From a virus: a stretch of DNA of 38,018 nt. Positions 1 to 38,018 of the stretch are shown here, piece after piece (position 1 is the stretch's first letter; each line of letters begins with the position of its first letter). Both the position numbers and the translations under genes were made by a program. The notes under the pieces are model-generated. The model saw only the letters and a list, made by a program, of their open reading frames with translations. It was not told where the DNA came from and did not search any database. The DNA lies in IMG/VR virus record IMGVR_UViG_3300045253_000066, positions 1 to 38,018 of that record; one strand, written 5' to 3'.

Positions 1-1
1 C

Positions 2-22
2 TTCCACATCAACCTGCTCTAA
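2..22 (+). CDS. 3' end of an upstream gene (partial)
   Basis: The frame beginning at base 2 reads F-H-I-N-L-L and stops at TAA (20-22), directly before the AGGAG ribosome site (24-28) of the next gene. This tight spacing is what a co-directional gene entering from the left would give. Only six residues are visible, so nothing can be said about function. Confidence 0.3.
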   Translation, partial: FHINLL

Positions 23-37
23 CAGGAGATGTGCACC

Positions 38-289
38 ATGGATTATCCCAACGGCGACCACCAGACCGCCACCCTCCCGGCGGAGAACACCCGCCGCCCC
101 CGCAACTCCGCCGGCCCGTCCTACATCCGCAGCACGCTGTCCAACCCCCGCGTGCGCGCCCTGGTCGCGGGCTACCTCGAGCAGCAGGTGTCGATCCTGC
201 TGTCCAACGGCGCGGACACCGACAACGCTGAAGCCTTCATCGCCGCGCAGCTGGACGAGGTCATCGACGAGCTGCGGGCGCAGGCGTAG
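38..289 (+). CDS. small acidic hypothetical protein
   Basis: An 83-aa protein of unknown function. I chose the ATG at 38 because AGGAG (24-28) lies 9 bases upstream. An in-frame ATG at 29 directly abuts that ribosome site and is less likely. The N-terminal 30 residues are polar and Pro/Arg-rich. The rest looks helical (LVAGYLEQQVSILLSN, then an acidic DEVIDELRAQ tail). There is no Cys, signal peptide or membrane segment. The next gene starts 3 bases after the stop, so they are probably cotranscribed on the plus strand, opposite the late operon. Confidence 0.7.
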   Translation: MDYPNGDHQTATLPAENTRRPRNSAGPSYIRSTLSNPRVRALVAGYLEQQVSILLSNGADTDNAEAFIAAQLDEVIDELRAQA

Positions 290-292
290 GTC

Positions 293-553
293 GTGAGCAC
301 GCCCAAACGCTTCGAGTACGTGATGTGGGCGGCGTTCGGGCTGTTCCTGGCGTCCACGCTCGCCACGGCGGCGGCGGTGCTGTTCGCGTGCCCGTTCCAG
401 TTCTTCGGCGCCGGCGTGGTGGCGATGGTGGGCACCGGCACCGGTGCGGTGTTCGCTCGCGGACTGCACGAGGCGCATCACCTGGCCGCGCCGGTCCAGC
501 GCCCGCAGTACCTCGAGATGCCCGACGCGGCGATCTGGGAAGCACGATCGTGA
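293..553 (+). CDS. small membrane protein
   Basis: An 86-aa protein starting at GTG 293, 3 bases after the previous stop. Two hydrophobic stretches, about residues 10-32 (YVMWAAFGLFLASTLATAAA) and 37-56 (FFGAGVVAMVGTGTGAVF), suggest a two-pass hairpin followed by a cytoplasmic, His-containing C-terminus. Its TGA overlaps the GTG of the next gene (GTGA at 550-553), which indicates translational coupling. A holin-like role is possible, but the gene is on the opposite strand from the recognisable lysis genes, so function is left open. Confidence 0.65.
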   Translation: MSTPKRFEYVMWAAFGLFLASTLATAAAVLFACPFQFFGAGVVAMVGTGTGAVFARGLHEAHHLAAPVQRPQYLEMPDAAIWEARS

Positions 554-1081
554 CCTCCGAATACTCCAGCTGGCCCTACCCCACTGGCCACCCCAACAAG
601 CCCCAGCTCGAGGTCGACGGCGAGGCGTCCATCGCCTACTCCCGGCTGCGCAAGGGCGAGAAAGCCGAGGACATCGCCGAGGACATGGGCCTGTCCCGGG
701 CGACGTTCTACCGCCGGGTGAGCCGGTTCGCCGCGATGCACGACACCCCGACCACCACCTACCGCCGACTGGCACGGCGGGGTCGAGGCGCACCTGCACC
801 AGCGACGCCCCGAACCGCCCCGGTACGAACTCCAGACGTGGCGGACGTGGCTGCTCGAGCAGTACATGGCCTGGTTCGCCCATCGCGCCGAGGGGTACCG
901 GTGGTCATGCCCGGTATGCGGGGACAACCACTGCGAGGGGGTCCAGCACGCCCCGTTCGCCCGCGCCATCCTGGTGTACCACGGCCTGCTGCCGGAGAGC
1001 GACCAACGGCCGATGCCGAACTCCCGGCCGAGGGCGCGACCAGCCTGGGACGACGAAAAAAGCCCCGCCTCCACCCGGTGA
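550..1081 (+). pseudogene. helix-turn-helix / zinc-ribbon protein with a frame break
   Basis: The GTG at 550 overlaps the preceding stop. The N-terminal part, in frame 1 to about 760, contains a resolvase-like helix-turn-helix: AEDIAEDMGLSRATFYRRV, about residues 38-56. Downstream, protein-like sequence continues only in frame 2. It reads through WHGGVEAHLHQRRP and a conserved-looking WLLEQYMAWFAHR, then a zinc-ribbon-like CPVCGDNHCEG, to the TGA at 1079-1081. Frame 2 is open from 722 and has no start codon before ATG 866, so the two halves join by a +1 change between about 722 and 765. A CCCC run (746-749) lies inside that interval. Frame 1 itself runs on to 1296 through the terminator and tRNA, which is not credible. 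This could be a mutation, a sequencing error or a programmed +1 shift. It is probably a DNA-binding regulator. Confidence 0.55.
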
Positions 1082-1097
1082 GGGCGAAGGCGGGGCT
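1061..1097 (-). terminator. rho-independent terminator at the end of the late operon
   Basis: AGCCCCGCC (1061-1069) pairs perfectly with GGCGGGGCT (1089-1097). Read on the minus strand, the hairpin is followed by TTTTTT (complement of the A run at 1056-1061). It therefore fits termination of the leftward lysis transcript. The arm overlaps the 3' end of the plus-strand gene, and the plus strand has no T tract after it. Confidence 0.7.
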
Positions 1098-1111
1098 ACG
1101 ATCTGTGCTGC

Positions 1112-1196
1112 GCGGGCGTACCTCAGCGGCAGAGGGTCTAAGCGTCCTAGGACTTGGTCCAGGCAAAAGTCACGGGTTCGAGTCCCGTCGCTCGCG
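1112..1196 (+). tRNA. tRNA-like gene, isotype uncertain (possible anticodon CCT, Arg)
   Basis: The acceptor stem is 7 bp (GCGGGCG 1112-1118 with CGCTCGC 1189-1195, one G-T pair), followed by T8/A9. The D arm is CCTC/GAGG with A14, GG and A21 in place. The T arm is canonical, ACGGG-TTCGAGT-CCCGT at 1172-1188. CCA is not encoded. The 36 bases between the D and T arms do not fold in a standard way. The best fit is CTAAGC (1138-1143) with GACTTGG (1151-1157) and one bulged A. That leaves a 7-base loop GTCCTAG, with T33, anticodon CCT and A37, plus a 14-base variable region. A perfect palindrome GTCCTAGGAC sits at 1144-1153. It may be a divergent or decayed tRNA. Confidence 0.6.
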
Positions 1197-1198
1197 CG

Positions 1199-1459
1199 CT
1201 ACTTCTTCTCGTGACGTCCCGAGGTCAGGGCGGGCGCGGACGGGACCAGCGACGCGGACTGCGGGTCACCGACGCCGCTGGCGGCCAGGGCTTTGAGCAG
1301 AGAGAACAGGCTCGAGCCCAGGGCGACGCCGAGCGGGATCTTCCAGCCGACGGTCAGCGGGTCAAAGTACTGCACCACGGGAAAGCTGGTCAGCAGGCTG
1401 CCCGCGAACGAGGCGATGACCCGCTCGCTGACGTCGCGCCAGAACACTATCGACCACAC
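1199..1459 (-). CDS. holin
   Basis: An 86-aa protein starting at GTG 1459, chosen because GGAGG (1468-1472) lies 8 bases upstream. Longer frames read into non-protein-like sequence. Its pattern is that of actinophage holins: N-terminal WSIVFWRDVSERVIASF, a first membrane segment (about 12-30), then a second (WKIPLGVALGSSLFSLLKAL, about 40-60). The tail GDPQSASLV is polar. Holins form lesions in the cytoplasmic membrane that release or activate the endolysin. The start overlaps the preceding membrane gene by 13 bases. The stop lies 3 bases from the convergent tRNA-like gene. Confidence 0.8.
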   Translation of the reverse strand: MWSIVFWRDVSERVIASFAGSLLTSFPVVQYFDPLTVGWKIPLGVALGSSLFSLLKALAASGVGDPQSASLVPSAPALTSGRHEKK

Positions 1460-1770
1460 TGACTCGACCTCCAGTCGATGCCGGGCCGTGCCGCGCCACA
1501 AGGAGGAGGGGCCTCGTGACGCAGCACGGTGTCTTCCTCCTCGAGCAGGGCAACATGGGCGGCTAGGGCCATGCCCGAAAACCCCCACGCGAGGGCGAAC
1601 AGGGAGGGCCCAGCCCACCTCCTGTCCGGGGTACACCGCAGACAGTGGGCCAGTTTCCGTGACAGCGAAGGGTGGCAACCCCGACGAATACCACGTGTTT
1701 CGCCGTAGGTGAACGAGGCCAGGATTCCGATAGCCAGCCACTCCCAGAAGTGCCGACATCGCGGCTCCAT
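1447..1770 (-). CDS. membrane protein of the lysis cassette
   Basis: A 107-aa protein with two hydrophobic segments: WEWLAIGILASFTYGE (about 10-25) and AGPSLFALAWGFSGMALAAHV (about 53-73). A basic, Cys-containing loop with SRKLAHCLRC lies between them. The ATG at 1770 is 5 bases after the stop of the secreted nuclease, and the 3' end overlaps the holin start. This is a common arrangement beside actinophage holins, where such proteins may act as holin partners or antiholins. That role is inferred from position only. Confidence 0.7.
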   Translation of the reverse strand: MEPRCRHFWEWLAIGILASFTYGETRGIRRGCHPSLSRKLAHCLRCTPDRRWAGPSLFALAWGFSGMALAAHVALLEEEDTVLRHEAPPPCGAARPGIDWRSSQCGR

Positions 1771-1775
1771 GGGGT

Positions 1776-2423
1776 TTAGTTGACGCCGAGCTTCTGCTCA
1801 GCGGTGGTCCAGTCCGCGGCGATCGCGGCCTGCGCGGCCGGGAGGGTCACCGAGCCATCGCAGACCGCCGCGCGGAGCCGGTTCTCGACGGTGTCCTTGG
1901 TGTTGCGGAACCCGTCGTTGGGGATGTCGCTCGGCTCCGGCCAGAGGTTCGTGACGTCGTCCGACGCTCCGAGCTCCAATGGCACAAGATGGTCAAGCTC
2001 AGTCGTCCCGCTGCTCGACGACGCCAGCCCGTAGGCCTTCATCGCGGCCTTCTTGACGGGGCCGGTGTTACTGGCCGGCGGGCGCACCGTGGCGGTCCAG
2101 CCGGGCTTGCAGATGGTGTCGTGGATGGTCGCCTGCGTGACGGCCGGGTTCACCGAGCCGGGGGTGCACGCCGGGTCGGGGAGCTTGCCCTGCGCCGTAC
2201 ACTTCGCCGGGTAGGGCAGCCCGGTCACGACCGGCGGCGTCGGGATCGGGATCTGCTGCAGTACCGGCACGGTCGGCACCGCGTCGATGGTGGGGAGCGG
2301 GGCGGGAGCGGGCGCCGCGATGGGAGCGGGCGCCGGGTGGGCTCGCGGGAGCACTCCGTGCGCGGCGACGCCGACGAACCCGACGAGCCCGAGTGCGGCG
2401 AGGAACGCCACCAGGTTGCGCAC
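1776..2423 (-). CDS. secreted HNH-type nuclease-like protein
   Basis: A 215-aa protein starting at GTG 2423 behind GGGAGG. An N-terminal signal peptide or anchor (about 1-22: FLAALGLVGFVGVAA) is followed by a Pro/Ala-rich linker (about 28-70). The C-terminal domain contains four cysteines and the motif TELDHLVPLELGASDDVTN followed by LWPE. This is the His-His-Asn signature of a family of exported HNH-like proteins common in actinobacterial genomes. It probably hydrolyses DNA outside the membrane; substrate and role are unknown. The gene lies between endolysin and holin genes and is separated from the upstream gene by a strong hairpin. It may therefore have its own expression, like an accessory (moron) gene. 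Confidence 0.7.
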   Translation of the reverse strand: MRNLVAFLAALGLVGFVGVAAHGVLPRAHPAPAPIAAPAPAPLPTIDAVPTVPVLQQIPIPTPPVVTGLPYPAKCTAQGKLPDPACTPGSVNPAVTQATIHDTICKPGWTATVRPPASNTGPVKKAAMKAYGLASSSSGTTELDHLVPLELGASDDVTNLWPEPSDIPNDGFRNTKDTVENRLRAAVCDGSVTLPAAQAAIAADWTTAEQKLGVN

Positions 2424-2453
2424 GAAGAGCCTCCCTGAGTTGGTGTGCCCCGA

Positions 2454-2484
2454 GGCGCGGAGAGCGGGGGGTCTCGTCCGCGCC
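2454..2484 (-). terminator. intergenic GC hairpin
   Basis: GGCGCGGA (2454-2461) pairs perfectly with TCCGCGCC (2477-2484); a further GAG/CTC pair lies inside the loop. It lies between two minus-strand genes and lacks a U tract, as many actinobacterial terminators do. It could end the endolysin message or stabilise its 3' end. Confidence 0.4.
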
Positions 2485-2503
2485 CCGGGACGTTGGGGAG
2501 CGG

Positions 2504-2791
2504 TTACGCGGTCGGGGCCGGCGGGTTCGCCACCGAGTCCAGCGAGGCGACCGCGGACTGCAGACCGGACAGGTCCAGAGCCGGGTTCGCGTTCTGCAGC
2601 GCGGCGATCTCAGCCTGGATTGCGGCTACATCGCTGCTGACCTTCGCGGTGATTGCATCTACATCTGCCTGAGTGGCGGCCATCTTCTTCTCCATTCGAT
2701 TGGTTTTCTTCTCCAAGCGCTGGACTCGATCCCAGAGCGAGGACATCTGTTGTGCGGACCCGGTGAAGGGCTCCGGCTTCTTGACGGTCAT
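2504..2791 (-). CDS. coiled-coil protein following endolysin
   Basis: A 95-aa protein. The ATG at 2791 overlaps the endolysin stop (ATGA), with AGGAG just upstream. The middle is a long heptad coiled coil, about residues 14-70, including SSLWDRVQRLEKKTNRMEKK and DVDAITAKVSSDVAAIQAEI. The tail is LDLSGLQSAVASL and Pro/Ala. There is no membrane segment. It may oligomerise, perhaps as a chaperone, anchor or spacer for lysis proteins. I do not recognise a family. Confidence 0.7.
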   Translation of the reverse strand: MTVKKPEPFTGSAQQMSSLWDRVQRLEKKTNRMEKKMAATQADVDAITAKVSSDVAAIQAEIAALQNANPALDLSGLQSAVASLDSVANPPAPTA

Positions 2792-3501
2792 GACTTGGCT
2801 CCTAGTTGCGCCGCGATCGCCTTCACGGCGAGCAGCGCCTGATGTGTCTCCACGTCGATCCGGTCCACCAGCAGGCGCATGTCGTATGGCGTGCCCTGGT
2901 CGTCGGTCTCGCCGCCGGCCCACGCTGTTTCGAGACGGCAGACGCGGTCGTGGAGATCGGCGAGCATCTGGTGCTCTTCGGGGGTCAAGGCATCCTCCTG
3001 TGGTGGCACCGTCGCGCCAGCCAGGCGCGCCTTCCAGATCGCGTACTTGGCCATGAAGTCATCGGCGTACCGCTCGGCGGCCGGACCGGAGCCGTTGTAA
3101 CGCCGCGCACCGTCGCGCAGCCCGTAGGCGCGGATCAGGTTGCCCAGACCGCGCAGGCCCGAGCGCATATTCGCTACGGGGTCCCAGCAGCCGCCGAGCG
3201 CATCGGCTTGGTCCTGGTAGCTCGCGCTCGTGCACTGCATCGGGCCGACGCCTTGGCGCCCGATCCGCCCCGCGCGAACGGCACTGCGGTAGTCCAGGTA
3301 CGCGGCCTGGGTGACCGTGGATCCTTTGACGTAGAACCAGCCCGTAGCAACCGGATCTGAGCCCCAGATGTTCCGGCCACCGCTCTCCTTCTGCATGATC
3401 GTGGCCGCGACGGCGACGTCCACGTTCTCCAGATGAGCGGCCTGCACGCACTCGTCGGCGAGACCGAGCCCGAACGAGCGCAAGACGGCTGCGGCGTCCA
3501 T
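2788..3501 (-). CDS. endolysin, lytic-transglycosylase-like
   Basis: A 237-aa protein starting at ATG 3501 with AAGGAG upstream. The N-terminal domain (about 1-155) has the lysozyme/SLT layout. AATIMQKESGGRNIWG carries the probable catalytic Glu. RQGVGPMQCTSASYQDQAD is the usual GxxQ substrate-binding segment, and NLIRAYGLRDGARRYNG is the following helix. The C-terminal part (about 165-237) is helical and acidic, with LTPEEHQMLADLHDRVCRLE, and may bind the wall or self-associate. The enzyme should cleave peptidoglycan glycan strands at lysis. It has no signal peptide, so it would need the holin. A TAGGAT hexamer on the minus strand near 3530 could be a -10 box, but no convincing -35 goes with it. 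Confidence 0.85.
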   Translation of the reverse strand: MDAAAVLRSFGLGLADECVQAAHLENVDVAVAATIMQKESGGRNIWGSDPVATGWFYVKGSTVTQAAYLDYRSAVRAGRIGRQGVGPMQCTSASYQDQADALGGCWDPVANMRSGLRGLGNLIRAYGLRDGARRYNGSGPAAERYADDFMAKYAIWKARLAGATVPPQEDALTPEEHQMLADLHDRVCRLETAWAGGETDDQGTPYDMRLLVDRIDVETHQALLAVKAIAAQLGAKS

Positions 3502-3560
3502 AGGTCTCCTTGCGTGGCGGCTGTCCCGATCCTATCGGCCAGTGCGGTTTGCTGCATCGG

Positions 3561-4142
3561 TCACTTGTCGAGGACGGCCCGCACGATGGTGTTACTCAGA
3601 TAGTTCTTGTGCGCCGCGTCGTACTGGCCGCCGCAGGTGATCAAGAGCAGGCCGGCGTCCGGCGTCGGGTCGTACAGGTGCAGCTCGGAGAACTTCGCCT
3701 TCGGCCAGCTCTGGACCTTGATCACGTGGAACGTCAGGTCGGGACCGTCGCCTCGAGCGACCGTGATCTTGTCGCCGACCTTGGCCTTGTCCAGGTGATT
3801 GAACGCGCCCGGTACATGATCGAAGTTGATGTGCGAAAGGATCAAGGCCGGAGGTCCGGGCGCTCCCGGAGGTGGCCCGTAGATGTACCAGCCCACGTTC
3901 TGCGGCTTCGCGTCGAGCGGTTTCAGCTCGAACTGGTTGTTGTCCAGTCCGATGCCGATGACCGCCGCGTCCACCCCGATGGACGGGATGGCGATCCGCT
4001 TCGGGATGGCGTCGATGGGCTTGACCGGGGGCGCGATCGCCGGACCGAGCTGCGGAGGAATGGGAACGGGGTGGCCCCCACAGCCGCCGATGACCAGTAC
4101 GGCCACCAGCGCGGCCGTGAGGACGCCCCAGAATCGCTTCAC
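3561..4142 (-). CDS. lipoprotein sortase, class E/F-like
   Basis: A 193-aa exported transpeptidase-like protein. Residues 1-21 form a lipoprotein signal peptide ending in a lipobox (VLVIGGC, lipidated Cys21). A Pro-rich linker precedes the sortase barrel: RIAIPSIGVDAAVIGIGLDN, then SHINFD (catalytic His104), LLLITCGG (nucleophile Cys170) and NTIVRAVL (Arg188). All three catalytic residues are present. Sortases cleave an LPxTG-like signal and attach the protein to the cell wall or to another protein. It lies 10 bases after a secreted protein ending in APDTGN, its possible partner. Sortases in phage late operons are uncommon, so host-surface modification or virion decoration are both possible. 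Confidence 0.85.
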   Translation of the reverse strand: MKRFWGVLTAALVAVLVIGGCGGHPVPIPPQLGPAIAPPVKPIDAIPKRIAIPSIGVDAAVIGIGLDNNQFELKPLDAKPQNVGWYIYGPPPGAPGPPALILSHINFDHVPGAFNHLDKAKVGDKITVARGDGPDLTFHVIKVQSWPKAKFSELHLYDPTPDAGLLLITCGGQYDAAHKNYLSNTIVRAVLDK

Positions 4143-4152
4143 AGACGTGCGG

Positions 4153-5040
4153 TTAGTTTCCGGTGTCCGGAGCCGAGCTCGGGTAGTGGTAGTTCCCAGA
4201 GCCCGTCAGCGGCGCCGGAGCAGGTGCCGGAGCGGGTGCCTCAAGAGACGTCGCCGGCGCCGGAGCGGTCAGCGGAGCCGGCTGGTTCACCACCGTGTTG
4301 CCGCCGTTGTTCACGATCACGACCTGCTGGCAGTTGGCCCGCTGGCGAAGCTGTCCCCAGCCACCACCGCCGAGCACGCCGCCCCAGTGAGAGCCGAATC
4401 CGCCCCAGTGCTGGCCGAACCGGCGCTGCCCGAACTGGGAGAAGTCATTCCACGAGCTGTACTGGCACACGTTGACCCGGTCGCCGCCGAGCACTCCGTA
4501 GCTGCCCAGGTCCAGCAGGTTGCCGTTGAGCAGGGTCAGTCCGCCCAGGTTGGACCCGCAATTGGCCTGCTGGATCAGCTGGCGGTAGCGCAGCTCGTTG
4601 AGCTGGTCACGCAGGCCGCCGAAGTGGGCGCCCCAGTGGTTGTAGAACGGCCCCCACTGCGGGTAGTCGCACACGTTGGCCTGCACGCCGTCGCCGAGCA
4701 CCAGGACGTTCCCGTTGAGCAGGTTCAGCCCACCCCCGTAGCCGCCTCCGAACCCACCTCCGAATCCGCCCGGGAATCCCGGGTGCGGGAAGTGGTGCGC
4801 CGGGTCGGTGTCGAGGGTGCCGTTGGGGTTCAGCTCGCAGGGGTAGCTGGTGCAGGCGGTGACGGGGCCGGTGTAGGGGGTGCCGCCGGGACCGGTGCAG
4901 GCGGTGGCGGACGTGCAGTTGACGTCACCACCGTCGTGACTGTGGCCTTGAGCGGCGCTCGCGGTGCCCGTGGATGCCACCACGCCGGCGGTCACCACCA
5001 GGGCCGCGAGGGCCGAGCCGAGAGCGATGCGAATCTTCAT
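4153..5040 (-). CDS. secreted two-repeat protein, possible sortase partner
   Basis: A 295-aa protein with a signal peptide (about 1-30, ending TGTASAAQG). It has a Cys/Thr-rich stretch, then a Gly-rich hinge (GGFGGGFGGGYGGG), then two imperfect repeats of about 60 residues. Repeat one contains LNLLNGNVLVLGDG, ANVCDYPQW and QQANCG. Repeat two contains LTLLNGNLLDLGSYG, VNVCQYSSW and RQRANCQ. Each repeat therefore carries a matching Cys pair. The tail is Pro/Ala-rich and ends SSAPDTGN, close to a sortase signal but without the hydrophobic anchor that normally follows. The NVCxY repeats recall surface proteins of filamentous actinobacteria, but I cannot assign it to chaplins or rodlins. It is coexpressed with the sortase (10-base gap). 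Confidence 0.75.
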   Translation of the reverse strand: MKIRIALGSALAALVVTAGVVASTGTASAAQGHSHDGGDVNCTSATACTGPGGTPYTGPVTACTSYPCELNPNGTLDTDPAHHFPHPGFPGGFGGGFGGGYGGGLNLLNGNVLVLGDGVQANVCDYPQWGPFYNHWGAHFGGLRDQLNELRYRQLIQQANCGSNLGGLTLLNGNLLDLGSYGVLGGDRVNVCQYSSWNDFSQFGQRRFGQHWGGFGSHWGGVLGGGGWGQLRQRANCQQVVIVNNGGNTVVNQPAPLTAPAPATSLEAPAPAPAPAPLTGSGNYHYPSSAPDTGN

Positions 5041-5041
5041 A

Positions 5042-5341
5042 TCAACTTCCCGTTGGTTGACGGTGCCGACCGGCGGGAATGCCGGGGACAGAAAGGGGGA
5101 CGGCCCGCATGGGCATCGTCGGGGATTCGGTCAGGCGGTCGGCCGCGCGCACCCGTGCTTCGTGCAGCGCCCGGGCGGCGTTGGCCAGGTGGAACATCAG
5201 GCAGGGGAACCGGCCGCAGCGGGCGATGCACTGGCCGTCATCGTCGTGGCGATGGGTGCGCATGGCGCGGCGGAACCGGTCGTCGTCGGCCAGCCAGAAG
5301 ATCGCGGCGTCCATCGCGGCGGCGCGCTCCGCGGACCTCAT
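5042..5341 (-). CDS. small Cys/His-containing hypothetical protein
   Basis: A 99-aa protein. The ATG at 5341 overlaps the previous stop (ATGA). The first half is helical (AAAMDAAIFWLADDDRFRRA), followed by HRHDDDGQCIARCGRFPCLM with three cysteines. This resembles a family of small actinobacterial proteins with HRPDDxGxCxxC patterns of unknown function, possibly metal-binding. A basic, Pro-rich tail follows. It directly precedes the secreted repeat protein. Confidence 0.6.
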   Translation of the reverse strand: MRSAERAAAMDAAIFWLADDDRFRRAMRTHRHDDDGQCIARCGRFPCLMFHLANAARALHEARVRAADRLTESPTMPMRAVPLSVPGIPAGRHRQPTGS

Positions 5342-5532
5342 GGCTCGTTCAGCAACCCGACCGGGCGTACCCGGAACTGCGGATCGAGCGTGCACACCGT
5401 GGCGGGGGTGAACACCGGCGCCAGCGTGGGCGACAGGGCGGTGGCATGGCTGGTTGCCATCAGGCCACCGACGGCGCCGATCGCTACCAGCACCAGCGCG
5501 GTCGCCAGGTTGACCCGCGTGCGGCTGCTCAT
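5338..5532 (-). CDS. small single-pass membrane protein
   Basis: A 64-aa protein. I placed the start at ATG 5532, which overlaps the upstream stop (ATGA), rather than at an ATG six codons earlier. One N-terminal membrane segment (about 8-28, VNLATALVLVAIGAVGGLMA) is followed by an outside domain of about 35 residues with one Cys. It may be a membrane anchor or a small lysis accessory. Both ends overlap neighbouring genes, so it is translationally coupled. Confidence 0.65.
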   Translation of the reverse strand: MSSRTRVNLATALVLVAIGAVGGLMATSHATALSPTLAPVFTPATVCTLDPQFRVRPVGLLNEP

Positions 5533-5954
5533 CGCGGCGGGGTCGTGCACCGCAGTACGCCGTATTGGGTTTGGATCTCCGCGAACGTCTTGTTGTAGGC
5601 GTCGATACCCTGCGCCTTCGCGGCGAGGCTGTTCGGGTTATAACTCGAAACGAAGATCGAATAGAGTGGACACAGCACCTGGGCACGAACGACCTCCTGG
5701 CTCTTGACCAGGTCGGAAACCGTGAAGTAGCCGATGAACATCGCCCCGGACAAGATCACGTCCACGGTCACCAGCGCGATCATCCACCGGATCTTCACGG
5801 TGGTCTTCCAGGTCTTCTTCTCCATCTCGGTAGCCAGCCCGCTGAGGGCTAAGGCCTGAGATTCCGACGCCGCCGCCAGCCGGGCCACCTCAGCTCCCAA
5901 CTCGACCGCGACGGCCGCTAACTTGCGGCGGCGTGCATCCTCTTCAGTCGGCAT
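5529..5954 (-). CDS. membrane protein with N-terminal coiled coil
   Basis: A 141-aa protein. ATG 5954 is preferred because AGGAG stands 4-5 bases upstream; an in-frame ATG at 5972 lacks a good site. An N-terminal helical part (AAVAVELGAEVARLAAASES) leads to one strong membrane segment (about 59-83, MIALVTVDVILSGAMFIGYF). An external domain with two cysteines and a Tyr-rich stretch (SSYNPNSLAAK) follows. It overlaps the previous gene by 11 bases. A holin-accessory or spanin-like role is conceivable, but nothing in the sequence proves it. Confidence 0.65.
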   Translation of the reverse strand: MPTEEDARRRKLAAVAVELGAEVARLAAASESQALALSGLATEMEKKTWKTTVKIRWMIALVTVDVILSGAMFIGYFTVSDLVKSQEVVRAQVLCPLYSIFVSSYNPNSLAAKAQGIDAYNKTFAEIQTQYGVLRCTTPPR

Positions 5955-6105
5955 CTCGCTCCTGGTCCTCATCGTCCAGCTCGAATTCCCGCTGAAGCTC
6001 CGCTACCAGCCAGGACAGGCGGTCGGTCACCGCCGCGAGTTGCGCTCGGGCCCGTTTCGATTCCGCGATCAGTTCATCGCCAACGAGTTCCCGTTCGGCC
6101 ACCAT
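5944..6105 (-). CDS. 53-aa helical protein
   Basis: A short gene starting at ATG 6105, which overlaps the preceding TGA by one base (TGATG). It ends at TGA 5946-5944, inside the next gene. The product is almost entirely helical and charged: ELIAESKRARAQLAAVTDRL, then an acidic tail DDEDQERDAD. Overlaps on both sides and coding-like composition support it as a real gene. Function unknown. Confidence 0.6.
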   Translation of the reverse strand: MVAERELVGDELIAESKRARAQLAAVTDRLSWLVAELQREFELDDEDQERDAD

Positions 6106-6455
6106 CACGTGTGCCCCCGCCGGCCGTCCTTGGCTAGCAGCTGCCCCATCACCTCGGTGGCTTTCACGACCGCCGGCAGCGTGCTGGACTGCATCAGGTC
6201 ATTCAGCCGCCGCACCTCCGCTTCGGCCTTCTCGGCCCGCTCGGCGCGCTGGATCTCCGCGTTCAAGCGGCGAACCTCGGCCTGCTCGGCTTCGAGGCGC
6301 TGTTTCAGATAATCGGAGTGGCGCGTCTCCCGCGTGAACAGGATCTTGACCGCGCCGACGGACAGCGCCGCGAGGATCACCAGCCCGGATTTGGACCAGA
6401 GGTCGGGTGAGACATCGGCGGAGTCGGCGAGCAGCGCGGCGGCCAGGAACAGCAC
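6105..6455 (-). CDS. membrane protein with coiled coil
   Basis: A 116-aa protein starting at GTG 6455 behind GAGGG. It has a hydrophobic N-terminus (FLAAALLAD) and a membrane segment at about 23-38 (GLVILAALSVGAVKILF). A heptad coiled coil follows, about 48-85 (LEAEQAEVRRLNAEIQRAER). The stop overlaps the next start. It is probably a membrane-anchored oligomer in the lysis region. The 108 bases upstream (6456-6563) hold no gene and no clear signal. Confidence 0.65.
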   Translation of the reverse strand: MLFLAAALLADSADVSPDLWSKSGLVILAALSVGAVKILFTRETRHSDYLKQRLEAEQAEVRRLNAEIQRAERAEKAEAEVRRLNDLMQSSTLPAVVKATEVMGQLLAKDGRRGHT

Positions 6456-6563
6456 GTCAGCCCTCGCCTAATGACCGCTGATGATTCACACGTGGATTCC
6501 GGCAGCGGGAGTCTGGGCTACCTGACATGGGCTGGTCCGTTCGTATTCAGTTGTGCGGGTCGG

Positions 6564-6932
6564 TCAGTGCCCCTTCAGCGCTAGAACAATGGCCACAACC
6601 GTGCTGATCACTCCAATAGCGCCGACCAGGATCGCCCAACCGGCGTTCAGCCCCGCGCCCTTCCCGTCGATCCGGTCCAGCCGCGATATCAGCCCGTTGA
6701 CCAGCTTCTCCAGCGCCTCCACCTCGGCCTTGGTGGCCACCCCGACGCGGAGTTCGTTGAGCAGGTCCAGGCGCTTGTCGATGGACACCACCGACACCTG
6801 CAGGGCCCGCTGCTGCTCGGCCAGCGCGGTCTCGACGGCCTTGGTGGAGGTGGTGTGCCGCTCGTCCAGCATGGTGCGCAGGTCGTCGTGCTGGCGTTGG
6901 AAGTACTCCCGCAGCGGGACGGAGTCGGGCAC
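6564..6932 (-). CDS. coiled-coil protein with C-terminal membrane anchor
   Basis: A 122-aa protein starting at GTG 6932, just inside the end of the previous gene, with no strong ribosome site, so coupling is likely. Residues 5-90 are a long coiled coil (LREYFQRQHDDLRTMLDE, VEALEKLVNGLISRLDRID). A C-terminal membrane helix follows (about 97-118, AILVGAIGVISTVVAIVLAL). Proteins with this layout are common after tail genes in actinophages and are sometimes called haemolysin-like or holin-like. The exact role is unknown. Confidence 0.7.
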   Translation of the reverse strand: MPDSVPLREYFQRQHDDLRTMLDERHTTSTKAVETALAEQQRALQVSVVSIDKRLDLLNELRVGVATKAEVEALEKLVNGLISRLDRIDGKGAGLNAGWAILVGAIGVISTVVAIVLALKGH

Positions 6933-6934
6933 GG

Positions 6935-7243
6935 TCAGGGCAGCGTGACCGTGTAGCCGGGGTTGACCACCTGGGAGTCCACCTGCATGTCGCAGATGCC
7001 GTGCCCGTTGAGCAGCACCCAGCAGTAATCGCCGACGGACGGGATGTACGCGGGATTCACCACCAGGAACGGGCTGACCTGAGTGGAGTTGTTCAGCGTG
7101 ACCTGGGCGTACTTGCCGCCCCCGGACACGGCCGTGACGATGGCTTGGCGCCGGCGCAGCTTCGGCGGGGGCTGCACGCGCGCCGCCGCGCCCCGACCCT
7201 TGCTGGCCAGCGCGCGGCCCAGCGCGGCGTGTCCGAGGTCCAC
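6935..7243 (-). CDS. small beta-rich virion-associated protein
   Basis: A 102-aa protein. GTG 7243 was chosen because GGAGG sits 6 bases upstream; the longer frame reads as a shadow of the preceding gene. The basic N-terminus (ASKGRGAAARVQPPPKLRRR) leads to an OB-like beta segment: QAIVTAVSGGGKYAQVTL, then VGDYCWVLLNGHG. Small OB-like proteins of this kind often follow minor tail genes and may be tail-tip components. Assignment by position only. Confidence 0.65.
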   Translation of the reverse strand: MDLGHAALGRALASKGRGAAARVQPPPKLRRRQAIVTAVSGGGKYAQVTLNNSTQVSPFLVVNPAYIPSVGDYCWVLLNGHGICDMQVDSQVVNPGYTVTLP

Positions 7244-7254
7244 GGTCAGCCTCC

Positions 7255-7842
7255 CTACGGGTGGGCGAGCGCGAGAGTGGCGCCGTAGATCGTGGTCGTC
7301 GTGGATGACCCGTTCTGGGCTGTCAACATCGCGTAGGTCTGGGCGGTCGAGTCGAATGTGCCCGAGGTGGCGGGCGCGGACGGCGTGCACAGGGTGACCG
7401 CCGCGTTGGACATGTGCGCCGATCCCAGGTGTGTCGCCGACGCCCCGATGGCCGACACGCCCGACACTCCGACCACGTTGAACGCGTTGGCGTGGGTGGC
7501 GTCCGCCCACAGGATCACCGCGGTGTTGGTGGCCGGGTTGGAGTTGGAGGTGCCCACCCGAACCCGCACGTTGTGCACGCTGGTGGCCGCGGACTTGCCG
7601 GACAGCACGGCCGTGAACGTCGAGCCGACCACGAGGCTGTTCGCCGGCAGCGGCAGTACGCACAGCACCGTCTCGACCGTGGTCAGCACCGTGGCGCCGG
7701 CAACAGCCGCCGTGGTCACGGAGTTGAAGGTCGCGCGGGTGTCCAGGTCGGTGATGGCGGAGTTGAGCTGCAGCAGGTTCGCCGCCGACAACGGGCTGGC
7801 GGTGCTGGGGACGTCGGCCCAAGCTGGCAGCGTATAAGCCAT
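7255..7842 (-). CDS. minor tail / fibre protein
   Basis: A 195-aa protein, ATG 7842, with AAGGAG 8 bases upstream. It opens with YTLPAWADVPSTASPLSAAN and LLQLNSAITDLDTR, a form seen at the N-terminus of many actinophage tail proteins that dock onto the baseplate. The rest is a Thr/Ser/Ala-rich beta domain (LPLPANSLVVGSTFTAVLSG, VRVRVGTSNSNPATNTAVIL) like a virion fibre head domain. Probably a receptor-binding or distal tail component. Confidence 0.7.
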   Translation of the reverse strand: MAYTLPAWADVPSTASPLSAANLLQLNSAITDLDTRATFNSVTTAAVAGATVLTTVETVLCVLPLPANSLVVGSTFTAVLSGKSAATSVHNVRVRVGTSNSNPATNTAVILWADATHANAFNVVGVSGVSAIGASATHLGSAHMSNAAVTLCTPSAPATSGTFDSTAQTYAMLTAQNGSSTTTTIYGATLALAHP

Positions 7843-7862
7843 CTAGCTGGTCTCCTTCATGA

Positions 7863-10022
7863 TCAGGAGCCGTCCGGGTACAGGCTTGGGCTCGGGTACA
7901 ACGTCGCCCTCGGGAACAGTGGCGTGGGGACCGACGACGGAATCGGCGACACATCGCCCTGCCGGTAGATGTCGCTGCTCTGCACCCCGTTGGGGCCGAG
8001 CGGGAAGGTCCAGCCGTTGATCTGGTAAGTGCCAGAGATCCCGGCCAGCGGGCGAACCACCGCGACCAGGTCGGACTGTTCGAGGAATGGCACCGGGAGG
8101 TGGTCGAGCTTGAGGGTCTCCTCGGTACCGCTGGAAAACCGGCCGATCGCGTCGGCGGCCTGCTGGCACTGCACGGTGGTGCCCAGCAGCACGCTCTGGT
8201 AGACCGTCGTGACGTCGCCGAAGTCGGAGTAGAGGTTCGTGTTCGACGCCGGGTCGATGTTGAACCACTCGGCCATCACCGGCAGCCCGGACGGGTTGTT
8301 CGTCGACTCGCCCTGGGCGATCACGTGGCTGAACGTGGTCGCGTCGTCCACGGTCTTGGTGTAGCCGCAGATGGTGGGGCGGTTGCCATCGGACCCATCC
8401 GAAATGGTCCACACCGGGGCGTCCACGCTGGGGTCGGGCATCGGGCGGGTGGTGAGCTCACCCCAGATGTTGAAGTAGATCTCCCACCCGATCGAGGCCA
8501 CCAACTCCTTCAGATCGTTCCACGGGTCGTTCTGGCCCTGGTCGGATCCGAACACCATCGGCCCTTGCAGCACGTGCGGGGTGCTGCCGAGGTTGAGCTT
8601 GACGTCGGGCATCCGGCTGACCGCGATCAGCGCGACGGCGTCCATGACGTTGGTGCCGCCGGCCACGAAGAACACGTCGTCCCAGGTGCGCCGGGAGATG
8701 ATGTAGCTGTAGTCCGGAGCGATCAGCGTGACGACCATGCCGCCACCGACGGTGGTGCCCCCGCCGCCGGCGACGCCGCTGCTGCCGGCCCCACCGCTTC
8801 CGCCCGCGCCACCGCCGCTGGAGCCACCGGACTCGACCACGTCCTGGGCGTTGATGACGAACGTGCCCAGCGGCAGCATCTCGTCATGCCCGTCGTCGAC
8901 CGCGATTCGGGGCCATAAATCCGACACCTGCGCCGGGGTGTCGCCGGCGTTGATCCGGGTTTCGGTGACCTGGTAGCCGACGACGGTGGCGGTGGTGTTG
9001 CCCTTGTTCAGGTTCGGGATTGGGCCACCGTTGACCGCGAGCTGCCAGGTGGCGCCGCCATCGATACTGGTCTTGACCGTGACCGTGCTGCCCGCCGATC
9101 CCGGGATCACCGTCCAGGTCAGCAGCGAGTTCTGCACCGGGTCGCCGGGCAGGATGTCCCAGTCGGTCCACTGGGACTGGGTCTTGAACAGGATGACGCC
9201 GGGGGTGTCAGTCTCGGTGACCGCCGCGACCGGGAACGAGGTGGCGCCGGTACTGGCCAGGGTGATCGTGCCGGGGGTGTCGGTCTCGGTGACGGCCGCG
9301 ACCGCGAAGGTCTGGTCCGGGGCCGGGCGAAGAACCGTGGAGAATACGATGCCTTGCTCAGGTCCGGGCGCAACGATCTGGGCGGTTTTCGTGCCTGTGG
9401 TGGTCGACGAGCTATACGACTGTCCGGCCAGGAATGAGCCGCTCTGCGCGGGGGGGTCGTTATTGGGGTCGACCGTGTAGCCGGAACCTGAGTTGTCGGC
9501 GTGCGCGAGCTCGGTCATGCCTGAAGGAAGCGAATACACCGTGGCGTTGAACCCGAAGTAGGCGCACAGCAGCACCTGCCCGGCCGTGACCGAGACGCTG
9601 GCGACGGTCAGGTTCACCGGGGCTGGGCCGTTGGTGTTCACCCGCGCGGTGGCGAATGTCGGAGTCTGGGTGGCGTCCCAGTTCCGGATGGTCACCGCGG
9701 AGATGTCGAACTGTGGTTTCGTACTGGTCAACCCGACCGCAAGTCCATCGGCGGGGTTGACGGGCAGAATCCGCCAGAACACGGCGTCAAGGGGGTTCAG
9801 GTACTGAGCACTGCTGAAGGTGACCCTGTTCCATCCGGAGTTACTGGACCACCCGGAAGATCCCCCGGAGTCCATGCACTGGACGAAGACAATCCGCAGG
9901 TCGCCTACTTGAGCGTTGTCCCCCACGGGCAACACCAGACCTGGAATGCCAGTGGCGTTCACGAACTTGATGGTTGGACTGGAGTTGCACGCCGGGTCCA
10001 GGAACTGCAGAGCCTGGGCCAC
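7863..10022 (-). CDS. minor tail protein with C-terminal half of a DUF5047-like protein
   Basis: A 719-aa protein, GTG 10022. Residues 1-240 form a beta domain (MAQALQFLDPACNSSPTIKF). Residues 243-280 hold a twofold short repeat, VAAVTETDTPG. A beta-sandwich follows (WTDWDILPGDP, VKTSIDGGATWQLAVNGGPI). From about residue 378, DEMLPLGTFVINAQDVVESG and the rest to the end resemble the C-terminal half of actinophage DUF5047-type minor tail proteins, interrupted by a Gly/Ser linker (GGSSGGGAGGSGGAGSSG). The matching N-terminal half is encoded upstream at 10891-10532. It is probably part of the tail tip. Confidence 0.75.
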   Translation of the reverse strand: MAQALQFLDPACNSSPTIKFVNATGIPGLVLPVGDNAQVGDLRIVFVQCMDSGGSSGWSSNSGWNRVTFSSAQYLNPLDAVFWRILPVNPADGLAVGLTSTKPQFDISAVTIRNWDATQTPTFATARVNTNGPAPVNLTVASVSVTAGQVLLCAYFGFNATVYSLPSGMTELAHADNSGSGYTVDPNNDPPAQSGSFLAGQSYSSSTTTGTKTAQIVAPGPEQGIVFSTVLRPAPDQTFAVAAVTETDTPGTITLASTGATSFPVAAVTETDTPGVILFKTQSQWTDWDILPGDPVQNSLLTWTVIPGSAGSTVTVKTSIDGGATWQLAVNGGPIPNLNKGNTTATVVGYQVTETRINAGDTPAQVSDLWPRIAVDDGHDEMLPLGTFVINAQDVVESGGSSGGGAGGSGGAGSSGVAGGGGTTVGGGMVVTLIAPDYSYIISRRTWDDVFFVAGGTNVMDAVALIAVSRMPDVKLNLGSTPHVLQGPMVFGSDQGQNDPWNDLKELVASIGWEIYFNIWGELTTRPMPDPSVDAPVWTISDGSDGNRPTICGYTKTVDDATTFSHVIAQGESTNNPSGLPVMAEWFNIDPASNTNLYSDFGDVTTVYQSVLLGTTVQCQQAADAIGRFSSGTEETLKLDHLPVPFLEQSDLVAVVRPLAGISGTYQINGWTFPLGPNGVQSSDIYRQGDVSPIPSSVPTPLFPRATLYPSPSLYPDGS

Positions 10023-10023
10023 C

Positions 10024-10350
10024 TCAGGCCGCCGTCGCCACCACGGTCGAGATGGTGGCCGTGGCGTTGGTGCCGTTCGGGGTGAACGAGATGTCGTGCT
10101 TGGTCAGCGGGATCTTCGAGGAGTCCGCCGCGCCGGAGGTGGGTCGGTAGGCGACGATCAGCGCGTTGTGGGCGACGCTGGAGGCGTTGCCCAAGCTCGT
10201 CCAGGTCGGGTTGGCGAAGGTGAAGGTCTGCACGTCGGTGGAGTTGTTCGGGACGATGCTGATCGAACTGGCCAGTAGGCGGGCGTAGTTGAGGGCCGTG
10301 GACTCGGTGTTGCCGGCGAGGATCGCCGCGACCGATGCGTAGTCGCGCAT
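10024..10350 (-). CDS. minor tail / fibre protein, true start unclear
   Basis: The frame from the first standard start (ATG 10350) encodes 108 aa: VAAILAGNTESTALNYARLL, then a beta-rich region ending ISTVVATAA. Protein-like sequence continues upstream in the same frame as FNISKGKINYYASLPLG and DALEIILLQSTVVADAT, back to about 10458. It has no ATG, GTG or TTG there, and ACA stands where a start codon would be expected. Either a rare start is used or the original start has been lost. The family resembles small actinophage minor tail proteins that begin with a FxISKG-type segment. The stop is 2 bases before the next GTG. Confidence 0.65.
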   Translation of the reverse strand: MRDYASVAAILAGNTESTALNYARLLASSISIVPNNSTDVQTFTFANPTWTSLGNASSVAHNALIVAYRPTSGAADSSKIPLTKHDISFTPNGTNATATISTVVATAA

Positions 10351-10487
10351 GGTGGCGTCAGCGACGACAGTGCTCTGCAGTAGAATGATCTCGAGCGCGT
10401 CGGTACCCAGCGGGAGGGACGCGTAATAGTTGATCTTGCCTTTTGAAATGTTGAACGCTGTACTGATCGGGCACCCCCAGCATGAGA

Positions 10488-10510
10488 AACCGCCCCTGAC
10501 CAGGGCGGTT
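10488..10510 (-). terminator. intergenic hairpin between minor tail genes
   Basis: AACCGCCC (10488-10495) and GGGCGGTT (10503-10510) form a perfect 8-bp stem with a 7-base loop. On the minus strand it follows the gene at 10891-10532 and is trailed only by TTTCTC, so termination would be partial. It stands in the 180-base gap where the DUF5047-like gene appears to be split. Confidence 0.45.
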
Positions 10511-10531
10511 AAGAGGACAGGAAGAGGGGCG

Positions 10532-10891
10532 TCAGACCATCGTCAGCGTGCCGCCGGCGCCGGTCGTGCCGACGTGCGTGCCACTGGCCCACGAGGCGGC
10601 GTCGTTGCGCCGCTTGCCAATGATCGTGGTGTGATGGATCCGCGCGCCCCAGTACGGGCGCAGCCGCATCTGAAACGGGATCAAACCGGCCTGAGCCAGG
10701 GTGCCGTTCGGGTCGGCGACGGTCAGCTTCAACGTACGCAGCCGGGCGGCGGTGTTGTCGACCTGGACGCTGCCGTCGATGACCACGTCGAGTTGGTCGA
10801 TCACCTGGTCGTGCACGATCACGTCGCAGCGGGTGCGCAGGGTCTTGCTGGTCTGAACCGCATCCCGCAGCGCGGCGCTGACTCCGATCAT
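10532..10891 (-). CDS. N-terminal half of a DUF5047-like minor tail protein
   Basis: A 119-aa protein. ATG 10891 overlaps the previous stop (ATGA) and has GGAGG upstream. Residues 1-75 match the typical opening of actinophage DUF5047-type tail proteins: SAALRDAVQTSKTLRTRCDV, VIDGSVQVDNTAARLRTLKL, RLRPYWGARI. After that it reads AASWASGTHVGTTGAGGTL and stops. A full-length relative would be expected to continue into the PLGTF segment, which is found instead in the gene at 10022-7863. The short size and the partner half downstream suggest a split gene. Confidence 0.75.
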   Translation of the reverse strand: MIGVSAALRDAVQTSKTLRTRCDVIVHDQVIDQLDVVIDGSVQVDNTAARLRTLKLTVADPNGTLAQAGLIPFQMRLRPYWGARIHHTTIIGKRRNDAASWASGTHVGTTGAGGTLTMV

Positions 10892-13548
10892 GCGCTTCCC
10901 ACCTCCGTGTATGGCACCGTTCCCTTGCGGTACTGCACGCCATTGGCGGCGGTCAGCTCCCACTTCCAGGTCTTCGCCTGCCCGCTCTGGCCGGGCACCA
11001 GCCGTACGTAGCGCACACCGCCGGCCGGGTCGCACAGGATCAGCGTGCGCCCGATCAGGTCCAGGGCGTCGAACGCGGCCCACTGGGCGTCACCGGCGCG
11101 GCTGTGCACGAACATCACCGTCAGCGTGCCCTCGGTGCCGTACCGGCCGTTCTCGGTGACCACCGGGTAGATGGTGTCCGCGTCGGTGCCCAGCACGTAG
11201 GCGGTTCCGAAGCTCTTGGACTGGGTGACCTGGTCACCCTCGTAGAACACCGGCAGCTTCGTGTTGGACAGGTAGTTCAATCGGTCTTTGAGCCACCACA
11301 CCCCGCCGCTGACCGTCGGGGTGACCGACACCGTGTTCGAGTACGCCGCCGCCGGCTGCGCCACCCCGCTGACCATCTTGAAGCTCAACACCTGGTAGGT
11401 ACTGGGCAGGTTCGATGGGGCCTCGTTGTCCACGATCGTCACCGGCGTCATGCCGTTGGCCGGGACCGCCGCGGACCCGAACACCGGCACGTATGGGGCG
11501 CCGTTGCGGGAGACCACGAACCGGAAGTAGTCGGTGCTCGGCGAACTTGAGGACGGCACGGCGGTGAGCGGGACTGTGTTGGTGGCCGGATCCCAGCCGG
11601 TGCTGGACAGCACCGCGTTGGGACACGCGGTGATGGACTGGGTCCAGGTGATCGAGCTGGTGTTGGTGTAGAACTCGGTCGGCCCGTCCCAGGTCTGGGT
11701 GGCCTCGCAGTTCCCGGTGTAGTACACACTCCCTCGCCGACGAGCAAGCCAGGTTCCGTTCTTGAGCGTAGGGCACCAGACAGCTCCATCGTGGTTCACC
11801 CACTTAGCCTGGAATCGACCGGGCTGCGAGGCCGCTCCCATGGGCTCTAGCCGAGTTTTACCACGAATTCCTAGCGAGTAGCACCCATCGGCACGACGGG
11901 TACTCAAATTAGACGCCTTCCCAAGTAAAGAGCACGCCATCTGCACGGGGGCCAACCGGTCGGCGCTTTTCTGTACCACTACGGGGTTAGTGCCCCCCCT
12001 GCATCCATCTGCATCAATACTGCGCTCAACGAAAAGCGAAAGCTGCGAAGCCGTCAGTTCTGATATGAATCGGGAATTGACAACCTTGTAGTTGTCCATA
12101 TGGGTGACTACAGGAGCAGCAGCCGCGGCATTGAGGATGAATACAGTGCGTCCATTGCCCCTGTCATGTTCGCGCCACGCAGGATACGGAGCCCGGGGCG
12201 CTCGGCGAGAGTTCTTCCGGTCAGCCTCAGCGTTCCTTGGCTTGAAGCTTCTCAGGTCTCCAACGACCGGAGGACCGTAAAGATCAGTTAGAGCGCGACG
12301 GATATTCGCGCAATGCCCGGGGTTGACAGAGTGCGACTGGTAGATGTTTAGGCCGCCTCCGCTGATCAGGGTGCCCTCAGTCCAAGCCCACGCCACGAGT
12401 TCAACCACCGCATCGTGGTACTTGGCCTCGGTGGGCAAGTCCACGCACGGTGCGGCCAACGTGATCCAGTTAGCCCTCTTCAGCGTGGAGGAAGTCTTCC
12501 ATGCCCGGTTATTGCTCACGTTGACCACGGGCCACCGATGGTCCTCTGTTGTCAACGAAGAATGATTCTGGCCTTCCATGCTCAACATGCGGCGGGTCTT
12601 CGGGCCAAAGTCATGTATATGGGTCACTGGCTGCCACTCAGACAGTCCAGTTTCATGATTAAGGGTGAGAGCAACGTCCCCCACGCTCAGTTGTCCCCGA
12701 GACTTCCAACCGTCTATCGTCAGAATCTCGGTTTCCATATCTACACAATACGCGGTATAGGAGCCGTTGGGCAGCGGCTTGTCCACGATCCACTGCGTCT
12801 GCTGGCCCAGCACCCACCCGGAGTCGGCATAGCCGGGAGAGGTGCCCGCGACGAACCCGACGGCGGCGATCTGCGCGGCGGTGTAGATCACCGTGCGACT
12901 GGCCTTCTGCGGCAGCCCGTCGGTGTTGTTGACATACGTCCAGGTGACCGTGGGGGTGCTGGTCGTGGTGACCGGACTGCTCGGTCCAGTGGCGGTGAGC
13001 GTGGCCGCGACGTTGTAGTTGATGTCCAGGTAGACCTCGGACACCCGCCGGCTGGCCGCCAGCAGATCCGTGCGGCCGATCTCCAGGTAGAAGTTGCTGG
13101 CGAAGTCCGAGACCGTCCACGGGGTGCCGTCCGGGGCGGTCTTGTTGCTGCGGATCGTCTGGGTCACCCACTGGCCGGTCGTGGTCTGCGGGTGCGGGGC
13201 GAACCACTGCAACTTCTGGATGTCCAGCGCGCTGGTCAGCAGGAACACGTCCGGGCTGTCATTGACGCACAGCCCGAAGTAGCACTGGGGCGGCGACGTG
13301 GCGGCGGTGACGGTGAAGTCCCGCTCGCGCAGGGTCACCGACTGGATCTGCGCGCCGGCTGGCAGCGTGAGCGGCCCGAACCCCAGCTGCAGCACCTGGT
13401 TGGAGTTGCGGCAGCCGCTGGCGAAGTCGACGTAGGTCGCATCGGTGCTGTCGGCCAGGATCGTGGGCAGCGAGCCACCGGTCAGGGTCACACCGGTGCC
13501 CGCGGACTTCAACGACGTCGGGCGCAGGGTGACGGTCTGGTAGGTCAC
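10888..13548 (-). CDS. minor tail protein interrupted by an intein
   Basis: An 886-aa precursor, ATG 13548, overlapping the tape measure stop. Exteins are residues 1-267 and 614-886 (540 aa after splicing). They are beta-rich with Ig/carbohydrate-type segments: PTSLKSAGTGVTLTGGSLPT, WTYVNNTDGLPQKASRTVIY, NAVLSSTGWDPATNTVPLTA. They end in VRYVRLVPGQSGQAKTWKWE, typical of proteins directly after the tape measure. It probably forms part of the tail tip. The intein (268-613) sits between SYTAY and CEATQTW and must excise for a continuous product. Confidence 0.8.
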   Translation of the reverse strand: MTYQTVTLRPTSLKSAGTGVTLTGGSLPTILADSTDATYVDFASGCRNSNQVLQLGFGPLTLPAGAQIQSVTLRERDFTVTAATSPPQCYFGLCVNDSPDVFLLTSALDIQKLQWFAPHPQTTTGQWVTQTIRSNKTAPDGTPWTVSDFASNFYLEIGRTDLLAASRRVSEVYLDINYNVAATLTATGPSSPVTTTSTPTVTWTYVNNTDGLPQKASRTVIYTAAQIAAVGFVAGTSPGYADSGWVLGQQTQWIVDKPLPNGSYTAYCVDMETEILTIDGWKSRGQLSVGDVALTLNHETGLSEWQPVTHIHDFGPKTRRMLSMEGQNHSSLTTEDHRWPVVNVSNNRAWKTSSTLKRANWITLAAPCVDLPTEAKYHDAVVELVAWAWTEGTLISGGGLNIYQSHSVNPGHCANIRRALTDLYGPPVVGDLRSFKPRNAEADRKNSRRAPRAPYPAWREHDRGNGRTVFILNAAAAAPVVTHMDNYKVVNSRFISELTASQLSLFVERSIDADGCRGGTNPVVVQKSADRLAPVQMACSLLGKASNLSTRRADGCYSLGIRGKTRLEPMGAASQPGRFQAKWVNHDGAVWCPTLKNGTWLARRRGSVYYTGNCEATQTWDGPTEFYTNTSSITWTQSITACPNAVLSSTGWDPATNTVPLTAVPSSSSPSTDYFRFVVSRNGAPYVPVFGSAAVPANGMTPVTIVDNEAPSNLPSTYQVLSFKMVSGVAQPAAAYSNTVSVTPTVSGGVWWLKDRLNYLSNTKLPVFYEGDQVTQSKSFGTAYVLGTDADTIYPVVTENGRYGTEGTLTVMFVHSRAGDAQWAAFDALDLIGRTLILCDPAGGVRYVRLVPGQSGQAKTWKWELTAANGVQYRKGTVPYTEVGSA
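11710..12747 (-). mobile_element. intein with degenerate LAGLIDADG endonuclease (minor tail protein)
   Basis: A 346-aa intein. It begins with Cys1 (CVDMETEILTIDGWKSRG, block A). Block B is LTTEDHRWPV. The C-terminal end is WLARRRGSVYYTGN, followed by Cys+1. The usual penultimate His is replaced by Gly, a variant known in some functional inteins. The endonuclease half is weakly conserved: LVAWAWTEGTL for the first LAGLIDADG helix and LFVERSIDADG for the second. By eye the base composition is lower in GC than both exteins, which suggests recent acquisition. Confidence 0.85.
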
Positions 13549-16500
13549 CGGCTCGCCACCCCACTGTAGTTCCGGGCGAAGTCGGTGTTCGACTTCGTGA
13601 TCTCCTGGCGCATCGTGTGCCGCAGCTGCTGGCCGTCGAGGGTGACGTGAACGACGGTCTGGGGCAGGTTGTTGCCGCCGTACCCGCTGGTGGCCGATCC
13701 CGGGGTGATCGTGATCGGCTGGTTGGTCGCGGAGAAGTTACCGCCGGTCGACCCGGCGACACCGAGCTTCTCCAGGCTCAGGTTCGCGGCCTTCACCGCG
13801 GACTCAGCCAGCTGTTTCGCGCTGGCGTCGACCTTGGGGATGGCGCCCAGCATCCCGTCGGCCAGGTTGTAGCCGAACTTCTGGCCGGCGTTGAACCCCG
13901 GTTGAACAGCCTGGTCCAGGGCGTAGATCGCCGCCAGCCCCATCAGGCCGCCCGCGTCGATGACCCCCGGGGTGCTGTCCTTCATGCCGTTGATCAGGCC
14001 GACGCCCATCCAGCGAGCGGTCGCGTAGGTCTTCCACGAGGGTGAGTCGGTGCCGGCACCCGACGCGGCCCCGTCCGCGCCCGCCTGGCCCAGCGCCGAC
14101 GCCGCCGCGGCGAACCCGGGGGTGGCGTCCTGCACGCCCTGTGTCGCGCCCTGACCCAGTGATTGGCCGATTGCGTTGCCTTGGCTCTGCGCCTGCTGCG
14201 CCGCCGCCTGGCCACCCTGCTGGACGGCACCGCCCACCCCGGCCATGGCACTCTGAGCCTGCTGCGGCAGCTGCTGCACGGCCTGACCAAACCCGGAGTC
14301 GATCTGTTGACCGGCGCTGGCGGCCATCGGACCGAGGGCTTGCAGGCCCTGACCGAGGCCGTCGGCCGCCTGCTTGGCCGCGTCCATGTCCTGGGGCTTC
14401 TGCTGCAGCTCCTGATCCAGGCCCTTGAGGTCCCCGGTGGCCTGCTTAGCGCCCTGCCCCATCTGCTGCATGGACTGCTTCGCCTGCTGGGAAGCGGTGC
14501 CCATGTGCTTGAACGACGCCCCGGCGGCCGCGCCCGCGTGCCCGGCGTTGTTGATGCCGCTGGCCGCGCCCTGAGTGGCGTTACCCAGCTGATGGGTCTG
14601 GCCTTTCACGCCGTCCATGGCATTGCCCAGCGCCTGGGTGTGGCCCTTAGCGGCCTCCTGGGCCTGGCCGTGGGCCCGCAACTGCTGGGTGTCCTGGCTG
14701 GTGGCGCCGCTGCTGCCCCGCACGGCGTCGGTGTTCTTTTTCGCCGCGTCGGCCAGACCGGTGTCGCCCCACTGGCGCATCAAGCCACCCTGCTTGGTCA
14801 GCTCCTGGGTGTACTGATCCGTGGTGGCCGCGCTCTGCTGCAGGGCGTGGCTGGTGCCCTGGATGGACTTCTGCAGATTCTTCGTGGCCGTGTCCACGTC
14901 GCCGCTGCCGTTCGCGGCCTGCACGCCGGCGTCGTGCGCGGCCTGCATCTGGTCGGCCTGCGCCGCCCACTGACCGCCCATGGCGCGCAGCGCGGGGATC
15001 ATGTTCTCGGTGGTCTTCAGGTAGTCCCCGAGCTGGCCGCTGGCGCCCTTGGCCGCGTCGGAGTAGGAGTTCATCGACGACACGCCGGACTGCATCTGCG
15101 TGCTGTTCTGCTTGATGCCCTCGTGCAGATCCTTGAGCGGGTCGGCGCCCTGCTTGAGCTGCTGACCCAGGTTCCCGGCCGCGCCACCAGCCTGACCCAG
15201 CTGCTGCCCGAGGCCACCGGCCTGGCCACCGGCCTGGCCCATCTGCTGACCCATGCCGCCGGCCGCGCCTCCGGCACCGGCGAGGTCTTTGGCCTTCTGC
15301 TGCAGCTCGTCATCCAACGGCCCGAGCTGACCCTGCAACCCCTTGGCCTGGTCGCCGGACCCCTTGAGCTGCTCGCCGAACTTCTTGGCGTGCTCGCCAG
15401 GCCCCTTCAGGTCAACGCCGCCGCCCTCCTGCAGGGGCGTGGTCCCCTGCACCCCAGGGCCCATGTCCTTCAGAGCGTCGGGCTTCGGAGCACCCGGGCC
15501 GGGCTTGCCCGCGTCAGGCTTCGGGACGTCTCCGGGCTTGCCCACGTCTCCGGGCTTCGGGGCGTCACTCCCGCCGAGGCCGAACATGTCGAAGACCTTG
15601 CCCAGGATGCCGAGGTCGACCTTCGCTAGCGTCCCCCCGAGGGCGCCGAGCCCTTCCGTGAGACCCCCGACCACTGAACCGATGCCCTTGATCGCCTTGG
15701 TGATGGTCGGACCGTTCTGTTCCGCCATCTCGGCTAGCGAGTGGAAGGCGGGCGCCATCGTCCCCAGGGCGTCCACGAAGTCGCCGCCCATACCCGTGGC
15801 CACCTTGCCGACATCGGTCAGCAGGCTCTGGATCTGCGGCATGTTCGCCGACACCCTCTTGGAGAAGGCGTCGATCGCCGGGCCCGCGGCGCCCACCGCG
15901 TCCATCACCGCGTTGCCCAGACCGGTGAAGGCCTGCATGGCTGAACCGATCGCGCCGCTGCCCTGCAGGTTCTTCACCATGCCGGTCGCGTGCTGCCCCA
16001 GGGAGTCGAGCTGCTGGATCATCGGGGTCATGTTCGCCGCGCCGACCTGGGCGACCTCCGAGCCGAAGTCGCCCAGGGTGCTCATCAGCTTGGCGAACGC
16101 CGGAACGGCGGTCTGCGCGGTGGTGGCCGCGAGCTGACCCAGCGTCTTGGTCACGTTCTCCAGCGGCGCGAGCATGGCGCTGGTGAGCGCCGGCATGTTC
16201 TCGGCAAACGATTGGAACAGCGGCATCGAGTTCTGAGTGAGGTTGTGGAATCCAGCCGCGATCTTGTCGATCATCTGCGTCACGGGACCGGCCGCGCCGT
16301 CCAGCACCCCGGCGATGTCCTTGAAGTCGCTCGTGACCTGCGGCTTCACGCCTTCCAGCGCGCCGTGGATGGTGTCCTTCATCTTGCTGATGGAGTCGTG
16401 CAGGGGAGCGGTCATGTCCGCGAAGTCGACCGGGATCTGCAGGTTCTGCTTGGCCTGCTCGATGTTGCCCATCTTCCGCTGCAGGGCCTCCATCTGCGCC

Positions 16501-17588
16501 TGCGCCCGCATCATCTCAATCTCGTTCTTCGGCGTCATCGGCTGCGCGGCCAGCTCCGCCATCTTGAGCTGGGTAGCGGCCATCTGGATCTGAGTCTGCT
16601 GCTGCTCCGAGTTGAGGTCGGCCATCTTGTTTTTTGCGGTGAACATCTTCTCGGTGAAGTCCATCAGCGCGCCGCCCGCGCCGAGCACGCCGGCGGACAT
16701 CGCGCCGAATCCGGCCACGGACACGGCACCGAGGGCGCCCACAGCGGTACCCAGGGCGCCCGAACCAATCGCGGCCATTCCGGACATCTTCGCGACCGTC
16801 CCGAGGGCGCCGGCGGCGGTGCCCAGCGGTCCGCCCAGCTCGCCGGCGTTGGATGCCACGTCCCCGAGGACGCCACCCAGGTCGCTGAATCCTTGCTCCA
16901 GGGGGTGAATGACTCCCTCGGTGGCCCTCGCAGCGCCCCCGACGTCTCTGAGTCCGCTCTCAACGGCCCTGGCGGCACCCCCGGCACCCTTGGCTGCCTC
17001 GTCTATCTCCTTAAGGCCGGTGGCAGTGCCTCGCATCGCCTCGTCAGGCAGCCGCATGCCCTCGCCCATCACGCGCTGGGCCTGCGCCACCTCTCGGGCG
17101 CCCTGGGTCGCCGCGAGCGCGACGTCTTGAGCGGCGTGGCGCTGGACACGCTCAGTGTCGCGGGCTTCCTCCCGCTGAGCACTCCCGGCGTCCCGAGCGG
17201 CCTGACGCGCGGCGACGGCCTCGTCACGAGAGTTGCTGATGCGCTTGCGGCTGGCCGCGTCGGCTTCAGCCGCGTCCTTAGCGAGCTGAGCCTTGGCGGC
17301 CTCGTCGTCGAGGACGACCTTGATGTGGACCTCGCCGTGCTCGTGCTTGAGCCGATCGATCTCGGCCTTGGCCGCCGCGTCGTCAAGATCGGCCTTGATA
17401 TGCACCTCGCCGTGCTCGTGCTCGAGGGCCTCGATCTCGGCCTTGGCCTTCTCTAGACCCTTGACATCGACCTCGACCTTGACGTGGGCGTCCTTGAGTC
17501 CCTCGAGTTCCGCCTTGAGCGCCTTGAGCTGCGCGATCGCATCCGCTGCGTCCGCATGTACTTCGATCGTCAGCTCACCAGCGGCCAA
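13545..17588 (-). CDS. tape measure protein
   Basis: A 1347-aa protein, the longest in the window, starting at TTG 17588 with a GGGGG site upstream. It sets tail length and helps DNA passage. The N-terminus is a charged coiled coil with two copies of HEHGEVHIK (about residues 57-87). A hydrophobic stretch (about 250-310, MAAIGSGALGTAVGALGAVS) may insert into the membrane. A long middle is rich in Gln, Gly and Ala with repeats (GQAGGQAGGLGQQLGQAGG). The C-terminus is globular (ATARWMGVGLINGMKDSTPG). At about 0.15 nm per residue, the tail would be near 200 nm (inference). Confidence 0.92.
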   Translation of the reverse strand: MAAGELTIEVHADAADAIAQLKALKAELEGLKDAHVKVEVDVKGLEKAKAEIEALEHEHGEVHIKADLDDAAAKAEIDRLKHEHGEVHIKVVLDDEAAKAQLAKDAAEADAASRKRISNSRDEAVAARQAARDAGSAQREEARDTERVQRHAAQDVALAATQGAREVAQAQRVMGEGMRLPDEAMRGTATGLKEIDEAAKGAGGAARAVESGLRDVGGAARATEGVIHPLEQGFSDLGGVLGDVASNAGELGGPLGTAAGALGTVAKMSGMAAIGSGALGTAVGALGAVSVAGFGAMSAGVLGAGGALMDFTEKMFTAKNKMADLNSEQQQTQIQMAATQLKMAELAAQPMTPKNEIEMMRAQAQMEALQRKMGNIEQAKQNLQIPVDFADMTAPLHDSISKMKDTIHGALEGVKPQVTSDFKDIAGVLDGAAGPVTQMIDKIAAGFHNLTQNSMPLFQSFAENMPALTSAMLAPLENVTKTLGQLAATTAQTAVPAFAKLMSTLGDFGSEVAQVGAANMTPMIQQLDSLGQHATGMVKNLQGSGAIGSAMQAFTGLGNAVMDAVGAAGPAIDAFSKRVSANMPQIQSLLTDVGKVATGMGGDFVDALGTMAPAFHSLAEMAEQNGPTITKAIKGIGSVVGGLTEGLGALGGTLAKVDLGILGKVFDMFGLGGSDAPKPGDVGKPGDVPKPDAGKPGPGAPKPDALKDMGPGVQGTTPLQEGGGVDLKGPGEHAKKFGEQLKGSGDQAKGLQGQLGPLDDELQQKAKDLAGAGGAAGGMGQQMGQAGGQAGGLGQQLGQAGGAAGNLGQQLKQGADPLKDLHEGIKQNSTQMQSGVSSMNSYSDAAKGASGQLGDYLKTTENMIPALRAMGGQWAAQADQMQAAHDAGVQAANGSGDVDTATKNLQKSIQGTSHALQQSAATTDQYTQELTKQGGLMRQWGDTGLADAAKKNTDAVRGSSGATSQDTQQLRAHGQAQEAAKGHTQALGNAMDGVKGQTHQLGNATQGAASGINNAGHAGAAAGASFKHMGTASQQAKQSMQQMGQGAKQATGDLKGLDQELQQKPQDMDAAKQAADGLGQGLQALGPMAASAGQQIDSGFGQAVQQLPQQAQSAMAGVGGAVQQGGQAAAQQAQSQGNAIGQSLGQGATQGVQDATPGFAAAASALGQAGADGAASGAGTDSPSWKTYATARWMGVGLINGMKDSTPGVIDAGGLMGLAAIYALDQAVQPGFNAGQKFGYNLADGMLGAIPKVDASAKQLAESAVKAANLSLEKLGVAGSTGGNFSATNQPITITPGSATSGYGGNNLPQTVVHVTLDGQQLRHTMRQEITKSNTDFARNYSGVASR

Positions 17589-17602
17589 GACGGTTCACCC
17601 CC

Positions 17603-17875
17603 TTACCCATCCATGGAGAGCATCCGGGCGATGTCGAGCATCTCCGCCTCGGTCATCTCACGTTCGTCGTCACGCCGGCGCTGCTCAGCACGCTCTTGCC
17701 GCTCCGACCCGAACAGCAGGAAGTCGGTCAGATCGGGCATCTCGAAGTCGGGGCTACGGTTCACCGCGACCACGTAGTTGCAGATCCAGGCGGCCAGCCA
17801 GTTGAGCTGACGCGCCCCGCCGGGACCGTCGATGGCCTCCAGGACCTCCCACTCCATCAGGTCCTGACGAGTCAC
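17603..17875 (-). CDS. tail assembly chaperone, downstream (-1 frame) part
   Basis: The frame from GTG 17875 encodes 90 aa: LMEWEVLEAIDGPGGARQLN, WLAAWICNYVVAVNRSPDF, then a charged tail EREMTEAEMLDIARML. The same frame stays open and protein-like upstream (LARERGYPSRRAFLRD) to a TGA immediately before the slippery site at 17965. This means it is normally made as a -1 frameshift extension of the upstream chaperone. The fused product would be about 251 aa (133 + 118). The GTG overlaps the upstream stop (GTGA), so some independent initiation is possible. It assists tape measure and tail tube assembly and is not expected in the virion. Confidence 0.85.
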   Translation of the reverse strand: MTRQDLMEWEVLEAIDGPGGARQLNWLAAWICNYVVAVNRSPDFEMPDLTDFLLFGSERQERAEQRRRDDEREMTEAEMLDIARMLSMDG

Positions 17876-18357
17876 GTCACGGAGGAAGGCTCTCCTGCTG
17901 GGGTATCCACGCTCTCTGGCGAGTCGGAGGTGGAGCAGGCGGACGGGGTTGCTTCGGATTTTCCCTCAAGCACCTTCTTCGAGCTCGAGTCCAGTCCGTT
18001 GAGCCGACGAGCGACCGCGGACAGCCGCGCGATGCCGCCCTGGCCCTTCTTGCCGACCTCCGCGATGCCCTCGGCGTAGACCGGGTAGAGCTTCTGGCCG
18101 GTCTTGAGATTCACCAGGCACTTGGCCAGCAGCCGGATGCTGTTGCGCCGCATGTTCAGGGTGTAGTCATTGCCCTCGACATCGAACATCCCGGACTGGT
18201 ACTCGTCGTAATCGTCACCCATGAGCTCCGCGACACCGTACCGACCGGGCTTGCCTGAGGGTCCCGGCCATTCAGGGCAGACCACCGGTTCGATCACCAG
18301 AGTCGAACGGATATCGGTGGCCGCCTCGATGTCTTCGTATTCCAGTTCCTCGCTCAC
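17872..18357 (-). CDS. tail assembly chaperone, upstream part
   Basis: A 161-aa protein, GTG 18357, with GGAGGAG upstream. It lies between the major tail and tape measure genes, the universal position of lambda G/GT-type chaperones. It starts acidic (SEELEYEDIEAATDIRSTLV), has a compact middle (MRRNSIRLLAKCLVNLKTGQ), and ends in a disordered Ser/Thr/Pro tail after the slippery site. Most ribosomes would stop at 17872, giving the short form. A fraction shift at GGGAAAA to make the long form. Confidence 0.85.
   Translation of the reverse strand: MSEELEYEDIEAATDIRSTLVIEPVVCPEWPGPSGKPGRYGVAELMGDDYDEYQSGMFDVEGNDYTLNMRRNSIRLLAKCLVNLKTGQKLYPVYAEGIAEVGKKGQGGIARLSAVARRLNGLDSSSKKVLEGKSEATPSACSTSDSPESVDTPAGEPSSVT
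17959..17965 (-). promoter_or_regulatory. programmed -1 frameshift site (GGGAAAA)
   Basis: On the minus strand the 0 frame reads gaG-GGA-AAA, a perfect X-XXY-YYZ heptamer. Slippage gives GGG-AAA-ATC. In the -1 frame a TGA stands immediately upstream of the heptamer. The frame is then open all the way into the downstream chaperone, so this is the only place where entry gives the full fusion. Confidence 0.85.
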
Positions 18358-18383
18358 TTCTTCTCCTCCTTGTGTGTACTGCT

Positions 18384-18821
18384 CTATTCAAGTCCGGCGG
18401 CGGACAGGATCGACTCCTTGATAACGGATGTCGCCGCTTCAACGCCAGACTCGAAACCGGCCTGCATGAAGTGCTTGCCGGGTATGTGCGCGCTTCGGAT
18501 ATAGGTGGGATACGGCGCCGGGAGTGGCCCCATGAGATGGCCCGGCGAAATGAACGCACCGGACTCCTGAACCGGGAAGTAGGACATCCCGTGCGGGCCC
18601 ACGTGAAAGGTCGCGTCACCCAGATCGCGCTTGTCGACAGACGCGGCCAGTCGTCCGGACTTCTTCGGCGCGGCGGCGCGGACGGTCCCTACGAACACGT
18701 CCGCGCCCTTGCCGACCGATTCACTCAGCTGCCCCGGTTCAAGAGCGCTGATGACCTTCTCGATGACCCCTTCGACGCGATCCTTGCCACTGACCTTGAC
18801 GTCGATGTTCACCGTGGCCAT
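18384..18821 (-). CDS. HK97 gp10-like tail-completion / neck protein
   Basis: A 145-aa protein, ATG 18821, 10 bases after the major tail protein. The pattern fits HK97 gp10-like head-tail components: VRAAAPKKSGRLAASVDKRD, FHVGPHGMSYFPVQESGAF, HIPGKHFMQAGFESGVEAAT. Such proteins join the head connector to the tail. Its position after, rather than before, the major tail gene is slightly unusual, but the family features are clear. Confidence 0.75.
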   Translation of the reverse strand: MATVNIDVKVSGKDRVEGVIEKVISALEPGQLSESVGKGADVFVGTVRAAAPKKSGRLAASVDKRDLGDATFHVGPHGMSYFPVQESGAFISPGHLMGPLPAPYPTYIRSAHIPGKHFMQAGFESGVEAATSVIKESILSAAGLE

Positions 18822-18830
18822 GACCGTCGC

Positions 18831-19604
18831 CTACGAGTAGACGATGCCACGCGCGAAGGCGCAGGCGATGTTGAACACCGGGGTCGTTCCAGTCACCGTG
18901 TAGCTGAACTTGATGCAGGGCTGGATGGTCCCGAAGGATGCGTCCAGGGTCAGCCGCTGCGCGCCCTGGAGGGTGGCCGCGGTGAAGGTCATCAGGTCGA
19001 CGTAAGAACCACCCGACGTTGCGCAGTGCTGGATCTTGCCGGTGATGCTCGGAGTAGTGCCGCCCGGAGGCAGCAGGATGTGCATCTGCGCCGCGCAACC
19101 CCCGGCCGTAGCACCGGTGGTGTTGCCGTAGTCCAGCACCACAGACGCGCCGGTCGCGGTGATCGGAATGTTCGGGTTGCTGAGCATGTAGCCGTAGTCC
19201 ACCGCGCCCCGGGCGGCGAACTCGCTGTCGACCATGACAGCGTCCTTGTTCTTGGCGTCCACGTCCCACTTGGTCATCACCGTGGGGATCAGGAAGGTCG
19301 GGCTGAGGACGCCCCAGCCGTTCGGCGCCAGCAACACCTCGACGTCAGAGTCCTGGCCCAGACGCTGGAAGGCGACGTTGTCCAGGGCGTTCGTGCCGGC
19401 CGTGCCAGGGGTGTAGAACCCCTTCATCTCCAGGGTGGCCTTCTGGATACCGGCCAGGTCGTAGGAGATGCGCTGACCGAAGCCAGTGGCATCGATCAGG
19501 TTCGCATCCCTTTTGAGTTTATATTCATTGAAGTTGTTCGACAGGTCATAGCCGTCGACCGCAAACGCGGTGTTCCGACCGGGAATCTTCACTGCAAGAG
19601 CCAT
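18831..19604 (-). CDS. major tail protein
   Basis: A 257-aa protein. ATG 19604 overlaps the previous TAA by one base (TAATG). It opens NTAFAVDGYDLSNNFNEYKL and continues with typical tail-tube segments (GQRISYDLAGIQKATLEMKG, FLIPTVMTKWDVDAKNKDAV). The C-terminal part (ITATGASVVLDYG onward) may be an added beta-sandwich on the outer tail surface. Position before the chaperone pair supports the call. A short AT-rich patch (about 19500-19545) covers the NFNEYKLKRDAN codons. Confidence 0.85.
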   Translation of the reverse strand: MALAVKIPGRNTAFAVDGYDLSNNFNEYKLKRDANLIDATGFGQRISYDLAGIQKATLEMKGFYTPGTAGTNALDNVAFQRLGQDSDVEVLLAPNGWGVLSPTFLIPTVMTKWDVDAKNKDAVMVDSEFAARGAVDYGYMLSNPNIPITATGASVVLDYGNTTGATAGGCAAQMHILLPPGGTTPSITGKIQHCATSGGSYVDLMTFTAATLQGAQRLTLDASFGTIQPCIKFSYTVTGTTPVFNIACAFARGIVYS

Positions 19605-19822
19605 TAGTCGGCACCCTTCTCGTTGTCGCCAGGCTGGCTAGACCCGGCGATTGCCGGGGACTCTCTGTGGGCGTATCCGTGCGCGCCCAATTCCTCGCCC
19701 ACGTCATCGGGCAAAAGGTCGCCGCGTTCGAATCGGACCCCGTAGATGGAAGTGCCACCGACATCGGCCACCCACGGGTCGGGGCCTTCGGGTTCTGGTG
19801 GTTCGGTCTTCTTTGCGGGCAT
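19604..19822 (-). CDS. small acidic protein before the major tail gene
   Basis: A 72-aa protein, ATG 19822, with AAGGGG upstream. That site lies in a 5-bp hairpin (CCCCT/AGGGG, 19832-19845) that could lower initiation. It is acidic and Pro-rich (KKTEPPEPEGPDPWVADVGG, LPDDVGEELG), with no membrane segment. Its stop overlaps the major tail start, so it may serve mainly for translational coupling. Function unknown. Confidence 0.65.
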   Translation of the reverse strand: MPAKKTEPPEPEGPDPWVADVGGTSIYGVRFERGDLLPDDVGEELGAHGYAHRESPAIAGSSQPGDNEKGAD

Positions 19823-19859
19823 GCCAAATAGCCCCTTTCAAGGGGTAGATAAGCTGAAT

Positions 19860-20306
19860 TCAGGCCATGACCTTGATGGCGAGCTGTTCGCCGTAATAGG
19901 AGATGTCGCCCATCGCGTACTGGCCGGGGTTCTGCCGGCGCATCACGCGGACAAAAGAGAACCCGTCGAGGTTGTCCAGGTCGTCGCCGAGGGATCCGTG
20001 GACCGCTCGCAGGGGAGCGACGAACGGGCCGGCCGGATCAAGGTAGGTGTCCAGGGCGTCCTGGGCGAGCTCCTCGTCACGGCGGTTGGTCACGACCGTG
20101 ATCAGCAGCGCGTACAGGGTCGATTCGTCGCAGTCGGCGATCTCGAGGTCGGCACCCTGGCGGTCGACCTGGATGAAGTACGCCGGCGGCGAGCCGATGC
20201 CGTCCGGAGTGAAGGCGTAACCCTGGACGTCGTCCATGCCGGCATCGGAAAGGGCGGTGTCCAGGCGAACCTTCAGGGCCCGGCGGATGTCGCCCAGCCG
20301 GGTCAC
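19860..20306 (-). CDS. tail terminator-like protein
   Basis: A 148-aa protein starting at GTG 20306, which overlaps the upstream stop (GTGA). The longer frame upstream is a shadow. LGDIRRALKVRLDTALSDAG, then PPAYFIQVDRQG, ESTLYALLITVVTNRRDEE and a C-terminal YYGEQLAIKVMA fit the tail terminator fold. That protein caps the tail tube and meets the head connector. Position two genes before the major tail protein supports this. Confidence 0.65.
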   Translation of the reverse strand: MTRLGDIRRALKVRLDTALSDAGMDDVQGYAFTPDGIGSPPAYFIQVDRQGADLEIADCDESTLYALLITVVTNRRDEELAQDALDTYLDPAGPFVAPLRAVHGSLGDDLDNLDGFSFVRVMRRQNPGQYAMGDISYYGEQLAIKVMA

Positions 20307-21037
20307 GCGATCACGATGTCCCGTAGGCCGCACAGCAGGGACTTCGCCTGCGCGTTCATCCCGACGGTCGCGGTGGTCTTGTACGAGGACTGGGCGTTGA
20401 GCACGCTCGAGCTGGCCGGGGAGAGCCCGGCGCTGGTCCCGCTCATGTCCTTGGACTTGAAGTGGTCCAGGGCGATGATCTGGCAGGCCTGCTTCACCTG
20501 CCAGGGCACCGACGGCCAGCCCCACCGAGCAGTGATGCGCACCCGCGCGCGCAGCGACTGGTAGCGCGGGTCATAGCCGTAGCCGAAGGGGCTGTAGGCA
20601 CCCGCGACGCCGCCGGTGTAGAGCGCCCCGCCGTAGGGGTCACCCCGCCACGCCCCGGGAAAGCGCAGGCTGTTGAGCAGGTCGATCCGGTCCCACGGCC
20701 GCCCGGGTCGGACGTCGACCGGCGAGGGTTGCCAGTCGGTGCTGGCCAGCATTACCTCGAACACGCCGTCGTTGTCGTTGTCGAACTCGACGGTCATCCC
20801 GGTCAGCGACCCGAACGAGGGCAGCGAGAGCGTTCGCCAGTCCGCGGCCCGGAACAGCCGCGCGACCGGGGTCGGCTCCAGCCAGAACTGGTCGTCCACC
20901 TCCTGGTCGATCTGCGAACTCGCCGCCGCGATGGCGGTGTCGTAGGCGTCATCGAACGGGTTGGGGGAGGGCCGGTCGTCGCGCAGCAGCGCCTTGAGCG
21001 TCGCCCTGCTGATGTAGTTGCTGACCGGAGTGGTCAC
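20303..21037 (-). CDS. head-tail connector (adaptor) protein
   Basis: A 244-aa protein, GTG 21037, 5 bases after the previous stop. The N-terminal helices (ISRATLKALLRDDRPSPNPF, DTAIAAASSQIDQEVDDQFW) and C-terminal helices (WQVKQACQIIALDHFKSKDM) match HK97 gp6-like adaptors. The middle is a beta-rich insertion (TLSLPSFGSLTGMTVEFDND) and a Gly/Tyr-rich loop. It should bind the portal from outside and start the neck. Confidence 0.75.
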   Translation of the reverse strand: MTTPVSNYISRATLKALLRDDRPSPNPFDDAYDTAIAAASSQIDQEVDDQFWLEPTPVARLFRAADWRTLSLPSFGSLTGMTVEFDNDNDGVFEVMLASTDWQPSPVDVRPGRPWDRIDLLNSLRFPGAWRGDPYGGALYTGGVAGAYSPFGYGYDPRYQSLRARVRITARWGWPSVPWQVKQACQIIALDHFKSKDMSGTSAGLSPASSSVLNAQSSYKTTATVGMNAQAKSLLCGLRDIVIA

Positions 21038-21042
21038 TGCCC

Positions 21043-21405
21043 CTAGACCAGCTCTCCGGCCAGGGAGAACGTGAACGACGGCGTAGTGCCACCCAGCGTC
21101 CACGCCACCCGGACGAACCGGTCCAGCGACGAGAACGTCTTGCGCTGGGTGGTCGTGCCGGTGGCCTGAGTGAAGGCGGTGCCGACGATGGTCCATCCCG
21201 TGGACCCGTCGTTGCTGGTCTGCACCTGCACGTCCAGCGTCGGGGTGGTGCCGGACGCGGCGCTGACGGTCAGCAGCAGCCCGCGCAGGTGACTGCGGTT
21301 GCCGACTTCCACGGCCGCGCTGTTGCTCGAGGTGGTGCGCGCGGCCGAGGCGACGACGAACGGCTCGGTGTAGACGTACGTGCCGTCGGTCTTCTGGTAG
21401 GACAC
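21043..21405 (-). CDS. beta-sandwich protein, possible head decoration
   Basis: A 120-aa protein, GTG 21405 with GGGAGA upstream; the longer frame is a shadow. It is Ser/Thr/Val-rich and looks like a beta sandwich (LRGLLLTVSAASGTTPTLDV, QVQTSNDGSTGWTIVGTAF, WTLGGTTPSFTFSLAGELV). Being among head-completion genes, it could decorate the capsid or neck. No family firmly recognised. Confidence 0.6.
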   Translation of the reverse strand: MSYQKTDGTYVYTEPFVVASAARTTSSNSAAVEVGNRSHLRGLLLTVSAASGTTPTLDVQVQTSNDGSTGWTIVGTAFTQATGTTTQRKTFSSLDRFVRVAWTLGGTTPSFTFSLAGELV

Positions 21406-21415
21406 TGGGGTCTCC

Positions 21416-21628
21416 CTAGATCGGGTTCTTGCGGGGTCGCCCGACACGGCGCCGGGTCTCGAACCGTTGGCCGCGCTCGGGCGTCCGCACTGCTTCGGAG
21501 GTGACCGCCTCGGCGATCCCCGCGTCGATCCACTGCGCCGCACGCTCCGGGCTGGTCTCCACGAGCTCGCCGTACTCGACCGAGAGGTTCCGGTCGGCCA
21601 GCGCGGTCTTCATGCGCACGGTGGGCAT
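21416..21628 (-). CDS. small head-tail region protein
   Basis: A 70-aa protein, ATG 21628, 1 base after the previous stop. MPTVRMKTALADRNLSVEYG then ERAAQWIDAGIAEAV resembles small proteins that follow actinophage capsid genes. The basic tail (RRRVGRPRKNP) contains an AT-hook-like GRPRK, so it may touch DNA. Function unknown. Confidence 0.65.
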   Translation of the reverse strand: MPTVRMKTALADRNLSVEYGELVETSPERAAQWIDAGIAEAVTSEAVRTPERGQRFETRRRVGRPRKNPI

Positions 21629-21629
21629 G

Positions 21630-21905
21630 TCAGACCTGGGGGCGGCGGATGTAGTCGATGACGTCCTCGGGGGGCAGTTCGCCCTCGGGGTGGTTCCACG
21701 CGGCGCGCAGCTCCTCCTCGGTCGCTCCCTCGTGCGCGATCAGGCGGAAACCGGGCCGGTGATTGGGTTCGCCGTCGGCGAAGCGGGACACGACGGTGAC
21801 GCGGTCGTACCTCTCGTCCGAGTCGGGACCCCAACCGGACTCGAGAACGGTCTTCTCGTCCTTGGGCTCTTCGGTCTTCTCGGCGGACTTGCGGGCGGTA
21901 GCCAT
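21630..21905 (-). CDS. small charged protein of the head cluster
   Basis: A 91-aa protein. ATG 21905 is chosen for the AAAGGAG 6-7 bases upstream rather than the longer frame from 21944. A Lys/Glu-rich disordered N-terminus precedes a short folded part (RFADGEPNHRPGFRLIAHEG, ATEEELRAAWNHPEG, VIDYIRRPQV). It is the first gene after the terminator that follows the endonuclease VII gene. Function unknown. Confidence 0.65.
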   Translation of the reverse strand: MATARKSAEKTEEPKDEKTVLESGWGPDSDERYDRVTVVSRFADGEPNHRPGFRLIAHEGATEEELRAAWNHPEGELPPEDVIDYIRRPQV

Positions 21906-21931
21906 GACGGGCTCCTTTACTTGGACATGAC

Positions 21932-21962
21932 AAAGGCCCCGCACTGGAGGTACGGGGCCTTT
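21932..21962. terminator. bidirectional-type terminator hairpin
   Basis: AAAGGCCCCG (21932-21941) and CGGGGCCTTT (21953-21962) form a perfect 10-bp stem with an 11-base loop and short T runs on both strands. It stands between the endonuclease VII gene and the next head gene. It would insulate or weaken expression across this point, so it may have arrived with the endonuclease. Confidence 0.6.
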
Positions 21963-21977
21963 CTGGTTGGACTGAAG

Positions 21978-22649
21978 TTATGTGGTCTTGCTGACCTGGT
22001 TCGACTTGTGCGTGCTCACGTACAGGGCCGCCAGAGTCAACAGCTCAGGGGAATCCTTGAACTGTCCAAGCCCCGCGTTGCAGTTCCCACAGAGGAGTGC
22101 ACGCACGGCTCCTGTTTCATGGTCATGATCGACCGACATGGTTTTGGTGCGCCCGCGCCAAGTGCTCGTTTCTGGCATTCGGCAGATCGCGCACAGGCCA
22201 TTTTGACGTTCAAGCATCTCGTTGTACTGGTCCAGCGTGATGCCAAAGACGTTCTCGAGACGCCACTTCCGGTACGTCAGCCTGTTGTTCTGCTGCTCCA
22301 GGGCGCGGCGGCGCTTCCGCTCCTCGGGAGCTAAGGCCTTCCATCGCGCCCTCTCGGACGCACATGAGCACGGCAAGCAATGCGCCGACCGACCGTGCAC
22401 TGCAGCTCGGTCCAGGGCGAACTCGTGTGGCGCCTTGGTCTCGCCGCACCTCTTACATATCTTCGGACCACGTGCAGCAGCCGCGGCTTCGATCTCCCCA
22501 TCGCTGCGGGCCTTGAGCGCATCGCGCGCCACCTTGTTCCGACGGCACACGCACGGCCTGCATTCGGGAGTCAGGCCATCACGAAAGACCTTGTTCTTAT
22601 AGAAGCCTTCGTATGGCTTTTCTTCACCGCAGCTGCTGCACGTCTTCAC
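21978..22649 (-). CDS. free-standing endonuclease VII (HNH) family homing-type nuclease
   Basis: A 223-aa protein, ATG 22649. Two N-terminal zinc-knuckle units (CSSCGEEKPYEGFYKN...CRPC, about 4-34; CKRCGETKAPHEFALD...CLPC, about 65-93) precede a basic linker. The endonuclease VII core follows: YNEMLERQNGLCAICRMPET, SVDHDHETGAVRALLC and GNCNAGLGQFKDSPELL. All Cys/His metal ligands and the catalytic DHDH are present. It lies 36 bases after the major capsid gene and before a terminator, splitting the head genes. This is where homing-type nucleases insert. It may cut the cognate site in rival phages. A T4-like junction-resolving role is an alternative. Confidence 0.85.
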   Translation of the reverse strand: MKTCSSCGEEKPYEGFYKNKVFRDGLTPECRPCVCRRNKVARDALKARSDGEIEAAAAARGPKICKRCGETKAPHEFALDRAAVHGRSAHCLPCSCASERARWKALAPEERKRRRALEQQNNRLTYRKWRLENVFGITLDQYNEMLERQNGLCAICRMPETSTWRGRTKTMSVDHDHETGAVRALLCGNCNAGLGQFKDSPELLTLAALYVSTHKSNQVSKTT

Positions 22650-22685
22650 GCCGCGAGTATACCGCAGCGCACTGCACTGGTCGAA

Positions 22686-23948
22686 TTACGCGTGGTGCTG
22701 GAATGCAGCTACTGCGTTCGAATCCTGTAGAGTAGAATCCAATCGAGTAAATGCGAGAAAGGCAACCTGCAATGCGTCCATATACCTTTCATTAAATCGC
22801 ACCATCTGCATATCCAATACATGCCGGATAACAAATGCGCGCGAGAAGTCGCCGAACAGGATGGACTTGTTAGACGCTCCAACGAGGGCCATCGCTTGAT
22901 CAACAAAATACTGTTGTCCGTTGATCGTCGGCGCCATGCCGGGCACCGGAACCGGCACCCAGAGCGGGTGACCCTGGGAGTCCTTGATCTTCCGGATGAC
23001 CGCCAGCACCGCGTCGTTCATCATGAAGCGGCAGTTCTGCCGGTAGGCCGGGTCGAGCGAGTGCTCAAGGTCGATCAGGTTGTCGTAGGTGATCGACGTC
23101 TGATCGGCGCCGGTCACGGTCACCGGGCAGTTGGTGACGATGCCCAGCGGCTGGCTGGACCCGGTGCCGTTGACCAGGTCGGCGGCGACCTTGCGCCCGA
23201 TCCGGGTGCCCAGGTGATCGGGCAGCCAGGTGTTCAGGTCGAACACCGAGTCCTGCAGCACCTGCAGCGACGCCTTCACGATCCCGGAGTTGTACATGTA
23301 CGCGCCCAGGGTCGCGGTGCCGAACGTGAAGTCGACGTTGGAGGCCGTGGAGTTCTCCGTCAGGATCGACCCCACGTTGCCGGTGTCGTCGTTGGTCGGC
23401 CACTGCAGCGGGTTACCGGTCGAGGTGTTGATGACGGTCGCGTAGGCCATCAGGCCGCCGAACGCCTTCATCCGCTCGATGATGATCTGCCGGTAGCCCG
23501 GCGGGATCAGATAGCCGCCAGCGGATCCCGGCGAAGTCGCCGAGGCTCGCATCTCCCGCTGCTCTTCCGGGGAAAGCTGGGGAACGTTGTTGGACAGCAG
23601 CTGGCGCTCCTCGCGGTCGAGGTCTTCCATGCCGCCACGAACCCAGCCGTCGAACACCCGGGCGTACTCGGCGTTCTGCGCCGCCGCGCGCTCCTCGCGG
23701 GTCTGCTCCGGGGTCTCGACGGTCGCCACCAGCGCGCGGCGGTCGATCTCATCGAAGCTGGCCAGCTTCTTGGACCGCTCGTAGCGGGCATCCAGGCTGA
23801 CCAGGTCGGCGTTGGCCTTGTCCCAGTTCTCCTGCTCCTCGGCGGTGAGGTCGCGGTTCTCCTCCTCGGAGACGGTCACGATCTCCTGCATCCGGTGCCA
23901 GATCTCGTTCTGGCTCTCCATGTACTGACGTTCGGTCATAGCGGACAT
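22686..23948 (-). CDS. major capsid protein (HK97 fold)
   Basis: A 420-aa protein; ATG 23948 is preferred because AAAGGA lies upstream. Residues 1-125 form an acidic coiled coil (ESQNEIWHRMQEIVTVSEEE, LSPEEQREMRA), like the HK97 delta scaffold domain that the prohead protease removes. From about 132 (GGYLIPPGYRQIIIERM) the sequence follows HK97-type capsids: GYMMN-like YMYNSGIVKASLQVLQDS, NGTGSSQPLGIVTNCP, LFGDFSRAFVIRHVLDMQMV. The 3' end (about 22686-22925) is noticeably richer in A/T codons than the rest of the gene. Confidence 0.92.
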   Translation of the reverse strand: MSAMTERQYMESQNEIWHRMQEIVTVSEEENRDLTAEEQENWDKANADLVSLDARYERSKKLASFDEIDRRALVATVETPEQTREERAAAQNAEYARVFDGWVRGGMEDLDREERQLLSNNVPQLSPEEQREMRASATSPGSAGGYLIPPGYRQIIIERMKAFGGLMAYATVINTSTGNPLQWPTNDDTGNVGSILTENSTASNVDFTFGTATLGAYMYNSGIVKASLQVLQDSVFDLNTWLPDHLGTRIGRKVAADLVNGTGSSQPLGIVTNCPVTVTGADQTSITYDNLIDLEHSLDPAYRQNCRFMMNDAVLAVIRKIKDSQGHPLWVPVPVPGMAPTINGQQYFVDQAMALVGASNKSILFGDFSRAFVIRHVLDMQMVRFNERYMDALQVAFLAFTRLDSTLQDSNAVAAFQHHA

Positions 23949-23977
23949 CGGCTCGCGTCCTTTCAGGCATGCCGACA

Positions 23978-24004
23978 AGCCCCGTGAGCGCTGCTCAGGG
24001 GGCT
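23978..24004 (-). terminator. intergenic hairpin before the capsid gene
   Basis: AGCCCC/GGGGCT and TGAGC/GCTCA pair, with one G-G mismatch between the two helices and a GCT loop. The T run after it is weak. It lies between the protease and capsid genes, where it could act as a partial terminator, an RNA-processing stop or a stabiliser of the capsid mRNA 5' end. Confidence 0.4.
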
Positions 24005-24022
24005 GTGAAGGGGTGGGGTTGG

Positions 24023-24991
24023 TTAAGCGGCCGTCAGGCCTAGACGTCGGCCGATGGCCTCGGTCTGGCGTGCGACCAGTTCCCGCCTCAGTGGTCTCCG
24101 GGTGGACGCGGCCGGCGCGGAGTCATCGGTGGGGTCTTGCTGACCGTCGGTTTCGCGGGTGGTCTCAGCCGGCGCGCGATCCGTATCGGTGTCTGTGGGG
24201 GTCCGCTCCTCGGAGGGCTCGAAAGTCCCTCCAGCGGCGGTGATGGGGGTGTCGTCGCCGAGCGCCTCACCGGGAAGCGAAAGCTCGTCGGCCAGCTCGG
24301 GGCGGTGGCGCAGGGTGCGCTCGATGGCCGCTCGGTCGCCGCGGCGGCGCAGTGCGACCACCAGGGAGTGCCGCAGTCCGGCGTCGGTCTGCTCGTAGGC
24401 CGGGAAGGTGACGACCGAGACCTCGATCAACTTGACCTCTTGGATCGTGCGCATCTCGCACATGACCGCGTTGCCCTCGGTGTCGATCATCTGGTTGCCG
24501 TCGGCGCCGATCGCGGGCTCCTCGGTCCACATGTCCCGGGTCACGGTGAACCCGAAGCTCATCCCGGAGAAATTGCCATTCCGCAGGTTGGCTTCCAGGT
24601 CACGCACATACGTGACCTCACCGTCCATGGTCGAGTCCACGACCAGCCCGCGAGCGTCCTGGGAGAGCAGCAGCGTGCCCGCGCTGACCCGCGACACGAT
24701 GTAATAGCTGTCGTGGTCGATCAGCATCCGGGCGTCGCCCTCGCCGAGGGTCTTGGAGAACGCCCCCGGCGCGATCTGCTCGTAGAAGCCCCAGGTCAGC
24801 GGGTTTCCGATGGCGGTGCGCTCGTTGAACACCGCCGCGTGGCCGTAGAAGCGAGGCTTGCCCATCTGGTCGGCCCGAACCTCGACCTCCGCCTTCTTCA
24901 GAGAGAGGTCGCGGTGCACAACGAGCTCGTCCCAACCCTCGTGACCGGTGCGGCTGACCGCACTGGTCATCGAGTGCGCACGTGACCCCAT
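24023..24991 (-). CDS. prohead (capsid maturation) protease
   Basis: A 322-aa protein, ATG 24991, with GAGGAAGGA upstream. It has the HK97-type serine protease layout. FYGHAAVFNERTAIGNPL, then MLIDHD carries the catalytic His, and NGNFSGMSFGF the nucleophile Ser. The third acidic position is in VKLIEVSVVTFPAYEQTDA. The protease domain ends near residue 195. The Thr/Asp/Pro-rich C-terminal third is probably disordered and may guide scaffolding or be self-cleaved. It sits between portal and capsid genes as expected. Confidence 0.9.
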   Translation of the reverse strand: MGSRAHSMTSAVSRTGHEGWDELVVHRDLSLKKAEVEVRADQMGKPRFYGHAAVFNERTAIGNPLTWGFYEQIAPGAFSKTLGEGDARMLIDHDSYYIVSRVSAGTLLLSQDARGLVVDSTMDGEVTYVRDLEANLRNGNFSGMSFGFTVTRDMWTEEPAIGADGNQMIDTEGNAVMCEMRTIQEVKLIEVSVVTFPAYEQTDAGLRHSLVVALRRRGDRAAIERTLRHRPELADELSLPGEALGDDTPITAAGGTFEPSEERTPTDTDTDRAPAETTRETDGQQDPTDDSAPAASTRRPLRRELVARQTEAIGRRLGLTAA

Positions 24992-25005
24992 CGCGTGTCC
25001 TTCCT

Positions 25006-27423
25006 CTACTTCGTACCTGTGTCGGCCGGACCCATCGAGCTACCGCCCAGAACCGGGTCGGTGCCGAGCGGGGAGTTCACGGCCAGCTGCGTGAGCGGTT
25101 CCTGGTAGCGGTCTCCGCCTTCTCGGGCCGGCATGTCCTCGAAGCCGCGGATCTCGTTCGGGTTGAACGCTCCCAACTCGAACATCACCCGGTAGAACTC
25201 CGCGCGAGCGATCGAGTCGCCGCGCAGCAGCTCCGACATGTCGTAGCGCGCGACCTGACCGGAGGTGACCAGTTCCTTGGTGATGCGCTGCTCGGCTGGC
25301 GCGAGCCAGATCGGGTGCAGGTCGTAGGCGGTGAACCCACGGGCCTGCTGCTCGAGCCCGGTGTTGTGGACTACCACGCCGTCAGCGACGTAGTGGGCGT
25401 GCTCCTCCACGGTGATGTCGTAGACCGGGACCTCGATCTTGCCGTGCTCGATGGAGATGACACGCTGCAGGACGACGTCGGAGTGTTCCCACGTGCCGCC
25501 GGGAGTCATCATCATCTCGGGGCGCTTGACCCTGGCGGTCGTCCCGAGCCCACCCTCCCAGTCCTCGGCGTAGCGCAGCTTGCGCCGCATCGGCTCCGTG
25601 CGCAGGTTGGCAAGCTTGTTCGGGTGATTGCTTCCGATCTTGTGGTTCATCGAGGTCATGGACAGGTTGAGCACGTGCTTGTCACGCGAGACGTGCGACT
25701 TGCCCTTGATGTACCCGATACCGCCCCTGCGGGAGAGATGGACGCGACCAACTGGCACGCCGACCGAGATGCACAGGTGCCGGATGTCCTCGAGTAGCGC
25801 CTGGTTGCAGGAAGCGAATGAGATGACGCCGCGAGCAACACCGCCGTCCGCGTCTAAGTACCCACGCAGGAACGCCAGCCGCAGCTCCTCGTTGAGCCGG
25901 AACACCCACCCGGGTACGCGCTTGGTGTGCGCCTTGCCGGTGAACCCGCACTCGAACAGCGAGCGCGCCTGCGCGGAGGAGAACCGGGTCCGAGTGCCAC
26001 GCTTGTCGGTGTAGGGCTTGACGCCGAACTCGCCGCGCATCGACTCGATGTAGTACGGCATGTGCGGGTCGTCGATCGCGTGCGCGATCTCGACACGGTT
26101 CTTGTCCGCGCTGCCGTCGCCGGTGTAGAGCCCGCACAGCTCCATTGCTCGGACGGTCAGTTCGCGGCCGTTCGGTGCGACCCTACGGTCCCCGTCGTTC
26201 AGGCCGTTCGGGGCCAGCAGGAAGTCGCCCGGCTTGATCTCGCCAGCACTAATCTCAACGGTCTCCCACGCGCACTGTCCGTTGATGCGTCCATCCGCCT
26301 TACCGAAGTAGCGGCGGACCGGTACGCGGTGGTTCGCGGTGACTTGGAGCTCGCGTGTACTGGTCTTGATGGTCAACAGCGACTTGTAGCCGGTGGAGTG
26401 CCACGCGGTGACCTTCGCCGGGACCATGCCACCCTGGCTGAACGACCAGACCTCCTCGCCCGGCTCAATGTCCTCGATCTTCTTAGGGCCCGTGGTCGTG
26501 AAGACCAGTGTGTGACCTGGCACACATCCCCAAGATGTAGTTTTTTCGGTCTGGAACATCAAGTACGGCGGGATGCCGAAGAACCGGCACAGCTCGGTGA
26601 CCTCGAAGTCGCGGCTGGCCAGCATCTCCGCGTCGCGGCTGGGCATGGTCATCGACTGGAATTTCGCGCCCGAGTCCAGCACCGGGATCTTGTGCGCGTT
26701 CTCCAGCCCGGAAACGCGCTCGGCCCAGCGTTTCTGTAGCGACTCGGCCTGGGTCTGGGTCAGCTTGCCCTCGGCCTGCAGTAACCCGGAGATCAGGTTG
26801 CCCGAGCCGAACAGCTTCGCCCCGTACCGCTCGGCGGCCAGGGACAACCCCACGGCCTGCGAGGCCGCCCGCACCGGGGACAGGCCCAGCACCGGGTCAT
26901 GGCCCCACGCGGTGATGTGCAGGATCTCCCGGGAGGTCATCGGCACGGTCTTACCGGAGTCGTCGATGACCGAGAAGACCTTGCCGCTCGGGTTCTCGGC
27001 CGTGGGCCGTCCCCGGCCGGGGGTGACCCGGTCCGGGGTGATCGGCCACAGCTCGACCACCTGGCCGCGCTTGTTGTACAGCTTCTGGATATAGGAGTTG
27101 CCCCACAGGCAGCGGTGCGCCCCGGACAGCCGCCAGATCTCCAGCCGGGTCATGTCCGGGTGCGGGTCGGCGAGCAGCCGGTTGGGGATCGGCTTCTTGG
27201 TCGTCTCGTCCATCACCGGCATCGGCAGCGCCCCGCACAGCCCCGAGATCAACGAGGTGGCCCGGTAGACCGCCGCCATCGACTGCGCGGTGCGTTCGGT
27301 GACCGCGATCCCGGAGTCGGTCGGGGTGCCGCCGAACAACGACACCAGCGACAGGTCGGTGAGCGGGACGGTCGGGTTCTCCAGCGACCGGCTGCTCCGC
27401 TCGTTCAACCGGAACAGGGTCAC
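25006..27423 (-). CDS. portal protein interrupted by an intein
   Basis: An 805-aa precursor, GTG 27423, overlapping the small upstream gene (GTGA). Exteins are residues 1-299 and 688-805 (417 aa spliced). They fit the HK97-type portal family: TERTAQSMAAVYRATSLISG, LEIWRLSGAHRCLWGNSYIQ, VTELCRFFGIPPYLMFQTEK, ARGFTAYDLHPIWLAPAEQR. Twelve copies would form the DNA-entry ring. The intein sits between SWG and TGLEQQ, a conserved portal motif. The C-terminus is Gly/Pro-rich. Confidence 0.92.
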   Translation of the reverse strand: MTLFRLNERSSRSLENPTVPLTDLSLVSLFGGTPTDSGIAVTERTAQSMAAVYRATSLISGLCGALPMPVMDETTKKPIPNRLLADPHPDMTRLEIWRLSGAHRCLWGNSYIQKLYNKRGQVVELWPITPDRVTPGRGRPTAENPSGKVFSVIDDSGKTVPMTSREILHITAWGHDPVLGLSPVRAASQAVGLSLAAERYGAKLFGSGNLISGLLQAEGKLTQTQAESLQKRWAERVSGLENAHKIPVLDSGAKFQSMTMPSRDAEMLASRDFEVTELCRFFGIPPYLMFQTEKTTSWGCVPGHTLVFTTTGPKKIEDIEPGEEVWSFSQGGMVPAKVTAWHSTGYKSLLTIKTSTRELQVTANHRVPVRRYFGKADGRINGQCAWETVEISAGEIKPGDFLLAPNGLNDGDRRVAPNGRELTVRAMELCGLYTGDGSADKNRVEIAHAIDDPHMPYYIESMRGEFGVKPYTDKRGTRTRFSSAQARSLFECGFTGKAHTKRVPGWVFRLNEELRLAFLRGYLDADGGVARGVISFASCNQALLEDIRHLCISVGVPVGRVHLSRRGGIGYIKGKSHVSRDKHVLNLSMTSMNHKIGSNHPNKLANLRTEPMRRKLRYAEDWEGGLGTTARVKRPEMMMTPGGTWEHSDVVLQRVISIEHGKIEVPVYDITVEEHAHYVADGVVVHNTGLEQQARGFTAYDLHPIWLAPAEQRITKELVTSGQVARYDMSELLRGDSIARAEFYRVMFELGAFNPNEIRGFEDMPAREGGDRYQEPLTQLAVNSPLGTDPVLGGSSMGPADTGTK
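25363..26526 (-). mobile_element. class 1 intein with LAGLIDADG endonuclease (portal)
   Basis: A 388-aa intein with Cys1 (CVPGHTLVFTTTGPKKIEDI, block A). Block B is LQVTANHRVPV. Block F is VPVYDITVEEHAHYV, and the end is VVVHN followed by Thr+1. All splicing residues are present. Both endonuclease helices are well preserved: LCGLYTGDGSA and FLRGYLDADGG. The element looks active. GC content is close to the exteins, so it is better adapted, and perhaps older, than the minor tail intein. Confidence 0.92.
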
Positions 27424-27578
27424 GCGGCGCGCTCACAGGCGAACACGCCGACCGCGCCGCCCAGGATCAGCGCCGCCGGCGGGTAGATCAGGTACACGCC
27501 GGCGCACACGATCAGCGCGAACACGGCCTGGATCAGCGTCAGGAGCCATGCGGGCACGTAGGGCTCCTTTCGGTTCAT
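27420..27578 (-). CDS. small membrane protein upstream of portal
   Basis: A 52-aa protein from ATG 27578, which overlaps the preceding stop (ATGA). A GTG at 27557 has the better ribosome site (AAAGGAG 6 bases upstream) and would give 45 aa. Two hydrophobic stretches (WLLTLIQAVFALIVCAGVYL and PPAALILGGAVGVFAC) fill the protein. The stop overlaps the portal GTG. Function unknown; possibly a superinfection or lysis modulator. Confidence 0.65.
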   Translation of the reverse strand: MNRKEPYVPAWLLTLIQAVFALIVCAGVYLIYPPAALILGGAVGVFACERAA

Positions 27579-27730
27579 GAGGTTGCGCGTACCATCCGCC
27601 ACCACAGCCGCAGCCGGGTGCGTGCCCGAACCTCCGCGACATGTTCGCCGTCGGAGTACAGGGACGCGCGCCAGCCCCAATAGGTGGGGTAGATGTGCCA
27701 GCGGTTGGTGGTCACGGTCAATGCGCTCAT
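27575..27730 (-). CDS. 51-aa aromatic, basic protein
   Basis: A short gene with ATG 27730 overlapping the tail spike stop (ATGA), and a stop overlapping the next start (ATGA). The product is Trp- and Arg-rich: TTNRWHIYPTYWGWRASLYS then EVRARTRLRLWWRMVRAT. The tight double overlap makes it a real gene. Function unknown. Confidence 0.6.
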   Translation of the reverse strand: MSALTVTTNRWHIYPTYWGWRASLYSDGEHVAEVRARTRLRLWWRMVRATS

Positions 27731-30700
27731 CCGAGAACGATGTTCGCCACTTGCCCTGACGCCCCAGTGGAACCGGTTGTTCCTGTACCCACCCCGGCAC
27801 CGCCGGTTCCGCCGGTGACGGCCGTCGTGCCGCTATTGGTCCACGGAGTCAGCGTGTAACTGATGATCAGGCCACCGCCGCCACCGCCGCCACCGCCGCA
27901 GTTCCCAGTGACCGGAGCGAAGCCGTTACCACCCTTAGCGCTGATCGCGCCGGTGCTGACGAGAGCATGGGCGAAGATGGCGATAACGGCGCCCCCCTCC
28001 CCGCCGCCACCGCCACGGTTGGTGCCATCACCACCGCCGCCACCGCCACCTCCACCACCTACTATGCCTAGGACGGATCCGAAGATGCCGACCGTCCCTG
28101 AGGCGATCGCTTCGGGGCGGCGATACCCCTGGATGGTACTGCTGGAAACCGTGCCGCCAGTACCGGAAGCGCCGGATGATCCAGTCCCCCCGGCGCCTCC
28201 GGCTCCGACACCCAGCGAGCCCGCGATGCCGTTACTGCCCGCACCCGTGTTGCCCGCGCCACCGACGGCCAGCTTCCCAGTTCCAGACCCGGCGACTGCT
28301 CCGGAAGCCGGTGCGGATGCGCCAGCGAAAGTTGTCGCCGCACCACCATCGGCGCTGATGGTGCCATTGTTGGTGACCGTCCCGGTGCAGTAAATGAGCC
28401 CGCCGTTGGTGGCGAGTGTGATCCCGCTGTTCACGGTGAGAGCGGACGGGTAGATATCCCTGGTGAGTGAGTACAACGTGCTGTTGACCTTGGTGATGCC
28501 GCTGTAGGTGTTGACTCCATCGAGCGTGATCACGCCGTCGGACCCGTCGCCGAATAGCCCGCTGTAGAACGCGGCGGCACTATTGTTAGCGTTGATCCAT
28601 TTACTGGTGGATACCTGGTAAGTGAGGATCTGTCCATCATTCAAGGTGGACAGGGTGAGATCGTTGAGCGCGGCGAGGGTGGCTGTCAGGTTCGTAGCGT
28701 TGATGACTACCTGGTTACCGGAGGCGAGGAGTGTCACCGAATCCGAGGACACATCGGTCTTTCCGGTGATTGTCGATACATGCGCCAGCGTGATGGCGTT
28801 CTTAGTGGAGGTACCGGTGATGCGCAGGGCGTTGAGGTCGTTCTGAGCCACAGCGGTGACGATGCAGTTGGAGGCGTCCGAAAGGGACACCGCTGCCGGC
28901 GAGTTGGCCAGGCACACCCACGTAACCCCGCCGTCGGTGACGGTCACGCCGTTTGTAGTCGGCCAGGTTGGTTCGGAGCCCGCGCTGGTTCCGGCCGTGT
29001 AGCAAGCGTAAACGTGCCCGTTGGCGACGGTGGGAACCACGAGACTGGGTTGCCCGGCAGACCGGAAGTTGTTGTAGGCGTGCGACGCCTGCCAGGTGGC
29101 CACCGAGGGCACGAGCCCGCTGGAGGAGGCGCTAGAGAATCCCGCTTGGACTACGGTCCCGTCGAAGATGACGCCCTGCTGGGTCTCCATCCGCAACCCG
29201 GAAAGGCACGACTGCTGCACGTCTATGCTGGACAGAGCGAGTTCTCCCGCTGTCCCCGTCCCGCCGTGGATGTACACGCCGTAGCCCGAGGTGTTGTAGA
29301 ACTTGCAGGCACTGACCTGATTGGAGGAATGGGCGGGCAGCTCCAGGCCGTGTCCGATGGGCTTCTCGGCGGTGGACATGGACAGCTTCGTGTCGAAGTC
29401 CACGGTGAAGCCATTACCGACAGGGAACGATACCTTGACTCCATCGATCAGCACGTCAGAGCGGCCGTGGACGCGGATGCCGTCGCCGCACATGAAGTAG
29501 ATGCGCAGGTTTTTGAATAGGTGTGTGGGGTCGAACTGGTTGTCTCCGCTTTGCGCGGTGGTGTACGGGTTGGTTTCGTGGTAGATGGCGCACCACGGGA
29601 TGACAGCCCCGACCCGGTCGGTCGTGCCACCTTGATAAACGGTGCCCGCCCCGGGGGTTTGCTGTAGCGCCGCGATGGTCGCGGCCTGGGAAAGAACGAT
29701 CGATCCGGTACCTCCACCGGAGGTGATCGTTGTACCGGGCAGGATGCCGACGCCTTGGATGAGAGTGCCGTTCGCGGCGAATGTCCCGGCCGCTGAGGTC
29801 ACCGTCGTGGAAGCGGGTGTCAGCGTGACGTCGGCGAGGATGGTCCCCTGGTTGTCTTTGCGCCCGTCCAGCATGAGATCCCGGATCGAGCACCAAAACG
29901 CATTGGAGTTGCCAGACCCGGTCGAGCGGTGCGTGGTGATCATGTGGCAGTTGGAGTTCGGCAGCAGCTGGATGACACTGGCCGACGCTCCCGCGCCCAT
30001 CAAGTGCACGTTCGACGGCAGATCCAGGGCCGCGCTGATTCGAGTGATCCCGGGCGGGAAGTACACGATCCCGCCCTGGCCGGAGGTGGACACCCCCGCC
30101 GTTCCGAATGAGTTGATCGCGTTCTGGATCGCGGTGGTGTCGTCGGTAGCGCCGTCGACCGCCGCGCCAAAGGTGCGGATGTCGACGGTGGACAGATAGG
30201 ACAGCACCACGTAGTTGACGCTGGATATGAACCCACCGGACGACGACGTAACCGGGGTAGTGATGAGCACCCGAACGTTCTTGGTCAGCGTGACGATGTC
30301 CCACTGGTTGTAGCTGGTGCTGTTCGCTACCGCGCCCCGGTCGACGAACTGCCCCAAACCTAGGTTCGAGCGGCTCGTCGGCACATCAACAACGTCAGAC
30401 AGATTGTTCGCGCGCTGAGTGAACCTTCCGTCCAGCGAAGACTGAGTCTTGAACCCGCCCGTGACCCGCCACCGGCCCGCGTTGGTGCAGTGGTAGGTGA
30501 TGACCTCCCCAAGTAGCGGCACCACCACTGATGTTGTCGATCCGGAACCGAAAACGTCCAATCCAGCTGCGGTCAGGGTAAGCGCGTTTGCTCCAGCGTC
30601 CCACCCGATCGACAACACCGCGCCAGCGGTGGCGGCCGGGAATGGTTGGGAGATCGCGCCGCTGGTGGTGTCGAAACGGGTCAGCTTGGCCAGCATGTCC

Positions 30701-31674
30701 GCCGGGGTGCCCACAGCGGCCGTCTGCGCCGACGAGGAAAACTCGGGCAGATCGACAGCGGCACCAATGTCCCCCGGAGACAACGCATCCGACCCGCCGA
30801 CAGCATGAGTTGTCTTGTGCAGGGTCGGCGTCCTAGCGTCGGACAGCCGCGAATCGTTGCCGATTGCAACCGTGCTCGACGAGCTGCCAGTCGGTAGCTG
30901 TGCGATCGGGACCTTGATGCCTGAGTCCAGGCTGGCGTACCCGCTCGCGGCGCCCTTGGCCGAGGTGTCCTGCTTCAGGTTCAGCGCGGTCTGCTGCGCG
31001 GTACTCACGGGCTTGGAAGCATCCGCCGTATTGTCGACCGAGCCGAGCCCGACATCAGCCTTGACGAGTGACAGCGCCGTCTTCAGGGCGCTGTAGGTCT
31101 TACGGAGCCACCCGGACCCATCCGACGCCACCACTCCCGTCTGGGAGGCGTCCAGGGCGGCGATCGCGGTGAGGTCGGAATCCAGTGGCTGTGCGCCACT
31201 GGCCACACCAGCGATCAACGCCCGAATGTCGGTGTGCGCGGTGCCCGAGGAGTTGTGGGTGTTGACCTTTGCCTGCGACCCGGTGGGAGTCTCTACCGTC
31301 CCGCCCAGCTCGGCCCGCAGCAGGTAAAGCGACGGGGACGGAGCCGGAGGCTGGAGCGTCGTCGGATCGACCAGCAGCGTGCTGACATCGATCGCGGACG
31401 TGTCACCCGCGCCACCCGTCACGGCGACCGGGATGTCGACGTAGATGGCGAACAAGCCGATCGACACGATGCGGACCACGCGGCCACTGCCCGCGGTGGG
31501 AAGCAGGTTGAGCTCCCACCGGGCGGTGTCATCGGAGATAGCCTCGCTGGCGCCAGTGGCGACCGGGTTCTGCAGCGCCGGGCGGGTGGACGGATAGAGC
31601 ACGCACCCCACCCGGGCGCCCGGCTGCGGCTCGCCGCTCTCCGGTTCGAGGGTGTAGCCGAAAATGCGGGTCAT
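27727..31674 (-). CDS. tail spike / fibre with pectate-lyase fold
   Basis: A 1315-aa protein, ATG 31674, overlapping the previous stop. The N-terminal 100 residues are a docking domain. Fibre-type linker repeats follow (about 150-330: AASGYASLDSGIKVPIAQLP, HKTTHAVGGSDALSPGDIGA). A right-handed beta helix of the pectate-lyase superfamily starts at about 495 (VDIRTFGAAVDGATDDTTAI, GGIVYFPPGITRISAALDLP). It carries an inserted beta module (about 610-680) and a WQASHAYNN...PTWPTT binding-type module (about 860-920). The C-terminus from about 1043 (GDGSDGVITLDG) ends in very Gly-rich tracts (about 1130-1315). It probably binds or degrades host surface polysaccharide. Its location between terminase and portal genes is unusual. 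Confidence 0.8.
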   Translation of the reverse strand: MTRIFGYTLEPESGEPQPGARVGCVLYPSTRPALQNPVATGASEAISDDTARWELNLLPTAGSGRVVRIVSIGLFAIYVDIPVAVTGGAGDTSAIDVSTLLVDPTTLQPPAPSPSLYLLRAELGGTVETPTGSQAKVNTHNSSGTAHTDIRALIAGVASGAQPLDSDLTAIAALDASQTGVVASDGSGWLRKTYSALKTALSLVKADVGLGSVDNTADASKPVSTAQQTALNLKQDTSAKGAASGYASLDSGIKVPIAQLPTGSSSSTVAIGNDSRLSDARTPTLHKTTHAVGGSDALSPGDIGAAVDLPEFSSSAQTAAVGTPADMLAKLTRFDTTSGAISQPFPAATAGAVLSIGWDAGANALTLTAAGLDVFGSGSTTSVVVPLLGEVITYHCTNAGRWRVTGGFKTQSSLDGRFTQRANNLSDVVDVPTSRSNLGLGQFVDRGAVANSTSYNQWDIVTLTKNVRVLITTPVTSSSGGFISSVNYVVLSYLSTVDIRTFGAAVDGATDDTTAIQNAINSFGTAGVSTSGQGGIVYFPPGITRISAALDLPSNVHLMGAGASASVIQLLPNSNCHMITTHRSTGSGNSNAFWCSIRDLMLDGRKDNQGTILADVTLTPASTTVTSAAGTFAANGTLIQGVGILPGTTITSGGGTGSIVLSQAATIAALQQTPGAGTVYQGGTTDRVGAVIPWCAIYHETNPYTTAQSGDNQFDPTHLFKNLRIYFMCGDGIRVHGRSDVLIDGVKVSFPVGNGFTVDFDTKLSMSTAEKPIGHGLELPAHSSNQVSACKFYNTSGYGVYIHGGTGTAGELALSSIDVQQSCLSGLRMETQQGVIFDGTVVQAGFSSASSSGLVPSVATWQASHAYNNFRSAGQPSLVVPTVANGHVYACYTAGTSAGSEPTWPTTNGVTVTDGGVTWVCLANSPAAVSLSDASNCIVTAVAQNDLNALRITGTSTKNAITLAHVSTITGKTDVSSDSVTLLASGNQVVINATNLTATLAALNDLTLSTLNDGQILTYQVSTSKWINANNSAAAFYSGLFGDGSDGVITLDGVNTYSGITKVNSTLYSLTRDIYPSALTVNSGITLATNGGLIYCTGTVTNNGTISADGGAATTFAGASAPASGAVAGSGTGKLAVGGAGNTGAGSNGIAGSLGVGAGGAGGTGSSGASGTGGTVSSSTIQGYRRPEAIASGTVGIFGSVLGIVGGGGGGGGGGDGTNRGGGGGEGGAVIAIFAHALVSTGAISAKGGNGFAPVTGNCGGGGGGGGGLIISYTLTPWTNSGTTAVTGGTGGAGVGTGTTGSTGASGQVANIVLG

Positions 31675-31889
31675 CGGCGCCTGAGCCGAATCGTCAGGGT
31701 CAGGATCTGATCGCCAAGTTCCGGCTGCGGGCTGTCATCTGACGGATCCAACTCTTGAACGCGAGACAGATTCCAGTCGATGACATCCATGCACTGGGTG
31801 GCACCCGAGACGGTCTCCAGCGCCCCCGTGAGATCTTGGTCGATGAGGTTCGCCAACAGTGCTCGGCGGTACCCGAACAGGTTCCACAC
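31671..31889 (-). CDS. small protein between terminase and tail spike
   Basis: A 72-aa protein, GTG 31889, with GGAGG 10 bases upstream inside the terminase end. MWNLFGYRRALLANLIDQDL is followed by GATQCMDVIDWNLSRVQELD and a basic IRLRRR end. Its stop overlaps the tail spike start, so it is coupled to it. It might assist spike folding or attachment, but that rests on position alone. Confidence 0.6.
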   Translation of the reverse strand: MWNLFGYRRALLANLIDQDLTGALETVSGATQCMDVIDWNLSRVQELDPSDDSPQPELGDQILTLTIRLRRR

Positions 31890-31903
31890 TCAGAACCGCC
31901 TCC

Positions 31904-34654
31904 TCACCACAGATTCGGGACCATGTCCGGTTCGGCCAGCGCGCCGTGCTCAATCGCCCAGCCTCGCGCCTCGTAGGCGAGCAGGGCGGCGGTGAACGCG
32001 CTGATGGACTGGGCGTGGGACTTGCGCACGATGCGCTGGTAGTGCTCGGGCTGGCCGGGCTCGCGTTCCTCAGCGGCCGGGCGCTTCTTACCGGCGGCCA
32101 GGGCGGCACCGGCGGCGTGCAAGCTCAACGTCTCGGACCCGTCATGGGTGATCTCGTCGCCCCGGTGCGCGGTCATGAACCGCTCCACCAGCTGGTCCAT
32201 CCGCATCTCGGAGTTGAGCCAGATCTCCAGCACCTTCGCTTCGCCCTCAGCGTCGTACTCGCCCGCCCAGGTGTCGACCTCGGTCTGCCAGCCGTGCGGG
32301 CTCGCCATCATCGACAGCACGTCGTAAGCCGCGAACGCGTCGCGGACCGCCGCGTGCACCTCGGCGCGCGGCGTGGACCAGTCGCCCTCGTGGCCGTAGG
32401 GGCGCTCCCACGTGCGTAGGTGGAACAGCCGGCCGTCGGACAGTCGGGCCGCGCACAGGGACGTGGCGTCGCGGGTCACGGCGCCGTGGAAGCCGAGGGT
32501 GATGCGATCGCCGGGCTCGAGCTGCTCGCCGGGGCGGGCTTGGGTCGCCCACTTGAGCATGTCGACGGCGTTGCGGGAGCCGACGGTGACCTCGTTGAGG
32601 AAGAAGCGGCGGGCTTCGTGCTCACCGGTCGCGGCGTCGCGCGCCTCTTCCATGATCCGGTCGATGTTGACCCAGCCGCCGTTCTCCTGCGCGGCGTCGC
32701 CGTAGACGTAGAGCAGCTCCGCCCGCAGCGCCTGGTCGTCCTCCAGGTCCACGTGCGTGCGCGGCGGGCGGTAATCCAGGAACACCCCGGGAGCCTTGGC
32801 CTCCCAGGTCCGCTGCGCCACGGAGCGCTCGGAAGGGTCCCAGGCGTTGGTGCAGTTGTGGGTCAATGTGTTGTGTCGGCCCACAACGAACAGATGATCG
32901 TCAGTGTCGATCCCGAGACAACGCGTGGGCACCGAAGCGACAGGCTCGACCGACTTGATGAACCGACGGTTGGAAGCCGCTCCGCGGATGTCCCGGTGCC
33001 TCGCACGCTTGTACGCCAGGTTGTTCACTGGCTCGTCGCTCGTGGGCACGAACTTCACGCAGTAAGCAGCTCGACCACGTTCCGGGTAGTTGTAGCAGCG
33101 GATATACGCCTTGTGACCCAACGAGATGGCCAGCTCCAAGGTCTGACGGGCCAACCTCTCATTGGTATTGCTGAACATCGCCGCCCTCGCGGAGGTCATG
33201 GTGCCGTCGGAGTCCATCAGCCCGCGCAAAAGAGCCAATCGTTGAGCCCGCGAAGCGAGGAGATACTGGGCCGGGATGTGCTTGTTGTTCAGCACTCCGA
33301 TCGCGCGCAAACGCTCGCGCATAGTCATCGTGGCGACAGTCGCTCGGGGTTCCCGACGCTGGCATGCGCCACAGGTGACCGACGGACGGCCGGTGCGCAA
33401 GGTTCCGTTGCCCATCTCGTCGTCAGACCAGTCATGGCCCCACTTGCACAGTCGGTGCTTCCGCTTGGGACGGAAGATCGTGCAATGCGGCTTGTGGTCC
33501 ACCACGAGCTCCTCATGTTCGAGGAGAGTGCTCTTCAGTAAGACGCCGAGTTCACCAGCGACGTTGTGTGCGGAGCACACTGTCGAGTCGTCACTAGCCC
33601 CGTCGCCCAGCCATAGACCCAGGTAGTAAGGGTCAACAGGCAGATCCGGCTGCTCGACACCCTCTACTGCTACGCGGGGCACCGACAGGTTCCACTGGCG
33701 GCCGTTCAGGAAAATCGCCAGCTCTTTCGTGCTCAACGTGACCTCAGCCTCGTCGGTGCGGCAAGGCCTCTTCCGGTGGCTCCGCTTCACTGTCCAGCTG
33801 TGGCACGCACTCGCCACGATCGATTCACCGTCATCGAATACCACGCGGTAGCACGGAAGATTCTCAAACACCGGCGTGACCCGCCGGACCTCCACCGGTT
33901 GACCGTCGCTTCCGTACACGGTGTCGCCAGGCTCGACCTCGCCGATCGTGGACCAGCCCGCAGGAGTCGGCACGGGAGTGTCCAGCGCCAGTGGTTCCAT
34001 CCACCGGCCGTCCATGCCGGCCAGGCCACGCTTCATCGTCCGAGCCATCGCCATGCCACCGCTGGACTCGGTGTAGAGCCCGCTCTCTGTCAGGGTGGCG
34101 AACGTGATCCGGGCTCCAAGTCGAGACTTCGCGGCGGCTGTGACCGGCTCAATACGGCCACCGGTCGGCAAGTTCACCCGGGTCAGGCCAACGTCCAGAC
34201 CAGGCGTGATATTGACGGGACCTTCGCCGAGCATCGTGTAGATCAGCCGGAACGTGTTATCAGTTTGATCTTCCGAGTTCGCCGCGCATTGAATCCACGG
34301 CGTAGGCATCGGAGCACCGACGGGCTCACCAGCGGCATCCCACCCGTCGAACCGCACAGGCCCCAGAGCCTGCACGCACGCCTGAGCAGCGGCAAGTGGA
34401 TCTTTGCCGCTCTTCTGGCCGCGCACGTACAGCGACCCGTAGTACACGAACGCCTGCGATCCCATGTCCGGCCGAGCATGCGGCTTGAGCCGGTAAGACC
34501 ACAGCATGTGCCGGTACTGATCATCGGTCAGGATAAAGGGCTGTCCACGCTTCGGACCGTCCGGAATGATGATGTTGGATTCGATCCAGTCGATCACCGT
34601 GAAGCCAAGCGTGGGGAAAGCTCCCGGTGATCCGTCGCCACCCGACCAGGGCAT
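31904..34654 (-). CDS. terL: terminase large subunit (TerL) interrupted by an intein
   Basis: A 916-aa precursor. ATG 34654 is chosen because it overlaps the stop of a leader ORF (TGATG) and gives the MPWSGG...FPTLGFTVIDWIESN opening typical of this actinophage family. A GTG at 34696 is the alternative. The ATPase part has LYVRGQKSGKDPLAAAQ (Walker A), ITFATLTESGLY (Walker B region) and TNAWDPSE (coupling motif). The nuclease part is LGFHGAVTRDATSLCAARLS, MMASPHGWQTEVDTWAGE and SISAFTAALLAYEARG. Several positions that are Asp in relatives I know (GFDGS, ADPxxW, IDAA) are His or Ser here, and Walker B Asp is Thr. TerL powers DNA packaging and cuts the genome. The spliced protein is 536 aa. Confidence 0.88.
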   Translation of the reverse strand: MPWSGGDGSPGAFPTLGFTVIDWIESNIIIPDGPKRGQPFILTDDQYRHMLWSYRLKPHARPDMGSQAFVYYGSLYVRGQKSGKDPLAAAQACVQALGPVRFDGWDAAGEPVGAPMPTPWIQCAANSEDQTDNTFRLIYTMLGEGPVNITPGLDVGLTRVNLPTGGRIEPVTAAAKSRLGARITFATLTESGLYTESSGGMAMARTMKRGLAGMDGRWMEPLALDTPVPTPAGWSTIGEVEPGDTVYGSDGQPVEVRRVTPVFENLPCYRVVFDDGESIVASACHSWTVKRSHRKRPCRTDEAEVTLSTKELAIFLNGRQWNLSVPRVAVEGVEQPDLPVDPYYLGLWLGDGASDDSTVCSAHNVAGELGVLLKSTLLEHEELVVDHKPHCTIFRPKRKHRLCKWGHDWSDDEMGNGTLRTGRPSVTCGACQRREPRATVATMTMRERLRAIGVLNNKHIPAQYLLASRAQRLALLRGLMDSDGTMTSARAAMFSNTNERLARQTLELAISLGHKAYIRCYNYPERGRAAYCVKFVPTSDEPVNNLAYKRARHRDIRGAASNRRFIKSVEPVASVPTRCLGIDTDDHLFVVGRHNTLTHNCTNAWDPSERSVAQRTWEAKAPGVFLDYRPPRTHVDLEDDQALRAELLYVYGDAAQENGGWVNIDRIMEEARDAATGEHEARRFFLNEVTVGSRNAVDMLKWATQARPGEQLEPGDRITLGFHGAVTRDATSLCAARLSDGRLFHLRTWERPYGHEGDWSTPRAEVHAAVRDAFAAYDVLSMMASPHGWQTEVDTWAGEYDAEGEAKVLEIWLNSEMRMDQLVERFMTAHRGDEITHDGSETLSLHAAGAALAAGKKRPAAEEREPGQPEHYQRIVRKSHAQSISAFTAALLAYEARGWAIEHGALAEPDMVPNLW
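32855..33994 (-). mobile_element. class 3 type intein with LAGLIDADG endonuclease (TerL)
   Basis: A 380-aa intein starting at Pro, with no Cys/Ser nucleophile: PLALDTPVPTPAGWSTIGEV. It has the Trp-Cys-Thr set of class 3 inteins: Trp in CHSWTVK (block B), Cys in VPTRCLGIDT (block F) and Thr in the final NTLTHN. The following residue is Cys+1. The endonuclease helices are YYLGLWLGDGA and LLRGLMDSDG, and between them a CKWGHD...CGAC pair may bind zinc. It interrupts TerL directly before the TNAWDP coupling motif. Confidence 0.88.
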
Positions 34655-34710
34655 CAGACCACCGACCCGGGATGCGCACGGACGATGCAGCAACACGTAT
34701 TATCAGACAC
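34654..34710 (-). CDS. leader ORF with three consecutive cysteines
   Basis: An 18-aa ORF, MSDNTCCCIVRAHPGSVV, starting at GTG 34710. GAGGAA sits 5-6 bases upstream, better placed than for any other start here. Its TGA overlaps the TerL ATG (TGATG), so translation of the leader should couple to TerL. The Cys-Cys-Cys run resembles the polycysteine leader peptides of actinobacterial cysteine-attenuation systems. A regulatory role is inferred. Confidence 0.55.
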   Translation of the reverse strand: MSDNTCCCIVRAHPGSVV

Positions 34711-34737
34711 GTCGTTCCTCTTCCTCAGGAGCGTCCA

Positions 34738-34768
34738 GGACCCGGGGTGTTAGCGCACCGCCGGGTCC
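34738..34768 (-). promoter_or_regulatory. strong hairpin in the TerL leader
   Basis: GGACCCGG (34738-34745) pairs with CCGGGTCC (34761-34768), and GGTG (34746-34749) pairs with CACC (34756-34759) with one bulged G. It forms a 12-bp stem with a 6-base loop. On the minus strand it lies immediately downstream of the putative -10, so it would form at the very 5' end of the TerL message. A terminator for the gene upstream is the alternative; there is no T run. Confidence 0.55.
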
Positions 34769-34772
34769 ACCC

Positions 34773-34781
34773 ATTGTAACA
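34773..34781 (-). promoter_or_regulatory. extended -10 promoter element
   Basis: The minus strand reads TGT-TACAAT, an extended -10 (TGn then 5/6 match to TATAAT), in an otherwise GC-rich gap of about 100 bases. No good -35 is seen at 16-18 bases. A start site about 7 bases downstream would begin at the leader hairpin and drive TerL and genes to its left. Confidence 0.45.
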
Positions 34782-34814
34782 AACTGCGCTGGTCGGTCGG
34801 CACAAACCTGCAGC

Positions 34815-35342
34815 TCAGATCACGTCCGGCGTATAGAGCGCCGCAGTGGGGGTAATAGTCAGCGTCACACCCGTCGCGGTAGCCGTCGCGGCCTGGCTGA
34901 GCACGATCGTTGTGCCGTTGGTGACCGTCTGGATCGTGGTGCCGCTGGGGATGCCGATGCCGGCGATGATCGCCCCAGCGTCAGCTGGGGTGGCGAAGGC
35001 CGCCGTTGCCGACGTGCAGTTGGTGTTGGTGTTGATCGCGCCGTCGGTTACGGTGCGGCCCACCTTGGAGACGGGAATGACCTGCCAACCCTTGGACGGG
35101 CTGTAACCCACCCAGTCCGTCGGGTTGACCTCCAGGGACTGGTTGGCCGAGATGAGGATCTCGGCGACCGTGGCGGCGCCCGTCTTCGCGGCGATGGTAA
35201 GGCCAGTGCCGCCCGGCAGGTACGCGGCCCAGTCGATCAAGAACTGAGTGGCGAAGCTGGCCACCGAGCCCTGGCTGTACTGGGAAAACAGATAACGGTT
35301 GATCGACGGAGCGTGCAGGAACTGGACGAGCGTGCTGGCCAT
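34815..35342 (-). CDS. beta-repeat protein of unknown function
   Basis: A 175-aa protein, ATG 35342, 3 bases after the peptidase-like gene. The N-terminal half is helical (TLVQFLHAPSINRYLFSQYS, FATQFLIDWAAYLPGG). The C-terminal half (about 97-168) is a Thr-rich beta module: SATAAFATPADAGAIIAG, IGIPSGTTIQTVTNGTTIVL, SQAATATATGVTLTITP. A very similar module lies inside the tail spike. It may therefore be a virion or assembly protein, perhaps helping the spike. Not recognised as a named family. Confidence 0.65.
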   Translation of the reverse strand: MASTLVQFLHAPSINRYLFSQYSQGSVASFATQFLIDWAAYLPGGTGLTIAAKTGAATVAEILISANQSLEVNPTDWVGYSPSKGWQVIPVSKVGRTVTDGAINTNTNCTSATAAFATPADAGAIIAGIGIPSGTTIQTVTNGTTIVLSQAATATATGVTLTITPTAALYTPDVI

Positions 35343-35345
35343 GGC

Positions 35346-36263
35346 TTAAAGCCCCTTAGCGGTCAGCCACGCGTGCGCGGCAGCGGCGAATGTGGTGTCA
35401 GCGTCGCCGGGAGGGGTCGGCGTCGGGGTGGGGACCGGCGGGGGAGTCGGGACCGGCACTGGCGTGGGGGGCGCACCAGTGAACGGCCCCGGCTGCCCGG
35501 TGATCTGGGTGAACGCGGCGTTGGCGGCGTTCACGTCCAGACCAGGGGGGGTGACCCCGCTCTTGACCCACTCCTGGGAGATGACCGCGTAGGGCTCGTC
35601 CACGTACTTGGTCCACGCGGCCTCGGTCATCTGGTACAGACCGCCCCAGGTCGCGCCCTCGATGTTGCCGCCCTTGACGACCTGGTCGACGGTGACGCAG
35701 TGGCCCCCGAGCACCCGGTCGCGGCGCAGCACATCGAAGACCGTCTGGCTGCTGAAGGCGTTCTCGAAGCCCTGGGTGGCGTTGAACCCGATGTAGGCGG
35801 CGCCGAACAGGTAGACCGCGGCGCGCAGGCCCTCGAAGTCGCGGGGGTCGATGGCGAAGTACGCGGCCAGCTTGTGGCCGGCGATGCCAGTGTGCTGCCA
35901 GTACTTCAGGACGGTGGCCATGTCGCCGCCCTGGTCGGTGGCCGGGTTGCCGGGCACGTAGCCGGTGCTGCCCGAGTAGAAGGCGATCACGTCGCTGTTG
36001 GCGGGCACGACCGGGGTGCCCTGACCGAACTGGGAGAACACCGTCTCGGCGTGCGCGGCGGCGGCGGCCGTGCAGTCCCCGAGCGCGTCGTTGGAGTCCA
36101 TCGGCAAGTTCGCCACGTCCGGCAGGTAGCCGGCGGTGTCCGGGACCGGTCCGGAGTAGGCGGCGTCCAGGATGCGCCGCAGCGGGACCATGCGGGTCAG
36201 GTCACGCGGGGCGGAGGGCAGCCGCCCGTAGCGGTGCTTCGGCTTGTACTCAAGCAGGGTCAC
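35346..36263 (-). CDS. papain-like cysteine peptidase family protein
   Basis: A 305-aa protein. GTG 36263 overlaps the previous stop (GTGA) and has AAGGAG 8 bases upstream. It has the layout of papain-fold proteins found in actinophages: SNDALGDCTAAAAAHAETVF (probable nucleophile Cys), RVLGGHCVTVDQVVKGG (His) and EGATWGGLYQMTEAAW (position of the Asn-Ser-Trp-Gly motif, here Ala-Thr-Trp-Gly). A Pro-rich linker (PTPVPVPTPPPVPTPTP) leads to a short helical end, FAAAAHAWLTAKGL. It could process a structural or host protein. The missing Asn leaves activity uncertain. Confidence 0.7.
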   Translation of the reverse strand: MTLLEYKPKHRYGRLPSAPRDLTRMVPLRRILDAAYSGPVPDTAGYLPDVANLPMDSNDALGDCTAAAAAHAETVFSQFGQGTPVVPANSDVIAFYSGSTGYVPGNPATDQGGDMATVLKYWQHTGIAGHKLAAYFAIDPRDFEGLRAAVYLFGAAYIGFNATQGFENAFSSQTVFDVLRRDRVLGGHCVTVDQVVKGGNIEGATWGGLYQMTEAAWTKYVDEPYAVISQEWVKSGVTPPGLDVNAANAAFTQITGQPGPFTGAPPTPVPVPTPPPVPTPTPTPPGDADTTFAAAAHAWLTAKGL

Positions 36264-36421
36264 TGGAATGTCTCCTTGGGCTTGGTCCGGAAGCGTTCGG
36301 GGATCTGCTCGGTCGGGGTGTCGCGCCAGGTCCGCAGCTCGCGCAGCCGCCGCACGGCTTCCACGGTCCATACGGCCGAGCGGAGCAGGCCCAGGTACTC
36401 GGCGCGCTCGGGGCGGCCCAT
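36260..36421 (-). CDS. 53-aa basic helical protein
   Basis: A short gene from ATG 36421, which overlaps the preceding TGA (TGATG). It ends at the TGA that overlaps the next GTG. The product is helical and Arg-rich: RPERAEYLGLLRSAVWTVEA, VRRLRELRTWRDTPTEQ. Overlaps on both sides support it as a coupled gene. Function unknown. Confidence 0.6.
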   Translation of the reverse strand: MGRPERAEYLGLLRSAVWTVEAVRRLRELRTWRDTPTEQIPERFRTKPKETFQ

Positions 36422-36648
36422 CAGGAGATCCGGCTCAGCGCGAACGAGTGGTGCTCGGACAGGTACTCGCAGATCAGGTAACGGCAGTCCGGGCCGAAGA
36501 CCAGCACGTCGGTGTCCTCGGGGTCGCGCCAGCGCGGGTCGAGCTGCTCGAGGAGCGCCACGTTGATCGCCGAGGCCTGCGGGTAGGGCGGCAGCGGGTG
36601 AACCACCCCGTCCGCGTGCGCGCAGAACCGGAGGGGTTCGAAGATCAT
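36421..36648 (-). CDS. 75-aa hypothetical protein
   Basis: Starts at ATG 36648, 2 bases after the upstream stop; the longer frame is a shadow. The product is compact and mixed (MIFEPLRFCAHADGVVHPLP, INVALLEQLDPRWRDPEDTD, VLVFGPDCRYLICEYLSEHH) with three cysteines. It has no membrane segment and is not recognised. Confidence 0.65.
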   Translation of the reverse strand: MIFEPLRFCAHADGVVHPLPPYPQASAINVALLEQLDPRWRDPEDTDVLVFGPDCRYLICEYLSEHHSFALSRIS

Positions 36649-36650
36649 GA

Positions 36651-36797
36651 CTAGCCGAACACGCCGGTCGAATGGATCAGCAGCACCACGCAGACCAGCA
36701 CGACCGAGATAGGGAGCAGCGGCACCGGGGACGGCACCGGGAAGCACGCCAGGATGGCGAGGACCAGGGCGACGACCAACAGCACCAGGACCAGCAT
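36651..36797 (-). CDS. 48-aa membrane protein
   Basis: A short gene from ATG 36797 overlapping the previous TGA (TGATG), ending at TAG 36653-36651. Almost the whole product is hydrophobic: VLVLLVVALVLAILACF, a Pro-Val hinge, then LPISVVLVCVVLLIH. This fits a two-helix membrane hairpin. Function unknown. Confidence 0.6.
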   Translation of the reverse strand: MLVLVLLVVALVLAILACFPVPSPVPLLPISVVLVCVVLLIHSTGVFG

Positions 36798-36961
36798 CAC
36801 GACACCCCCCAGCCCAGCGCGAGCAGGGCGTGCACGTGGGCCAGCCGGATATTCGCGTCGAAGTCTCGCTGGTCCGGGTAGATCTTCGTGACTGGGTCCA
36901 CGTGGTCCCTGATCTCTTTCAGGATCCGGTCGGCCTCGGCGCGGTGCTCGGCGGCGTTCAC
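36797..36961 (-). CDS. 54-aa helical protein
   Basis: Starts at GTG 36961, overlapping the previous stop (GTGA). NAAEHRAEADRILKEIRDHV then DFDANIRLAHVHALLALGWG is a small helical protein of a type frequent near actinophage terminase genes. Function unknown. Confidence 0.65.
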   Translation of the reverse strand: MNAAEHRAEADRILKEIRDHVDPVTKIYPDQRDFDANIRLAHVHALLALGWGVS

Positions 36962-37140
36962 GACGCCTCCGCGATGTTGACGATCATCGGCTCCAACCCG
37001 CATTCGCACACCAGCCGAGGCCACACCCAGAACGGGCCCTCCGACTGCGGACGTGCCAGGTAGATCCTGTCCCGCCTGTCACAGCGTGAATTCGCGCAAC
37101 GCACGAGCCGGTCCTGCGCGCGGATCTCGACGATCGTCAC
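36958..37140 (-). CDS. 60-aa zinc-ribbon-like protein
   Basis: Starts at GTG 37140, overlapping the small-terminase stop (GTGA). The four cysteines in RCANSRCDRRD and LVCECGLEP form a plausible zinc ribbon (CxxxxC...CxC). It directly follows TerS and might bind nucleic acid or the packaging complex. That is inference. Confidence 0.65.
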   Translation of the reverse strand: MTIVEIRAQDRLVRCANSRCDRRDRIYLARPQSEGPFWVWPRLVCECGLEPMIVNIAEAS

Positions 37141-37574
37141 GACGCGTCCGGATCCACGGCCTTGAGTCGGCGGATCTGGGAGATCTTCGCCGCCTGCTCG
37201 GGCTCGGGGGTCGCGATGGTGTAGCCGAGGCGCTTGCGGGCCTCCACGCCGATGCCGAGGTTCTTCTCCAGCATCAGCAGGGCCGAGAGCGTCTGCGCGG
37301 TGGCTACGGAGTTCCTGGAGTCCTCCATGGTGACACTCAGGCGCACCAAACGAGCTACCTGCAAGGCGTCCCCAAGGCCCGCCGTGGCCCACTCAACGGC
37401 GATCGGTGAGCGCCACAGGGCCTCCCAACGGTGCAGTTCGAGCGCTGAACCCTCCATGAGCGGCCAATCGGGGATCTCGCCCTGATATCCCTCCGCTGGG
37501 AGCTCGTGGCCGGCCGGCTTGACGTTGCGCCGCACGGCGTCAGATTTAGACAGGGGTCCGCGGCTACCGCTCAC
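37137..37574 (-). CDS. terS: terminase small subunit
   Basis: A 145-aa protein, GTG 37574, with AAGGAGG upstream. It has the usual actinophage TerS form: a basic N-terminus (SGSRGPLSKSDAVRRNVKPA), a Trp-rich segment (HRWEALWRSPIAVEWATAGL), and a central oligomerising helix (LVRLSVTMEDSRNSVATAQT). It binds the packaging site and recruits TerL. TerL is 2.5 kb away rather than adjacent. The 220 bases upstream (37575-37796) hold no gene and could contain the packaging site. Confidence 0.75.
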   Translation of the reverse strand: MSGSRGPLSKSDAVRRNVKPAGHELPAEGYQGEIPDWPLMEGSALELHRWEALWRSPIAVEWATAGLGDALQVARLVRLSVTMEDSRNSVATAQTLSALLMLEKNLGIGVEARKRLGYTIATPEPEQAAKISQIRRLKAVDPDAS

Positions 37575-37767
37575 CGGACACCTCCTTGATCAAAGTGACT
37601 TCTTAACCCGTACACACCGCGAATGACCGGGGACGTGAGGCAGCGGTCATGATCGGCTAGACTTTTCGTTACTCTCCGCTGTCGACCCCGCCGGCGTGCC
37701 GTCGAGCTCGAGGCAGGCCGTTGACCAGCATGTATGCACACTCACTTGTGCTCGAAGGGCCGAGGGT

Positions 37768-37794
37768 GGGGCACCGGCGCCCGGTGTGTGCCCC
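37768..37794 (-). terminator. hairpin after the HNH gene
   Basis: GGGGCAC (37768-37774) pairs with GTGCCCC (37788-37794), with an alternative inner pairing CACCGG/CCGGTG. It starts 3 bases after the HNH stop and has no T run. It is probably an intrinsic terminator of the actinobacterial kind. Confidence 0.45.
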
Positions 37795-37796
37795 TG

Positions 37797-38018
37797 TCAG
37801 GGGGTGAGCCACTGCCTGCGGTTCGTCCCGCCCTTACGTGCGTTGCACGGACGGCACAGGACGCCGTAATTGCTCGGCTCATGTGCGAGCTCGGGGGCGA
37901 CGGACCGGGGGACGACATGGTCCCCGGTGAGCCCTCCCTCTTGCACCGGGTGAGCCGCTACCCCGTACCCGGGGCATACCCACCCATACACAGCGACGTG
38001 CGCCTCGATGGCGGCCCG
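37797..38018 (-). CDS. HNH endonuclease (5' end outside window)
   Basis: The frame is open to the window edge (RAAIEAHVAVYGWVCPGYG), so the start is not visible and at least 73 residues are present. GDHVVPRSVAPELAHEPSNY then VLCRPCNARKGG gives a complete HNH core: the first His in GDHVVP, the Asn in PSNY, and zinc cysteines in WVCPG and CRPC. HNH proteins beside terminase genes are needed for genome cutting in several HK97-like phages. This matters here because TerL's own nuclease motifs look altered. Confidence 0.85.
   Translation of the reverse strand, partial: RAAIEAHVAVYGWVCPGYGVAAHPVQEGGLTGDHVVPRSVAPELAHEPSNYGVLCRPCNARKGGTNRRQWLTP

Follow-up and report, generated by a model that had tools for sequence, protein, structure and literature searches.

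Walker acid exchange and loss of the nuclease acids in a lineage of HK97-type phage large terminases

In a clade of uncultured tailed soil phages, the large terminase (TerL) has lost the three nuclease Asp residues that are conserved in its canonical relatives along with the Asp of its Walker B motif, and carries an Asp directly after the Walker A Lys instead. Tailed-phage TerLs are taken to combine motor and cutting functions; in this clade, the ATPase that packages the genome and the nuclease that cuts it would be separated. On balance, we favor an explanation in which the ATPase of this protein, hereafter TerL1, is kept in a rewired form, its nuclease is dead, and a cos-like site is cut, most probably by an HNH endonuclease. 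The DNA from which the analysis proceeds is IMG/VR record IMGVR_UViG_3300045253_000066, one strand of 38,018 bases that is referred to throughout as the window (Table 1).

An HK97-type large terminase

The TerL1 gene of the window encodes a precursor in which an intein separates two exteins, and the motifs GQKSGKDP, TLTES, GFHGA, ASPHGW, and SISAF can be read directly in its sequence. Both exteins matched PHROG terminase families in profile searches and were folded confidently by AlphaFold2, with the intein portion folding without confidence. For the TerL of the closest full relative, L002, the AlphaFold2 model reached a mean pLDDT of 90, and Foldseek identified the HK97 TerL as its best PDB match. 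An ASCE ATPase joined to an RNase-H-fold nuclease was evident from the AlphaFold2 models, from Foldseek matches to the HK97, D6E, and T4 TerLs and the G20c nuclease, and from a profile match to the HK97 TerL structure 6z6d (E 7e-13; Foldseek 4e-23), with which TerL1 shares the fold, the profile family, the Walker A Lys, and the Walker B Glu. In the family profile, GFDG and IDAA fell opposite their Asp-motif counterparts in the HK97 enzyme, and the HK97-type gene order of terS, terL, portal, protease, and capsid is present. TerL1 is an HK97-type large terminase; the kin of the clade are actinobacterial phages, in keeping with the original prediction of an actinophage TerL family.

Table 1 Features of the window and of TerL2; coordinates refer to the window unless a locus is given.
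Feature	Coordinates	Strand	Details and evidence
TerL1 precursor CDS	34654..31904	-	916 aa = N-extein 220 + intein 380 + C-extein 316
TerL N-extein (ATPase domain, 220 aa)	33995..34654	-	phrog_9/19179 matches; AlphaFold2 pLDDT ~90 here
Intein, 380 aa, class-3-type, LAGLIDADG endonuclease domain	32855..33994	-	Pfam LAGLIDADG_3 5.8e-7; PDB 6rix 4.8e-23
TerL C-extein (lid + RNase-H-fold nuclease domain, 316 aa + stop)	31904..32854	-	phrog_21277
Asp85 codon, after Walker A Lys (GKDP)	34400..34402	-	sequence, alignment, covariation
Walker B Thr189-Glu190 (TLTES; Asp to Thr, Glu kept)	34085..34090	-	sequence, alignment
His343 replacing nuclease Asp 1 (GFHG for GFDG)	32486..32488	-	sequence, alignment
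Ser405 replacing nuclease Asp 2 (ASP for xDP)	32300..32302	-	sequence, alignment
Ser505 replacing nuclease Asp 3 (ISAF for IDAx)	32000..32002	-	sequence, alignment
Terminase small subunit terS, 145 aa	37137..37574	-	PF25673 Terminase_7 3.8e-8; homolog in 5/5 long clade genomes compared
TGTACGGGT element, 20 nt inside predicted left genome end	37606..37614	-	in-register contig ends
Putative cos overhang CGCTGCCTCAC, 11 nt (predicted length)	37635..37645	-	between predicted right end 37646 and left end 37634
HNH endonuclease, C-terminal 73 aa (gene cut by contig end)	37797..38018	-	PF01844 5.1e-6; family in clade genomes
Portal protein with own intein (portal residues ~299-688)	25006..27423	-	TIGR01537 1.1e-54; TIGR01443/01445; PF14890
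TerL2, second, catalytically complete TerL (phrog_38), opposite strand of clade genomes	L100:432-1934	-	related to TerLs from Streptomyces phages and from satellites

Loss of the nuclease acids across a clade

A scan of viral contigs recovered approximately 20 close relatives of TerL1 at 60-83% identity, nearly all of them intein-free at this site, along with a graded series of canonical TerLs. The clade genomes span ~67-71 kb and are known from metagenomes alone. Database comparison returned no named phage above ~37% identity to TerL1, and the sole genome match, a 69-kb contig inside a Nocardioides MAG, is probably a binned phage. The nearest canonical N-exteins, 45-55% identical, belong to sister TerLs (L021-L037 and L272-L303, with G033 as a complete-looking genome). 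These sisters share with the clade the gene order, an HNH ortholog, and the TGTACGGGT element near the genome end, but differ in combining GKG or GKS with a Walker B DE, in keeping the nuclease acids as D/D/D (L296 being a partial exception), in ends that mostly lie 14 nt from that element, in HNH proteins that mostly lack the central Asn, and in having no second terminase of the kind described below.

Residue statistics were compiled in spliced numbering for 34 aligned canonical relatives and 19 clade members. Positions 343, 405, and 505 are Asp in 34/34 of the former and in 0/19 of the latter, counts that, like the others given here, are confounded by phylogeny; the three nuclease Asp that the original prediction had listed as changed thus coincide exactly with conserved Asp columns. 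Together with Walker B position 189, the extein alignment places the losses at four Asp columns, all four being lost in 19/19 clade members, which accords with the distinct TerL lineage that had been raised as a possibility. The clade-wide motifs read GKDP, [TFML]TE, GF[H/T/L/F]G, x[S/T/N/A/F]P, and IS[AP]. Four residue types occur at position 343 and five at position 405, and Ser505 is invariant across the clade and hence not drifting. The drift at 343 and 405, taken with the invariance of Asp85 and Thr189, is as expected if the ATPase site alone were still constrained. Column statistics revealed no substitute acids at the three nuclease motifs, the acids gained by the clade falling outside of them; in the alignment, the nuclease acids are lost without visible compensation.

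The dN/dS ratios of 0.04-0.08 for the whole TerL1 gene in the closest clade pairs, equally low for the C-extein alone, indicate that TerL1 is under purifying selection. A pseudogene or a sequencing error is ruled out by the 19 clade members that share the changes, by their open frames, and by the low dN/dS, the same observations that uphold the earlier view that this is not simple decay. Judged by sequence, the changed residues are a trait of a distinct TerL lineage rather than chance or a single decayed copy. With the fold kept and all three metal-binding acids gone, the usual two-metal cutting would be impossible for TerL1, and its nuclease domain presumably still serves the motor by binding DNA or as a structural element.

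Beyond the clade, apparent acid losses in the remote TerLs L048, L058, L063, L065, L171, and L172 were left uncounted, the alignment there being unsure. Four TerLs with canonical Walker motifs deviate at two or three of the nuclease acids, namely L296 (F/E/D), L038 (H/N/N), L054 (K/D/S), and L056 (K/D/T), and could possibly represent independent nuclease losses.

An acid exchanged between Walker A and Walker B

At position 189, the canonical relatives possess Asp (33/34) or Glu (1/34), and Thr is found in 19/19 clade members. The catalytic Walker B Glu190 is kept in 19/19, the Walker A Lys84 is invariant, and Asp85 is found in all 18 clade members with data, the outgroups reading GKS or GKG. 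The two Walker positions covary across a wider set of 174 non-redundant TerLs, in which all 54 proteins with Asp after the Walker A Lys have a non-acidic Walker B residue (Thr in 14, Asn in 40). The remaining 120 have Gly, Ser, Ala, or Thr after the Lys, Asp being found there in 0/120, and a Walker B Asp (119) or Glu (1). When the diagnostic columns were masked for tree building, monophyly was recovered for both the Thr and the Asn group (support 1.0 each), with canonical groups between them, so the exchange arose at least two times independently. The cultured mycobacteriophage Medusa (L173) contributes a TerL to the Asn group, as do L192-L271; in these, GKDP is paired with NE. Medusa-type TerLs thus resemble the clade in GKDP and a non-acidic Walker B, but form a separate tree clade, keep the nuclease D/D/D intact, and use Asn where the clade uses Thr.

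A structural rationale is offered by the P-loop ATPase ClpB, in which Mg2+ is bound by the Walker A Thr and its water shell by the Walker B Asp (PMC3940203); by this geometry, an Asp on either Walker side could serve. The same exchange in TerLs like that of Medusa suggests that the TerL1 motor is probably active. The ATPase acid was probably relocated from Walker B to Walker A, leaving an ATPase that is rewired rather than dead and that would be retained with Asp after the Walker A Lys, Thr in Walker B, and the catalytic Glu in place. The original prediction had flagged a Thr-Glu Walker B, a departure at GKDP, and the loss of the ATPase acid. Both substitutions stand, but the catalytic Glu is kept, GKDP is no mere oddity given its invariance and its covariation with the loss of the Walker B Asp, and the 54/54 versus 0/120 split replaces the idea of a lost acid with that of a moved one. 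Arising apparently twice, and once in cultured mycobacteriophages, the exchange is a testable exception to the textbook P-loop motif.

Fixed cos-like genome ends upstream of terS

Eight clade contigs start in register at one motif just upstream of terS, 20 nt before TGTACGGGT, with a mean in-register identity of 0.57 at the contig starts versus 0.25 for shifted controls. Matching right ends (...TGAC) are present in G009 (71 kb) and G011 (67 kb). The joined site is spanned in the window, in G005, and in L114, where 10-11 extra bases lie between the right-end and left-end sequences. The absence of these 10-11 nt between the ends of linear contigs is as expected if 3' overhangs had been lost. That clade contigs end in register at one cos-like site indicates that the DNA is still cut site-specifically, and the contig ends point to fixed, cos-like genome ends upstream of terS with putative overhangs. 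Among canonical relatives, of which G033 is an example, ends lie 13-15 nt from TGTACGGGT in 20/27 contigs with a match, L004 and L019 being assigned to the clade for this comparison. A change in the spacing of the ends from TGTACGGGT accompanies the nuclease loss.

An HNH endonuclease as the candidate cutter

On the same strand and upstream of terS, every clade record that reaches far enough carries an HNH endonuclease gene, which in several genomes lies 3-7 kb from terS. The central Asn of HNH motifs, which is not known to be strictly catalytic, is carried by all clade copies versus ~3/15 canonical sister-group records. A regular-expression result that confined the HNH gene to the clade was refuted by a profile search, which detected orthologs, most of them without the central Asn, beside canonical TerLs; the gene is therefore ancestral and not specific to the nuclease loss.

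Cleavage of cos in HK97 is promoted by the HNH protein gp74, in company with a TerL that has a D153/E154 Walker B (PMC9410871) and nuclease aspartates of its own. An HNH partner and a cos site may likewise be present in the clade, but there TerL1 has Thr in Walker B, Asp in Walker A, and no nuclease acids. The HNH protein, which the original prediction had suggested might do the cutting, emerges as the best candidate: the cos-like site just upstream of terS would most probably be cut by this conserved endonuclease, in a role like that of gp74 but without help from a TerL nuclease. A nuclease-dead TerL combined with defined ends and an HNH partner would provide a clean natural test of whether an HNH protein alone cuts cos. 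Within the head module of the window, an ORF resembling endonuclease VII (21978-22649, minus strand) was discarded as a cutter, having no homolog in five long relatives.

A second terminase in most long clade genomes

Six of the eight long clade genomes (G002, G006, G009, G011, G016, and G018) encode a second TerL of the phrog_38 type, TerL2, positioned on the opposite strand ~38-43 kb downstream of TerL1, with canonical Walker A and Walker B motifs and intact D...D/E...DDxxDA nuclease motifs. Two TerLs within one phage genome would be unusual; the proposition of a single TerL per genome, based on phrog_9, PF03237, PF04466, and PF05876, was dropped when wider annotation revealed TerL2. The clade TerL2 is 33-37% identical to phrog_38 TerLs of Streptomyces and Microbacterium phages and of satellites (MiniFlayer, Mulchroom). 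In those phages and satellites this protein is the annotated terminase, whereas in the clade it is the second TerL. Some TerL2-type phages among the matches possess annotated terminal repeats rather than cos-like ends.

TerL2 was undetected by profile in G004 (69 kb) and G005 (68 kb), both of which carry the same, apparently dead, TerL1, and no other TerL was found in these two genomes by phrog_9, phrog_38, PF03237, PF04466, or PF05876. It was present in 0/10 canonical sister-group records searched, and undetected in the window, which may end before its position. A phrog_2 match was rejected as an extra terminase, since the profile hits 13/14 controls and the match overlaps a RuvB-like gene. 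As for other contents of the two long genomes without a detected TerL2, G004 encodes an FtsK/SpoIIIE-like protein (L089:5866-8079) and G005 an integrase (L093:8826-10088).

Competing explanations

Most of the long clade genomes encode TerL2, with its complete Walker and nuclease motifs, whereas the sister-group records searched yielded none, which invites the explanation that TerL2 has taken over the nuclease function, and perhaps the terminase function as a whole, leaving TerL1 as a motor-only or accessory protein. We consider this unlikely. G004 and G005 have the same TerL1 without a detected TerL2, and L006/G003, which is closely related to G005, shares the cos-like end site; the clade ends at the ancestral terS1 site, as do canonical relatives that are devoid of TerL2, and some phages with a TerL2-type enzyme carry terminal repeats. 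The window, albeit possibly too short, likewise yielded no TerL2. The ends at the ancestral terS1 site, shared by G003, favor the HNH protein over TerL2. A stricter form of the HNH explanation, in which the HNH protein alone replaces the TerL nuclease at a shifted cos position and the motor uses an acid switched between Walker A and Walker B, is plausible, and we advance it tentatively.

It is improbable that the TerL1 nuclease still works by means of other residues or a non-standard metal site. The models show a preserved fold at high confidence, the C-extein is as constrained as the rest of the gene, and two conserved acids, Asp349 and Asp453, lie within the nuclease domain; but Asp349 is equally conserved in canonical relatives and so is no new ligand, the clade-specific acids lie away from the three motifs, and positions 343 and 405 vary freely. 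Least probable of all, and in our view very doubtful, is that TerL1 is a wholly inactive pseudo-terminase with a role in assembly or regulation, packaging being done by something else. Both catalytic sites do depart from consensus, yet Lys84, Asp85, Thr189, and Glu190 are invariant in the clade, the pairing of Asp with a non-acidic Walker B residue occurs in annotated TerLs of cultured phages such as Medusa, and the five profiles found no alternative TerL in G004 and G005.

Inteins and other features of the window

Between the TerL and portal genes, a pectate-lyase-like ORF of 1315 aa (27727-31674, minus strand) has no homolog in five long relatives.

The TerL1 intein is inserted in the C-motif region, between ME and CTNAW, and possesses Pro at position 1, HSW in block B, the block F Cys in TRCLGID, a TLTHN end, and Cys+1. 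Both of its ends were matched by PDB chain 6rix, a match to class-3-like DnaB inteins. By the definition of class 3 inteins (PMC5222942), these sequence features are consistent with class 3; the intein is apparently complete, as previously proposed, and splicing is predicted. It has in common with the class 3 inteins of mycobacteriophage TerL and mycobacterial DnaB (PMC5050341, PMC5222942) the lack of an N-terminal nucleophile, the block F Cys, and the block B Trp, and shows no essential difference from them; in the mycobacteriophage examples, the host protein is likewise TerL. The TerL relatives L025 and L026 harbor a different intein, located within Walker A before SGKDP.
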